From NCBI RefSeq assembly GCF_000150955.2, contig NC_011682.1, positions 1-64,000 on the forward strand: 64,000 nt of DNA, read 5' to 3'. The stretch comes from Phaeodactylum tricornutum CCAP 1055/1. Lineage: Eukaryota; Bacillariophyta; Bacillariophyceae; Surirellales; Neidiaceae. Numbering within the stretch: position 1 is the first letter of the stretch; each line of letters opens with the position of its first letter. Shown piece by piece: positions 1-64,000 of the stretch. Below the pieces are notes generated by a model that was not told where the DNA came from, made no database searches, and saw only the letters and a list, made by a program, of their open reading frames with translations. A program made the translations under genes and the position numbers.

Positions 1-234
1 CCTAACCCTAACCCTAACCCTAACCCTAACCCTAACCCTAACCCTAACCCTAACCCTAACCCTAACCCTAACCCTAACCCTAACCCTAACCCTAACCCTA
101 ACCCTAACCCTAACCCTAACCCTAACCCTAACCCTAACCCTAACCCTAACCCTAACCCTAACCCTAACCCTAACCCTAACCCTAACCCTAACCCTAACCC
201 TAACCCTAACCCTAACCCTAATCCTAACCCTAAC
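1..234. repeat. Telomere repeat array (CCCTAA)n
   Basis: About 39 head-to-tail copies of CCCTAA run from the first base to 234. One unit near 220 is altered (CCTAAT), as is common at the inner edge of an array. Read towards the chromosome end this is the C-rich strand of TTAGGG telomeric DNA, so the window begins at a chromosome left end. No other telomere-like tract was seen in the window. Confidence 0.98.
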
Positions 235-890
235 GAATAAGGATGATCGTCGAAGCGTTTCGGGAGCATTTTTTACGGTCGGTGGAACATTGACGAATTG
301 GATGTCGAAAACGCAAGCATTGGTTGCGTTGAGCAGTTGCGAAGCGGAGTATGTTGCTGTCGCACTAGCTACACAAGAGTTACTATTCATGCAGATGTTA
401 ATGACAGAGCTCGGAGAATGCGAATATCCAGGGATTATATTGGAAGATAATACCGGGGCAATATTTTTGGTCAAGAATCAACAAGTGGGTCAGAGAACAA
501 AGCACATTGATGTGCGTTACCATTTTATTCGCGAGCATTACGAGAATGGGGAGATTGACATCACCCATACGCGATCGGAGAACAACGAGGCAGATATTGG
601 AACCAAGAACACGACGGAGAATTTGCATCAGAAGCATGCGAGCAATATTCGGAATGGTACAATGTATGTTCGAGAAAATTGGAATGAGATGATGAAGGAA
701 ATTCATGTCCGAAGCCCGGAGGGAGGATGTCGTGAAATGACTGTCAGTCATGTGTCCGTACTTCGGACTGATAAAGGAACAAACGGACGAACGTCTAACT
801 GACGTTGGGTGGAAAATATATGTATTCATGTGATGAGAATTATCTGTTTAGGAAAGCAAGACTATGTGCGATGAAGCAAGCGAAGTTCAA
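235..890 (+). mobile_element. Ty1/copia LTR retrotransposon remnant (3' end)
   Basis: The coding part (about 290-802) matches the C-terminal RNase H region of copia-type polyproteins, with the SSCEAEY motif, a DNTGA motif and the TKHIDVRYHFIRE block. A purine-rich stretch near 713-728 followed by TG could be the polypurine tract and the start of the 3' LTR, but the LTR end is not defined. The element is a broken fossil fragment abutting the telomere array. Copia elements are the dominant LTR class in diatom genomes. Age cannot be judged because the two LTRs cannot be compared. Confidence 0.85.
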
Positions 891-928
891 ATATGATTAA
901 TTGGAACAAGAGCAAATGTTGGTTTTTA

Positions 929-942
929 GGGGGGGGGGGGGG
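929..942. repeat. Homopolymer G tract (G14)
   Basis: Fourteen consecutive G residues lie between the retrotransposon remnant and the dehydrogenase pseudogene. Recognisable dehydrogenase-like sequence begins shortly after it, so the tract marks a junction between two unrelated pieces of subtelomeric DNA. The exact length may be affected by sequencing slippage. Confidence 0.85.
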
Positions 943-1800
943 CTCGCAAGCCGCCGAAGTGATTTCGGACAACGAAGAACCCCACAAGCCGTTGTTCTTG
1001 GGCAAAGCTGCAAATGATCCAGGCATATTGCCAAGCCTGTTAGCCAGAAGAAGATATTGTAACGTTTACCAATCCTATTGCACGGAGACGCCGCCTTTGC
1101 CGGGCAAGGGGTAGTCTATGAGACCATGCAATTGGCCGAGGCGCCCGATTTTGATCCATTCACGTCATCATCAATAATCAGATTGGCTTCACCACCAACC
1201 CCCTACATTCGCGCTTGACGCCCTACTCGTTGGAGTTGGACAAGGCCTTCAATTGCCCCATCTTTCAGTGCAACGGCGACGATCCCCTAGCAGTATTGAC
1301 GGCACTCGAGACCGCCGTCAAATGACGTCACGAATGGGGCTTGATTGAAGAAGGAACCTTATCGAAAGAAGAATGTCGAGAGATCCGTGACAAATGTCGG
1401 AAAGCTACGAGAAGGACGTGGAAGCTTCCAAGAAGTATGTGGAAAAAGGGGACGGATTGGTTGACCTCCAGGTGGACCAGTTTCAAAGGGCTGTCGCAGA
1501 TTAGTCGTATTCGGCCTACCAGCAATGAGATGGACTTTGCGCAAGATAGGAATCCGAGCTGGAATGGTTCCAGCCAATTTTAAATTGTATTGTCAAATGG
1601 CCAAAATCTTTAAGGCATGTTGGGAAATGGCGAAAGTATCAAATGGGGCACTGCCGAAGCCTTGGCGCTTGGTTTGCTCCTACCAGAAGGGAATCATGTG
1701 CGTATTACTGGTAAATACGTTCAGTGCGATACCTTTAGTCACCGGTACGCCGTCGTCAAAAATCAGAATACAAATCCTCAAGGGCGGTCAGGAGCGCAAC
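943..1800 (+). pseudogene. 2-oxoglutarate dehydrogenase E1 fragment, decayed
   Basis: Pieces of the central thiamine-diphosphate domain of 2-oxoglutarate dehydrogenase E1 can be read in order but in different frames. They are [20 protein letters not shown] near 1075-1130, [15 protein letters not shown] and CPIFQCNGDDPLAV near 1170-1300, a stretch with FKGLSQISRIR near 1480-1515, VPANFKLYCQMAKIF near 1570-1610, and WGTAEALALGLLLPEGNHVR with TFSHR near 1640-1745. The segment expected after the NGDDP motif, which carries the conserved RRFGHNE block, is absent, and several frameshifts and stops occur, including TGA right after the ALETAVK stretch. The functional parent gene must lie elsewhere. 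This is a subtelomeric gene relic, not a working TCA-cycle gene. Confidence 0.8.
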
Positions 1801-3289
1801 AAACGTCACATTGCTGGGGACAATAATGTCCAAGGTTTCCAACACGTGCGTGTCAACGGAATAGTTGACAATTAACAAGCTGTCAAGCGTGTGGGTGGAG
1901 GCTCTCCAAACAAGGGCAGCGCCATTACAGCGTTTCGCCGTCCGAAAGCGTGTCGTGTGGGGCCCACTCTGGATGCAATCCACAATGGCAAAAGGTACCC
2001 TGTGGCGGCCTGGACCAAGCACCGCATTAAAGGGAGAAAGTGCGACGTAACATCCAAATGCCGACGGTCCAGAGTGACGGACATATGACGCACTTGCAAT
2101 GTACTTTGACAGCAAGTAATTTTCTATACTAGGTTGTCATCCAAGACGGCATGGCCAACAATTTCTAGCTTCATAGTAGTTGTGTTTCTGACTTATATTG
2201 GTAGGAAAATAAGGTATCGTTTGCATGGTCAATGCCGTCTCCGAGTCCTCACCATTGGAGGCAACTGACTGTGAATGTGAAGGGATGACCACGTGAAAAC
2301 AATCCTTGTCATCTAACATAGGATAAGGGGTTTTTCTTAACTAAAATTATTACTTAGAAAGTATTTCCCGCGAGAGTAAAGACACTTAGAAACAGTGTGA
2401 TTTTTCCCAAATAGCGAAAATTTCACCCTTGTTCATCCCAAATACCGAATTTTCTCATTGATTATCTAATAGACTTCGTGTCCCGCTTCCGTTGTAGACT
2501 GCCGTAGCCAAAATTGAGGTGAGGAATCAATATGTTGTCCGTTGAGTAAAACTATTATTCGTTTCGTTTTAATACGTTTATTGTCTTTTTATGAGTATAT
2601 AATAGCAATCTAAAAAGAAAATGAAACTATCATAAAAAAGTGTTGCTGAATGGTATTTGGGAAAGGGAACTTCCTTATGTTAGCAATCGAGTTGACAGCA
2701 TAACAGTTGAAAAGTAGTAAAATCAACTAGCAGCTTTGATTTTTTCTGAATGTTACATACAAGATTTGAAGAATACATGTGAGAATATTCACAGATCAAT
2801 GAGCAAGGGTAAAAGTGGATTCTGTTACATTAACAACAATCATGGGAAAGTTTGGAGCCAGATAAGATTTTAAGTGCTCCGTGCAGAAAACAGGCTCTTT
2901 ACTGACAGTGAACAATGTGATCAACACAAAAATGCAACTTACGAAAAAGTGTCAATTTGCAAGAACATGGACAACACAACTCTCAATTTAGTTTCTTGGT
3001 GTTGCCAAAGATCAAAGTAGTGAATGGAGAAATAACTTATTTTTGGGTCTATTGTCAAAGTGTCTTGTTTGATGCAAACCACTCCTGTAAGCACAAACTT
3101 GCTTCTACAGCTAGCTCAGCTAACTCATCAATTAAACGCAGGGCGGTTTTCTACTATGTAATCTATTGCTGACAGTCAATGTAGGTCACACAAAGTATTG
3201 TCGCAACAGGCTTCCTTTTAAAAGTTATGGAACGTTGCTATCAGCTGACCAGCCTTACAAGGCTGCAAAACACTGCTTTCCAACCATGT
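1801..3289. other. Intergenic, no supported gene
   Basis: A reverse-strand open frame at 1756-2115 (119 codons) has protein-like composition but matches nothing I recognise and could be another relic. One copy of TGACTGTGA lies at 2266-2274. From about 2330 the DNA is AT-rich and holds only short frames. The right edge is the 3' side of the ubiquitin-activating enzyme gene. Confidence 0.5.
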
Positions 3290-6200
3290 TCATCGGAAAC
3301 GAAAGCGCACATACGGCAGGTCAACTTCCTCGTCCGTGTCCTTATCATTTGCAATTATTTCCAAAATGATGAAGAGCTGGTTGGACGGAAACTCTTTTTT
3401 TGTAATGGATGTAATCACATCCGTCATTTTCATGCTTTTGCGCTCTTCCACCTTTTTCTTATTGGCAAAAAAGCTGTACAAGATGCTCACCCCATGGCTG
3501 AGCATGGAAATCTCCAAATTGTATTCATTTTCAAAATAATCCATAAATTCGCCCATAGTGATGTCGCCAAGACTCATATCCAACGAATCCCAAGGCGTCC
3601 ATTCCCATTCTTTGCCCTTGACAAGTGCCTTGGTCTTGGCAGGAGCTGTTGGTTCGGACAAGGTCATGAAGGGAATGGCTAGATTGATGAAGCCGTTTTT
3701 ATAGGCGTCAATTGACAGCTTCTTGCGAGCCGTACCTACCATTTTGTAAAGCTCTAGGCAAATTAGACCGGTGACCAAGGCGGTTGTCGTCGCAATCGCA
3801 GGAATAATACGTCCGGCAATTGCGCGCGAGCGATGTGTGTCTTCCGTTGGAATTTGATAATTCATGGCACGAAGATTAGAACACGCCGTGACAAAGAGCA
3901 TCTGTTCATCTAAATCCTTGTCAAAATCGATGCCCTGTAACCGAAATCCTGCAAGTTCAGAGGGCTTCGGCAGACTGCCCCAAAGTTCGTCCGCTTCCGC
4001 ATCGCCGGTATCCATCCCGTTCCCATCCGTCGCCTTGGCTTCCTCATCGTTAGCCGCAATCTTTACTCCCTCGGCTGGAGAAAAGTCAGGCACAATCACA
4101 TCCTTGAGCGTTTGCCGAAAGTAGTCTTCATCGGTGCGTCCCTTGATACCGTACAATTGGGCTCGCATGTTGGCGGCTGCCACAACAAAATCAAAGTGAT
4201 TGCGCATCCCTGCGTCTTCATCTACAGCGTCAATATCAAACACGAGCGGTTTCGGACAACGCTTACTCCCGGACCAAAATTTTGTGCCACTCGATGTGAC
4301 TTGATCTGGCGGAAAATTATACAGCAATTGCCGAATTTGGTTGTTGAAGAGATTTTCGAATGTCAGACGAGCCCAGGTGACACAGTCCTCGAATGTCAAA
4401 GGGCGTTCATCCACCAGCGTGCGACGCAACAACTTGAGTGACTCGGTTTTGGTATTGGGTTGCAATGTTTCCAAGTACTGAGATGGCGGCATGGAAAGGT
4501 AAGCATTGACCTCATCGGCCGATTGCTTGAACGCACCTTCAAACCAATCACGCGCCCACTGCAGCGTATGCTGAATCTGGTTCGGAAAGTTTTTAAGCGT
4601 GCAAACTGGGATGGATTTTTCTGGTGGATCACGGGTGGCGCCATAATGCTCCGTCAAATGTGGCACAACTACTTGTGTATTGCCCTTGGTACCAAGTGTG
4701 CCAGATTCCAGCATTGGTAAGCGATAGAACAAACAGCGCTGATCGACGTAAAGACGCGCTTCAACATTGTCCAAGGCCGTACAAACACCACTGAGCTTAT
4801 CGTAAAAGTCGTCACCGAACAGGTGCTCTGTGTCTTGCGCCACTTTTTCCTGGTACGCCGTAACGTTGAGCTTTGGATTCATGGCTTTCGCCGCGTCGGC
4901 AGCGGTGGCCGACTTGAATTTGTCAATATCGGTGTTGCGAAACAAGAATTGACGCGACAAGTTCGACTTTTCGATGCGATCCATGTCGGTCACGTATACG
5001 TGTCCCTTGGACGAACAGCCAACCCCCATGAGTGCCCAGTTTTTCAGCATTTCACAGCCGATTGCCCCAGCGCCGACCATGAAGTACTGCAAGTTGTTAA
5101 TATTTTCCTGCATGTCGCTCCCAAACACGGCAACTTGGCTATCATAGCGTGACGTGCCCGTTGGTTGGACCAAGGAGGAGTCGATCAACGTATCGGGCAG
5201 GGTTTCGTCAGCATCGAGGTAGAAGAAACCTGGAATAGGTGTAAACTTGCCACTGCAAGCCTTGAGAACTTCTTGGCCCACCATGCCTCCAAGTGCTGCG
5301 CACATGGGCGAAAGGCACGCCCGCGCACCAGATGCAAAATGCATCAAGAGACGCTCGGCAACCTGAAAGTTGGACTTGAGAATCCCTTCTTTATCGAGTG
5401 TATTGGCCAGCGCCAACACTTCTTTAGCTGTATTCACATCCCCTGGCATTGGCAATTCACCCTTTTCATCCAAATACGCCGCAACGGCTTGAAATGCTAG
5501 ATGCAGTAGAGGTGGGCGGTCAAACTTTGCAAAGTCCGACATCATGAGCTCCCCGGGCTTTTCCAGTTTTTCAGCGTACGATTCAAACTTCAGTGTAACC
5601 GGTTGCTTGATTTGTGTGATGTAACCTTGTTGGTTGACTGCGTGCCCGGCACCGTCCCCGTCGGCAATTCCACTGAGATCGACTTCCGGCAACTCAAAGG
5701 TAAATGGTCCGGTTGTCTTGATGGCGTACTCCCTGCCTTCTTCCAACCCAGGGACCCCGTGCAAACGGGCAAAGCTGACCTTGTCGCCGTCTTCCAAACC
5801 ATGACGACCGTGATCTTCCAAGACTTTGACGACAGCGGGATTCTCGTGGACAACAGATTCGATTTGAGACGTGGCGGCGGCTTCGCCATCCTTGTCGGCC
5901 ACCACAAAGGCGTCTCCAAAGTCGCAGAAGGCCATACCAAAAACACTCATGGTGAGTGAATAAATGAAGGACACTTTTTGTTCACGGCAGGCTTCGTTGA
6001 GCTGAATGACCAATGCCTTGGGCAGCGGGACCGTAACGACGACACAGGTAAGGCTTCCATCGATCAACGGAAGAACTGAGTCAACGGAGAGATCCGGAAC
6101 GTCCGCCGTCGTCACGCTGACGTATTGATTGAGTTGCGCCAAAGAGTCTTTGCACAGGGCGGCTCGTCCCTTCGTTCCGCCAATATCAGATTCTTGCAGG

Positions 6201-6732
6201 TAAAAATTTCCGCCCAAATCAAAGGAAGTAGGCGGCGTTGGATCGACCAACATCATGGAAGAAATCCCGGCAAGGATGCAATTCTTGGCGATTTCCACGC
6301 CCAAACCGGAGCAACCAACCAACAACACATTGCTGGCCATCATACGACGCTGAGCTTCATGTCCCATAACGTAGAGTTGGCGCGAATAAAGCTTTTCATC
6401 CACTGGCAAAAGGTTAAAAGCAGGAACAAGTGAGAAGAAAACCAAGCTTTCCATTAGAAAACGCACGCAAAACGCAAACTCGGGGAGGCTCTCACTGTCA
6501 TTGGGGCACAACCAAAAGCGTATTGACACGCCCCAGGCCAGTGCAACAAAAAGCGAACGAGGAAATACAGGATGTCCACATCCGTCGTCTTCGAAAAAAG
6601 AATTCAAGTCGTCGTTGCTTGCCGCTCGCTAGGCGAAACTAAACGCCGAGTGTATGCCCGGCAGCTGCTGTCGTGTAAGGAATCGTTCGTACCTTCGGCA
6701 GTTGCTGTTGCTTCCATCCTTTCGGCAGACAT
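3290..6732 (-). CDS. UBA1: Ubiquitin-activating enzyme E1
   Basis: The enzyme adenylates ubiquitin with ATP and holds it as a thioester before transfer to E2 enzymes. Two ThiF/adenylation repeats are visible: the N-terminal one with GCSGLGVEIAKN, and the ATP-binding one with GAGAIGCEMLKN near residue 455. The catalytic cysteine lies in PVCTLKNFP, about residue 614, and the C-terminal ubiquitin-fold domain ends in DLPYVRFRFR. The long open frame starts upstream at a TTG, so I place an intron at 6403-6692 (290 bp, GTACGA...GCCAG). A first exon at 6693-6732 then encodes MSAERMEATATAE and joins in frame to VDEKLYSRQLY, giving 1,050 residues, the usual E1 length. The upstream region is shared with the divergent gene at 7766. 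Confidence 0.96.
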
Positions 6733-7765
6733 AGTGTTACAAAGGCAAATCACTAGGGAGTCGAAAGGAATTGAGATAGGATACGTGTGTTTGTGGATTG
6801 TTTTATCTGTAAACACGAAGCCAAAGCGGGTCACTCTAGGAAGGCTGCGTTGTTTCGTGTAGATTGTGTCTACGAGCGAAAGTCTGGTTCGTTAGCAGCG
6901 TCCGTCGGTTGTCTCGGTTCCAGAAGGGCTTGTTGGCACGGGGTAAATCCGCTACTGTAACGAACCGCAGCGAGCCGCGGGGAAAACATCGGTCGTCGCC
7001 AACCGCACGGTGATCCGTCGTTTTCCCGTCTGGAACGGCGACGATCGGAAAAGATCGCTGTCGATTGAAACGCTGACGGAAGCACCTTTTTGTTAAACCT
7101 GAGCCTTATAATAATCCAAGATCCGAAAAATGAAACTCGTGGTGAAAACGCACGTGATACCGACTCGACTTCCACACGGAACCACGAAACGTTTCCGCTC
7201 GGGCAGTGACTACTTACTACATTAAGTGTAAACTATATGTTTCCATTTACTGTTAGCAAACGGAGCCCTTTACCGATATCGAGATTCTATATACCTTTGA
7301 GTCTCAGGACTCCCAACGCACATCCTCGCCCAAATAGCTGAAAAACAGATCCCAACCCGCGTTGCCTCAAGAAAATCAGCGACCGAGACCTGTGATACGG
7401 AGCCATAAAACTGGATCCACGCACTCGCCAACTCATGCGACGGAGATGGCAGTGAGCTGTTGGTCTATAAACGAAATCACGGGCGTACTAACGGTAGAAC
7501 CCTACGACTTTTCCCCGTCCCTGCCACTCGCTCCAACTGACTGTGTAATTGCGGCATCGGTGCAAAAAAAAATTTGCGTTTTGGTTGTCTTGCGATAGTT
7601 TTCTCTGTATTGTTTTTGCTGGTATCCGACAATGACTTCCAGCGGAATAAAATCCAACACTGACTGTGAGTGAATAGACAACACTGAAAACAATGAGATT
7701 TCATAGCCAGAAAAAGAAACTTTCCTGGAGATGTGGAGCTAAACACTACCTTTCTACCATTCATA
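6733..7765. other. Divergent intergenic region
   Basis: About 1 kb separates the start of the E1 gene from the rightward gene at 7766, so both promoters should lie here. TGACTGTGA is present at 7661-7669. A poly-A run near 7770 lies just inside the rightward gene. Short open frames here are not supported by any recognisable protein. Confidence 0.6.
7661..7669 (+). promoter_or_regulatory. TGACTGTGA motif upstream of 7766 gene
   Basis: An exact copy of the recurring 9-mer lies in sense orientation 96 bases upstream of the ATG at 7766. Its role is inferred only from recurrence and position. Confidence 0.4.
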
Positions 7766-9259
7766 ATGCAAAAAAAAAAAACATTGCCGCTCGTTGACGA
7801 CATTGGTACGTGTAACAGCAATATCTCTCGCAAACTGACGGCATCACAGCCTGATACTGAAGACAATGAAGATCAGCGTGGTGACGAGGAGGGCTACGCC
7901 GACCTTGCAACTTGCAATAATGAAGACGACGATGATGATAGTGATAACGAGAACGGCGACGAAAATGAAACTGCCACGTTGGACGCATCGGACCAGCTTG
8001 TTCACATTTCACAGAGGGTCATACCTACAGAAGTGTTTGACACGACAAAGAAGATAGCACCTATGCTCTTGCAACTAAGGACTCCACAGCCGTTCAAGAG
8101 TCACTTTGCCAGCACAAACTTCCCCGTGAAGCTATCTCCCATTTCGATGTACAAACAACATCACTTTCGTACAAAGGTTCGCCAACGGTCTCCAAAAAGG
8201 TGGACCCCGTCACCTTGCATTAGTCCTGCATCACTTGCCGATGGTTTTCACTATCGTTGCCGCTCCTTTGAAGATCCCTTTGAACAAAGGGACGATAGAG
8301 AGGAGGTAATCTTAGTGAAGAAGGCTTATTCGGACGAAGAGGAAACTGAATCTGCAAAATCGTGCGATTCCCGAAGCCGACTCTTGACAACCTCAATAGC
8401 GCATGCCAAGCACAGAACCAACTTATGTTTACCGGTGAAGGCAATCCCTTACAGGGGCTTCTCCCCAAAGTCGGTTGGTCGAACCTCAGGGAGTCCCGAG
8501 GAGCGCGTAGGCCTCTTGAAGGCAGAGGCTTTGGAAACGCAAAGCCGAATCAAGCCCTATAATTTGGAAGGCATTTTGGATCGTCGTCAACATCGATTCC
8601 AGACGCGACACAAAGACGAAAGCGAATTTGAAAGACCTATATGGATTTTGCAGGGAAGAATGGCCACTCAAGCTAAAGGGGAAGGCGATAACCAGAGCGA
8701 AGACCGCAGAGAAGAAATATCACCCGCACTTCCACACGATACCCCCACATTTTTGGTAAGTAGCGTAACTACCAAAGCAGGAAAAGCAATTTCAGACGAT
8801 GCCGTCTCTTTACAAATGATGGGGCCTGACGGCATCCTTCATCAAGAGAGCGGCAAGGAGCGACCGTCTTTGGTATCCAGTAAGACATTACAAGATCGGA
8901 TGAACTGTAAGTCTCAGTGTACTATACTTCACGAAAGGCGACGTCAAAGCTCTCGCAAAATGAGAAGCATTGCTTCACATTGTGGAAACTACAGTCACGG
9001 TGCTTGTATGGACGCTCTGCACGGTGATGGAGATTTATCGACCGTAACAGAGCTACCTTCCGAAGAAGAGCGAACACAAGCTTCTACCGCTGACTGCCCC
9101 GCTAGACCGCCCATCGATATTCTTTCATACGGCTCAAGTTTGGCGGATTCGAAATCTGTTACTGCACTGAATGATGATATGACGATTGAAGACAATTTCT
9201 TGCTTGGACAAATTCAATCCAGCAGTATCGAAGTCTACTTGGAGGGTATGGAGATTTAG
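7766..9259 (+). CDS. Unrecognised acidic, probably disordered protein
   Basis: The first ATG in the frame is at 7766; the frame itself opens at a GTG at 7733. The 497-residue product has a strongly acidic stretch (runs of D and E) around residues 50-75, then Ser/Arg/Pro-rich sequence with basic patches such as KVRQRSPKRW. There is no signal peptide or membrane segment. I do not recognise a domain. Composition suggests a nuclear or cytosolic protein with long disordered parts. A single open frame of about 1.5 kb with a clear divergent promoter region supports it being real. An open frame at 9271-9684 follows closely in another frame; a direct splice joining the two was tested and ran into a stop. 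Confidence 0.65.
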   Translation: MQKKKTLPLVDDIGTCNSNISRKLTASQPDTEDNEDQRGDEEGYADLATCNNEDDDDDSDNENGDENETATLDASDQLVHISQRVIPTEVFDTTKKIAPMLLQLRTPQPFKSHFASTNFPVKLSPISMYKQHHFRTKVRQRSPKRWTPSPCISPASLADGFHYRCRSFEDPFEQRDDREEVILVKKAYSDEEETESAKSCDSRSRLLTTSIAHAKHRTNLCLPVKAIPYRGFSPKSVGRTSGSPEERVGLLKAEALETQSRIKPYNLEGILDRRQHRFQTRHKDESEFERPIWILQGRMATQAKGEGDNQSEDRREEISPALPHDTPTFLVSSVTTKAGKAISDDAVSLQMMGPDGILHQESGKERPSLVSSKTLQDRMNCKSQCTILHERRRQSSRKMRSIASHCGNYSHGACMDALHGDGDLSTVTELPSEEERTQASTADCPARPPIDILSYGSSLADSKSVTALNDDMTIEDNFLLGQIQSSSIEVYLEGMEI

Positions 9260-9270
9260 CGAGATGCGAC

Positions 9271-9684
9271 ATGGAGCCCTTGACGACAAACAGAAGTAAG
9301 CTATGGTCTTTTGTCTTGAGGGTTGTGGACATGAAATCTTTAATTGAGAAATTGAAAGCACACATTGCAGAGCTCTCAGCCAGCCGCTTCTTCGACAAAC
9401 ATCTCCGGCGCATAGGCTCCGGAGAGAAAGAGAATACAGCCCACAGTCACCCTATATTGCTATGCTATCTTGCTCCGAAATCAAGCAATGTACATCTAAA
9501 AGAATACAACTTTCAGGAAAAGAGCAAAGAGGGACAAATCGGCTTGCCTCTGTATAAACGGAATGACGCTCAGAAAAACCTTTCATCACAAATTAATCTT
9601 CGCAATAGCACTACCGGATGTGACGGACTCGCTAATGCGGCAAACAGGAGTCAAAAGGCGAGGTGGACACGTTCATTGCTATGA
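9271..9684 (+). CDS. Possible small ORF downstream of 7766 gene
   Basis: A 137-codon frame starts 12 bases after the stop of the preceding gene. Near residues 21-40 it has a short helical, charged stretch (MKSLIEKLKAHIAEL) that could be a coiled coil; the rest is low in recognisable features. A strong-looking donor (AAGTAAGC) near 9294-9301 means part of it may instead be untranslated or spliced. It may be a 3' UTR open frame or an alternative exon of the upstream gene. Confidence 0.25.
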   Translation: MEPLTTNRSKLWSFVLRVVDMKSLIEKLKAHIAELSASRFFDKHLRRIGSGEKENTAHSHPILLCYLAPKSSNVHLKEYNFQEKSKEGQIGLPLYKRNDAQKNLSSQINLRNSTTGCDGLANAANRSQKARWTRSLL

Positions 9685-10097
9685 TTTGCCATTTTGTTGT
9701 CTCCTTCCTTAGTCAAGAATAGATCCTTGGATGAGTTCTGATATTTTGACGGTAGTAATGTCCCCCGTGCGGGAAGTATCCTGAGCAGGATGCGTTCCGT
9801 TTTAACCACATTGACAATCGCTGAACGAATTGTTTTCCAAACAAGTTGGATTGATCCAATCTCAAAAATAGAAAGATTCAGAGCTTGAAGGGTCGGATAA
9901 TAATTTTCGGGTCTTTCCAGCTTGTCAAACTTTCCAGCGAGCAGCTTGCGCCTCATGGGAAGTTGTCAGGGCGCTATTGCCGGTTTCCGACATAACCGTA
10001 ATCAGCATAATCTCCGGTCGTTTGTAGGCCAAACTCGCCAAACTCATTGTTCTCCGTCATTGCGACAGCAAGTTCCCGTGTGATGGTCTGGGGCCCT
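9685..10097. other. Intergenic, left flank of transposon
   Basis: A reverse ATG-initiated frame of 101 codons (9651-9956) overlaps the end of the previous open frame and has no recognisable domain. It could be a small gene, but nothing supports it beyond length. The piggyBac-type element begins at the right edge. Confidence 0.4.
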
Positions 10098-10117
10098 CTA
10101 GTGTCTGGGCTACTGTT

Positions 10118-10133
10118 GTCCTCTTAAGAGGAC
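10118..10133. repeat. Left subterminal 16-bp palindrome of the piggyBac-type element
   Basis: GTCCTCTTAAGAGGAC is a perfect palindrome with TTAA at its centre. Its counterpart is at 12877-12892, and a variant (CCTCGTAAGAGG) lies at 12856-12867. It could be a transposase-binding site or a remnant of nested TTAA-targeted ends. Confidence 0.8.
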
Positions 10134-10413
10134 CCAGAATCGAAAGAGGACACTTTTCAACCCATCAGAACTAACAATTATAGTTAGATGTATATAAAAC
10201 AAATAGTACCATCGTGTTTGCCGTGCTCTCAAATGTCTTAGGGGAAAGTGGCAACCTTTAATTCTAGGGTCAGACTTCAAGTTTTGTCGTCATCGTAATG
10301 GTTGCTCGAAAAAATTTGTCGAAAATAATGTCGTTTTGCTGGCAGGAAAATGGCCATCGCATTTGCAATAGTCCCTTCTGAGTAAAGATAACACCAAGTA
10401 TACCTCATCCAAT

Positions 10414-12708
10414 ATGTCAGAAGGAGATGTACGTTGTAAAATTGGGGGAAGGGTGACTGCAAAAGCTTGTCACGTTGTTTTTCTTGGTGAATGTGCTCGT
10501 AGATATGGTGCATTGAAGACTACCAAGGTCATTGTTGGGACTGTTGTAGAGGTCACAACCACCAGGAAGCCTCAAACCAACCGTACTTCCACCTTTGTTA
10601 CTGCTGACTTTGATTTGGGGGGTGGAGCAGTGAAGTGAAGCACGCTGAACATCCGTAGCGTCAAGGCCTTTGTACCAGACTTGACCACGTCACCAAATGA
10701 CGCTGATACAGCAGCTGTGGCAGCGCCCAACAATATGCTCGAAAACATTGATGCGCTTCCAACCGTAACAGCGGATACTGCAACTGAGACTGATTTGTTT
10801 CATATGGAAGCAGGGGTTGATCAACATCCAATTCTCGAACAAGACACGGAGTCACTGGTGCAGCTACCAGTACTTCCAATAGTGCCCAATGCTGACTTTG
10901 GTAACAATAACTTTTCCGAGGCAGAAGCTGTCCCTGCTGCAGTAGCACATGGCACAAAGTGGTATGAAGATGATGAAGCTACTCTAAATGATACAAATGG
11001 CAGTGTGCCAATAAAAGACTTCGGTATTTCCACGCCTGTTGGTGAAGTCTTGGGTCCAAACTCTGATATTGGCGGAAAGTACTCGAGACTGGAATACTTC
11101 CTTCTGATGTTTCCACCCAAACAGCTCACAACTATGTGTCAGCTAACAAATAACGCTCTGGTGCAACAGAACAAGCACATCATCACTACTGGCGAGCTGC
11201 TTCGCTTTTTTGGAATAGTCATTCTGACAACAAAGTTTGAGTACACAAGCCGATCCCAGCTGTGGTCAACAACTGCACTTTCAAAATATATTCCTGCTCG
11301 ATGCTTTGGACGGACAGGAATGTCAAGACAGCGATTTAACGATATATGGCAATGTCTTTGCTGGAGTGAGCAGCCTCCTGAGCGGCCAGAAGGTATGAGT
11401 TCGCAGAGCTACAGATGGAAACGTGTTGATGGCTTTGTAGCCAGGTACAATGATCACCAAAGTACAGCTTTCAAGCCCTCTCACATGATTTGTGTTGACG
11501 AGTCCATCTCTCGCTGGTATGGCCAAGGGGGGAATTGGATTAATCATGGGCTGCCTATGTATGTTGCCATAGATCGAAAGCCAGAGAACGGTTGCGAGAT
11601 CCAAAATGCGGCATGTGGATGTTCCGGAATTATGCTTCGGTTGAAACTGGTCAAGTCAAAGACTGCTCGGGAAGAAGGGGATGAGGGTGGTCTAAGCGAC
11701 AATCATCTTTTACTTGGCACAAGGATTCTCAAAGAGCTAGTTACTCCTTGGGCATGGACAAACCAAGTTGTATGTGCTGATTCCTATTTCGCTTCTGTTG
11801 GTGCTGCATTGGAGTTGAGACAAATAGGTTTGGGATTTATTGGGGTTGTGAAGAGTGCAACAAAGCACTTTCCAATGGCTTATCTTTCGAGACTGGAGTT
11901 CAATCATCGAGGAGACCGAAAAGGATTGTTGATGAAAGACGGACTCAATGGAAGTAGCTTGATGGCGTTTGTATGGATTGATCGTGATTGCCGATACTTT
12001 ATATCAAGTGTGTCCAGTCTTGATGCCGGCAGTCCATTTGTTCGATATTGATGGAGGCAGATTCAGCAATTGCCAAATGCTGACCCAGAGAGAATCGAAA
12101 TTGTTGTACCACAACCAAAAGCAGCAGAATTGTACTATACTACATGCGGAATGGTAGACAGGCACAACCGTCATTGCCAGGATACCCTCATGATTGAAAG
12201 GAAAGTGGGTACATTAGATTGGTCCATGAGGGTCAACTTGTCGATTTTTGGTATGCTGGTTGTTGATACCTGGCTAGCTTACAGTCAGTGCACAGGGCGT
12301 AATGGGGGCACCGGGAAAGACAAAAAGCAGAAAGACTTCTATACTTACTTGGCTGAGGAACTGGTGGATAACCAATATGACATAGTTGGAGGCAGCAGAA
12401 CGTCAGTCAGAGGGGGGTGTTTTTTCGACATGGAAATAAGCCCAACACTTTGCAGGACCACGGGAGAACCGAGAAGCGGTATATCTGCCCATCTATCCCC
12501 CACAAAAAAGATGAGAAGAGATAGTAAAGGGAATTCAACCAGCATTAGGCTACAGGGAAGGTGCTTGGTGTGTTCCAGTAAGTCAACACATGTCTGCTCC
12601 CTATGCAAAGATGAGGAAAAACCCGGTAGTAGAGAACCATGGATTTGCTGCACCAAAAATGGAAAGCTGTGCTATTCTGAGCATATGGCCACCTCCCATA
12701 GTGATTAA
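10414..12708 (+). pseudogene. piggyBac-family transposase, two in-frame TGA stops
   Basis: A single frame of 765 codons from the ATG at 10414 to the TAA at 12706-12708 is interrupted only by TGA at 10636-10638 and TGA at 12049-12051, with no frameshift. It carries the DDE_Tnp_1_7 domain of piggyBac transposases. Candidate catalytic aspartates are in ICVDESISRWYG, VVCADSYFAS and GMVDRHNRH, matching the three-Asp triad of the family. The C-terminus is a Cys/His-rich zinc-binding domain (CLVCSSKSTHVCSLCKDE ... CCTKNGKLCYSEH), as in active piggyBac enzymes. Both stops are TGA and could come from CGA by deamination of methylated CpG, a usual fate of silenced elements; that origin is inference. Confidence 0.88.
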
Positions 12709-12876
12709 ATATATATTTTATTTTACTTTCTATGCATTTGACTAAAATCTCGAAAACATAGTGCCATTCTTGACCACCATGGTCAAATTCCAGTTTTGCG
12801 TAGAATATTGTACTAGAGCTACACAATTATCAAATAGTTTTCGCTTTTTTCGTGTCCTCGTAAGAGGACAAATCCT

Positions 12877-12892
12877 GTCCTCTTAAGAGGAC
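12877..12892. repeat. Right subterminal 16-bp palindrome of the piggyBac-type element
   Basis: A perfect copy of GTCCTCTTAAGAGGAC, matching the one at 10118-10133. Confidence 0.8.
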
Positions 12893-13262
12893 AAGCGCCG
12901 GTCGCCCAGACACTAGCGTCAAAGGCAAATCCAATGATGGGGCCAGAAAATTTTTTTCAAAGATCTTGTCCGAACTTCAATAGGGCTTTTCTTCTACAAG
13001 CCCAAGAGATGCATCTGCAGTGTTCCTTATGTCTAAGATATGGAAAAATATTTTATATACTATTGTGTTAGTTTTAATTTGGGCCTGTTTCTCTTCGAAC
13101 GATCTACCTGGGGCGTGCCTCATTTGACTAATTTAATCGAAATAACAGAGAAGACATTTCATATTTAGGGAGTGTTCCTTCTTGCGCGCCAGACAGATTT
13201 TTCTAAGTGCCGTTTGAAAGCTTGGACTGGCTGAACTTTTGAATAGGGTTTTCAATCCTTGT

Positions 13263-13408
13263 TAAATTTAGTGAAGGTTTCTAAATCCTTCACTAAATTA
13301 GTGAAGGATTTAGTGAAGGATTTAGCGAAGGATTTACACTTAGATTTTGAAACAACCGTGACTTGGGAGACGAAAAAGTACTCACAGTCAGTAGTCCCTG
13401 TCTTTCCA
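13263..13408 (+). repeat. Left long inverted-repeat arm
   Basis: The arm contains alternating TTTAGTGAAGG and CCTTCACTAAAT units, then unique sequence ending in TCCCTGTCTTTCC. It pairs with 14254-14405 and differs from it by scattered substitutions and small gaps. Confidence 0.75.
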
Positions 13409-14253
13409 TTTCTTTTCGCACTGGACGCACAAGTCCATGAGGGGGACCAGCTCCATTGGACAGGCCACAATCTGATGATAGATATGCTGACAGCCTGCGG
13501 TGTGATAGTACAGATGCATAGCATCAATATCGAGACTGGTAGTTGTCGATCCCTGGGTGACACCGCGAGTGAGGAGCGACTCGAGTCGCGCACGCTACAA
13601 CGGTGGCGGATCGTCCCTGTTGACGTCCTCTTTATCCCGACAATATTGTCATCGGCCTCTACCCTCGCAGCTTTCCCCTAAATGTGCTGGGAGATCTGTA
13701 ATGATTGAAAGCTACGACGAACGCTGCTGCCGCCGTAGGAACGTACACGTCCGTTCCCCGAATGTGTGCCGTCGATTCTTTACAGGAAGCATTTTGTTTG
13801 CGTTGCTGCTGTCTCAGTGTGGTAGCTAGGAGTGAAGGCTCCTGTTACCGTCGATACGGAAGCATTGGCCTTGCGCTTGGGACCTCGCCCTCCTGTTTTG
13901 CCGCAACCTCGTCCTGCAGATCCTCCTCCGCGTCCCGTCGCCGAGGCTGAACTCGCAGCACTCGAACAACCCTACATTATTCCCAACGTCGCGGCAATAC
14001 TCAAATGCTCACACAAACTGTGCCTTTGCATATGAAGTCCTCACCCTCCTGTTTTGCCACGACCCCTTCCTGCAGATCCTCCTCCGCGTCCCTTCGCCAA
14101 GGCTGAACTCGCAGCGCTTGAACGACCCGAAATTTTTTCCCGACGTCGCTTCGAGACTCCAACGCTCACAAGGCCTGTGCCTTTGCGGTTATTGTTCAAG
14201 TAAAACAGTAATAGACGCCTTTTGGAGATTTGTAGAGCGCCTGCTAACAGTAA

Positions 14254-14405
14254 AGGAAAGACAGGGACTACTGGCTATTTTTTCGTCTCCCAAGTCACGG
14301 TCGTTTCAAAATCCTTCACTAAATTCTTCATTAAATCCTTCACTAAATCCTTCACTAATTTAGTGAAGGATTTAGAAACCTTCACTAATTTAGTGAAGGA
14401 TTCAG
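14254..14405 (-). repeat. Right long inverted-repeat arm
   Basis: The complement of this arm reproduces the left arm at 13263-13408. The CCTTCACTAAAT units continue to about 14420. Confidence 0.75.
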
Positions 14406-14547
14406 AATCCTTCACGAAATCCGGGACTGAGTTCTAATCCTTAAGTGGATTTGATTCCGAAAGTAGCTCACTTCGTAATTTTAACGCCTACCGGAAATTA
14501 CCGCTTTTTAAAGGGCTATTTATGCTTGTGGCGTTGAGGCACGCCCC

Positions 14548-15032
14548 TGTATTCAAGTTGGCTTGAAATTACTTCCACAGACAAAAAGGCCGACATTGCA
14601 AAAGGTTCGTTTTACACCATATTTATGTTATTTACCTTATTAGGAGGCACTTGACTTCAGATTATTTCAAAGTTATCAATAAGTACTGCAAACCTCTACT
14701 TGCAGTTACAGATTGTAAGCATCCGTTTGCCTTTTTCTAAGGAAACCCGGTTTTTACACGATTACCTCACAGTCAACCAACAGTAACTGTAAATGAAACT
14801 GTAATAAAAATAACGGTATTCGAGCTGCCATGCTCATCCACACTCTCCTCATTGTCAGCAGTAGGCAGCTTTCACTTACCAACCAGAGTAGCAGGAACGG
14901 CATAAACGGTACGCGTCGGTCTTGTACCGCATATTTGATCCCGTTACGACAAATGCGGCCTCGACGTGTCGGCTTCCTCTTGTTCTTCGCGAAAAGTGAA
15001 TCCTTGCAACTCACAGTCCATCTCGAAACAAG
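14548..15032. other. Intergenic, upstream of alpha/beta hydrolase gene
   Basis: AT-rich sequence with no supported gene. TCACAGTCA occurs at 14767-14775, and a near match (TCACAGTCC) lies at about 15011, just upstream of the hydrolase ATG. Confidence 0.5.
14767..14775 (-). promoter_or_regulatory. TGACTGTGA motif (antisense to gene at 15033)
   Basis: An exact copy of the recurring 9-mer, on the strand opposite to the downstream gene and 257 bases before its ATG. It is the one upstream copy that is not in sense orientation. Confidence 0.3.
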
Positions 15033-16415
15033 ATGAGATCATCAAGTAGCGATTTCGCTTCGAAAAACAACCAGCCGCTTCCGGCTCAGCCAAGCATCTG
15101 GTTCCATCCCGAATATACCTGGACGGATGTATGGATATCTATGTTGATGAAGCTGGTGCTTCCTCTCGGTAGGTTTGTGGACTATTTTCACTTGACGAAG
15201 GACGCCGACGGATCAAGCATGCATGCGTTGGTGCGGCGATGTCGGGCTAGACTGAATAGTATGGAAGAAATGGGTCTGAAAGCGGCAGGCTTTCATAGAT
15301 GGGCCAAGGCCTGGGGGTGTCCTGTGGCAACCTTTGTTTGGAACGTAGACGCTAGTTCTGACATTTTGGAAGATTATGGATTTCCAAACGAAGATCATCA
15401 CGGAAGCGGCGGGACAGACTTCTACGGTACTCAGCAAAGTATAGCTCATGTCTACCTACCGGCGCGACTCATTCCAGATGAACATTCTTCAGTGTGTGAT
15501 CCAGATAGCTTCGGTTTGCAAGCCCTACAGGCTAACCCGAATATATCTTGGGACAGAATCGACAACAGGATACCTATCGTGCTGCATTTTCACGGTGGCG
15601 GGTTGACGCTTGGGAGTCCCGACCGTATCTTGGATGCGGTAGAACGCGTCCACGACGGGTTAATTCAAAAGAAGCAAAACAACAATGACCCAGACTTGAA
15701 TTTAAAGATGGTCGTATTGATCAGCGCTGGATACAGTCTGGCCCCGGAAAAGTCCTTTCCTGCCGCACCTCTGGACGCTCTCAATATTTTAGCCTTCGTG
15801 ATCGGAAAGTTCCCGAATAATCCTGTTCATATTTCGGGAACGTCAGCGGGGGGATACTGTGCCTCTGTGGCAGCCATGGAGGGTATACGGCGCTTTCCGG
15901 GCCGTATCGCAAGTGCGCTTTTGGTTTCGCCCATGCTGGACCCCAAAGCCGATAGTCTCAGCTATTTCGCCAACGCGAACTCGGCCTACGCCTGCCCTGC
16001 GGGTTTTGTTCGTTACGGTTGGCAAGCTTTTTTTGATCTTGAGAAAAAGGAGAGTGACGTCGAGGACAACAATACCACGGAAATAGATGATCCATTGGCG
16101 TGTGGCTCGAACAGGACCATATGGGAGAATTCAAAGTGGAACGTCTCTTCTTTAAAACGTTTAGCGTTACCCTTCTCGAGTGTTCCACAAGGCTTGGATT
16201 CGTCGACGGCTCCTGTCTTTATCGTCGGTACCAATCGTGGTGATGTATTGTACAATGACGGCTTGATGGCAGTTGAGGCTCTTCGTCAAGCTGGGGCCAG
16301 TAAAGTGGAGCACGTAGATGCTGGTGGTTGTCACGTAATTGGATATTCAAACGATTGCAAAGCGAATGAAGCATTGCTGGATGCCTGGCGTCGAGCCGTT
16401 TTTCAACGTTCGTGA
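15033..16415 (+). CDS. Alpha/beta hydrolase, HSL-type esterase/lipase
   Basis: The 460-residue protein has the hallmarks of the hormone-sensitive-lipase branch (abhydrolase_3). These are the oxyanion-hole motif HFHGGG near residue 185, the nucleophile elbow GTSAGG with Ser271, a likely acid Asp404 in RGDVLYND and the catalytic His434 in GGCHVIGY. The N-terminal 150 residues lack family motifs and include a hydrophobic stretch (VWISMLMKLVLPLG) that may associate with membrane. It probably hydrolyses a short or medium acyl ester; the substrate cannot be told from sequence. The ATG at 15033 is the first in frame. The neighbour at 16660 is convergent, 245 bases away. Confidence 0.85.
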   Translation: MRSSSSDFASKNNQPLPAQPSIWFHPEYTWTDVWISMLMKLVLPLGRFVDYFHLTKDADGSSMHALVRRCRARLNSMEEMGLKAAGFHRWAKAWGCPVATFVWNVDASSDILEDYGFPNEDHHGSGGTDFYGTQQSIAHVYLPARLIPDEHSSVCDPDSFGLQALQANPNISWDRIDNRIPIVLHFHGGGLTLGSPDRILDAVERVHDGLIQKKQNNNDPDLNLKMVVLISAGYSLAPEKSFPAAPLDALNILAFVIGKFPNNPVHISGTSAGGYCASVAAMEGIRRFPGRIASALLVSPMLDPKADSLSYFANANSAYACPAGFVRYGWQAFFDLEKKESDVEDNNTTEIDDPLACGSNRTIWENSKWNVSSLKRLALPFSSVPQGLDSSTAPVFIVGTNRGDVLYNDGLMAVEALRQAGASKVEHVDAGGCHVIGYSNDCKANEALLDAWRRAVFQRS

Positions 16416-16659
16416 ACGACTCGAGCTTTTTGTGCCTCTGTACTTGTTAGTAACAAATATTTCAGCTACTCTCAGTGGTTCTCAAGTCCCACTATTGAAC
16501 GACCGTGCGATACAGCCATTCTCACTGCCCAGCCTTCACATCAAGATAGAAAACAGGAAAAAGTCTAAAAATCTATCTATTGAGCAGCTTTCGTTCAGCA
16601 TTCTCGGTCAAGAGCCTTTGACACTCTGTGCACTTATCGTCGCAATATTCACTCTCGCT

Positions 16660-18588
16660 TTATTTTCGGAGTGCCGGCGCAACCGGCTCGCCGACGAGCC
16701 AAAAGCGACAATACGAAGAAAGTGTTTGGTCTCCCATAGCGCTTTGTAGCCGCAACCATCCATCGGTATTGGCCGCAAGACGCACCTCCGGATCAAAGTG
16801 GTTGAAATATTTCAGGCTGTTCTTAAAATAGTCCAGCGGAAGCTCCAAATCAAATGGCTTCAAACCGGCAAGGCTCGCGAACGTTGATGTCATCCAAATG
16901 ACACGTTCCGTATCATATACGATGCTCGAAGTATCGCTATCGCAGACCATGTCTCCAGTGTGAGTGTTGATGCGGTGCGACGCGTCGCAACCCAGTTGTA
17001 CATGATCAGATGCCATGCGGACGCGACACTTTTGATAGCCGAGTCTTGAAAAGTGGGCAACAGGTCGCTTCAGGGACATCAGTTGCATAGTTGATTGTAT
17101 TGGTCGCTCAGGAAAAGCGGGTTCCTGGAGTATGCAGTCTTCGTAGTTTCTTGGTATAAGCGGTACCCGGGTGCAAATAAGAGGGTGACCGTCGCGTATG
17201 ATCGTAATTTCCAAAGCATTGTGTGAGGCGCTGAGCTTGAGCACGTCTGTTTTGCGTGTCAAATCTTTCAACGCTGCCCACACAAAAGGCACGGGGCAGC
17301 GCATACTATGATACTTGCCACCACGGAGGCTTTTGTGATCAAAGAACTCGAATGCCGAAAACATTGTTGGTGCCAAGTTGACGGCAATCATCATACTCTT
17401 GAGACCCAAAGGTTGCACGACAAAATGGAGACCACGTTTGCTGTCGCACTCCCAGAGAATGCTTTTAACCCCGTTGTGCATGAGAGTTTTAAAAATTGCC
17501 CAAAAGACTTTCCCATTCGCTAATGTTCCTTTCCATACCAGCGGACTTTGCAACGATAGACTTTCCTTTAGGCTTTGCCGAGCCCCCTTCCATAGCGTTG
17601 CATCCTCTCCCCGATCCGTGGCGTTGCAATGAAGCCACAATTTGTCGTTGCGAGTGGCCCCTTCATCCGATTGATCCCAGGATTTACAATCCTTCACGGG
17701 GGCATCGCAAACGTAGCAGTAACATAAATGACAGAACTTTCGGTTGCGATTCGTTCGATCTGGGTCGGACTGATCGCCACAAAACAAGTGCACCGTGCAA
17801 TGCTGTCGCATGTGCGGCAAGGTAACAGCGTTTTTAGTTCCAACCACCACAACATCTTCGCCGTCACTCTGGTCAAGTTCATCCTGGTCGAGTTTTTGTA
17901 TGCCGCTGATAGATTGGTACGTGTCAGCAACCAGAGCGTTTGGGGGGGGCTGCTCGAGTAATTCAATATCGTCGTCTTCCTCAGCCGAGTCTTGGAATAA
18001 TGAATCCTTAGTAGCGGGGGTCTGTGCGGTTGCAACCGCAGCGGGTTTACTATCGTTCTCGTCGTCGGTGCTGGTCAAATCCACGACATCTACCGGGGCT
18101 TCGGTCCGAGGACGGGTGCACCGGCTCGTTTGTTTCCCTGTCCGCTCTCGTTTCCGTGCGGGTGAAACTGACGTCTCGGTGTCGCTATTGTCGTACCTGT
18201 CCTCCAACGACCAAAGGTCTTCTTCCGCCAAAAGTGCCGCCGACGCTGCCGAGTAACAGCCGTGTAGATTAGAGGATCCGGAGTTAACATCAGGGATAGG
18301 GACTGACGGATGTTCGGCAGGTACGGTTCCAATATTCGGGGTCTCCTCTACCCGCCGCGCCGCCAAAGCAGCAGCCGACTCTAGCGCAAGACTGTTTGAT
18401 GGCCCGAACGCGTGCATTTGCAAAAAAGAACTGGGATTGACATGCTGTGCGTTTTGGTTGTCGTTGTCGTTCCGAAAACTTTGTAAGACGTGCACGCAAT
18501 CCTCCCACAGCGAGGTCGTCTTGTGAGCTGTGGAGGTATTCGTAGAATTCGCCGAGGTCTGCCCGTTGAACACCATTTCATTTTGCAT
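16660..18588 (-). CDS. RIN13-like zinc-motif protein with PCNA/9-1-1 clamp-like C-terminus
   Basis: The 642-residue product has three parts. Residues 1-260 are disordered and acidic, with DVVDLTSTDDE and EEDDDIELLEQ patches that resemble SUMO-interacting motifs. Residues about 268-350 hold a Cys/His cluster (HCTVHLFC ... KFCHLCYCYVCDAPVKDCKSW ... LHCNA), like the CYCYVCD motif of plant RPM1-interacting protein 13. The last 290 residues show a strand pattern like a sliding clamp: GLHFVVQPLGLKSMMIAVNL followed by LELPLDYFKNSLKYFNHF and FWLVGE. This resembles PCNA, HUS1 or RAD1, which hold DNA repair factors on DNA. The clamp assignment rests on pattern resemblance and is not certain. It is divergent from the UTP5 gene. 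Confidence 0.7.
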   Translation of the reverse strand: MQNEMVFNGQTSANSTNTSTAHKTTSLWEDCVHVLQSFRNDNDNQNAQHVNPSSFLQMHAFGPSNSLALESAAALAARRVEETPNIGTVPAEHPSVPIPDVNSGSSNLHGCYSAASAALLAEEDLWSLEDRYDNSDTETSVSPARKRERTGKQTSRCTRPRTEAPVDVVDLTSTDDENDSKPAAVATAQTPATKDSLFQDSAEEDDDIELLEQPPPNALVADTYQSISGIQKLDQDELDQSDGEDVVVVGTKNAVTLPHMRQHCTVHLFCGDQSDPDRTNRNRKFCHLCYCYVCDAPVKDCKSWDQSDEGATRNDKLWLHCNATDRGEDATLWKGARQSLKESLSLQSPLVWKGTLANGKVFWAIFKTLMHNGVKSILWECDSKRGLHFVVQPLGLKSMMIAVNLAPTMFSAFEFFDHKSLRGGKYHSMRCPVPFVWAALKDLTRKTDVLKLSASHNALEITIIRDGHPLICTRVPLIPRNYEDCILQEPAFPERPIQSTMQLMSLKRPVAHFSRLGYQKCRVRMASDHVQLGCDASHRINTHTGDMVCDSDTSSIVYDTERVIWMTSTFASLAGLKPFDLELPLDYFKNSLKYFNHFDPEVRLAANTDGWLRLQSAMGDQTLSSYCRFWLVGEPVAPALRK

Positions 18589-19427
18589 ACCGATATCGAC
18601 ACTGCCTTAAGGTGACGACGACAACGACAATTGACACTACAACTATATACAAAGAAAAGCCGCAAGCACCCGCTTCTTCGGTGTGAGTGATCCGCAGCAA
18701 CCAAGTATATTTATTCCAATCGACTGTCGTAAAGGCACTCGCAAACTTTCGACGGACCCGTGGCAAGTAACAGCACAACAACGCGAACAAGGGTGACTCG
18801 AACAGTCTTCGCCGGAGTTTCTACAGGCTTGACTCCAACTCGATGTTCGCGACTAGCTAGCTAGTTAGGTAGGTTGAGAGAAAGAGATAGCCTATGCGCA
18901 ATAGTACGTATTGGCGGGCAATAGAAGAAGAATTGGTAGCCCGTTCTACCAAACCTGACACAAACAGTGAGCGCCTGCACAGAATACGGTAACTAGCAAA
19001 GAACGAATGCTTCCACGATATCCCCGGTTTCCTTTATAGGACCTACTGTTTCGGAACCGTGACCGAGATCGGAAAGGAATCCGGAATGTCGATAGGTATC
19101 CTTTTTGTGTGGAATGATAAACTCCGTCCAAAATGAAAATCGACACGAACAAGACACAAACTTGTCGTGTCTCCCCCGCCCGTCTGGCATTCCTACGGCC
19201 GAAACGATAGCTCGGAACCATCGAAAGAAACTGTGTCGACCGGAATACCTACCGGTAAATGGTCCTGCCGAAAGACTACGCCGATTGCAAGTTTAGGCAA
19301 TCCGGAAGACGGCTACAACCCAACGCAGTAGCCAGAGAGAGAGAAAGAGCTGTAGTCTACCGCCGTACAACTCGTACTTCTGCAAACTCTCTCTTCACTT
19401 TGCAGTGGTACTGCTCCTGTTCACTTC
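18589..19427. other. Divergent intergenic region
   Basis: The region separates two divergent genes. It holds short simple tracts (CTAGCTAGCTAG near 18855; AGAGAGAGAAAGAG near 19334) and no supported gene. Confidence 0.5.
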
Positions 19428-21212
19428 ATGGCACCAGTCGTAGCGGCACTTTCGGCCAATGGCGATTTAGTGGCGGCTGCGCTGCCGTCGGCGTCGCCCT
19501 CGTCTTCCTCCTCGGCATTGCGGGTGCTCGTCTTCCAAACCGCCACGGCGCAGCTGCAAACGACGCTCGCTACATCATCCAAGAAATTAGCAGACAGCAG
19601 TACTAGTCAGCATCAAGTTATCCGGGCGATTACCTTTGGTAACCAAAACACGCTGGTGGCGGCCTTGACGGAGAACGCCCAAAGCCATACCGCCCTCCAT
19701 CGATCCGGTGGAGGAGCTGTACTGGTTTGGGATCTGACACGCGGCGTGTTGGCCTACGAAATACCCACAGCTCAATCAGTGGACCAAAGCATCCTCAGCA
19801 TCGCGCTGTACGATTCTCATTTATATGTGTTGCTATCCTTGCACAGCGGAACCAGCAAGAATAAGTCCAACGCCAACAGTAAACTACAGATTCATCAATA
19901 CGATGCTGTCACGGGAGTTTTGCAACGGAAAATCAAAGCCGGAAAACAAGGATCAGCCCACGGTTGTTCCTTGGCCGTTACCGAGGGCACACTCTTGGTC
20001 CGACAGGCCGATGTCGTCCGGGTCTTGCATCGACACACGGCGAGCAAAATTGCCAAACTCTCAGTGGGATCAGTGGGAAACGACGATGTCGATGATACCA
20101 ACCGCAGTCTCGTCAATTCTATTGCAGCGGCTCGCAACGTCGGTGCCACACTCGCTGGGGATCAAATGGTGCTTTTCCATTCCCTGACTGGAGCCAAGTT
20201 TGTCAAACAAGATCTGCCGTCGCACGCGGACCGTACAGGCTTGCAAGTTTGGGACTCTACCAATACTGAAGCCGATGGAAAGGACAGTGACGAGGTTGCG
20301 TTTGTGACCGATGGGGTTGACATTTATCGTATCCGTAACAGTGACGATTCCTCGACCGGCTCGTCTCGGGTGGAGAAGGTCACCAGACTCGTCGTTGACG
20401 CGAACCAAGATCGCAACGATACCGCAGTATTGGGATGGCAGAACCAGGTAATTGTGGTCGTTGCCAACCGGCAACAAAAGAGCAATGCAGCTTCCTTGCA
20501 GATTCGACGACACAATCTCGTCGACGAGATTGTGATAGCGTGGCAGACCCCCGAATTCGATAAGGATATCACAATGAAAGACCCGAGCATGTCGCTGGCC
20601 GCCAGTAAGCGTAAAGCAGACATGCAGACTGTTCTAGGACCCGCCCAAGCGGGAGGCGAAGCAAAAGCGATCGATGGTCCGATACCGAAGCGAACTAAAA
20701 TGGACGAGGAAGAAGAAGAGGAAGAAGGGGGAATAGAGGGACCTTCTGTAGGCGAACGACTTAGGCTGCTGCGCCAAGCACTTGAAAAGGAAGAGGAAAG
20801 CGATGATGATGACAACGATGACGACACGGAAAAGTCAAAAATCTCCTACCCGCCGAAGAAGGCCACGACCGAGTCGTTGACACAGTTGTTAACGCAAGCG
20901 TTGCAATCTGGCGATGACTCCATGTTAGAGTTGGCCTTGTCTGTACGCGACACCAATATACTACAGGAAACCTGTCAGCAACTTGCGGACGAGCACTTGC
21001 CAACTTTGTTGAATGCACTGACATCTAGACTCGCATCGAAGCCAGCTCGCGCCGAATTTCTCTGCGTTTGGATACGGGTAGTACTATTGACGGGTCGGAT
21101 TCGATCGGCCGGGCATTTGCAGCCGCTGCGGAATTTGCTACAGGAACGCATCGAAGTATTTCCGGCCCTCTTGCAGCTCGAAGGCCGATTGAGTATGATG
21201 GGGAGGTTATAA
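19428..21212 (+). CDS. UTP5: U3 snoRNP component UTP5/WDR43
   Basis: The protein is 594 residues. The N-terminal 350 or so look like a degenerate WD40 propeller (repeated strands such as GGAVLVWDLTRGVLAYEI). They are followed by acidic low-complexity linkers (EEEEEEEGG near 430; EESDDDDNDDD near 460) and a C-terminal Utp12 domain (about residues 495-590, with LELALSVRDTNILQETCQQL). That order and length match UTP5/WDR43, part of the t-UTP complex that loads on pre-rRNA and promotes small-subunit ribosome assembly in the nucleolus. UTP12-family paralogues (UTP4, UTP12, UTP13) are longer, so UTP5 fits best. Confidence 0.82.
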   Translation: MAPVVAALSANGDLVAAALPSASPSSSSSALRVLVFQTATAQLQTTLATSSKKLADSSTSQHQVIRAITFGNQNTLVAALTENAQSHTALHRSGGGAVLVWDLTRGVLAYEIPTAQSVDQSILSIALYDSHLYVLLSLHSGTSKNKSNANSKLQIHQYDAVTGVLQRKIKAGKQGSAHGCSLAVTEGTLLVRQADVVRVLHRHTASKIAKLSVGSVGNDDVDDTNRSLVNSIAAARNVGATLAGDQMVLFHSLTGAKFVKQDLPSHADRTGLQVWDSTNTEADGKDSDEVAFVTDGVDIYRIRNSDDSSTGSSRVEKVTRLVVDANQDRNDTAVLGWQNQVIVVVANRQQKSNAASLQIRRHNLVDEIVIAWQTPEFDKDITMKDPSMSLAASKRKADMQTVLGPAQAGGEAKAIDGPIPKRTKMDEEEEEEEGGIEGPSVGERLRLLRQALEKEEESDDDDNDDDTEKSKISYPPKKATTESLTQLLTQALQSGDDSMLELALSVRDTNILQETCQQLADEHLPTLLNALTSRLASKPARAEFLCVWIRVVLLTGRIRSAGHLQPLRNLLQERIEVFPALLQLEGRLSMMGRL

Positions 21213-21778
21213 GCAGAAAAAGGAGTAGCTAGCGATATGGTTACGATAAACGCAAATTTGAACGTTGCTTCGATCTGCCTACCTGCTCAGATTATCTGCA
21301 ATATGTGGCTCTCTCAAACAAAAATGCTGTAACTATCCACCGTGCTTGCCCTTTTTTCGAGAACTCTCATTCTTTGCGATTCTAGAACTAATCGCAGCTA
21401 ACGCAAGGATTATGGACGCGCGAACTTTTATGCATTTCTCGTAGAGAGAAGTTTTATGGGGACCTCGTAGTTGGTCGACGGTTTGTGTCCGTCGATGTTA
21501 TGCTTCCTTTGCCTGGAGAGATTTCATCCGGCCCTGCACAGGGCGTCGAGAAATTTTTAAATATAAAAATAGTGACTATGCCTCTAAAATACCACGATTA
21601 TAGAAATTGTGGTTATGCAGCAAACTTTATTTATAGATATTAGGCCCAAAGAGGCATTGTAAATGACTACAAACGAGGTCAAAGTAATTATGGCATGCCA
21701 CAAATTACGCCTTCACATCCATTTGTGATGCTCCTCCTCTGAAACTTTTGCATCCAAAGTTTCGAAAGTTGGTCTACA
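21213..21778. other. Intergenic, no supported gene
   Basis: A small perfect hairpin, GCCCTGCACAGGGC, lies at 21531-21544 and is followed by an AT-rich run. Nothing else stands out. Confidence 0.5.
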
Positions 21779-22447
21779 ATGGCTCCTCAGCAGCAAGATG
21801 TATTTCATGCGGTGATTTTTGATTCTGCCCGCCAGTCGGATTCTAGCGAGCCTCTCATCGAGCATGGTTACTGCGCGATGGAGGGGAATCACGATTCAGC
21901 ATCCACACCAGTGCCCAATCTGTCCGAAAAAATGTTTTCCACATTCAAGTGGTCTTCTCTGTTCTTGGGCTTGCTCGTGGGATTCTTCATTCAGTTCAGT
22001 ACTTTGGGAGCGAACTTTCTCGTTATCACAATTTGGGGCGAAGAGGTTGTCACTAAATCCAAACAAGACATCATTCTGTTCAGTCTGATGTGGTCCTTCT
22101 TTACTTCCGCCATGGCCATTGTAATTCTCGGATTTTTGCGTAATCTGGTTTCCATCACTTTCAAGGCGGTGTCCGGAGAAAAACAAGAAGAAGACGATTC
22201 CAAGGCTAGTAACAGCCTTTTGGAAGAAATGGTCCTTCACATGGAATGTCGTTTCGTCGTGGGTGCCCTGGTGGGTGTTTGCTTTGCCTGGACAATGACC
22301 GACATTTTGCTCGGCATGAAAGCGCAGATTATGTACAGTATCATCACACTCGTGGTTGCGCTGATTTGGTGCCGAAGCATGATGTGGTTTTTTGCTCGGT
22401 CGTCGGTCCATCAGCCGGCCGTATCTGGATCGCTTCTGGTTGTATAA
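21779..22447 (+). CDS. Four-helix membrane protein, QFxSLGANF family (single unit)
   Basis: This is the shortest of four related proteins in the window. Its 222 residues form one unit. Helix 1 carries GFFIQFSTLGANFLV. Helix 2 carries LFSLMWSFFTSAMAIVI. Helix 3 follows a conserved acidic/Met-Glu stretch (EEMVLHMECRFVVGALVGV) and carries CFAWTMTDILLGM. Helix 4 is YSIITLVVALIW. A cytosolic-looking acidic loop separates helices 2 and 3. There is no signal peptide. I do not recognise a named family; the relatives in the window are at 29735, 39077 and 40697. A channel, transporter or scaffold role would be a guess. Confidence 0.75.
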   Translation: MAPQQQDVFHAVIFDSARQSDSSEPLIEHGYCAMEGNHDSASTPVPNLSEKMFSTFKWSSLFLGLLVGFFIQFSTLGANFLVITIWGEEVVTKSKQDIILFSLMWSFFTSAMAIVILGFLRNLVSITFKAVSGEKQEEDDSKASNSLLEEMVLHMECRFVVGALVGVCFAWTMTDILLGMKAQIMYSIITLVVALIWCRSMMWFFARSSVHQPAVSGSLLVV

Positions 22448-23042
22448 GGCGGACGTCCATTGGCGGAGTCTATGCAGTCGTACCGATTGCTGTTAATCAT
22501 AAACTAATCGTTTACTTTAATGGCACACGGAAGTTTGCGGAATCCTCTGGTCTTCGAATGTGACATTCTTGCGATCGAATGTCACTTCTTACGATTGAAT
22601 TCTATAGAGCTGAGGTTTGGTTCGACCTGATTGGTATCGACAAAATCTTGGATGTGGTAGGCAGATAGTAGGACGGTGGATTGGCTCGCACTCGAAATAG
22701 AGGCTACTTACCAAGAAAAGTTGCAGTGATGTGGTGGAATTGAAAGAGACTGGAAGTAGAAACTGGCCAGATCATTGATGAGATGAGGATGAAACACTCC
22801 TTCGCCGGCCCGTAGGCACATTACAAAAACACCTGGCAGCGGACGGTGTATAGCTTTGGGAGACCCTCACACACCGGCCTTCACACTAACTGTAGAGTAT
22901 CCACTCCATTTCTTTTGTGCATACACGGGATCAGTCAGCTCGAAGAGTTTTTTTTGTGAGAACATAGCCGGCCAATAAAGAACGAATACCAATGACGACA
23001 TGCTCACGGCATAAAATGCAAAAAAACGATTTTGTTTTGCAG
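22448..23042. other. Convergent intergenic region
   Basis: The region lies between the 3' ends of two convergent genes. A short CGAATGTGACATTCTTGCGATCGAATGTCACTT segment near 22555-22590 contains the repeated half-sites AATGTGACATT and AATGTCACTT. There is no supported gene. Confidence 0.45.
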
Positions 23043-24188
23043 TTACATAGTTCCGGTTAGAAGTTCAGGAATGTGATCGTGGTTGTTGTCACAGTTGCGA
23101 CGGTGCGTGGTATCTGTGGGTGATGCTTGCGGCGAATGCGTTGGCTCTTCCGCGGCCACTCCACCGTTGTTTACTAGAACCCGGGGCAATCGCAACGACA
23201 TGGGCCCTTCTTGCCACGGCTTGGGTGTTTTGCGCAAGGCCCCACCGAACAAATTCAAACGGGAGGAGTGGGACGGTGAAAAATGCGGAATGTTCTCATG
23301 CCGGTTGCGATTGCCGTCACTCAATATTTTTTTCATAAAAAAGGCATCCTCTCCGTCTTGATAGTAGGACGAAATCTGCTCCGCTTCCTCATAGCCGTGT
23401 TGAGAGTACAATTTTCCCGCCGCTTCGTTGCTAACCCGCACGTGTAGACCCACTGAGTCAACTCCGTAACACGAGATCAAATGATAGTGCAGCTGTTCCA
23501 TGAGTGTCTGCGCCAGCCCCTGCCGACGATGAGACGGTAAGACGGCCAAGGACGTGACATGCCCCAATTTTTGCGTCACATACCGGCGACGCGGCATGCC
23601 GTACATGTCGTGCTCGGTTGGTTGCCAGTGGTCGTCGTCGAGCAAAACTTGACGTTCTTCGACTTTTCCGATTACGTAGGCGACAATGTTGGATTCACTC
23701 TTCGCGTCTCGGCTAGGGTTGTTACTGTTGTGGCTGCTGCCGTGTCCGTTGGCGAGATGATGAAAGGTGTACCCAAATGGTGAATAGGATGAGAGTGGAG
23801 TGGGGGAGTGGCGACTCTTATCCCGTTCAGTACGCGCGTCTAGATCCAGTTCTTCGTGACATTCCGCCACGAGCGCGAGTTCCGGCCACGTGCGCAAATG
23901 ATTGGCGTAGAATTGGGGATTGTAGTTTTCCGGAAGCGTGGCAATGTTACAGGCCTGCAACCCAGGAATGTCCGTTTTGCGGGCGAGCCGCAAGGTAATG
24001 TGCTGCTGCGGTTGTGTGGGCGACTGACGCGAATGCGGCCAGACGGAAGCCGACGCCGTGGCAGCGGCTGTGTGGGACGACGCGTACGAAAGAGACGCCG
24101 CACCGACTTTTGGCTCGGTCGCCAACGCCGAAGCCGTCCGGAGGAGGCCCAGAAATAAGAGTTTGGCTTGATCGGTCGGGCGTTTCAT
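23043..24188 (-). CDS. NAA10-like N-terminal acetyltransferase (GNAT) with presequence
   Basis: Residues about 65-300 match the catalytic subunit of NatA-type N-terminal acetyltransferases. There is an N-terminal LRLARKTDIPGLQACNIATL ... LPENYNPQFYANHL block, the acetyl-CoA signature SLAVLPSHRRQGLAQTL, and the YSQHGYEEAEQISSYYQDGEDAFFM ending. At 381 residues it is longer than usual for NAA10 because of a long loop, a C-terminal tail and an N-terminal extension. That extension (KLLFLGLLRTASALATEP) looks like a signal peptide with an SALA cleavage site, so the protein might enter the secretory or plastid route. Canonical NAA10 is cytosolic, so a specialised organellar enzyme is possible. A TGACTGTGA motif lies 529 bases upstream. 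Confidence 0.82.
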   Translation of the reverse strand: MKRPTDQAKLLFLGLLRTASALATEPKVGAASLSYASSHTAAATASASVWPHSRQSPTQPQQHITLRLARKTDIPGLQACNIATLPENYNPQFYANHLRTWPELALVAECHEELDLDARTERDKSRHSPTPLSSYSPFGYTFHHLANGHGSSHNSNNPSRDAKSESNIVAYVIGKVEERQVLLDDDHWQPTEHDMYGMPRRRYVTQKLGHVTSLAVLPSHRRQGLAQTLMEQLHYHLISCYGVDSVGLHVRVSNEAAGKLYSQHGYEEAEQISSYYQDGEDAFFMKKILSDGNRNRHENIPHFSPSHSSRLNLFGGALRKTPKPWQEGPMSLRLPRVLVNNGGVAAEEPTHSPQASPTDTTHRRNCDNNHDHIPELLTGTM

Positions 24189-25226
24189 GATTCCCGACTA
24201 CGTGATCCTGTATGCTCACCAACTACGCAGCAGAGGAGACAAACCAAGTCCCGTGTAGTGTGAGTATAGTTGCTCGGGACAGTGTTCCCCACCAGACTTC
24301 GTACTAGGAATACTGGACTGTCGTTAGTCCGGTTGAAGTTGCAAACGAGGCAATCTATCTCGACACAGTCGGATGTTCGTTTGTTGACAGGCAAATTCCA
24401 AAGGGTAGGTTGTAAGGAAACAAAGGCTGCCGAGAGATACAGACGGTGTTCCTTACAACATCTAGATAGGGATGACGCCGGTGTCGTCTTCCGTTCGCGT
24501 TGCTAGATTTGTTCTTTCTTGGTTGGCATCCCTGTAAAACCTAATATACAAACAAGGTCCACACGCGTACACATAAACGATGCCGAGCTGCGCCGTGCGT
24601 GGTAACAGGAATTACCGTTTGTAGTGCGTTCGCGCGTCCCTGTGGAGGATGAAAGCTAGAACATGATTGTGTGCAAAACCCGGAACTTCCTGACGTCTCA
24701 ACAGCACCGGTACTCACTCACAGTCACATCACTCGTTCATGGATCAAATTCAAGTCACGTATTCCACCTAAGACGGGGTGGTTGCGATCGTTGCCACTGA
24801 GAAAAATATCGTTACAACGAGCGACAATGTACCTAATTTTAGACCGACAGCTAACTCTCTATAGCTAGCCGCCGACCAACAATACATATGATTCGGTTCG
24901 TATAAGTTAGTGTTACGTTTGGGCATTGTTCAGGGAATGGGGCAAGTCCTAGTCATCATGCTGTGCATGTGTGTGTCAGTGTACGTGTGTTGGTTGGACG
25001 TTGCCACCATATCCAGCGAGCGAGTCTTCGGCGTCCGTGCAGACGCTGTATTTGCAAACAATGAAAGCTTGTACAAGTGTAGGAATGTGCGTATTCTCTC
25101 GCTGGTGAAACTGTGGACGGGGGAGACGCGAGGGTACGCGTGCGTTGGCTGCGATTTTCGAAAACGGTGAGTGAAAGCGTAAATTTGTGCGCAAGCGCAC
25201 GGAGTGGACTCCGTGGGAAGCCGCGT
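24189..25226. other. Intergenic, no supported gene
   Basis: This is the presumed promoter of the acetyltransferase gene and the 3' flank of the next gene. TCACAGTCA lies at 24718-24726. A GT-rich stretch (GTGCATGTGTGTGTCAGTGTACGTGTGTTGG) lies near 24963-24993. Confidence 0.5.
24718..24726 (-). promoter_or_regulatory. TGACTGTGA motif upstream of NAA10-like gene
   Basis: An exact 9-mer on the minus strand, in sense with the minus-strand gene that starts at 24188, 529 bases upstream. Confidence 0.3.
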
Positions 25227-26078
25227 CTACGGGGAGGGCGGTCCGTCGCCGCCGTTCCCCAGCATGCTGGCGGCAATGAATCGCCAGGACAACAGGACCG
25301 TCAGGGAATCCAAAATGTAGTCCACGTCGCCTTTGAAAAAGGCGAACGGTGTATCACAGCCACACACCATGCGCGAGAAACTCACAACAGTCAACATGAG
25401 CGCGCAGCTGGACATCCAGGTCCGTGCCGTGACCCACAATGCTTGATCGACGCGACAGGAAAGGGTGTTCTGGTAGTCGAAAGCGCGATGCCACCAGCCC
25501 GCCAACAACCAGGTGGTGGCGAGTAAGACCGTGGCGGTGCCGGTTGACTGTAGGAGCGGACTGTACTGTGAAACAAGGTGATCGGAAAGAGCGGCTTGCC
25601 AGACAACTTGAAAGGGACTCATGACGGCCCCCGCGTGATGGTGCGGGAAATCGACTTCGAGCCATACCGGTGTTGGCAAACTCATGGCGGACTGGGATGC
25701 TGTTCGGAGCATCTGTGCGGGTCCACCCGAGCTGGCTTGACGGACAAAGTAGGTAGCGACGTCATGACAGAGAAAGTGATCGGTAAAGCCGTAAACAAAG
25801 AGTGAGAGTAGATCACCCGTGAGCGTGATCCGATCTTCCGGGGGAGGGGGGAGTTGGAATGAGTTGGCATCGTCGTCACGAGGTATGTCCGAAAGGAAAC
25901 GTGCCGAGGAGCGGGTCCTTAGTTCAAACGGTCTCGTGGGAAGTGGCGTTGTTACCAAGGCTATCGCCGGTACCGCACCCAATACCAATCCACATACGTA
26001 TATATATATTCCCGATAGCCAAAGCGAAGCAGTGAACGCGGATGGTATCCTACGTCGAAGTTGAGGAACGACGGACAT
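25227..26078 (-). CDS. Predicted organelle-targeted membrane protein, family uncertain
   Basis: The frame opens at a GTG (26117), but the first ATG, at 26078, gives MSVVPQLRRRIPSAFTASLW. A hydrophobic segment follows (GIYIYVCGLVLGAVPAIALV), consistent with a signal or targeting presequence. The mature part has about three or four further hydrophobic segments (LTGDLLSLFVYGF; STGTATVLLATTWLLAGWW; SCALMLTVVSFSR; DSLTVLLSWRFIAASML). The arrangement loosely resembles DUF3054-type plastid membrane proteins (DLL...F, then a terminal LLSWR-like segment), but this is a weak resemblance. The length is 283 residues. TGACTGTGA lies 35 bases upstream of the ATG. Confidence 0.6.
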   Translation of the reverse strand: MSVVPQLRRRIPSAFTASLWLSGIYIYVCGLVLGAVPAIALVTTPLPTRPFELRTRSSARFLSDIPRDDDANSFQLPPPPEDRITLTGDLLSLFVYGFTDHFLCHDVATYFVRQASSGGPAQMLRTASQSAMSLPTPVWLEVDFPHHHAGAVMSPFQVVWQAALSDHLVSQYSPLLQSTGTATVLLATTWLLAGWWHRAFDYQNTLSCRVDQALWVTARTWMSSCALMLTVVSFSRMVCGCDTPFAFFKGDVDYILDSLTVLLSWRFIAASMLGNGGDGPPSP

Positions 26079-26945
26079 GTTGAAACGTGATGATATGCTA
26101 CTAGTGGATTCGCTCACAGTCAGAACACTGGATGGTGAATGAGAAGGCGGAGGACTCGTCCTCGTGATTCAAATGGTGCGGAAGCCAATCGGTTCGATAT
26201 TGGATAGGTATCCAGGCTGTCTCGGCCACAACGGAAACAGCCTTGTGGGATCTACGAAAAGATTCGTTAGCTCCTTGTTGGACACAACCCCCAAGGTCTC
26301 ACGACTATATCTCGCAACTCACGGCTTGAAACTATCGTTAGTGTATGGATCCAACTGGAACGAAGAGACCACTCACCCACCAGTACTACCGATCCTCCTA
26401 CAACCGGTCCCGAACAGGAATGTGTGTCGTGTCGTCTCCCATGCTCGGCACGACATCGCGAAAGCGGCTAGTAGGGCGACACGACAAGCCCGGTCGCCGA
26501 AGCCGACAGGTGTTCGGCATGTCGCGAAGAATTTCCGCATCGTCTACGTCAGCTTCTCGCAGAACCCGAATGTGACGACGGTGACACCCGATCGATTCGG
26601 CAAGAGGCGTTTCGCAATCGCGATTCCGAAATAAGTCCATACGCCTATAGTACATAGAAGGACGGGACCGTCCGACGAACTGTACTTGTGGGACTGTTGT
26701 AGGTCCCGCATCCAACAGAATAGGTAGCATGCGATCCAGCACTGATACTTGCTTTGTCCATCCGCTCGCTCGAGAGGAGCGCTCGCCTTGGTGTCTCCAC
26801 ATCCATCCGACGCCTCGTTTACGGTTAGCACCCTGAGGCAACAGCTCTCGCCCTTTACATTTGGACTGCCCACGTAGCAGCTGACTACCTTGGCTCGTTG
26901 GCTTGGTGCCGGATTTGTAGAGGCGAAAAGCAAACGTTGGTTCTC
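26079..26945. other. Divergent intergenic region
   Basis: The region separates the minus-strand membrane protein gene from the plus-strand glycosylase gene. The TGACTGTGA motif is at 26114-26122. Open frames here overlap on several strands and none resembles a known protein. Confidence 0.5.
26114..26122 (-). promoter_or_regulatory. TGACTGTGA motif upstream of 25227-26078 gene
   Basis: An exact 9-mer in sense orientation, 35 bases before the ATG at 26078, probably in the 5' UTR or core promoter. Confidence 0.4.
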
Positions 26946-28405
26946 ATGACGACCAGCGAGGATGCGGCAACTCCGAGAAAGAGTCCCTCACCCGCTACCT
27001 CCACCAGGAGCCAATGTGTGTGCGTTGCAACACCGTCACCCACCGTACAGATCGCAACTTCTCGTCGGACTCGTCATCCGAGAACGCTAGCCGCCACGGC
27101 CCTTACTGTTGCGGCCATTTCCTGGAGCACGGCACCCCGTAGCGGCGCCCTCGCCTTTGCGGTTACCCCCGACCGCGAACGAGTCTCTCTCGCGTCGTCT
27201 TTGCAGCCAGAAAACGACAACAACAACAACATAAACCACCAACCAGCTACCGTCGAAACAAAGTTTAACAAAAAGAGACGACGGACCAAACATGTTGTTG
27301 CTCTGGATGCAACCTTGCCTCCCACTCCGTACGCGCCGCCCAAGACATCGAGAGTCACACCGAACAAGCATCCGAGTCCCGAAACCTCCAACTCGAGGAA
27401 ACGTCGTCTCACGGGTGTAGCCGCAACTGGCGTTCCCCGTACATCATCCTTTCCACCCTTGACGGCCGATCAATTTCCTCATTGGCAAGAAGAGTTTTCA
27501 CGCAAAGGCCGCCAACCAGTTTTACCCCATACCCTCATTCTAGGAACACATCCATCTGTCACCAGTTTACAGCAAGAACAATATTATGGACACGCTGTCA
27601 AGTACGTTGTTAGTTACCATTTCTTGTCTGTTGCGCACATCACCTTTTTAATCCAGCCAGAGCCTACCCTCTCTCGCATGGATCGAACAATCTCTTCTTT
27701 TCTCTCACACTCCTTCTTGTACTTTTATCTTTTGGCGGGCTTTTTTCCGTGGGATCGACAAAACATTCTTCTGTCCACAAAAGTGCCTTTTGGTGGATTG
27801 CCGGGGATTGTCTCGGCTTTCGAAGGGCATCGGGGGTATCCCCAACTTCCGAACAACCATACGCCTTGGCTCAGCACCTCCGCTACGACCAATCCTATAT
27901 ATTGGAATATAAAGCCCAGTTGGAGCGGTTCGTCTCCCGAGGATTTGTCTTGTGGGATGTTATCGGCTCTTGTCAACGCAAAGGGTCGTTGGACCAAGAT
28001 ATACAGCAAGAGATTCCCAATGATCTGCAAGCCTTTTGCGCGCAGTATCCTTCCATTCGACGGATCGTCCTGGCCAATGGCGGCACCACGGCCACACTTT
28101 TTCGTCGGCATTTCCATTCGTGGTTGACATCGGGGCAACTGCAACCGCTGGCTGATCATCCGCCTTCTCAAAAGGCGTTTCCTCGAGTCAAACAGAACAA
28201 CAGTGAAGGAACAATGACGACTCCCGCAAGCGACTTGCCTACCATTACGCTGATTGCCGCCATCAGCGTCAGCCCTGCCGCTGCCAAGTATTCCTACGTC
28301 GAAAAGAGGGACTTTTGGGAAACCCATGTATACGCGCCGGGTTTGCGCGATTTCGAAACAATGCGATCATCGATAGAGGAAGTGAAACAAAAGGAAGACT
28401 CTTGA
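26946..28405 (+). CDS. Uracil/hypoxanthine-DNA glycosylase-like protein with presequence
   Basis: Two exons, 26946-27601 and 27784-28405, flank a 182-bp GT-AG intron (GTACGT...CAAAAG) and encode 425 residues. The splice restores AATGCC, giving the NAFW element. The C-terminal domain matches DNA-deoxyinosine/uracil glycosylases of the UDG superfamily: LILGTHPSVTSLQQEQYYGH, NAFWW, LWDVIGSCQRKGSLD and PSIRRIVLANGG. Such enzymes cut damaged bases from DNA in base excision repair. The first 170 residues are an extension with a hydrophobic stretch and GALAFAVTP, which resembles the ASAFAP-type cleavage motif of diatom plastid presequences. Targeting to an organelle is therefore possible. The start is the first ATG; the frame extends upstream only to a TTG. 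Confidence 0.85.
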
Positions 28406-28485
28406 CTCGAAAAAAAGGGGATAGACAGAATTGGATTTTTGTCATTTAGTTGTGGCCTATGGTTTTCACCGTTGTTTTATTTATG

Positions 28486-29188
28486 TTATGCTGGATTAAT
28501 GGTAAAGGCGCCACCGACGCCGGGGGGAAACGGTCCACGCACGTCCGGATCAATACCTTGGTATTCCATGGTTTGCCGATCCCCGTTGAAATCTGGAGCT
28601 CGTTTGTCTCGTACGGCCAAGAGCTCTCCGGTGAATTCGTCCCGAACGTCTTCAAAATCTTCCAATTCTTCTAGATCATCCACACGCACTTGGATCAGTT
28701 CTGGCATACAGGCATTTAACCATACCGCAGCTCTCCCCAAGACGGTTTCGCGTCGATGCCAAAAGGAACCTTCCAATCGGAGTACAACCTCGGGACCCTG
28801 CAGCTCTACCAATTCTACGCGACCAGTAATGCCAACCGAAGCTGGCCGTTCGTGGCAACCAAACATTGTTTGTCCGTAATTGCTCTGAACCAGAGTTTCG
28901 AGGCATTCCTGAATATTCTCTTCCGTCAAGGTCACGGTAGGGACAACGGCATCGGATCGCCAGTCGTCGTACGCATTGTAGCGCAAGACGGTACTCGAAA
29001 TCGTTGTCGGCAAGGTGAATGGCAACGCAGACGCTCCAAAATGGTTCCTATGAGGATTGACGCATACAAAATTAGCAGAATCGCTACATCCGATCCTGGC
29101 GAGCAAGCTTTGCGGGTGGTGTACAGCGACGAAGGAATTGACAAGGGTAAAAGGAACGGCACCGAGTAACAGAAAGGCCCAAGGCAAC
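28486..29188 (-). CDS. Conserved presequence-bearing protein, probably plastid; first exon not found
   Basis: The frame encodes a hydrophobic N-terminus (PWAFLLLGAVPFTLVNSFVA, signal-peptide-like with an NSFVA site). A conserved-looking globular part follows, containing GITGRVELVELQGPEVVLRL, SFWHRRETVLGRAAVWL and PELIQVRVDDLEEL. No ATG precedes the signal core in frame. A good acceptor (TTTTTCCAG at 29189-29197) ends just before it, so a short first exon with the initiator Met should lie upstream; I could not place it. The central part recalls conserved uncharacterised proteins of photosynthetic eukaryotes, but I cannot name the family. The length from the acceptor is 233 codons. Two TGACTGTGA motifs lie upstream. 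Confidence 0.6.
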
Positions 29189-29376
29189 CTGGAAAAACAT
29201 TAAAGCCCTTTGCTCATAGCTAACGAGTGACCCGGTCAGTATAGTAACTTGTGCATCATATGAAAGGTGCTGTTACTTTTTACCCGTCCCCCTCTGCTTG
29301 CTTTGTTTGAACCGAGCACGGGAGAGGTTCTGGGTTGCCTAGTGCGGTCTCCGACATTGTGAATTGTTCGAGTACG

Positions 29377-29385
29377 TCACAGTCA
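29377..29385 (-). promoter_or_regulatory. TGACTGTGA motif, proximal of a pair
   Basis: An exact 9-mer in sense orientation, 188 bases upstream of the exon beginning at 29188. It is followed immediately by GTCAC, extending the repeat. Confidence 0.4.
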
Positions 29386-29445
29386 GTCACGATCGGACGA
29401 GACGAGATAGATTGTTACAGTCAGTCACTATCAGTCGGGGACAAT

Positions 29446-29454
29446 TCACAGTCA
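29446..29454 (-). promoter_or_regulatory. TGACTGTGA motif, distal of a pair
   Basis: An exact 9-mer in sense orientation with the 28486 gene. A partial match (TTACAGTCAGTCA) sits between the pair near 29415. Confidence 0.4.
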
Positions 29455-29734
29455 TTGTCAATCCGTGAACTGCGACCTATGGTTGACTCCACCCAAATCT
29501 TCCAAAAGGGCTTGTTTCCGCGTTTGGATGCGCCCTGACACCCTTGTCCACTACAGTAGAGTCACAACAATGCCTTCCAGTGAGAGCTTTAGACACATTG
29601 ACAGAAATGGTATATAACTATATTCATAAAAGCCGATCATAGTGAATGCAGGGACGTTGATTCTGGAACTGCTTTCCTTCGAAGGGAGACACGAGAAAAC
29701 TACATGGCATTTGGGCGTAGCGCCGCAAAAACCT

Positions 29735-31012
29735 TTATTCGTTGTACGCAGCATTGTTTCGCAAGCACAGCTTCCACAAGAGCAGAGACGCCATAATGAG
29801 CCCCCAGTTCCAGATAGTCGAACACGCCAACTGTGGTCCCAACAGCCAATCCGAAACGATCCAGGCCATGTTCACACCGGCAATGGCACCAGTGGAGTAA
29901 AAGCTTTCCATGTCCACCATAGTTTCAACAATTTTACTCTTGGCGCTATTTTGCTCCTCATGACTCTCGTCAGCCAATTCCTGGTCCACGGTTTCACCGG
30001 CCGCGGTCAACAGAATCCAACGCGTCAATACCCAGACGGCGACGCCCAAGAGACTGGTACCAATGGACCAGGCCAAGGAAAAGATCATAATATAACGATG
30101 TTGTTCTTGTACGCTCGCGGCTTCGATAGGTGTACTCAAATGCTCCAACAAAAAGTTGGCTCCTAGCGAGCTGAATTGTACGAAACATCCAATCAAAATT
30201 CCCTGGAGTGTCGTCAGGTTTACGTTTGTAGCGTACGACACGGTAGTGTCCTCCGTCCCGGTTTCCTTTTCCAAGAGCGGTTCTTCCAAATCCAACGACT
30301 GCCTTTTTTCGTTTCCCTGTTCCATATCATCATCATTGCTGTCGTCGTCGTCCACCGGCAAACAGCAGGCAATCAGCTTGGCCATCGCCAAGGCGGCCAC
30401 GAGTGTAAGGAGTGACTGTATGGCGTGGGAAGGAATGCCCATGGCCATATCCGTGGAGGCCCAGGATAGACAAACACCAATCAAGGCTCCTGTAGCGTAG
30501 GATCGTTCCAGGGCGGTACGCATTCGGCAACGTAGAGCCGCCGAGGACGAGCTGGTCTTGGCGAAAGAGGCGGCGGGGACCACGAGGAGCGCACTCAGAA
30601 TGCACAAGACGGCGACACCGAGAGAACTGGTGATAAAGCTCCAAGACAAACTCATGGCGACGACGATTTGCTTGCCGTGTTCGGCCAAGACTTGGGGCTG
30701 CCAGAGTGAGTGAGTGATGGCTACGGAATCGATCTCGTTCCGCTTGGTTTGACTCATCAGAACGAAGTTGGCCCCGAGTGAAGCAAACTGAATGAAAATA
30801 CCAACAACGATACCCAAGGCAGTGCCCATTCTTTTAATCTGACGAATCTGGTTGTCGCTGTTGTCGAAGAGCTGGCTTCCGGCGTCGGTCTTGCGAGTTG
30901 AACTCGGAAGGATCTGTGGGACCGTGCTTACTAAGGGAACGGCGGTTTCGATCGTCATGGTGCTGACGGTCTGGCTGGAAACGGACTGAAGCTTGGTGCC
31001 TTGGGGATCCAT
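29735..31012 (-). CDS. Eight-helix membrane protein, QFxSLGANF family (two units)
   Basis: The first ATG (31012) gives MDPQGTKLQS and a 425-residue protein. It contains two copies of the four-helix unit. Unit 1 has GIFIQFASLGANFVL, MSLSWSFITSSLGVAV, and GALIGVCLSWASTDMAMGI. Unit 2 has GCFVQFSSLGANFLL, IFSLAWSIGTSLLGVAV, and GAIAGVNMAWIVSDWLLG. A long acidic linker (DDDDSNDDDMEQGNE) joins the units. The pair clearly arose by internal duplication of a gene like the one at 21779. I know of no function for the family. There is no signal peptide; the N-terminus is probably cytosolic. Confidence 0.78.
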   Translation of the reverse strand: MDPQGTKLQSVSSQTVSTMTIETAVPLVSTVPQILPSSTRKTDAGSQLFDNSDNQIRQIKRMGTALGIVVGIFIQFASLGANFVLMSQTKRNEIDSVAITHSLWQPQVLAEHGKQIVVAMSLSWSFITSSLGVAVLCILSALLVVPAASFAKTSSSSAALRCRMRTALERSYATGALIGVCLSWASTDMAMGIPSHAIQSLLTLVAALAMAKLIACCLPVDDDDSNDDDMEQGNEKRQSLDLEEPLLEKETGTEDTTVSYATNVNLTTLQGILIGCFVQFSSLGANFLLEHLSTPIEAASVQEQHRYIMIFSLAWSIGTSLLGVAVWVLTRWILLTAAGETVDQELADESHEEQNSAKSKIVETMVDMESFYSTGAIAGVNMAWIVSDWLLGPQLACSTIWNWGLIMASLLLWKLCLRNNAAYNE

Positions 31013-32257
31013 GCTACACAAAGAGAGTAAAAAGGAGATAGAGCGAGAGTGAATGTTTGGATAGTGTAGGTATTTGTGCGATGCACCGGTTGTTTGTGCA
31101 ACCTATTAGAGATACTCGCGGCACGGAGACTTTTGTGAGGAGCAGTCCGGTTTGACAGCGAATATCCGCTTCGTTCTTTTTTTTCGCGGAACGTTTCGTT
31201 GAATCTTGGCAGCAGTCCAAAGGACTCGGGGGGTTGTCAAAAAAACGTACACGCGCGTGTGTGTCACGAAACCGGTCACGGCGCACACGAGCACGGTCGA
31301 AAGTCATCCGTTTCAACGCGCGTGATTCCGAAATTTGGAAGTAGGGCACCGCGTAACGTCCCCCACCGCTCGGAACGGAACAATCCTTATATCTATCTGT
31401 CCGGTGTGTCTAAATATGTTTGTGAGTCTTCCGGGAAGCCTGTCGCACTATACCCCTTTTACGTTTGGGGAAGAGTAATTTCAAGTTTTGAATTTGAGCA
31501 GATGCGCGAAAATAGCAAGGGTCCCCAATATTGGCGAGTCCTCGCACCAAATCAGCTTTGTTCAAATACAAATCCGTAGGATCTTTATACTCTACACGAC
31601 ACAAAAATCATAAATTTTGTTTATACGCGAGTGTATATAAAAATTTCGTTACGCGCACAGGGTTGAAACCATGCGAGACACCACACGAGTCCAGCGAACT
31701 GTGTGTTGGTGTTGCCTCTATATAGAGAGAGTTATACTAAGAGGTAGAGAGGGTGAAAGCGCGGCTCTCGCGCAACTTGGACGTATCCGATTTCGAGCGG
31801 TTAGAACAAGAGTCGCACCGGTGAGCAGGGCACGTTACGTCGTGTTCTCTTTCCCATCGTCGCCGACCCGACTTTCTCGACTTACGCTCAGCATCGTCCC
31901 AACAATCAGTTAGTTAGTAGTTGGTAGTTGGTTAGTTACTGTTAGTTGATTGGAACCTATCTAGCAGCAATACTACTGGCGAAGGCAAAGGGATTATCTC
32001 CTGCCGCCAAAACGAATTTCCCCGCGCGGAGATCGCCAAGATTGCGGCGGATCCGAGAAACAATCCCTTTGACTTTGTTGTTACGTTTATACAGAGAGAG
32101 AGAGACTGTGTGCTCGTGTGTGCGTACGGAATACCGCTCCGTCCTCTCTTGCGCTCATCAACGGACCGGACCCTTCCGGTCAACTGGGCGAGCCGCCGTT
32201 TGATTGCGAATATCGACGCTGGCTGCAGTCAATCCGCACCACATCGTTTGAGTAACC
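31013..32257. other. Divergent intergenic region
   Basis: About 1.2 kb separates two divergent genes. There are short repeats of GTTAGTTAGTAGTTGGTAGTTGG type near 31908-31945 and an AGAGAGAGAGAGA tract near 32092. No gene is supported. Confidence 0.5.
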
Positions 32258-35035
32258 ATGGGTAACATCGCGTCGAGTGATGCACACGGCCTTTGCAAGG
32301 AAGACGGTAATGGTGACCAAAATGAAGCGGGTGCCGGCGATCCTACCCGCAATGACGACAAGACCAAATACAAGTCATTTCCTGGTTCGGCATTTTTGGA
32401 AAAGACCCTCTGTGGTTCTATTGACACTACCGATCCGGAGGAATACGAGGGCGCTCCCTACGCGACACAACTGTTCAAAAGGGCCGACAAGCTCTGTATC
32501 TCGTCGCCGACCGAGCGCAAGGGTGCCTCCTTTCCTTTTGACGCCTCGAGCTTGACCGAAGAGCAACAGAAAGACCGCGCAACGGAAGAAACGTCCCAGA
32601 ATCAATCGTCTTCCCTCCTCGCCCGCGCCCTGATGAGCGAAGTCACGGACAATCCCAAAACCATGACTCCGGCCGCCATGACGGCGCGCGAAAAAGCCCT
32701 ACTCAAAGCACAAATGGGCGCATCCAAAAGTGCGGCCAATCATGCTGCACGGAGCCCGGGCGATTCCTGCAACGCAGCCTCGCCGCGACCCGTCGGTAGC
32801 CAAGGCCAACCCAACGTGATCGGTTCGCTCGCCTACGCCCTCACTGGAGACGACACAGTCGCCAACGTTTGCGTGCATCCCTCGCAAATCACACCAACCC
32901 TGGGCAGTCAGCACGACAGCGCCTTTTCACTGGATGCTGCTTGCAACAGGACCGAGATTCTCACGCCGAAAAGCAACAAAGGTGCGGTAGCGGCCGCTCC
33001 CGACGGACCGTTCGCGGTGACCATTGCCCTCTGTCTGTCGCAATACAACGCCGCCGTAGGTCACCCCGATACCGTCACCCGACAAACAGCCTTCGATTTC
33101 AATGAAGTGCAGGATCGAACCTACAAGTATGTGTCCAGTACCAGTGCCCAAGGGTGGCAGGCTGGTGGTGGGGAAAAAGGTACCATTACGGATGCGCAGT
33201 CCCACGCAGAATCATCTTCACACGCTAATACCACCAAAGGCGGTGTCGATCCGTTAGTGATACCTACGGAAAAGGTGGAAAAGCAACCTCACGTAGACAT
33301 GTCCCACATTCCCATCCTCCACGTTAATTGTCAGAACCAGCAACAAGTCGATCAAATTATTCATGCCTTGGCGTCGGGAGAAATATTTATTCCGCACATG
33401 GAAATAATACCCGAAGCACTGACGGCCACCAACAACAGTCCGCCCGATCTAATGGTCAGATTTGGCTGTGAACGAAACGATGATCTTCCACCGGACGAGT
33501 GGAATAACTGGTGCGTCGAATTCATGCACAATCAGTGCTATGAATACTTCCACGGCCTCGGGGCTTTGTGGATGCCCCGCCCCTTTGGAATCCGAATCGC
33601 TTCGCAAGTCCAATGGAAGACGGTCAAGCACATGAATCGATATTTTGCTCAGGCGGAACGTGTAATTGATGACTGGCGCAGCCAGGGACCGCAAACATTG
33701 GATCCGGAATTGTCCTTTGGCGATACAAAGCCGGAAGAAGTTGCTCATCCACACGGGATTTATCTGCTCCGGAATGGAACGCCGACCAACTACTTTGGTC
33801 CTAATTTTGAAAGGCCATACACGACCAGAATGACTCGCTCACTTCTTCACAACGTGCTGGCCAAATCATGGGATTCAAGACGACGAGAATGGAGTTCAAC
33901 GCCGATACCGCGGTTGGTGGAACCCGTCACCCTCATGGCGGCAGCTTTGGGTTGTCACGATCCGTCGGCCGGGGGATTCCTCGCTACCGAGGCGACTACA
34001 TCGAGCGGCGGTATAGTGGGTTCGAGGTTACACCATTCAGCAATTGGCATCACCGCAGCGCCTCAAGTTGGTTCGACCACCAGTAAGATGAGAGCGCTGA
34101 ATACGGCTTCGCAAAGCAAATCCTTTTTGCAGCCAACCAGTGCGAACGGTAAGAAGCAGGAAAGTACAGAACAGGATGACGAAAAGAAAATGGAAGAATG
34201 CTTTGACCGGAGAGCTGTCAGTAAGAAAGCCGGCAGTCGATATTCGACGGAGAGTGTACTGAGCCGTGAGCGTTCAATTGAGCCTAACGGCAATACTTCA
34301 CCAACAGAACTCGCTCCCTCCGTTGTGGCGTCGACTTACGCCCAATCCGTCGCCGCTTCGGGTACCACAGTGATGCACACCAATACAGCTGGCCTCTACA
34401 GCGACGAGGACTGGGCAAACGAGTTTGGTGGGTTTGAGGAAGAGCAATGGCCCTCAGGCGTACAAGCGCCTTCAGGGTGGCAGAAGAAGAAGGCGGAAAA
34501 AGGGTTGCAACATACTTCATTCCAAGCACCTGGTAAGGGAAATCAACGACAAACAGAGCTCTTGCCTAAAGGAAATTTTATTGACAAATCTAAAACGACG
34601 ACAGGGAGAAACGTGCCAAGGCAGAAGCCTGGGCCTCCAGCGAGCAACTTTGGTAACACAATCTATGCTTTGAACGGTGGTAGTCCACGCAAGAGCGAAA
34701 GAGGCAGCGAGTTTTCGTTGGACTATTCCGAAGATGGCGCGAGTACCATGCTCAGTGTACCAGACCAATCTACCTTATTGGGACAACACTACGTAGGCGA
34801 TGCGTCTTCCCGGAATGAGCAGGACGACGAGTCGGCTGTTTTATCCTTGCAAGAATCGACCAGTAGTTTCATATCGGTCATACCGACGGACGAGGAATTA
34901 TTAGCAGTAGGTTGGGCCAAGGCGATGGATGCCAAGAGTGGAAATTATTATTACTTCACGTTCGACAGGAAAAAGGTTGTTTGGGATAATCCCCTAATGA
35001 TGGGGCCATTGACTACTAATCCGAGGGATCCATAA
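32258..35035 (+). CDS. Putative N-myristoylated WW-domain protein
   Basis: The 925-residue product starts MGNIASSD, a good fit to the N-myristoylation consensus (Gly2, Ser/Thr at position 6), which would tether it to membrane. Residues about 350-550 form the only compact region (IPILHVNCQNQQQVDQIIHA ... WNNWCVEFMHNQCYEYFHGLG ... HGIYLLRNGTPTNYFGPNF); I do not recognise it. The rest is Ser/Gln/Glu-rich and probably disordered. The C-terminus has a WW domain (GWAKAMDAKSGNYYYF followed by KVVWDNP), a binder of proline-rich ligands. The overall architecture suggests a membrane-bound adaptor. The promoter is shared with the divergent membrane-family gene at 29735-31012. Confidence 0.75.
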   Translation: MGNIASSDAHGLCKEDGNGDQNEAGAGDPTRNDDKTKYKSFPGSAFLEKTLCGSIDTTDPEEYEGAPYATQLFKRADKLCISSPTERKGASFPFDASSLTEEQQKDRATEETSQNQSSSLLARALMSEVTDNPKTMTPAAMTAREKALLKAQMGASKSAANHAARSPGDSCNAASPRPVGSQGQPNVIGSLAYALTGDDTVANVCVHPSQITPTLGSQHDSAFSLDAACNRTEILTPKSNKGAVAAAPDGPFAVTIALCLSQYNAAVGHPDTVTRQTAFDFNEVQDRTYKYVSSTSAQGWQAGGGEKGTITDAQSHAESSSHANTTKGGVDPLVIPTEKVEKQPHVDMSHIPILHVNCQNQQQVDQIIHALASGEIFIPHMEIIPEALTATNNSPPDLMVRFGCERNDDLPPDEWNNWCVEFMHNQCYEYFHGLGALWMPRPFGIRIASQVQWKTVKHMNRYFAQAERVIDDWRSQGPQTLDPELSFGDTKPEEVAHPHGIYLLRNGTPTNYFGPNFERPYTTRMTRSLLHNVLAKSWDSRRREWSSTPIPRLVEPVTLMAAALGCHDPSAGGFLATEATTSSGGIVGSRLHHSAIGITAAPQVGSTTSKMRALNTASQSKSFLQPTSANGKKQESTEQDDEKKMEECFDRRAVSKKAGSRYSTESVLSRERSIEPNGNTSPTELAPSVVASTYAQSVAASGTTVMHTNTAGLYSDEDWANEFGGFEEEQWPSGVQAPSGWQKKKAEKGLQHTSFQAPGKGNQRQTELLPKGNFIDKSKTTTGRNVPRQKPGPPASNFGNTIYALNGGSPRKSERGSEFSLDYSEDGASTMLSVPDQSTLLGQHYVGDASSRNEQDDESAVLSLQESTSSFISVIPTDEELLAVGWAKAMDAKSGNYYYFTFDRKKVVWDNPLMMGPLTTNPRDP

Positions 35036-35451
35036 AAGAGCTCCGCGCACGACGTCCTTGTTAGAACTCTCTCAGGAACATGATGCCGCAGAAAGTTGGT
35101 TTGGTGATGGAACGGACACCATTTGTTTTTCATTCTAGTATATGGTTGTGGTGCAAGAAAGTCCAACTTTAATCGAGAGGCGATTGCCATCTCTCCTCTC
35201 ACAGAAATGGGCCCAATTTGATTTGTTGTTAATTTATATTCTCTATAGTCAGCTTCATCAATCGAAATACGCGCTAGACAAGAAACTCTCCAGGGCGTTT
35301 CTCCTTGAAATAGAGCCACAAAAGTCGGAGATCTACCGATTCCACGTATTTATCTAGCTGCCCAGCTCATTCACTGGGATGCCGCAACATTTTCGTGACA
35401 CTCAACTCACCGGCAACGAGAGAAGCATCTCGTCTTTCAGGAAACCCGCCA
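35036..35451. other. Convergent intergenic region
   Basis: The region lies between the stop codons of two convergent genes. It is AT-rich, with no supported gene. Confidence 0.5.
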
Positions 35452-36681
35452 CTATAGTGAGTATGTGACAACATAATAATGGTAAAAGAGTACGGCCAGC
35501 AAGCTGGAATCAAAACGATCGAGAATGCCGCCGTGCCCCGGCAAGAGCTTGGACGTATCCTTGACACCAAAGTATCGTTTGCAGCATGATTCACACAAAT
35601 CACCCAAAATCGCGGCCACACCTAGCAACGCTCCGACAGTGTACCGCTCAAGGCGTGGCGCCTCGTGTGGGTAAAAAATAGCTGGTGATGATTCGCTGGC
35701 TAACGTTGACTGCAGCCGGTTTCCAATTCTGCTCCAAAAAAAGGGCATCACGTACACGTATGTGAGCAAAGTCGTAAGCACTCCACCATACAATCCCGTC
35801 ATCGACTTCTTGGGTGAAATTTTGCGTAGCCATTCAGGTTGAGCTGATATGGATGGGAGGGCGACATCCGAGTCTCTAGTCCGGTCGACACTATGATGTT
35901 GTATTCGCAGCATTCGAGAGAGGCGTCCGGCAATCAAGGCGCCGGTATCGCCGTTCCAAACGGAAAACAATACATTGACCGTGTACGTAAAGTCTAATTG
36001 AGAAAGTTGCAGCCACGTCCGATTGGGAACGGTCAAGAGCAGTACTCCCAAGAGGATACTGATTTGAAGTAGCCCTGCGCTTTCATCTGGACCTTTGGAC
36101 GATCCAAATGTACTGGATTGTGTGATCGAAACATCCTTTCGACGCTCGGAGCCAGCATCATCATTCTTCTTCGCAAGACAATTATTTGCAATCCTTTCGG
36201 TGCTAGAGTTTTTCACAGTCTCTGACTGTGAATGACATTCATATTGTTGTTGTGTTTGCTGTGGAAGAAGAAAAAGTGTCAAGACCGCGACAAGTGGAAC
36301 GAGACAGGTCAAGAACAGAGCATCTGATTCAATATTGGCCAGACTCAAGGAAGTAGCGGTGAACAAGATAGTCCATCTTGTCTTCATGCGACTCAGGGAC
36401 ATTGCCCATTCGATGCACATTAGTACATGAATGAATTGGAAAAACAAGCATCGTGTGAAGGTGGAGTACGACCAACATGTCCACAGCGCCGGAACACCGA
36501 CTCCAATCGTTAACAAGCGGCGAGGAAGGTCTTCCCAAAGTTTCTTCATATTCTTAGCAGGAGACAACAAAAGGGGCGATGGCATGGTGCGGGAGCTAAG
36601 AGTAAATGGATTGAGAACGGTTCGGGCGGCATATTTTGTGCTTTTTCCACGGAGGTCTTTGTTGCATGCTATTCTAAACAT
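35452..36681 (-). CDS. Phosphatidate cytidylyltransferase (CDP-diacylglycerol synthase)
   Basis: The enzyme makes CDP-diacylglycerol from CTP and phosphatidic acid, the precursor of phosphatidylinositol, phosphatidylglycerol and cardiolipin. The CDP-DAG synthase signature is complete near the C-terminus: CCKRYFGVKDTSKLLPGHGG then ILDRFDS. SVWNGDTGA and the ISPKKSMTGLYGG block also fit the family. Several hydrophobic segments span the middle and end. At 409 residues the N-terminal 45 are basic and Ser-rich (possible organelle targeting); an internal Met (MPSPLLL, 36585) is an alternative start. It is closer in layout to bacterial/plastid CdsA than to the longer eukaryotic ER enzymes. Confidence 0.93.
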   Translation of the reverse strand: MFRIACNKDLRGKSTKYAARTVLNPFTLSSRTMPSPLLLSPAKNMKKLWEDLPRRLLTIGVGVPALWTCWSYSTFTRCLFFQFIHVLMCIEWAMSLSRMKTRWTILFTATSLSLANIESDALFLTCLVPLVAVLTLFLLPQQTQQQYECHSQSETVKNSSTERIANNCLAKKNDDAGSERRKDVSITQSSTFGSSKGPDESAGLLQISILLGVLLLTVPNRTWLQLSQLDFTYTVNVLFSVWNGDTGALIAGRLSRMLRIQHHSVDRTRDSDVALPSISAQPEWLRKISPKKSMTGLYGGVLTTLLTYVYVMPFFWSRIGNRLQSTLASESSPAIFYPHEAPRLERYTVGALLGVAAILGDLCESCCKRYFGVKDTSKLLPGHGGILDRFDSSLLAVLFYHYYVVTYSL

Positions 36682-37170
36682 CACTGTTTCTTATTATCAA
36701 AAAAGGTTAAACATACCAGACGGTTGTTCACTGCCATATGCTGAACCCCGAAGCCCAATATCAGGGGAGGGCTCGTAAATCACATATAACGTGAAAACCC
36801 CGGTCAAGTGTCTGTCACGTGTACGACAGACTAAGATTGGCCTGCTCAAGCAGATAACGGTATACTTTGTGTTTTGCTCTGCATCGTAATTACACTAGCT
36901 AGAGCTACAGTGGTCTTCTAGACTATCGCGGCAGTTTTCTTTTTTACAATCTTGAGGAAAAGGACGTCGGTCTACTGTGAAGAGGGAGAAACAGCCATCG
37001 TATCCCTCACCTTATTAATTACTGCTTCGTGCTGACAGCGCAAGGGATCCCCATGAATGAAGGAACACGCAACAAAATCAAACACAACGCTTCATGTAAC
37101 AGACGGTAGGTAGTACCAATCGCTTTTGAACTGGTTTGACAGGTTCAATGTGAATTCATCCAAGTTTAAA
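36682..37170. other. Intergenic, no supported gene
   Basis: The region lies between the start of the CDP-DAG synthase gene and the 3' end of the sulfotransferase-like gene. Nothing is recognised. Confidence 0.5.
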
Positions 37171-38398
37171 TTACCACAGAATTCTTGGACTTGCGTCCAG
37201 CGAAAAATCATCGTATTCGTAACGTAGTGCTTGCATGAGATCGCCTGACAAAGCATGCCTTGCGTACGCCAAGTCTAGCGTCGTCATTCCAGCATAGCGG
37301 CCATCCCGCCGACCGTACTTGATCATGGCGGTCGCCAAATCCGCTGACCGTCCGTGGGACTTGGCAGCTTCGGTAAGGAAGACATAAGGATCGGTCCGGT
37401 CAACGCCGACACACTCACTTAATTTTTGCACCATTTCCGGCCCGTGAAAAATCAAGTCTTCCATCCGTACAATTAGTCGTGGAATACTCGTATTCAAATA
37501 CGCACCGTTCCATCTAGACCACAAGGCCGCTAACGAATCGTGCGTGCTATTTTGAATAGGATTGCGCAACCACACCGCAAAAGTGGAACGATTTTGGTTG
37601 AAATTCTGTTCGTCTTGGCTAGAAGGGACAAGATTGGGACAGTGTTCAATTCCGTTAAGTCTGAGGTTCCTTTGCCAAAACAAATCGTACCGGGTTTTGC
37701 ACTGACCAAAGGAAAGTGAGAAAAAGCAGCGACACCGTTTCTTTTGGGAAAACCAAAACACAACTTTCACTTACCATGGACTGCATCCATCGATACGGAT
37801 CGCGAACCACGACGACAGGTAGAACATGGCGATGTTCAAGAAAATATGATTCTTTGGCTGTCCACAGCGGTCTGTGCTTAGACCAAGGTACTACGGTCGG
37901 AAGCTCTTGTCGGCCATCAGTATCCGCGTTGTTCAAATTTCTCAAAAGTGTTTGTTCCAAAGCGTTGGTTCCCGAATTGTAAAACCCGGCGACTCTCAGA
38001 CCACCCAGCGGGTCCTGTAGGGTGACATTGTTGCGAAAAGCTGCGCAGTGCTCCAGACCCAAGATCACAGGTTTGGACCCGTACAACTTGATCACTTCTT
38101 GCCAAGCGGGCAAAGCGGAGCAGTTGCCGTATGTTTGGTCTTCTGTAGCAGACGCGTTTTTCAGAGCGTCGGCAAGAATTTGAAGTAGTAGCTCTTTGTC
38201 TGTGCAATCGCCAGTATCGTTTATCCTTTGACGGAAAACTGGCACGACGTGTGCTTTACGAGAGTCGTTGTAGGAGCCTTCCATTTTGTGAAGGCCACGA
38301 ACGGCAAGGATGAAGCATGTGATATCAAACACAACGATGAGTATTAGAAATCGAAAACTGATTGGAGATTGTTTGCTCCTCTGCGAATTGGTGTTCAT
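37171..38398 (-). CDS. Sulfotransferase-like type II membrane protein
   Basis: Two exons (37775-38398 and 37171-37701) are split by a 73-bp intron (GTAAGT...GGTCAG). The join falls after MQSM and continues CKTRYDLFWQ in phase 0, giving 384 residues. An N-terminal membrane anchor (FLILIVVFDITCFILAV, about residues 17-33) and a luminal domain suggest a Golgi enzyme. The segment RVAGFYNSGTNALEQTLL resembles the PAPS 5'-phosphosulfate loop of sulfotransferases. VVRDPYRWMQSMC resembles their 3'-phosphate site. The acceptor is unknown. The TGACTGTGA motif sits 25 bases upstream of the ATG. Confidence 0.72.
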
Positions 38399-39076
38399 GG
38401 TGATAGAAAAATGATCAGAGTATTCACAGTCACAAGCCTCGTCTCGTCCACCATCGAAGTGTTGAGAGGCAGCCTTTGACAGAGAGGAGCACCTACCTGT
38501 CGGTAGATGGGTAATCCCAGAGTGAAAGCTCGAGACAGAAACAGCGCATCCAGAATAACGGTACGAGCTTCAGTCGGAGATTACTATGTATCACAATTTG
38601 GACTACCGATTGAGTTCATTGTCCGGCAAGCAACAAACGGAAAAACTGTTGATTTTCTATCTGTTCCATAACATGAGAGTTGCTGTAGTATTGACTCATA
38701 AAAAGCGTTACTTGTTCGATTGCAAGTAACCAAGCGCAGCGTTAAACTCCTACAAAATCAGAATGGATCGACTCATTCAACCTCTATGTGACCCTAGTAT
38801 CTCAAGCAACGGCTTATTTAGCCTACGACATAATAATAAAAGTCGCAAACGATGCTTAATTAAGGATACGACACGAAAAATATTGCGCGCCCGTTTGGTT
38901 TGATCGCTCATACACCCCCTCGGCATCAACCTTTTCCCGGTACGGATCGATCATCCGCGTACACGTCCAAGGCGCTCCGCCCCCCTTTTTGTCATTTTCT
39001 TCCCGAGCCTTCTCCAAGGTATCATTTTCTTTGGACCAACATTGTGCCAAGCGATTCTTTCTCACGCTGTACTGAA
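38399..39076. other. Divergent intergenic region
   Basis: The region separates the sulfotransferase-like gene from a membrane-family gene. Apart from the TGACTGTGA motif at 38424, no gene or repeat stands out. Confidence 0.5.
38424..38432 (-). promoter_or_regulatory. TGACTGTGA motif next to sulfotransferase-like gene start
   Basis: An exact 9-mer in sense orientation, 25 bases before the ATG at 38398. This is the closest of the set to a start codon, so it lies in the 5' UTR or overlaps the transcription start. Confidence 0.4.
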
Positions 39077-39931
39077 ATGTCGAATACGTCGAGTAACAAA
39101 GTTTGTGATGATGTTCGCAGTGGCAAGCCCGTTTACGTAGCCATTCCATTACGAATCGCTTCTTCGGCTTGTCACTCCCCGTACTGGGCCGATACTGGCC
39201 ACCGGAAACACAACGATTCCCAAAAACTGAGCCTATCTCTACCAGATAGTAATGATTTGTGCCCTGTCACAACCAATAGCGTGTCCTCGAACACTGCTCG
39301 TGCTGCAGCAAATTCTTCTGCTGCTGTCAGCATTGTTGCCTTTCTCGCCGGTGCCATCGTTGGGGTGCTCTTCTCGGTAGGAGGCTTCGAGTGCCTCCAG
39401 CGACTGCAAGATCGTTTCCTGTTTTTCGTCTTGCCAGAAGGCACTTTTGTGACAAGGCTGTCGATCTTCGCCTTTGCCCTGGCCTGGAGTATCGTGACGA
39501 GTGTGACTGCATACGCTGTTTTCTCTGCCCTCTTCCATCGCTTACAGTGGATCTCCAAGCACGACTCTACCCACCTGACGACAGTCACGGTATCGCAGCA
39601 ATATGAAGAAGAGGAATGCGATGAAGCCCATGACCAAACACGTTCCTCGACGTCGTCATCATCATCCCCGATGGATCTGCACCGAACGGAATACGGATTT
39701 GCGATTGGCGTATTTTTGGGATTCTCCGCAGCTTGCGCAGTTTCCGACATTTCCTACGGCTTGTCGTGGATATGCATTAGTGGAACCGTGATCACGGCGC
39801 TTGCTTGGGCACTCTTGATGGCGTGGTGTGGTCGTCTCGGTCTCCCTACGTATCCGTCACAACCATCGGAACACAATGCGCAGCAACGGCACCTCCGAAA
39901 AGGTACCATTCTGCCGACAGTTTTTGTATAA
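39077..39931 (+). CDS. Four-helix membrane protein, divergent QFxSLGANF family member
   Basis: The frame opens at a TTG (38900); the ATG at 39077 gives MSNTSSNK and a 284-residue protein. It has one four-helix unit, with AFLAGAIVGVLFSVGG (helix 1), FAFALAWSIVTSVTAYAVF (helix 2), YGFAIGVFLGFSAACAVSDISYG (helix 3) and a final helix (VITALAWALLMAWC). The Q-F-x-S-L-G-A-N-F core in helix 1 is eroded, while the AWSIVTS and Gly-rich plus Asp helix 3 motifs remain. The N-terminal KPVYVAIPL resembles AIYAAVPLND of its neighbour at 40697. It lies directly beside that neighbour, in the same orientation. Confidence 0.7.
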   Translation: MSNTSSNKVCDDVRSGKPVYVAIPLRIASSACHSPYWADTGHRKHNDSQKLSLSLPDSNDLCPVTTNSVSSNTARAAANSSAAVSIVAFLAGAIVGVLFSVGGFECLQRLQDRFLFFVLPEGTFVTRLSIFAFALAWSIVTSVTAYAVFSALFHRLQWISKHDSTHLTTVTVSQQYEEEECDEAHDQTRSSTSSSSSPMDLHRTEYGFAIGVFLGFSAACAVSDISYGLSWICISGTVITALAWALLMAWCGRLGLPTYPSQPSEHNAQQRHLRKGTILPTVFV

Positions 39932-40696
39932 AGTGGATCTCCGGGGATTTCTGGAAACCACCTAGCAATATGGTATCAGTGCAGCAAGCGGAACCTCCCT
40001 GTTGTTTCGCCACTACCTTGGACGGTGCACATTCCCTTCCTCCAGACACTGTAAGACTTCGAGTCGCGCTGATAATAGAAACAACAAAATGACTGTGCAT
40101 GTACAAAAGAGATGCTGCACTCTGTCAATTTGTGGTGAAGGAAACTCCCTTCCTGATTGCTTAGACATTCATCGGAAGCGTTGGATGCTTAGCTAACAGT
40201 ATGGCAGCTCTGTTCAAGTACAACCATGAGCCGGATAGTTGCTGATAGTTTTCACTATCAGTCGCAGTCACAGGTAATCCAAATCGCTGGGATACGTCTA
40301 GTTCACGACTAAATCTCATCGCGGTTTTGTTTGGGTGTCACCGGCGCCGCAAACAACACTTCGATCGTGGGATTGCGGTTGCGACATTTTCAGGAAATGT
40401 GAACATTTAGACGATCATTGCTTTTATCCACAAGTCTTTTTTCCTTGTATATACCAAAATGTTATAAGAAGCTTATATTTTAAAAAGAACTGATTGATTT
40501 TGAAAGATCGTTCCTATCGCCGGACATCACGCGAATCTGTCCGTTCCTTTCTTCCACTATCCATAGCTACTACTACTACTGCTACCGTTAGCGCGTCCAG
40601 ATGCTACCCCCTAGTGGTTGGATAGCGTCAAACCTTTTCCGGTTTCAGTGCGCTGCTCATATTTTCACTTTTTCGTTCTCTTTATTCGTACAAACC
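39932..40696. other. Intergenic between two related membrane genes
   Basis: No supported gene. The run CAGTTGCTGATAGTTTTCACTATCAGTCGCAGTCACAG, with an ATAGT/ACTAT inverted pair, lies near 40235-40275. A short CTACTACTACTACT tract lies near 40567. Confidence 0.45.
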
Positions 40697-41860
40697 ATGA
40701 CATCCGCCACAGCAATCTACGCCGCTGTCCCTCTGAATGACAAGATTACATCGGAATCAATTGTCGAGACTCTTGAGGATAGCGATATCGTCTCCTTCTC
40801 GCATTCCACGGATGACGATACTCTCGAAAAACCACTTTTGGGAAGCGCTCCAGCCAAATCGGTCATGAATGTGACCCGTCTCAAGGCTCTCTTTTTCGTA
40901 ACCGGCATTTTAATAGCCCTTGCGTCCCAATACCTCTTGGCGAAAACCATGTGGAAGGACGACGTCGTCGGTCGAGCCTCATGGGAAGTCGTTGTCTTTA
41001 GTCTACAGTGGAGCTTTTGGACCTGCGTCATGGTGTTCTCCGTCATGATATGTATGGTCCGCGCCTTTTCTACCCAGCAGCAAACTCCGGTGGAGGAAGG
41101 TCTTGCATTTACCTTGGAAGCACACCACATTGTCGGGGCATTGCTTGCCGTATCGGCCAGTTGGTTCACGGTAGATTTTCTCCATCTGCAAGTTCCGACG
41201 CATGCCCATACCCTGTCGATTCTCGGGCTTGTTTCGATCGCGTACGCAATTTTTGTTCGCTGCATGACCGCACGCTTTCGAGAGCGTCGTCATAGTTTCA
41301 GCGGAACGGCAGATCGGCAAATCTACTCCTCCACCCAAGCTCTCATGCCGACCTACCAACTCTTGGCGGCGACCCTCGGACTCGTGGTTGGTCTCTGTTC
41401 TCAGTTCCTTTTGAGTTTCTTGCTGTGGACAGACAGCATGACAACTCCAGTCATCGACAACATGGTTGTCTTTGCCGCAATTTGGAGCATCTCCACCGTC
41501 ATCATTACCTTTGTTGGTTGTGCATCCTTGCGCTGCTTGGTTAATCAGGAAGAGCACAATATGCTCGAAACGGAGCGTGTCTTTTTGCGCATGGAAGCAC
41601 ACTACGTCTTTTGTGCTTTGATTGGAATCTGTGCCGCTTGGATTCTCATGAACGTTGCGCTTGGTTTGGAACAGCAAGTCTTACCCAGCTTGGGCATGCT
41701 CGCTCTCAGCTTGATCGGCTTTCGAGCCATCCTCCACTGCTTCCCCGAAGAAGATTGCCTAGCTGAGATTGGACTCGCCCATGCTAGAGAAAAAGAGGTT
41801 CTCGTCAGCAAGAGTACCAAAGAACAGGATGCGCTGCATCTGGTTGTCCAAATCGTCTAA
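40697..41860 (+). CDS. Eight-helix membrane protein, QFxSLGANF family (two units)
   Basis: An in-frame ATG at 40601 would add 32 hydrophobic-rich residues. The ATG at 40697 (MTSATAIYAAVPLND) matches the start style of the related proteins and is preferred, giving 387 residues. Unit 1 shows GILIALASQYLLAKTMW, FSLQWSFWTCVMVFSV and GALLAVSASWFTVDFLHL. Unit 2 shows GLVVGLCSQFLLSFLLW, FAAIWSISTVIITFVG and CALIGICAAWILMNVALGL. Both third helices are preceded by an acidic stretch and an E-A-H motif (LEAHHIVGA; MEAHYVFCA), like MESFYSTGA and MECRFVVGA in the relatives. The function is unknown. Confidence 0.75.
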   Translation: MTSATAIYAAVPLNDKITSESIVETLEDSDIVSFSHSTDDDTLEKPLLGSAPAKSVMNVTRLKALFFVTGILIALASQYLLAKTMWKDDVVGRASWEVVVFSLQWSFWTCVMVFSVMICMVRAFSTQQQTPVEEGLAFTLEAHHIVGALLAVSASWFTVDFLHLQVPTHAHTLSILGLVSIAYAIFVRCMTARFRERRHSFSGTADRQIYSSTQALMPTYQLLAATLGLVVGLCSQFLLSFLLWTDSMTTPVIDNMVVFAAIWSISTVIITFVGCASLRCLVNQEEHNMLETERVFLRMEAHYVFCALIGICAAWILMNVALGLEQQVLPSLGMLALSLIGFRAILHCFPEEDCLAEIGLAHAREKEVLVSKSTKEQDALHLVVQIV

Positions 41861-42645
41861 AAACTGAGTCTCTGCCAACGCCTTTACACAGTTGCATTTG
41901 TGATAGCCAGTTCCTTCAGGGAATAGAAGTACTTTGTCCTGCGTGTAACATAAGCAGCGTCCAAACGCTGCTGGGTGAGCTTGGCTCTACCATTTCCGGA
42001 ATCAGCATTCCTGTCAACCTAAAAAGTTAAAACCTTTCTTACATACATTTGTCTATTAATTAGCTTCGGTGTTATGCAATACATGTTTCGCCTTAATATG
42101 TCTTTCTTTTCGCCACATCACTCCAGACAATCCACTCACTTGCGCTTCCTTAACACAGGATGGTAGCAGCTCTCTCTCCTGTTCCTACGGATTGTGCAAT
42201 TGGCAAAGAAAGTTTACAGTTAGTTATATCTCGCGACAAGACATATCGTTTGAAGCAGCCTTTCGAATGTAAATACCTATGCAACTCGTTGTATACGCTC
42301 TAGTACTACTCATATTTTTGAAGTTTAAGTGTATGATACTTACAGCTACAGTCAATCACGACTGACTCTGAGTTGGTCTTTTACAGTTGCAAGACAAGTT
42401 ATTCTCACATTTAATATTCAAGATGCCTGTGAAAGAGGCAATATGAACGATCAGATTTTACCACAGTCTACGAACTCAAGCAGCATAGAAACAACTCCTA
42501 TCGAGACGGTCACCATTTTTGCATGGCTATTGGAGCCCATGCAACAAGCTAGTCGAAAAAAGAAGCAGGCCTCGAAGCCTTATATTTAACTGGCCTCGCA
42601 CAGGAATGCATCATTGGGACTGAGAAATCTAGATTGCTGAGTAAA
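41861..42645. other. Intergenic, no supported gene
   Basis: An open frame with an ATG at 42443 (48 codons, Lys-rich C-terminus) is too short and featureless to call. The rest is AT-rich. Confidence 0.45.
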
Positions 42646-43113
42646 ATGGTAGTTATTCGTCGACCTGATCATCGCAACCGTTGGCGGACCAGAATCGTCG
42701 TCGGAAATGTTCGCAACGCGTTTATCTTTCTTGTGACCAGTTATTTTCCCCTATGCGCGATCTTCAAGCTCGCAGCAACCCGTATCTTGCATCTCGGACT
42801 TGGCTGGTGGGTATGGGGCTATTTCTTCTCAATATCGCTGATGACGCTCGTGGTCTACGGATGGGACAAGCAAAGCCCTGAGATGGGAGGATGGCGTACC
42901 CCTGAAAGGACTCTTCACGCTTTGGAACTTCTGGGCGGCTGGATGGCCGCTTTTGTCGCCCAACTTTGGTTCCGGCATAAAACCCAGAAAGTGAGCTATC
43001 AAATTGTCTTTTGGTCAATTGCTTTGTTCCATCAATATCTCGCATTGCATTTCCTAAATGAGTGGTTGTACGCCGTGAAATTGCTCAATTCCGTCATTGG
43101 TTTATTTCGCTAA
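42646..43113 (+). CDS. DUF1294 family membrane protein
   Basis: The frame opens at a TTG; the first ATG (42646) gives 155 residues. The C-terminal half matches DUF1294: VVYGWDKQSPEMGGWRTPER, then LHALELLGGWMAAFVAQLWF and RHKTQKVSYQIVFW. There are about three or four hydrophobic helices. DUF1294 proteins are small bacterial membrane proteins, sometimes with an added cold-shock domain, and also occur in algae; none has an established function as far as I know. There is no cold-shock domain here. A bacterial origin by transfer is possible but not shown by sequence alone. Confidence 0.85.
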   Translation: MVVIRRPDHRNRWRTRIVVGNVRNAFIFLVTSYFPLCAIFKLAATRILHLGLGWWVWGYFFSISLMTLVVYGWDKQSPEMGGWRTPERTLHALELLGGWMAAFVAQLWFRHKTQKVSYQIVFWSIALFHQYLALHFLNEWLYAVKLLNSVIGLFR

Positions 43114-44368
43114 CAGCAAAGCACGAATGGCTTGAATTGAAGAAGTCACCAAGCTAAAAATGTGTAAAAAGCATATTATTAGTGAAGAAAAGTTGTTTTA
43201 TTTTTCCCGGGGCCGAAATCGTGGAGAATGAGCGATTGTAAGAAAAGTGGTTCTTGTCATGCTTTCTTTATCGGCGGGCACTTTTTGCGCGAACGAGCCG
43301 TAAGTTTGCACAATCCATTTGAATGACGGGAGACGCCACAAGCCCAAGGGCCCTCAAAAGCCCAAATTACTCACCACAATGGTTGTGGAAGGAACCCATG
43401 GGTAGGACTCCGAGAGAAATAGTGATCAATTAATGGTGGTAGTAGGCACTGATACGGTGACTGCAAAAAAGTCGGTGCCAGGCGTGCATGTCGGTCGAAA
43501 CGTCGGCAAAGTGGTGATTCCCCGTGAATGCAACGATTTGGTATAAGTTCCCGGAATGGCAGCAAGTTTTGAGGACCAATCATTCGAAGTCATTTGCATA
43601 GCTGCCATGTAAAGTACTTCAGATCTTCTTGTAAGATTCCCTTGAGAAGGCTTCGTGCGTATCACAATTGCTCGAGATTAGGTAAATTAGTCTCCGTTCC
43701 AAATACAGCTTCGAACACAGCTCACAGCTCCGATAATATCTGATATTATAGCTCTAGGGAGCGGTTGGGAATCCAAGCTGCTAATAGTAAGAGAAAACGC
43801 AAATTCCGCAAGTACCTGAGTACTGCTACAAGGGTGCCATGCTCCTCTGTGCAAAACAAGAAAGGGAACACCAGTCGACGCTGGAGCAGAATGAATCAAA
43901 CAATCCTTGACAAGCACCAAACGGTAGCTCTGTTGTTAAAAAAGACCTCCGCCATGCGCGTTTTTTGAACTCATTTTTTTCACAAACCACTATTCAGACG
44001 GGTCTCCAAGTCGGCCGAAGAATTGCAACAACGGAAAGCCGTGTGTTGACATATGCTTGGCCGATGCGGCTGATTCTCCTGTGCGACTAGAGAATGTCGT
44101 CGCCAGACTGTGTCTAGGCTTGGCTGTGCAGTGCTGATCGAAAAGAAGAACGAGTGTTTGGGGTACGCTTGCATTTGTGAATGTTGGAAAAGGGAGACCC
44201 AGTAAGCTTCGCAATTCCCCAGTGGAAGCGGAAATCAACCTCGTTTTGTCAACGTGTGAGGAGTATTTCGGAGGAAAAATTTGAAAGAAGTGACGAGCGG
44301 GCCAGTCGTATTCGGCGTTCGACTCCCGAATCGAACTGTCCAAGGCGTCGTTGTGAAGGAGTAGAAGA

Positions 44369-44419
<51 letters not shown>

Positions 44420-44545
44420 GGCGAGGGTTTCTTGAAAGTATCAAAACATGTTGTTTACTGTCTCTCTTTCGTCTCTCGTCGAGGAAACCAACACACTCTC
44501 CTTTCTCTCACTTCCTGCCTTCAATCGTTGACAGGAATATTTCGA
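43114..44545. other. Intergenic, no supported gene
   Basis: About 1.4 kb without a recognisable protein. It contains an imperfect AT palindrome (GATAATATCTGATATTAT near 43732-43750), the AGT repeat at 44371-44419, and a pyrimidine-rich run ending in GTTGACAG at 44527-44534. That run could be a 3' splice site of a 5'-UTR or targeting-sequence intron of the enoyl reductase gene. Confidence 0.45.
44371..44419. repeat. (AGT)n microsatellite
   Basis: About 16 uninterrupted GTA/AGT trinucleotides. It lies 127 bases upstream of the enoyl reductase ATG, so length changes could affect the promoter or 5' UTR. Confidence 0.95.
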
Positions 44546-45430
44546 ATGAATAGCGGTGCTCCGGCAGTGCTGTCGCGTAAGGTTGCGGTTGTCATGGGCG
44601 TGGCAAATCCACGCTCGATCGGCTGGGCCGCCGTCCAAGCACTCACGCAATCACACGAGGTTATCGTCACGTACCAAAACGAGCGCGTGGCACGAGCCTT
44701 GCGTGATCTGACCGCAGACAATCCTAGAATCCTTGGTTGTTTTCCCTGTGACGTCGAACAAGATGACAGCATTCCTCGATTATTTCAAGAATACATTCCG
44801 GAGGTGTTACAAAGCGCTACCCCTGTTTGCAGGCATCCCCAGTCTCTGGGCGATGAGGAAGATTATAAAATTGATGCCATCGTTCATAGCATAGCGTACG
44901 CTAATTTTGAAAAGACAACACTCGGCAATGCTTCGTGGGAGGCCTACCAACAAGCGCAGCATATATCTGCCTACTCTTTTCTGGAAACGGCCCGATGCGC
45001 TTTGCCGCTCTTGCCCAAAAGAGACCCCGATATCCCGGCATCGTGGTCGCTCTCTTCATCCATCACCGCCCTCACGTACCTCGGCGCGGTCAGGGCTGTA
45101 CCCAACTACCATATTATGGGACCAGTCAAGGCGAGCTTGGAAGCTCTGGTGCGCGGCTTGGCTGCTGAGTATGGCCCAACAGGAGTGCGCGTCAATGCCG
45201 TGTCGGCCGGACCTTTGAGGACCCAGGCGGCTAAAGGCATTCCCGGCTTTACACTGCTACACCAGCAAGCGGCATCTCAATCTCCTTTACAACGAGCAGT
45301 GACGAAGGAAGAAGTGGCCGATACTATTGCCTTTCTGGCCAATAAAGGCACGGGGATTACCGGTCAAACTATTTTTGTCGATGGAGGCTTCAGTAGCGTG
45401 GTCCCATTGCCAGCTGGCCACGTAACCTGA
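44546..45430 (+). CDS. Enoyl-ACP reductase, FabI type
   Basis: This short-chain dehydrogenase performs the last, NADH-dependent reduction in type II fatty acid elongation. Family marks are the FabI dinucleotide loop VVMGVANPRSIGWAA, an IAY-type SIAYAN strand, the catalytic region TYLGAVRAVPNYHIMGPVKASLE with both conserved tyrosines and the lysine, and RVNAVSAGPLRTQAAKGIPG. At 294 residues it is longer than bacterial FabI; an extra segment (about residues 91-107) precedes the SIAYAN strand. From the ATG at 44546 there is no plastid presequence. Either this is a mitochondrial or cytosolic version, or targeting exons lie upstream of the possible splice acceptor at 44534. Confidence 0.9.
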   Translation: MNSGAPAVLSRKVAVVMGVANPRSIGWAAVQALTQSHEVIVTYQNERVARALRDLTADNPRILGCFPCDVEQDDSIPRLFQEYIPEVLQSATPVCRHPQSLGDEEDYKIDAIVHSIAYANFEKTTLGNASWEAYQQAQHISAYSFLETARCALPLLPKRDPDIPASWSLSSSITALTYLGAVRAVPNYHIMGPVKASLEALVRGLAAEYGPTGVRVNAVSAGPLRTQAAKGIPGFTLLHQQAASQSPLQRAVTKEEVADTIAFLANKGTGITGQTIFVDGGFSSVVPLPAGHVT

Positions 45431-45767
45431 CGCGTGGAAATGATAAGCGTACAACACTTCTGTAGCGTCTTTCTCTGGGACGCTTCTTTTTCTGTTTCAA
45501 AATTCGGAACAGGCTTGTGGTGCGTGTCTAAATGGCTAAGCCGTATATATTGTCATAGATAATACTCAGCGTATGAGCCCGTTTTTGTGCCCCGCTGCCC
45601 CCAAAATGGGCTTGTACACCGAGTATATCTAGGACGATACATACGGCTCGAACCAATAGATTTACAAAGTCCTAAAATTTTCATTGCTCTCTCTAGCTAA
45701 TGTGAATGCCTTTTTCTCAATGTACACTATGAACTCATTCCAAACGGAAAGCTACCACGGAATATGC
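45431..45767. other. Convergent intergenic region
   Basis: The region lies between the stops of the enoyl reductase and the first ankyrin protein. No features. Confidence 0.5.
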
Positions 45768-46883
45768 CTAAACGGGAATCACACAATACTTCTGCATACT
45801 TACCAGGTCCGCCAGAAGCTCCTTTTCTTCCAATTCATCAATTAAAGAATTCTCGTCATCGTCGCTGAACGAATCGTCGTCTGACTCGGAATCGGAATTG
45901 TCGTCGCTGCTTCCTTCATCATCGCTGCTGCAGGAGCAAGAATCATCATCCTCAATATTGTCGGCGGCAAGAAAGAGCGCTTCTTTAGGTGTGAGTCGGC
46001 CGGACGCTACCATGGACGCCACGTCCAATGGTAAAGCATTTTCTGGATCCGGCATCGGCCTTGAGTGCGCTGCTTGATGAATCCCGGCTGGTGGCAAAGG
46101 AGCGGACTGGACTGGTGGCCAGTACTTGTCCACAATACACTCCAAGTAATCAATCCAAAAAATATAGTGATCCTTACGGACGTAGTCGAGTGGACAAACC
46201 CCTCGACAGTCCGCCATGAAGAGTAAGCTCGGTTCACGTTGAATCAAGAGCGAAAATGCTTGAAAGGAAGGCCGGGCACCCCAGCACGTGTCGTGCAACA
46301 GCGTGCGACCTTGAGCATCCGATATTTTTATTTCTCCACCAAAATCAATAAAGATCTGGAGAATTCGATGAAAGCCCATACGGCAGGCCTTGTGCATAAG
46401 AGACTCTCCGTGAATGTTGCATGCATTCGCTGAAACTCCACAGGACAAAATCTCTCGAATCTTTTCTTCATCTTGTCTTTTGAGAAGATCGATCAACTTT
46501 ACATCGTAAGATGCAAGCTGGAGAGGGGTGGGCTGATTGAAGAAAGCTGATTGAAGGACAGGGTATTGCTTGGTACAATAGCCCCGAGACTTAAGAATGG
46601 ATTCCAAGAACTCGTGAGGTGAGGTCGGAACGCTCTCCACCTCTTGATCTGAAGGAGTGTCTGCGCTGAGGTCTTCATTGACTACAGTTCCAACAGTATC
46701 AAACGAAGATTGGCTCACGAGCCTCTTCAAATTCGGTCGCTTCGTTCGCTTACGCCTTCCAAAACCTCCAAAAAGATTCTGGAAGAGTTTAAATGCGCTG
46801 CGATTAGAAGGGGGTTTGTGTACTTCTTCACCTTGGTTTGAGGCCAGAAAAACTGCCTGAAGCTCCAGAGGAATGCGGCTCAT
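45768..46883 (-). CDS. Ankyrin-repeat protein, tandem paralogue 1
   Basis: The protein is 371 residues. It has a conserved N-terminus (MSRIPLELQAVFLASNQGEE), a basic segment (FGGFGRRKRTKRPNLKR), then ankyrin-like repeats at about residues 130-255: CNIHGESLMHKACRMGFHRI and SDAQGRTLLHDTCWGARPSF. A very acidic Ser/Asp/Glu tail (about residues 310-350) ends in IPV. It is about two-thirds identical by eye to the next gene at 47592-48662, and order and tail are the same. Ankyrin repeats bind proteins; no partner can be named. There is no signal peptide. Confidence 0.82.
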   Translation of the reverse strand: MSRIPLELQAVFLASNQGEEVHKPPSNRSAFKLFQNLFGGFGRRKRTKRPNLKRLVSQSSFDTVGTVVNEDLSADTPSDQEVESVPTSPHEFLESILKSRGYCTKQYPVLQSAFFNQPTPLQLASYDVKLIDLLKRQDEEKIREILSCGVSANACNIHGESLMHKACRMGFHRILQIFIDFGGEIKISDAQGRTLLHDTCWGARPSFQAFSLLIQREPSLLFMADCRGVCPLDYVRKDHYIFWIDYLECIVDKYWPPVQSAPLPPAGIHQAAHSRPMPDPENALPLDVASMVASGRLTPKEALFLAADNIEDDDSCSCSSDDEGSSDDNSDSESDDDSFSDDDENSLIDELEEKELLADLVSMQKYCVIPV

Positions 46884-47591
46884 GTAAACTTTGCGGATGG
46901 CGATAGGGGGTCGGATACGCTTTCTCTTCCGTCTTTCGAAGCCAAAAATGTGAGAGCCCCATCGAATTTCTTCACGATTGTTTTAGACTTTTTCGCCTCT
47001 GTGTACCACAATCCAGTCTTTTATGGCCATTCCGGACAATGACTTTCTGTTCTCTCAATCTGTTTCAATAAGTAATTTGATGCCGAATAGATTCCACTGA
47101 ATCACCCCAGATGACGATTATGTCTATATTGCATACGTGGCCACATCATTTAAGGGAGATATTCCCAGCCAGATTGGCCTTCGCGGATAGGTAAAGACCG
47201 TGCTTCTATGTCGACTTCAGTAGCAAAGTAACATCGAGATTTTTTTAGAGATATTTTAGGTACCGATCGCTGTAAGCAGATTTTTTGTCCTTATTGACAG
47301 TGAGACAGGATTTGATTTACCGTGAGGAATAGTACGATTACGTGATATAGCTTGCATCATGGATGAAGTCTTACAATCCTTACATTTTCTCGATGCATAT
47401 ATCAAACAAACGTTTCGTGTCCGGGAAAGCACTCGACAAATCTGACGGAACAAATCCGAAAAAGCAACGAAATAGTAGTCACAAATCATCTTCAACATCT
47501 TCGCTAGGATGAGCAAAATTTTTTTTTTCAACTTTCCTTATAGATACTCTATCACTTGGTCAGACTAACCGAGTATAGGTCGTTCCATCCC
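46884..47591. other. Spacer between tandem ankyrin genes
   Basis: This is the promoter of the downstream (lower-coordinate) copy. Weak open frames only; no trace of a third ankyrin copy. Confidence 0.5.
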
Positions 47592-48662
47592 TTAGACGGG
47601 AATGCTTGATAGACTGTGAATTCCACACAGGTCAGCAAGTAGCTCGTCGTCTTCGTTGTCTTCCTCGTTCCACGTAGATTCGTCGTCGTCACTCAATGAA
47701 TCCTCCTCACCGCTGACTGAATCCTCTTCGTCTCCTTTTGCCAAGTATGTAGCTTCTTCTGGACTCAGTCTTCCCGACGCAACCATTGCGGCAAGTTCCA
47801 ACGAGAGAGCATTTCCTGGTTCTCCAATCTGTCTTGAGTGCGGCTCTTGCTTTACCAGATACGAAAGTTTGGGTGTGGACTGAGTTGAAGGCCAATATTT
47901 GTCCGCTATTTGGTCCAAGTACTCAATCCAGAAAACATAGTGATCCTTGCGAACATACTCGAGGGGGCAGGCACCACGGCAATCAGCTAGAAAAAGAAGT
48001 TCTGGTTGGCGATCAACGATAAGAGAAAAAGTTTGGAACGAAGGTCGGGCACCCCAACAGGTGTCGTGTAGCAACGTACGTCCCTGGGCATCAGAGATTG
48101 CGAGATCTGCGCCAAAGTCGGTGAACGCCCGGACGAGACGGTGATATCCTAATCGACACGCCTTGTGAATCAAAGATTCGCCATGAATATTGCAAGCGTT
48201 AGGTGAGATACCACTGGCAAGAATTTCTCGAACTTTCTGCTCATCCTGGCTCTTGATGAGCTGTATAAGCTTGGTATCGTATGAAGCGAGTTGAAGGGGT
48301 GTAGGTCGATTGAAGAATGCGGTTTGAAGAACAGAATAGCGTTCGGTACAGTAGCCACGTGCCTTCAATAAAACTTCCAGGTGTTCGTGCGGCGTAACGG
48401 GGGCACATTCGTTGTTCTCATTGTGGGAGCTGCCGCTAAAGTCATCCACCCCGAGAGTACTGACTGTGGCAAATGAGCTCTGGCTTGCAATGCGCTTCAA
48501 ATTCTCTCTTTTGTTCTCGGTGGATCGCTTACGTCGCCCAAAGCCTCCGAAGATGCTCTTGAACACCTTGAAAGCAGCTCTATTGGAAGGCGGCTTGTGT
48601 ACTTCCTCTCCTTTGTTCGAAGCAACAAAGATGGCTTGGAGCTCAAGTGGAATACGGCTCAT
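47592..48662 (-). CDS. Ankyrin-repeat protein, tandem paralogue 2
   Basis: The open frame reaches 48764, but the ATG at 48662 (MSRIPLELQAIFVASNKGEE) aligns with the start of the paralogue at 46883 and is preferred, giving 356 residues. The layout is the same: basic FGGFGRRKR segment, repeats with CNIHGESLIHKACRLGYHRL and SDAQGRTLLHDTCWGARPSF, an FWIEYLDQIADKYWP helix, and an acidic tail (GEEDSLSDDDESTWNEED) ending in SIPV. The acidic tail is shorter than in the neighbour. The pair arose by tandem duplication and both copies look intact. Confidence 0.82.
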   Translation of the reverse strand: MSRIPLELQAIFVASNKGEEVHKPPSNRAAFKVFKSIFGGFGRRKRSTENKRENLKRIASQSSFATVSTLGVDDFSGSSHNENNECAPVTPHEHLEVLLKARGYCTERYSVLQTAFFNRPTPLQLASYDTKLIQLIKSQDEQKVREILASGISPNACNIHGESLIHKACRLGYHRLVRAFTDFGADLAISDAQGRTLLHDTCWGARPSFQTFSLIVDRQPELLFLADCRGACPLEYVRKDHYVFWIEYLDQIADKYWPSTQSTPKLSYLVKQEPHSRQIGEPGNALSLELAAMVASGRLSPEEATYLAKGDEEDSVSGEEDSLSDDDESTWNEEDNEDDELLADLCGIHSLSSIPV

Positions 48663-49998
48663 TGTGCTTCTTGTTTTTGATATTTTTGGTTTGCGGCTAG
48701 GACGTTTCCTTGGCTGAAAAAGTAAATTTGTGAGAACGATTGCGTTTCGCAACTGGTTTTCCAATGAGTCTCAAATTCCAATACTGTTTGCGTCCGAAGA
48801 TGACACTCCCGTAGAAAGACCCTCCAGAACCACAGAATTATTAGCTTTGATGACTGTTTAAAGGATTTGGACGTCAAAGACTCCGAAGTTGTGTTTAGCT
48901 TTTGTCAAATGAACTGACGTGGCTGGTCATTTTCCAAAAAGACAGAATGATATAAAAATGTGAATAAGGGTGCCTATAGGACCAATTCGGGTCGCTCTAC
49001 TGTTAGTGAGCAATCTATTTACATAGACTAGTCAAACCCAGTAATAACATGTCTTACCGGAACATATTTCCAGCGGCTATACTGGCATGATGGTGGCATG
49101 ATTGCAGCGCTGTTTTACGCGCTTACATTGGCCCACACCCTACATTAAGTTCTTCCGCTGTGCGTTTCACTGGATTTGTCCGGGTCAGTGAGGACTTCGG
49201 CTTCTGGCGAGGCGAAAAAGTCGTTAGGTACGACCAGGTCATATGGACATCACAGTGCGATCTTGCTCAAGGACCACCTACCCTTCTTCTCTCACTCAAA
49301 AAGCAGCGCCAGCTGCGTACGTACTTGAGCAGCTCAATGCGGATGCCAGCTTATCCGGCTCCTTCCCCGCGCCTTGCATTTGTGGAAGACCGCGGAATCC
49401 ACGTATCTCATGGGCTTCCATGTGGATCTATAGCTTCTTAATTTTGCTTTGTGCCTTAAAATTGCCACTCGAAACGGAGTACAAACCAGAAACTATTTCG
49501 TATAGCTGCAATGGTGAAAGGTAGTATGCCTCAACTTCTTTTGCTCTTACAGCTTCCGATTCGATTGGTGCTTCCCGGCGTTACGTCTCCGTTGTGCTGG
49601 CCTGCAATAGCTGAATGCCGGCTTAATATTAAGATGCTTTGATCACGTGGCCCTCTTTAGTCTGCAAAGTCTGATTGTATCTAGACTGTTGCGAGCAATT
49701 GGTTACTGTTAGTTTGACCGTCGAATAGGGGCAGTTTACAGTAAACGGGAGGTACGAGCCCAGCTACGCTCTAGGCGTTCATCACAGTCGTGATTCACTG
49801 TAAACGCGACCCAGAGTTTACTGCTAATGCAATTCCGGTGAAAAAGCCATTTGGACAAGGCAAAGGCAAGCAGCAGATTTTGGTGTCACCACAATTTTCG
49901 CTTACATTACAACGAAGCATCAACATGAGAGCAAATCATGGATTGTACGTATAGCTTGATGCTATTGATAGTTTGCAGATAGCTTGGTACGTGAAGAT
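48663..49998. other. Divergent intergenic region with small palindromes
   Basis: No supported gene. Shortly before the anoctamin gene there is GTTTACAGTAAAC (49735-49747), an ATCAC-AGTC-GTGAT inverted repeat (49782-49795, containing a near match to the recurring 9-mer) and TTCACTGTAAAC (49795-49806). These could be regulatory sites. Confidence 0.5.
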
Positions 49999-52167
49999 AT
50001 GGTCCTACCGGAAGTAGAAACCACACCGCTGCTGCAGATTCGTTTTCTACCCCAAGCGTCGGACGAGCTAATTCACCTGGTCCAATCTCGTTTAGCGGAA
50101 AACGGCATTGTCGTCTTGTCGAGTCACAAACTCATGGGAAAATCCACGATTTTGAGAATAACGGCCAAGATGGAAACGTTGGAGATACAGGCTGAAAAGA
50201 TTCACCTGATGAAGGAAACGGTTGGCAGTCGTCGCCGGGTCGTCGATTACTTTCGCCGAGAGCACCGCAGTCGGTTTTGCGATCTCACCAAACCGCCCCA
50301 ACGTGATGCACAAGGTTTGTTTACGGCTGCTGAGTATGCACTGTTAATAAGGCATTTGTTGGATCGCGTTCATGTATTGAAAACAGGGCAAGTTTCATCT
50401 CCCTTGTCCCAATTGTTTGACACTAATTATCGCGTAAAATATTTGGTGGACTTTGACGACTCAAAAGAGGCTTCGAGAGGGAGCTTGGCATTTTTAACGG
50501 CTTCGCTCCGCCGCAAACTTCACGAACATGGAATTCAGAGTGCCTGTCTTATGCATGTTCTGATCACGTACAATTTGGTCGATGCGGTTGTTCCAGTGCC
50601 GGTTCCTGCCGTAAATCGTGAAATTTTTCGAAAAACGTGGTGGCCCTGGTCTCGTTTGGATCTACCTATTGAATTAATCCAAGACTACTACGGTTGGGAA
50701 ATTGGTTTCTATTTTGCCTGGATGGAATTTTTGACTCGCTGGTTATTCTTCCCTGGTATCCTCGGTCTGCTGGTATATATCATTCGCTGTTACCGGGGAG
50801 ATACCATTGACACGGATGAATACACTCCTTTTTACGGTCTCGTCACCTTTCTCTGGGCCGTATTGTTTTTAAGATTTTGGGAACGCCACGAACACAGGCT
50901 CGCCTATCAGTGGGGTACTTTCTCGCTGTCGCAATACGAGCGTCAGAAGTTCTTTGCCGTCCGGCCGGAGTTTCGGGGCTACCTACGGAAGTCCCCCGTA
51001 ACGGGGGAAGTTGAGACATATTATGAGCCGTTACAAAGAAGAATCAAGTATATTGGAAGTGCGCTTGTAACTTCGGTTATGCTGGCGGTTGCCTTTTCTG
51101 TCATGATATTGTCTCTCAATTTACAAGGCTACATTCGCCCGAAGTCAAACCCCACTCGTTGGACCAAAAACAGTCCACATCCTTTCTTCATTGCTGATTT
51201 GGCATTCGTGTCCGAACCGGGCCAAGTCTTCGACGCCTTGTCTCTACGCGGCTATATTCCGGTAGTCGGGCACGTGATATGTATTTTCTCTTTGAACTTG
51301 CTGTACCGTCGAATAGCCGAACGATTGACAAGCTGGGAAAACCACGAAACGGAGAGTAGTCACCGTAACTCACTCATTCTCAAGCGATTCCTGTTTGAGG
51401 CCTTCGACTGCTACGTCGCACTCTTCTATTTGGCGTTCTATGAGCGGGACGTTGAGCGCCTCCGTCTAGAGCTGATTGCTGTTTTCCAGATTGATACAAT
51501 CCGGCGCGTTTTGCTAGAGTGCGTTATCCCCATACTGATCCAGCGATTCAATGCGGCGCATCACTTGAAACGAAAGCTGAATCCTATGCAGTCCCTCCTG
51601 GTGATTCCCACCCACGACATATTAATGGACGAACTCGATAAGGATACCTACGATCAGTTTGATGATTATATGGAGATTGTAATTCAGCTCGGATACGTCA
51701 CCTTGTTTGCGTCAGCCTATCCGTTGGCATCCTTAATTAGCATCGCAGCTAATTGGGTGGAGATTCGTTCCGATTGTTTCAAGCTAACCCAGGGTTGTCA
51801 ACGACCAGCTGTCTTTCGATCTTCTGGTTCGGGTATGTGGAAAACCTTGGCATCTTGTATCATTTGGACGAGCGCCTTGACGAATTGTCTCATCGCGGGT
51901 TTCACATCTGACCAGTTGGTGCACTACCTGCCTTCATTTTACGTTCATGTGCAGGAGGGCTATACAGATATGGGTCACGAAAAGGGTTGGTTGCTTGTGT
52001 TTTTGATTTTTGGACTCGAGCGGATCCTGGTTTTAACCGGCTTGCTCGTGTATGCGATTGTGCCAGCCGTACCAGAAGATGTAGTCGATGAGCTAGAGCG
52101 GCGTCAGTACATTCGATCGCAGCAGGAAGCGTGGGAGCATTCACCCGAGAACAAAAAGAACGACTAA
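49999..52167 (+). CDS. Anoctamin (TMEM16) family channel/scramblase
   Basis: The longest frame begins at a TTG; the ATG at 49999 gives 722 residues. After a cytosolic N-terminus of about 215 residues comes the anoctamin entry segment (LIQDYYGWEIGFYFAWMEFL), then WERHEHRLAYQWGTFSLSQYERQ. The conserved core is DYMEIVIQLGYVTLFASAYPLA ... NWVEIRSDCFKL, with the acidic residues that bind Ca2+ in TMEM16 proteins largely kept (E in YMEIVIQ; E and D in EIRSD). About ten hydrophobic helices follow. TMEM16 proteins are Ca2+-activated chloride channels or lipid scramblases; which applies here cannot be told. The C-terminus is short and charged. Confidence 0.9.
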   Translation: MVLPEVETTPLLQIRFLPQASDELIHLVQSRLAENGIVVLSSHKLMGKSTILRITAKMETLEIQAEKIHLMKETVGSRRRVVDYFRREHRSRFCDLTKPPQRDAQGLFTAAEYALLIRHLLDRVHVLKTGQVSSPLSQLFDTNYRVKYLVDFDDSKEASRGSLAFLTASLRRKLHEHGIQSACLMHVLITYNLVDAVVPVPVPAVNREIFRKTWWPWSRLDLPIELIQDYYGWEIGFYFAWMEFLTRWLFFPGILGLLVYIIRCYRGDTIDTDEYTPFYGLVTFLWAVLFLRFWERHEHRLAYQWGTFSLSQYERQKFFAVRPEFRGYLRKSPVTGEVETYYEPLQRRIKYIGSALVTSVMLAVAFSVMILSLNLQGYIRPKSNPTRWTKNSPHPFFIADLAFVSEPGQVFDALSLRGYIPVVGHVICIFSLNLLYRRIAERLTSWENHETESSHRNSLILKRFLFEAFDCYVALFYLAFYERDVERLRLELIAVFQIDTIRRVLLECVIPILIQRFNAAHHLKRKLNPMQSLLVIPTHDILMDELDKDTYDQFDDYMEIVIQLGYVTLFASAYPLASLISIAANWVEIRSDCFKLTQGCQRPAVFRSSGSGMWKTLASCIIWTSALTNCLIAGFTSDQLVHYLPSFYVHVQEGYTDMGHEKGWLLVFLIFGLERILVLTGLLVYAIVPAVPEDVVDELERRQYIRSQQEAWEHSPENKKND

Positions 52168-52260
52168 GAAATTTGAAGTAATCTTTTTATTCTCTTAAAC
52201 AACGAGATCGATTGGCTGTGAATTGCACGTTTGATAATATATTAGAGCGGGCGGAGGTGT

Positions 52261-55105
52261 CTAAAGTTTACCAGGAATCCGTATCGCCGTAGTTGATGAC
52301 GATGCAGTGTCTTCTGCAGTCGTTGATACTGCTCCTACCGCAGGTTGTTGTACTAGCCCGTACAAGAGCACGGAACCAGCTTCTCCCCGTTCAATAGCAA
52401 TGGATCCGACAGCCAACGTGAAATTACTGGCCATGGCAATTGCGACACCGAAATCGTCACCAGGCCTTTCTCCGGTCCAAGATACAGAATGCACTTGCCA
52501 TAATGAAGAAACATCAGTGGTGTTTATTGTGCTGGTGCTGGGTGGGTATCGGTACAAGCGAACCTCCCCAACTTTGCTGTTGGCACCGGGAACTCCCACT
52601 GCCAACAAACCTTGACTTAAAGACACAGCAGAACCAGCTTCATCGTTGGCCGTGGGCGTTTCCTGGACAATAGGATCACCTAAAGCGTTCCAACCATTGG
52701 AGGCTTGGTTATACTCGTACACTACCGTCATGCCAGCATTACGTTGACCGTTGACGGTCTTCCACGGAATGCCCACGGCAACACGGAACGTCGCTGTATC
52801 TCCGCCGATGTCTCCGACGGTGGTAAGGGCGATGGAAGCGCCGTAGCGATTGTCGGAAGAAGAGGGTACAAAATCGCTGTTGACCATGTCGAGGGGGCCG
52901 CCAAGTACTGTCCAGGTTTGCGTGGAGGTGTCCCATTGCCAGGCCCGGACATAGCCAGTGCTACCGGTGTTCCGAGGGGCACTAGCAATCACTACGCTTC
53001 CATCCGGCGAAAGATCAACAGCAGAGCCCAACCAATCCAGATCTCCTGTCCCGGTCAAAGGCGCACCGCTTCCCATCATTTGCCATACATTGCCGGACGG
53101 GCTGTATTCGTACACCCCGACGTGTCCGGCGAACCGAAATTCCGGTGTAGAAAAGTAAGGTGCACCAATTGCCACACGAAGACCGTTTTGCGACAAAGCT
53201 ACACCCACACCAGCGTAAGACATGGAAGAGAGTCCTATGATGCGGTTTCCCCTTCGCGCGTACTGGCCCGTCGCTTCGTTATAAAGGTATATTTGGATAC
53301 CGCCTGCTTGCTCGCCACCCGAGTCGTCGTTCGGTTCCGAAACAGCCAAAATGGATCCATCCGCATTGAGCGCCACGGCTGAACCCAGGGCATCCTGGGC
53401 CGCGTCTCCCCGAAGAGCGCTACCTCTTGGTATCCACTGGTCCTGAACTCGTTGGTATACCTGTACAAATCCAGCACGAGCCAACACGCCGGCCGCACTG
53501 TCACTGTTGGCCACGTCCGGAGCGCCAACAGCCACAACTTTACCGTCACGCGACAAAGCCAATGCTTGTCCAAACATACCGTTCGGTGCCGGACCCGTCA
53601 GTCTACCCAAGGGTGACAATTGCAAATTTTCTAAAGCTTGCGTAGGCGTTGCGGTGGGAGCAGACGTCGTGGAAAGCGCGGAGGGTGCGATGGAGGGCTG
53701 TGCCGTAGACGAGACAGTCGTGGGACGAACAGTCGGCCTGTTGGTTGGGGCGCCAGTATCCGACGCTGCTGTAGGAGTATCGTCTGTACCGGCAGCAACG
53801 TCGATCACAGAAGGGGCTTGGGTCCCTCGCACGTACCGAGTTGGCGCTGCGGTGGTGCCAGCCGCCAACGCAATCGCTGGAGACGCCGTGGGTTCCGTTG
53901 TCTGTATATTGGACCAAGAGTCGCCACTAAGATTCGTTTGCGACGCATCATCTCCCGGGTCATTACTGTTTCTGGTGAATCCCGTCGTGACCGAAACAAT
54001 CATGGTCGCGATGGCCAGGAGGAGTATCAAGAGCAAGGCGTACGCTAACTTTCCTTGTTTAGAGCGAAGGTTGAAGAAACCGTAACAGCACGCGTATGAG
54101 TTGGTGCTCTGTCGGTGCGACGTCCCGAAGCCTTCGGCCGCGCTGTCGTCGCTCCCGCGGGCAGTGGGGCTAACTTCGTGAATTGAGCCCAATGCACCGA
54201 AATTGTAGTTGGAAGTGGCCTCGTCGCTGTCGTAAATGGTAGCGTGATAGGGTGGATGTGGGTGCGATCGCATTTTGCGACTATTGTTGCTAATGACGGG
54301 AGTATGCTCGGAAGCGGCGTTGGAAACCGTGGAAGCCCCATCGTCTAGAGTCGGTAAAGTGTCGTTGTCGTCGTCGGTGTCATCGCCATTGCAGGGTGCC
54401 GATTCGACTTCGAAAGACAGTTTGTGCGTATCGGGTATGACGGCTTGGGCCGCCGCATCCCCGTAGGCATCGACATCCACGGGTCCCGTGATGCCACCAT
54501 CCGCCTCAGAGCTGTTGAGGACAGCGTTAATGATAAACTGCTCGTGTGGACTGGTGCCAACGTCGGCGGTATGGTCGTACTCGGGACTGTGTATACCGAC
54601 ATCTCGTTCGTAGGGTATCCGCTCGCGACCTTCCTGCCCGTGACGCTGTTGTTGCTGACGATAGCGAGCCAGCCACCAAGCGGAGGCGATTCGTTCGTGT
54701 TGTTGCGATTGCCGCGGTGACGTGGAGAAGTGTGCTGTTGGTATCGGTCATGCTGCGGATGCGGCTAGTCGGCGAAGCGTTACCCGTGTCCGCGGACGAC
54801 TCCACGCTGGTGTTTCCGTGCGGAGCGTGTCGGTCACCATCCCTTTCGTCGTCGTCGTCTCCGCTACTGCCGCTCTCCACGCGCTGTCGGTAGAGATCTC
54901 CGGGATGACCTCCGGTGCGGAAGAAGGGATTGGACGGTGTAAAGGAGGAAGTGGTGGTGTTGGCGGCGGCGGCGGTTGTTGGAGGCGTCGCGGTAGCCAG
55001 AGGAAGAGGTGCAGGAGTCGTATCCGCGGTCGCGGCAACTCCGCGATCTTCCTGTGGACGGGCACGGCGCGAACGCAGGATCGAGGGACGGCGAGGTGGT
55101 GCCAT
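52261..55105 (-). CDS. Type II membrane protein with FG-GAP-like propeller ectodomain
   Basis: Two exons (54784-55105 and 52261-54734) are separated by a 49-bp intron (GTAACG...CCAACAG), in frame, encoding 931 residues. No ATG/GTG/TTG precedes the GTG at 54480 in the second exon's open frame, so the start must be in exon 1 (MAPPRRPSILRSR). The cytosolic N-terminal 330 residues are disordered. One membrane helix follows (LAYALLLILLLAIATMIVSV, about 333-355), then a Thr/Ser/Pro-rich stalk and about seven repeats of the type GxALALSRDGKVVAVGAPD ... GFVQVYQR. These resemble the integrin alpha FG-GAP propeller. It could be a cell-surface adhesion or wall-associated protein. The very short intron is the weakest part of the model. 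Confidence 0.75.
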
Positions 55106-56471
55106 GGTGCCAAAATGTTGCAATGGGATACAGCAATTGTGGTGTGTTTACAGATGATTGGGATTGGTGTGAATATTGGACCTCTCGTGATACTCACGAG
55201 GGTTAGCGGTGCGTTGGTGCGTTTGCCGTACAATTGGCAGCGAAAAAGCGGTAGTCCGTGACGTCTCGGTCGTTGGAGATGGGACTGCTTCCGGAACGAA
55301 ACGATCCGGAAGGAACGGTGAGACTACTAGTGAATCTGGACGCTGATGGTGTAGGGCTGGCGTTCTCGTCCGAACTGTGTCAAAGAATCCGACTAACTGT
55401 AATGCTGCCCTAGTAGCATTCACTGGCTGCCAGCCTGCCAACGCGATGATTAGGTAGTTTACCCACTTAGTTAGTGTAAGTGATTGGCTACGGCTACGCC
55501 TTCGACTACTGTGGTCTCTGTGGGTCGAGTTCACAAGTCACTCCGAATGGTGGGAGCCGTGGAGGGCAGGGCCATCCCGGAACGAGGGAACGCGATCTCG
55601 ATTGTGTTTCGTACCTGCTGGCATAGATGAGAACCCACATGAATGAACCCGGCCTCGTGGGAATTGTAATGAGAGCGGGAGCGTCGACAGGCGATCGTTC
55701 TTTCCTATTGGAGGGCTCCGTTCCTTCTCAACGTAATACTATTTCGTAGTCAATTAAGGATTCCGAAGGCACACGACTCGGGTTCAATAATTGCCTTACC
55801 AAATTACGTTTTCTGGGATCCGGAGTTCCCACATGAAACGCTTCGAACCCTCGCCCTAATGGGGAAAAACCCGTTTCGTAAGTGGTTCCTCCAAAATTAC
55901 AAAAAATACTTACAGCCAGCGTTTCGTTACGGTTCCGTACTCTTGCAAAACGCAGGGACGGTCGGTGGGACTAGGGTATTCTTCCGTTGGTACCAGAGCA
56001 CGTGCGCGTGCGCACAATCACTTACTATTAGGGCCTCCGTCCACGCGCGCCGGTATCCAATTCCCGAACCCTTCTTGGCAAGTTCTAAAATTGATAGCCT
56101 CTAGTTAGAACCCATGTGACTCGCGCGGGTTTGGCCCCAGTCTACCGAGGACCCATAGTCAGCAGTTTGAATTGTGTTCTCATATCGCGGAAGCGCACCC
56201 AGCTTTACTAATTGGCTTCCTTTCCTACTGTCGGAAGGTGTAAGTATCGTGTCGTTCCATTGGACGTCTACGTTCCATTATCGCTGTATGTGACTCTCCT
56301 CTTACGTTTCAAAAAAATTTATTGGTTGGTTTCCATTGACAGGTACGCGCATTTCCGTTATCAGTGTCTTCCCCATTTCCACTCCGACCACGAGCACGTG
56401 AAAAAAGCAGCGGAGGTCCTAGTTGCCAAGGTTTTATATTCTCTATCTCTCAGTCCAAAACTTGTTCGACC
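55106..56471. other. Divergent intergenic region
   Basis: About 1.4 kb with only overlapping short frames and no recognised protein, RNA gene or repeat. It should hold the promoters of the flanking divergent genes, both of which encode surface or secreted proteins. Confidence 0.5.
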
Positions 56472-59052
56472 ATGAGAGTGATCGTTTTCTCGTTGCTTTT
56501 GCAACTTGTGTGCGCGTGGGACGCCAAGTCCATCGTCAAAGACAATGTAGCAACTAACGGAAATTCCGTCATCCACTCCGATGGCCCCCAGCACTTGTCC
56601 GTAGTCAAGCAGCCCGAAAGACCTAGTCGCCGGTTGCAAGCGGACATCTTGACCACACTGGAAGGGAAGGGATCTTCCAAGTCGAGCAGCGGAAAAGGGT
56701 CAAAGTCCGCCAAATCAACTCCCACTAAATCATCCAAATCGTCTAGTGGGAAAGGATCCGCATCCTCCAAATCGGCCGGATCCCTACCGGCGCCGACTCC
56801 TACAGCGAAGTCGGCAGTCACGCATACACCTAGCGCTGCTCCTACCCGCGGCTCAAGGGAAGAAACCGTCACCATTTCATACGTCATTGCCCTTACGAGT
56901 GGAACGGACTTCGACACAGTAGTAGCTGACCTGATCGAAGCCATGAACAGCTTGGCATTGAATACTGTCGCGGAAGCTGTTAATGCTGTCGGACGAAATC
57001 TGATGATTCAACTCATCCGCCGTGGTGGTCGCCGTCGTCTAGATGCCCGAGTAGTGTTGCCAACCATTATTGAATCTGCTGTTGTAGTTGGTACGTGTAG
57101 AGATCACGCGTCGAATATGGACAGTGAGAAACTGGTATGAGTAGGCATGAACCGTGCTGGTACTAACTGTAACAGTCATTTTTTGTTTTCGAAGAATGCC
57201 CACCAGGCAATCCCGCCGGCGCTACTTGCCTCCTTGTAACTCATGGTATTGTGTTGGAAGTAACCGGTGACACAGCGGACGTCAATTCCGCAGAAGTATT
57301 CAGAACTGAACTAGTGCAGGACGTTGCAGGAGGCCAACTTGATCAAGAATTGCAAGAGGTCAACCCCGAATCCCCGGTTCTGCAAATTACTGCCACAGAA
57401 ACCGCCCCTCCTGCTCCAGTTGTCACGGCTACTCCAGTGCCGCCACCAAGTGATGGATCGACTTTGGCTCCAGTCACCGCGCCAGTTGTTGCTCCTGTGT
57501 CGCCACCAATCGCAGGATCGACTTTGGCTCCAGTCTCGTCACCGAGTGCTGCTCCAGTGCCTCCACCAATTGCCGGATCAACTTCGGCTCCAGTCACCGC
57601 ACCAGTAATTGCTCCGGTCGCCACGCCAGTAATTGCTCCCGTCATTGCTCCAGTGGCGCCACCAATCGCTGGATCGACTTTGGCTCCAGTCCCGCCACCA
57701 AGTGCTACCCCTGTGCCGCCACCAATCGCCGGATCGACTTTGGCTCCAGTCACCGCACCAATGGTTGCCCCTGTCACCGCACCAGTGGTTGCCCCTGTCA
57801 CTGCACCAGTGGTTGCTCCTGTCACCGCACCAGTGGTTGCTCCTGTCACCGCACCAGTGGTTGCTCCTGTCACCGCACCAGTGGTTGCCCCTGTCACCGC
57901 ACCAGTGGTTGCCCCTGTCACCGCACCAGTGGTTGCCCCTGTCACCGCACCAGTGGTTGCTCCTGTCACTGCACCAGTGGTTGCTCCCGTTACTGCACCA
58001 AGCGCGGCTCCTAGCAGAGTGTGTATAAGCACAGAGGTGCAGCTAAGAGACCACATTGATAATAATATTGATGGCGTCTTGTGCGCCAACATCACCGTGT
58101 CGCTTTCGAGCACCGTTATCATTCCGCAAAACGCCGATTTTGATCTCAGCTGTGGTGGCAACACATGCCTAATCTTATCAGCATTGGAGATCCAGTTATT
58201 TCGGACCGAAGTAACTACCGCTTCTGGCAATGGTCACGATGTCAGCTTCACCGGTATCATATTCGAACAAGCCCTGACGACAGCGGTAAGAATTCTTGTT
58301 GTACCTAGTATGAGCCCTTATGAAAAAGTTCTTTCTCACCTCTTTACACTCTGGTAAACAACTACTGCCTTCTCAAAGGCTGGACCTTCCCCGAATGGAG
58401 CTGCTTTTGGTCTCGTTGGAGGTACTACAAGCTTTACAGACTGTAATTTTGGCTTCAACTTTGCGGTAAGAATTGATTTCCCGTGGATGATTCAGTTCCT
58501 ATCAAGTCTTCTTAAAATACAATTTTCTTTTCTCACCTAATAATCTCTTTTCATCCGTGCAAGCTATCGGACGAAGATCCTGCCGGTGATGCTCCAGGTG
58601 GAAATGGAGGAGCAATCGCGGTCAGCGCCAATGGCAGTGTGATCGTTACAAATTGTCTCTTTCTAGGAAACGGAAGCTTGGTACGTTCGGCGTCGTTTCA
58701 TCGTTGTACCATACATGGAAGTAAAGTATTGTCTCACTCTGGATTCTCCGTATCGTTTTTAATTTGTTTGCTGTTGCAGAGAGCGGGTGGAGCAATTGCG
58801 GCGTTCAACGTTGGATCCGACGCGAATCCCACCGTGACGATCACGAACTCTAGATTCGGTGGAAACGTGGCCAACGCTGCCAACGACATTGTAGCGGGCG
58901 ATCCGACGGACATGGGCAGTGCGGTGGTGACGTGCGATGCGGACACGATGTTCTGTGCCAGTGGTACCACGCTGGCTCGTTCCGGTGCCACCATTACCGG
59001 TTGCACTACCGTGAACGCCGACGCATTTTTCTGTTCCGATCCCGAGGCGTAA
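56472..59052 (+). CDS. Secreted protein with Ser/Lys region, APV-rich repeats and beta-helix-like C-terminus
   Basis: Five exons (56472-57090, 57195-58285, 58379-58465, 58564-58680, 58780-59052) with introns of 93-104 bp join in frame to 728 residues. A signal peptide (MRVIVFSLLLQLVCAWDA) leads. A Ser/Lys-rich stretch follows (GKGSKSAKSTPTKSSKSSSG), then a small domain (TISYVIALTSGTDFDTVVAD) and a long Pro/Val/Ala/Thr region ending in about ten copies of VTAPVVAP. The C-terminus has short GG-A-I/N-S-x-F turns (GGAIAAFNVGS; VTITNSRFGGNVA) like right-handed beta-helix polymorphic repeats. Low-complexity secreted proteins of this kind occur in diatom cell walls and adhesives. The stop TAA lies inside a perfect donor sequence (GTAAGT at 59049-59054), so a further exon is possible. 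Confidence 0.75.
57757..58006 (+). repeat. 24-bp coding minisatellite (about ten copies)
   Basis: Near-identical units of GCACCAGTGGTTGCCCCTGTCACC, differing mostly at two third-codon T/C positions, encode VTAPVVAP. Low divergence points to recent expansion or ongoing slippage. The antisense frame is also open through the array and is an artefact of its composition. Confidence 0.92.
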
Positions 59053-59917
59053 GTACGGTTATTTCCGTATCGGTAGGAAAATATGAGTAGGAGAACGTGC
59101 GTTTGTAGGCACTCCGGATGAGACAGTGAACAACGTGCTTTGTTTCCCTATCGTCGTTACACTATTATTTGTAACGCAACACATAACAAGTGATATTCCA
59201 TAGTACACCATCGATGCATCTCGGGTTTTTCTAGGGAGAAAACGAGTAGTTCGTCCTGAAGCTAGTAGTAGAGATAGGTTTCGCGTACGCTGAGGCTGGT
59301 AGAAATACGGCACGGATTTGATGGATTTGTAACTCGAATTGGATATTGACTGACTGTCTAAGAGTACCGGTGCGTGAGGAATATCTCAGTCAAGCAGCAC
59401 AGACGCCCAAGAAAGGAACTGGGGGACTCTACTTTCGATTACATTATGAAAAATAGCGTTTTATAAATATAGCGAGAATCCTACAATGTTCGACTCCTAC
59501 TACAGGTTTACAATTATCGAGCGCACTCTCGAGAGCGCAGTAGACGGAGGGGTGACCGTCACTACCGGAAATTGTTTTGGGCCCCCGTTGGTACGACCAA
59601 GACTCAAGAGAAGAACAGAAAACACAGTACGCAGCATACGCGACACTTTGTCGATGAACTGCAACTACAGGCTACCCTCGCAAGTTATCTCTAAAGGCAG
59701 CAATCCTGTGACACTTGCTCGGTTGTTCCCGTCTCTCAATCCAATCCGCACGGAAGGATCGATATCGGATTGGATTTCGGCAGATAAGACGACCGTACAG
59801 TGAGTGACGGGTCGACACTGTCCAGCCTTGTTGTTGTTTTCCATCCCACTCGTTCTCTAGCAGATTCACTCTTGGATCTACGCAAGCAACGGCTTATAAC
59901 CTAAATTACTACTCCAA
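59053..59917. other. Intergenic, upstream of fusion glycosylation gene
   Basis: No supported gene. It should hold the promoter of the gene at 59918 and possibly a further exon of the secreted protein gene. Confidence 0.5.
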
Positions 59918-62900
59918 ATGATTCGCAGTCGCACCGGTGCCAACGGCACTAACGGCGCGGTACCAGCCCGTACGAGTCCGACCCAATCCTCCTCCGCGTT
60001 GCTCGAATCTCCCTCCACCACAACGTCGTCAGTGACGTCCACCACTAACCTAAACAGTAACCACAACTCCGTTTCCGTCAGCCGATTCTCCCGTTGGCTT
60101 TTGGCACCATCCCGGGCGTCCCCGTCGCCGCCAACACTCTCACCTCCGGCGCGCGTGGCACGCAAATCACGTCTCCGACGGCGACCCCTGGCCTCGGCTT
60201 CCGCCGCCAAGGCGTCCACCTTGCGTCACCATCTCGGATGGGTTGCTCCCCTCGCTCTCGTATTACTCGCACTCTTTACGCTCGTGCTTTTTGTGAGTAT
60301 TTATTTACTCGAAACCACTGCCAATGCCGGCGTCTCTACGGCGGAGGGCTCCAATGTGGTATCCCCCCGTCGTGCCTTTTGGCAACAACACTTGCGACGG
60401 CCTGCACCTTCCGACACAGCCGTGGTACCAACTGATCACGCCATGCATCGACCTTCCGGTGCTACCATCGGAACAAAAATCAGTACCAAACCCGAAGACT
60501 GGATTGATATGCGCCAATTGGTTCGGACCTTGAGCTTTGACAATCCCGATGGAGGCGTCTGGAAACAGGGATGGAACGTCACGGCACGGGACGACTTTAC
60601 CAACGCTCAGCCGCTACAGGTATTCGTCGTCCCGCACTCCCACTGTGATCCGGGATGGATCAAGACCTTTGACGATTACTTCCAATCGCAGACTCGCCAA
60701 ATCCTTACCACCGTCGTCCAGGCTCTCCAACGAGACCAACGCCGCAAATTCATCTGGGCCGAAATTTCCTACTTTGAATGGTGGTACCGCGAACAAAAGG
60801 ACGACACTCGAAAAGTGGTCCAAACGCTCCTTGATAATAAGCAGCTGCAATTCGTCACGGGCGGATGGGTACAACCGGACGAGGCCAATTCGGAATTATA
60901 CGCTATGGAAATTCAACTGCAGGAAGGGCATGATTGGATTCGACAAACGTTCGGGGACGCCCATGTCCCCAAACACGGATGGTCCATTGATCCCTTTGGC
61001 TATTCCCCCACTATGGCCTACCTTTTGCAAAAATACGGATTCAAGGCCATGCTCATTCAACGGGTACACTACGCCGTCAAGAAGGAACTCGCGCAACGCC
61101 GTCACTTGGAATTTTATTGGCGGCAAACCTGGGAGGACGCCACCACGGCGGGCACTCACGATATTTTCACCCACGTCATGCCGTTCTTTTCCTACGACGT
61201 ACCGCATACGTGCGGACCAGATCCCTCGGTCTGCTGTCAATTTGACTTCCAACGCACTACGTGTCCGTGGCTCAAGGCGCCGCAAACCATCACCTCCAAA
61301 AACGTGGCCGAACGAGCAATGCTCTTGTTGGATCAGTATCGAAAAAAGGCGGCTCTCTACCGGTCCAACGTAGTCCTGGCACCACTGGGAGATGACTTTC
61401 GCTACCTGACGGCTCAGGAAGCCGAGGCCCAGTACACCAATTACCAAGCAATCTTTGATTACGTCAACGCCAACCTGCCGAATGTTAAAATGCAATTTGG
61501 AACTTTGTCGGACTATTTTGATGCCGTGGTGGGTTCGTTTGACACACCCATACTACAAGGATCCTTCTTTACCTACTCCGACATTGATCAAGACTACTGG
61601 TCGGGGTATTTTACTTCCCGTGTTTCCGACAAGGCCTTGGGTCGTTGGTTGGAACGCGTCTTGTACTCTGCAACGCAGATGGGTGCATCGAAACAAGACC
61701 TCCAGGCTCCCCGACGGGCCCTGTCCCTCTTTCAGCATCATGACGGCGTCACTGGGACCGCCAAAACTCATGTACACGAAGATTACGCCCGCCAAATGAT
61801 GGACGCCATTCATACCACCGAGGACTGGATGCTGCGTGCGATTCATCAACAGTACGGGACTGAACTGCAACCCCTGTTGACCGCGGATACTACGGCCGGC
61901 GCAATCCAACCGTGCTGGGTCGCGCCCGAACCACGGACCATGCCCGAAAATGCGTGTGAATCGGAGTACACTGTAGATTCCGCAGCGTCGTCGCCGCCAG
62001 CCCTTGTAGCGGTCTACAACCCGCTGTCGACATCGCAACACTGTGGTAACGTGGTTGTGCCCGGCCAAAAGCTACGAACTGCCACACTACCCTGTGAACT
62101 CCCTGGTCCCACGTCAGTGTCACAAACAAAGTTTGTCTTCCATCCCGAGACGGGGCTTATGCTAGAACCCGTCAAGGAGGAGTGGAAGGTATGGAAAGTC
62201 AAGAAGGGAGGAGCATACTTGTTCTTCCCTGGACAATTAAGGTCTTATGAGCTAACAAAACACGATGTGATTATAGAGGACGGTGGATACGTTGTGTCGA
62301 CTGAGTCCTGGAAGCGCACTGTGGTGGAACGCGAGATACCGACAGATTTTGGTATCAGCTCGACGGTGATCGATTTCGTTTACGAAACTACCTTGATTGA
62401 GGGTAATCGCGAATGGTTTGTGCGTTTTTCCGGTAATGTCGCGAACAACGGCATTTTCCACACGGACTTGAACGGCTTCAACTTCGATACCCATTATTTC
62501 CGAGCGGATATGCCCATTCAATCGCAAGTTTTTCCCATGCCGACCATGTCGGCCATACAAGACGACCAAACACGCTTGACTGTTTTGAGTGAACACGCGC
62601 AAGGTGCCGCTAGCTTGCAGGATGGCGCCATTGATGTTTGGTTGGATCGTCGATTAGATCAGGACGATGACCGAGGTCTAGGCCAGGGTATATCGGACAA
62701 TAGACCAACCCGGACGCGACTTCGAGTTGTGGTGGAACGAGAAACGTTCAATGTGCAGAAGGAGTTTGACGTCACGCCACTAGTACGCAGGACCTGGGAT
62801 GAGCTTCAACATCCTCTTGTACTTTTTGGAAAGCATGTTAAAAAGTCGATCGACCTTGTTGCCGATCCGTGGAAGCACCGATCCGATTCAGAAGCCCGAC

Positions 62901-64000
62901 AAGCACGAAGAGAAAGGCAACGTCAACAACGCGCGCGAGAGCGGCAACGGCAGCTGCAAGAAAAAGAAGAAAAGAGGGGCGCTGGTGACCAGCAACTATT
63001 CGTGAATGATAAACCAAAAGAGTCAGCTTTGAAGGGTTTTTGGAATACTGGAATCATTACGTCTGACTTTTTTGGCTTTTTCCGCAAAGCAAGTGAAACT
63101 CTTCCTAAAGATCAAGGTCATGAAGACGGCAAACAACTGCAAAAAATGCCAGGTAAAACGAGAGTTTCCAAAGGAAATCGACGCCATCGACATCCACCGG
63201 TCGATTCTTTTCAGCGCAAGTTCTTGGTCAACGACGCTGACTGGATGAATGGGGGGAGATCGTACGCATCGCGCAAAACCCGTGAAATCAAGAATCGTCG
63301 CTTTACAATGAAGAACACGGACATCCCGTTCGTATTGATGGTTTATAAGCGCGTGGATTATTTGAAAAAGGCGATTGATTCGGTCCGTCGATCCGACTTT
63401 CCAAAGTCTCGTGTGCCTCTTATCATTTCGCACGATGGACGAGTGCCGGAAGTCGTTGAGTATGTCGAATCGCTGAAAGACGAGTTCAAAATTATCCAAC
63501 TCATTCATCCGCATTCTTGCTACGAGCATCCCAACGAGTTTCCTGGGGATGATCCCACACTCAACGAAGGCTTTGCTGGAGATAGCTATGGTAATCCACG
63601 GAGTGCGTGGATCACCTGCTGCAAACATCATTTTACTTGGATGCTTCACACTGTCTTTCGTCGGGACTTTACGGACCCAGCAGTGGATACATTTTTGTTT
63701 CTCGAAGAAGATTACATCGTGGCTCCTACGATTTATTCCGCCGTTATTGCTGGGTTGAATGTTATGGAAGACATGGACAAGGAGATTCCGGGCGGCTTCT
63801 TCGGTTTGGGTATGGATCCGAGTATGGCGAATACTGCCTTTGAGCCTTACTACAAGAAGGCGACGTGGTATGTCGAAGCATTCAAGTCAGGTCCGATGAC
63901 GATGAACCGGGACATGTTCAAAAAGCTCCAACAACATGCTAAGGAGTACTGTACGTTCGACGATTACAATTGGGATTGGTCCATTGTCCATCTACAAAGT
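59918..64000 (+). CDS. Golgi alpha-mannosidase II - GlcNAc-transferase II fusion (cut at window end)
   Basis: One uninterrupted frame of 1,361 codons runs from the ATG at 59918 off the window end. A cytosolic tail rich in Ser/Arg is followed by a membrane anchor (WVAPLALVLLALFTLVLFVS, about residues 107-126). The GH38 domain follows. It has the zinc motif PHSHCDPGW (about 237-245), the nucleophile Asp358 in WSIDPFGYSPTM, and FQHHDGVTGT with the zinc-ligand His near 608. After a basic, Gln/Arg-rich linker (about 980-1120) comes a GT16 domain from residue 1136. It has IPFVLMVYKRVDYLKKAIDS, HPNEFPGDDP, FLFLEEDYIVAP (Asp1265) and YCTFDDYNWDW. Mannosidase II removes two mannoses from GlcNAcMan5GlcNAc2; GlcNAc-transferase II then adds GlcNAc to the exposed arm. 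Both functions normally sit on separate Golgi proteins. Confidence 0.92.
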   Translation, partial: MIRSRTGANGTNGAVPARTSPTQSSSALLESPSTTTSSVTSTTNLNSNHNSVSVSRFSRWLLAPSRASPSPPTLSPPARVARKSRLRRRPLASASAAKASTLRHHLGWVAPLALVLLALFTLVLFVSIYLLETTANAGVSTAEGSNVVSPRRAFWQQHLRRPAPSDTAVVPTDHAMHRPSGATIGTKISTKPEDWIDMRQLVRTLSFDNPDGGVWKQGWNVTARDDFTNAQPLQVFVVPHSHCDPGWIKTFDDYFQSQTRQILTTVVQALQRDQRRKFIWAEISYFEWWYREQKDDTRKVVQTLLDNKQLQFVTGGWVQPDEANSELYAMEIQLQEGHDWIRQTFGDAHVPKHGWSIDPFGYSPTMAYLLQKYGFKAMLIQRVHYAVKKELAQRRHLEFYWRQTWEDATTAGTHDIFTHVMPFFSYDVPHTCGPDPSVCCQFDFQRTTCPWLKAPQTITSKNVAERAMLLLDQYRKKAALYRSNVVLAPLGDDFRYLTAQEAEAQYTNYQAIFDYVNANLPNVKMQFGTLSDYFDAVVGSFDTPILQGSFFTYSDIDQDYWSGYFTSRVSDKALGRWLERVLYSATQMGASKQDLQAPRRALSLFQHHDGVTGTAKTHVHEDYARQMMDAIHTTEDWMLRAIHQQYGTELQPLLTADTTAGAIQPCWVAPEPRTMPENACESEYTVDSAASSPPALVAVYNPLSTSQHCGNVVVPGQKLRTATLPCELPGPTSVSQTKFVFHPETGLMLEPVKEEWKVWKVKKGGAYLFFPGQLRSYELTKHDVIIEDGGYVVSTESWKRTVVEREIPTDFGISSTVIDFVYETTLIEGNREWFVRFSGNVANNGIFHTDLNGFNFDTHYFRADMPIQSQVFPMPTMSAIQDDQTRLTVLSEHAQGAASLQDGAIDVWLDRRLDQDDDRGLGQGISDNRPTRTRLRVVVERETFNVQKEFDVTPLVRRTWDELQHPLVLFGKHVKKSIDLVADPWKHRSDSEARQARRERQRQQRARERQRQLQEKEEKRGAGDQQLFVNDKPKESALKGFWNTGIITSDFFGFFRKASETLPKDQGHEDGKQLQKMPGKTRVSKGNRRHRHPPVDSFQRKFLVNDADWMNGGRSYASRKTREIKNRRFTMKNTDIPFVLMVYKRVDYLKKAIDSVRRSDFPKSRVPLIISHDGRVPEVVEYVESLKDEFKIIQLIHPHSCYEHPNEFPGDDPTLNEGFAGDSYGNPRSAWITCCKHHFTWMLHTVFRRDFTDPAVDTFLFLEEDYIVAPTIYSAVIAGLNVMEDMDKEIPGGFFGLGMDPSMANTAFEPYYKKATWYVEAFKSGPMTMNRDMFKKLQQHAKEYCTFDDYNWDWSIVHLQS

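Follow-up and report, generated by a model that had tools for sequence, protein, structure and literature searches.

The window, by which we mean the whole 64,000-nucleotide stretch analysed (positions 1 to 64,000 of contig NC_011682.1 of Phaeodactylum tricornutum CCAP 1055/1), ends within a forward-strand coding frame that joins a GH38 mannosidase II region to a GT16 (MGAT2) region through a lysine- and arginine-rich linker. The features of this frame are as follows, with residues numbered along its translation.

59918..64000, + strand, fusion coding frame, residues 1-1361 of 1453, open at the window end
60227..60322, + strand, sole hydrophobic segment, residues 104-135, probable type II signal anchor (Kyte-Doolittle)
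60617..61576, + strand, GH38 N-terminal catalytic domain, residues 234-553 (Pfam, 7e-75)
60635..60658, + strand, HSHCDPGW, residues 240-247, with H242 and D244 aligned to Drosophila GMII zinc ligands H90 and D92
60989..60991, + strand, D358, aligned to the Drosophila GMII nucleophile D204
61394..61396, + strand, D493, aligned to the Drosophila GMII general acid/base D341
61595..61843, + strand, alpha-mannosidase middle domain, residues 560-642 (Pfam, 1.7e-17)
61739..61741, + strand, H608, aligned to the Drosophila GMII zinc ligand H471
62174..62671, + strand, GH38 C-terminal domain match, residues 753-918 (Pfam, 5.2e-12)
62750..63283, + strand, inter-domain linker, residues 945-1122, with 40 K/R in 178 residues, including basic runs
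63284..64000, + strand, GT16 (MGAT2) domain, residues 1123-1361 of a match spanning 1123-1447 (Pfam MGAT2)
63704..63712, + strand, EED, residues 1263-1265, DxD-type metal/donor motif of GnT II, identical in human MGAT2
63956..63979, + strand, FDDYNWDW, residues 1347-1354, with D1353 aligned to the proposed catalytic base D347 of human MGAT2

One uninterrupted reading frame

Extension into the contig sequence past the window places the stop of this frame at 64279 (contig coordinates), so that the frame runs uninterrupted over 59918-64279 and encodes 1453 aa in total, with the closest in-frame stop upstream being the TAA at 59897. The contig stretch used for this extension is identical to the window over 59001-64000, and it contains zero N across 59001-68000. 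A chance origin of the Man II/GnT II frame is excluded, because a control set of 20 first-order-Markov sequences, each 64 kb long, gave a longest open frame of only 259 codons (mean 215.1).

The linker reads like coding sequence in the fusion frame. Using a codon table derived from the two domains that flank it in this gene, we calculate an in-frame score of +22.3 with 0 stops, while the other five frames score between -2.8 and -108.1 and carry 4 to 13 stops each. The linker is also the least conserved part, and the minimum of GC3 (0.35) falls within it, in residues 1001-1100. Against an assembly error at the junction, which the original prediction had named as a way in which it could fail, we found no gap, no N and no stop across a linker that looks coding.

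To locate membrane segments we scanned the translation for Kyte-Doolittle hydropathy in 19-residue windows with a cut of 1.6. A single segment exceeds this cut, preceded by an N-terminal tail of ~103 residues, and we regard it as the probable type II signal anchor of the fusion protein.

Domain and active-site conservation

All three GH38 Pfam parts exceed their cut-offs. Taking residue roles in Drosophila GMII from the text of PMC13204073, we find in our alignment that the diatom protein is identical at H90, D92, H471, D204 and D341, as well as at W95, Y269, R343, D472 and Y727. Of the Golgi-specific anchor residues given in the same text, the diatom protein shares P298 and W299 and has Phe at the position of Y267. 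Departures occur at C243, which stands in place of Drosophila GMII N91, and just past the nucleophile motif, where H is replaced by Y. The best PDB relative of the GH38 half is Drosophila Golgi mannosidase II at 3.4e-169, the jack bean enzyme reaching 2.9e-64, and this half scores far better to the Golgi enzyme than to the jack bean or lysosomal enzymes. Judged by its domains and residues, the predicted GH38 half is a complete Golgi-type mannosidase II.

For the GT16 half, the full MGAT2 match reaches 8.6e-42 (143.9 bits vs. a cut-off of 27) and covers profile positions 12-349 of 349, and the portion inside the window is significant by itself (2.3e-36). The best PDB relative of this half is human MGAT2 (7.1e-24), for which we take residue numbering to be chain position + 28, an offset that puts D347 correctly. 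An identity as GnT I was considered and rejected, as the GNT-I profile gives only 16 bits against a cut-off of 25.4 and a GnT I match of its own exists on another contig. GnT II is set apart from GnT I and POMGNT1 by a loop-helix-loop insert, residues 181-224 in human MGAT2. In the HMMER alignment, whose confidence is low in exactly that stretch, the diatom insert is ~15 residues shorter than the human one, lacking two stretches, one of 11 residues and one of 4, and two of the human cysteines. We found no mention of this shorter loop in the account of the fusion given in section 3.2.2 of PMC12507850.

These results bear out the architecture that had been proposed from the window alone, namely a single frame linking a membrane anchor, a GH38 domain with its zinc and nucleophile motifs, a basic linker and a GT16 domain with its EED and FDDYNWDW motifs. 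The one adjustment concerns residues 1136-1361, for which a significant GT16 profile hit had been anticipated: the hit is present and starts slightly earlier, at residue 1123.

Related genes in the genome and prior description of the fusion

Searching the 27.45 Mb genome (88 contigs) with the MGAT2 profile returned a single match, the fusion gene itself, with one candidate scored and no independent GT16 gene found elsewhere. The expectation that this organism encodes GnT II in fused form is supported, in that the fused copy is the only one found in the P. tricornutum genome. GnT I likewise has one match in the genome, on another contig, and could supply the substrate. A second Golgi mannosidase II was rejected, since the other GH38 locus is lysosomal-type by its first exon. 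In another diatom, the centric Thalassiosira oceanica, PMC7864949 found no Man II. Outside this genome, 5 stretches of viral contigs and 14 stretches of prokaryote genomes fit the GT16 pattern with 0 confirmed in either, and, as neither collection is built for diatoms, both results are uninformative on distribution among eukaryotes; a search of NCBIfam returned 0 families, as expected from bacterial/archaeal models.

The part of the original prediction that does not stand is that the fusion was undescribed. PMC12507850 (Front Plant Sci, Sept 2025) already reports a bifunctional Man II/GnT II of 1453 aa in P. tricornutum, and its text describes homologous fusions in other diatoms, including Mayamaea pseudoterrestris, finds the motifs of both activities conserved in other diatoms, and proposes the same pathway role. 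Section 3.2.2 of that paper states that RNA-seq (Ovide et al. 2018) suggests a single transcript for the fusion; the main text of that RNA-seq study (PMC6156597) contains neither "mannosidase" nor "GnT" (0 occurrences each), and the single-transcript evidence is second-hand. We found no enzyme assay of either half in the literature, and the text of PMC12507850 calls biochemical data missing. The fusion is real and already known, and its function is a prediction.

Proposed function and alternative explanations

Based on these comparisons, the gene product is very probably a type II Golgi protein that carries out Man II trimming followed by GnT II addition; we infer the Golgi location, both activities and the order of action. 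One Golgi membrane protein would bear two catalytic domains, of which the GH38 half would take the two outer mannoses off GlcNAcMan5GlcNAc2, the product of GnT I, and the GT16 half would then put GlcNAc in beta1,2 linkage on the freed alpha1,6-mannose.

In animal structures, Man II and GnT II bind the same GlcNAc-Man arm. Because both enzymes recognise this arm, trimming and extension of one glycan in a single visit is conceivable, and we tentatively raise the idea, which we hold to be doubtful, that tethering makes the protein a hand-off enzyme, with the short GT16 loop as an adaptation. The shortened loop could, on this idea, make room for the transfer or alter the acceptor. If the hand-off were true, the free GlcNAcMan3GlcNAc2 intermediate should be scarce in diatoms. 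Natural fusions that join successive N-glycan enzymes are uncommon, and this one offers a clean system for testing the benefit of tethering in Golgi processing. For the making of therapeutic proteins in P. tricornutum, removing or altering this one gene would probably hit two steps together.

We also weighed whether the fusion serves only to fix equal production, with the precursor being cut at its basic linker in the secretory pathway to release separate enzymes. A 178-residue linker with 40 K/R and basic runs is what such cleavage could use; the linker however has no second hydrophobic anchor (its hydropathy peaks at 0.71, under the 1.6 cut), so that cleavage would leave the GT16 half without a membrane anchor, and no processing data for the fusion were found in the literature. 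We consider this explanation unlikely.

Published glycan data conflict and, like the sequence departures noted in both halves, count against the proposed function. According to the text of PMC8678454, 69 N-glycans comprised 68 high-mannose structures and 1 hybrid (GlcNAc1Man4GlcNAc2), so that antennal GlcNAc occurs on 1/69 glycans and on a hybrid, and the text of PMC7773692 reports terminal GlcNAc as not seen in PNGase-released glycans. These reports conflict with PMC9826595, whose text describes complex glycans with four GlcNAc in wild type. In a further alternative, one half only is active and the GT16 half has drifted at its short loop-helix-loop, with its acceptor lost or changed. The 1/69 figure of PMC8678454 and the residues and cysteines missing from the loop would fit such drift, but the loop differences fall precisely where alignment confidence is low, while the EED motif and the catalytic Asp are kept, the profile is covered nearly end to end, and the motif conservation across diatoms noted in PMC12507850 extends to both activities. 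We regard drift of the GT16 half as quite improbable.

That two adjacent genes were read as one through an assembly or gene-model artefact is hardly credible and was rejected: the low conservation and low GC3 of the linker are set against an uninterrupted frame with zero N and no gap, in-frame codon usage throughout the linker, and the report in PMC12507850 of one transcript for the fusion and of homologous fusions in the genomes of other diatoms.

Comparison with known systems

The fusion described in PMC12507850 is the closest system, being likewise a type II protein of 1453 aa with Man II at the N-terminus and GnT II at the C-terminus; no difference was found from the protein as that text presents it, the match being by description rather than letter by letter. 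Drosophila Golgi alpha-mannosidase II (PDB 1ps3, 1hty and others) has in common with the GH38 half the compared catalytic residues together with P298 and W299, but it is a single-domain enzyme without GT16, and the diatom protein differs from it in N91 to Cys and Y267 to Phe. Human MGAT2 / GnT II (PDB 5vcm, 5vcr, 5vcs) shares EED and DDYNWDW with base D347, whereas it is a separate protein with its own anchor, and the diatom GT16 loop, in the low-confidence alignment, is ~15 residues shorter and lacks the two cysteines. Finally, the RmlC-RmlD fusion of Prymnesium parvum, as described in the text of PMC12507850, likewise joins two consecutive pathway enzymes in an alga, but in nucleotide-sugar synthesis and from families unrelated to GH38 and GT16.

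The GH38 and GT16 halves share one uninterrupted frame

The fusion of Golgi mannosidase II (Man II, GH38) and GlcNAc-transferase II (GnT II, GT16/MGAT2) in Phaeodactylum tricornutum is confirmed. As in the original prediction, both halves lie in a single frame. Six codons separate its ATG at 59918 from an in-frame TAA upstream at 59897; the frame stays open through the window end and terminates at contig position 64279, giving an uninterrupted 1453 codons plus a stop, with both halves matched by Pfam. Since the longest open frame in 20 random 64 kb sequences drawn with the window's nearest-neighbour composition was 259 codons, the frame is not due to chance. The MGAT2 profile match is significant. 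No N occurs across 59001-68000, which together with the unbroken frame leads us to reject an assembly error at the junction; contig and window sequences agree throughout their shared stretch.

Domain layout of the fusion protein (Pfam E-values)
Residues 104-135: hydrophobic segment, sole stretch above the hydropathy cut
Residues 234-553: GH38 N-terminal domain, 7e-75
Residues 560-642: GH38 middle domain, 1.7e-17
Residues 753-918: GH38 C-terminal domain, 5.2e-12
Residues 1123-1447: MGAT2 domain, 8.6e-42 (profile 12-349 of 349)

Residues 104-135 would fit a type II signal anchor, and no other anchor segment reaches the hydropathy cut of 1.6 in the linker (maximum 0.71) or the GT16 part (1.27). 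Sub-cut-off Pfam matches to GH57 (19.6 bits) and GNT-I (16 bits) are overlap among related families. The linker (residues 945-1122) holds 40 K/R and 24 D/E in 178 residues; scored by codon usage learned from the two flanking domains of the same gene, it reaches +22.3 with 0 stops in the fusion frame, against -2.8 to -108.1 with 4 to 13 stops in the other five. GC declines gradually along the gene, from 0.64 (codons 1-100) to about 0.43-0.48 (codons 1001-1400), with no step at the domain junction, and the GC3 minimum (0.35, residues 1001-1100) falls in the linker.

Neighbouring open frames, all without Pfam matches (at 0.01 for the two downstream), comprise 321 aa directly downstream (L002:5866-6831, +, contig C14; L002 position 1 is window 59001), 372 aa on the opposite strand (L002:7136-8254, -), and a frame at window 57251-58357 (+) encoding a long VAPVTAP-type repeat, within which a 24-base unit recurs 10.5 times at 57749-58000 (96% match).

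One gene, the fusion, appears to carry both the Man II and the GnT II step

The established pathway order is GnT I, Man II, GnT II. We searched the whole genome with profiles in six frames, exon by exon, scoring only the best candidates. GnT I gave one match (contig 16), MGAT2 one place, the fusion gene, and GH38 two, the fusion gene and a locus on contig 11 whose first exon matches jack bean (3.9e-70) and lysosomal (2.4e-67) enzymes vs. 2.7e-24 for the Golgi enzyme. Because the fusion is the sole MGAT2 place and the other GH38 locus is nearest to jack bean and lysosomal enzymes, both steps appear to rest on the fusion gene.

The fusion has been described

The fusion is already known: the original prediction held it to be undescribed, and the available text of PMC12507850 describes it in P. 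tricornutum as a protein of the same length (1453 aa), with a single transcript suggested by the RNA-seq of Ovide et al. 2018 and Mayamaea pseudoterrestris among the diatoms with a homologous fusion. Earlier papers, in their available portions, list the parts: PMC4135232 (2014) mentions Man II-like and GnT II-like sequences in P. tricornutum, and in Table 1 of PMC7864949 (2021) the Man II entry for this species is protein 52248, with 1498 aa, one TM and GH38 domains only, while Man II was not found in Thalassiosira oceanica. We infer that protein 52248 is the fusion gene; given the stop shortly before the fusion ATG, a length of 1498 aa would need ~45 residues from an upstream exon.

Glycan evidence and predicted mechanism

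Glycan evidence is mixed and falls short of proof for the putative GnT II activity. In the available text of PMC8678454, 68 of 69 N-glycans are high-mannose and one is a GlcNAc1Man4GlcNAc2 hybrid, with the caveat from its authors that core-fucosylated or xylosylated glycans escape PNGase F. PMC7773692, as far as its available text goes, saw no terminal GlcNAc on PNGase-released glycans. PMC9826595 reports complex glycans with four GlcNAc in the wild type. The explanation given in PMC12507850 is trimming of terminal GlcNAc by hexosaminidases.

PMC7014118 section 2.2 likens GnT II to Drosophila Man II in how each binds the GlcNAc-Man-Man recognition arm, so the two halves would compete for the same arm of a single glycan. 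Such competition would favour release of the glycan and re-binding at high local concentration rather than passage through a closed channel.

Comparison with Drosophila Man II and human MGAT2

Among solved structures, the GH38 half is closest to chains of Drosophila Golgi mannosidase II (3.4e-169), with jack bean (2.9e-64) and lysosomal (9.1e-37, matching chain) enzymes much weaker. Counted along this alignment in Drosophila numbering, with residue roles from the available text of PMC13204073, all three zinc ligands (H90, D92, H471), the nucleophile D204 and the acid/base D341 are identical, as are W95, Y269, R343, D472 and Y727. So are P298 and W299, two of the anchor residues specific to the Golgi enzyme; the third, Y267, is replaced by Phe. 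The human MGAT2 match spans residues 1130-1448 (7.1e-24; 1.6e-24 with the GT16 domain alone) and retains the EED and DDYNWDW motifs, the Asp of NWDW aligning with human D347, which is placed to serve as catalytic base (PMC7014118 section 2.2). The predicted enzymology is plausible.

Against human MGAT2, the loop-helix-loop (human 181-224) aligns as apparently shorter in the fusion, with gaps of 11 and 4 residues, in a stretch of low HMMER confidence. Two human cysteines of this same low-confidence stretch, unmatched in the alignment, presumably form a disulfide in human MGAT2. In the GH38 half, the zinc motif reads HSHCDPGW (window 60635-60658) where Drosophila has HSHNDPGW (N91 to Cys), and IDPFGYS (60986-61006) replaces IDPFGHS, with Tyr for His right after the nucleophile motif; these two odd residues sit inside Golgi mannosidase II motifs that are conserved apart from them.
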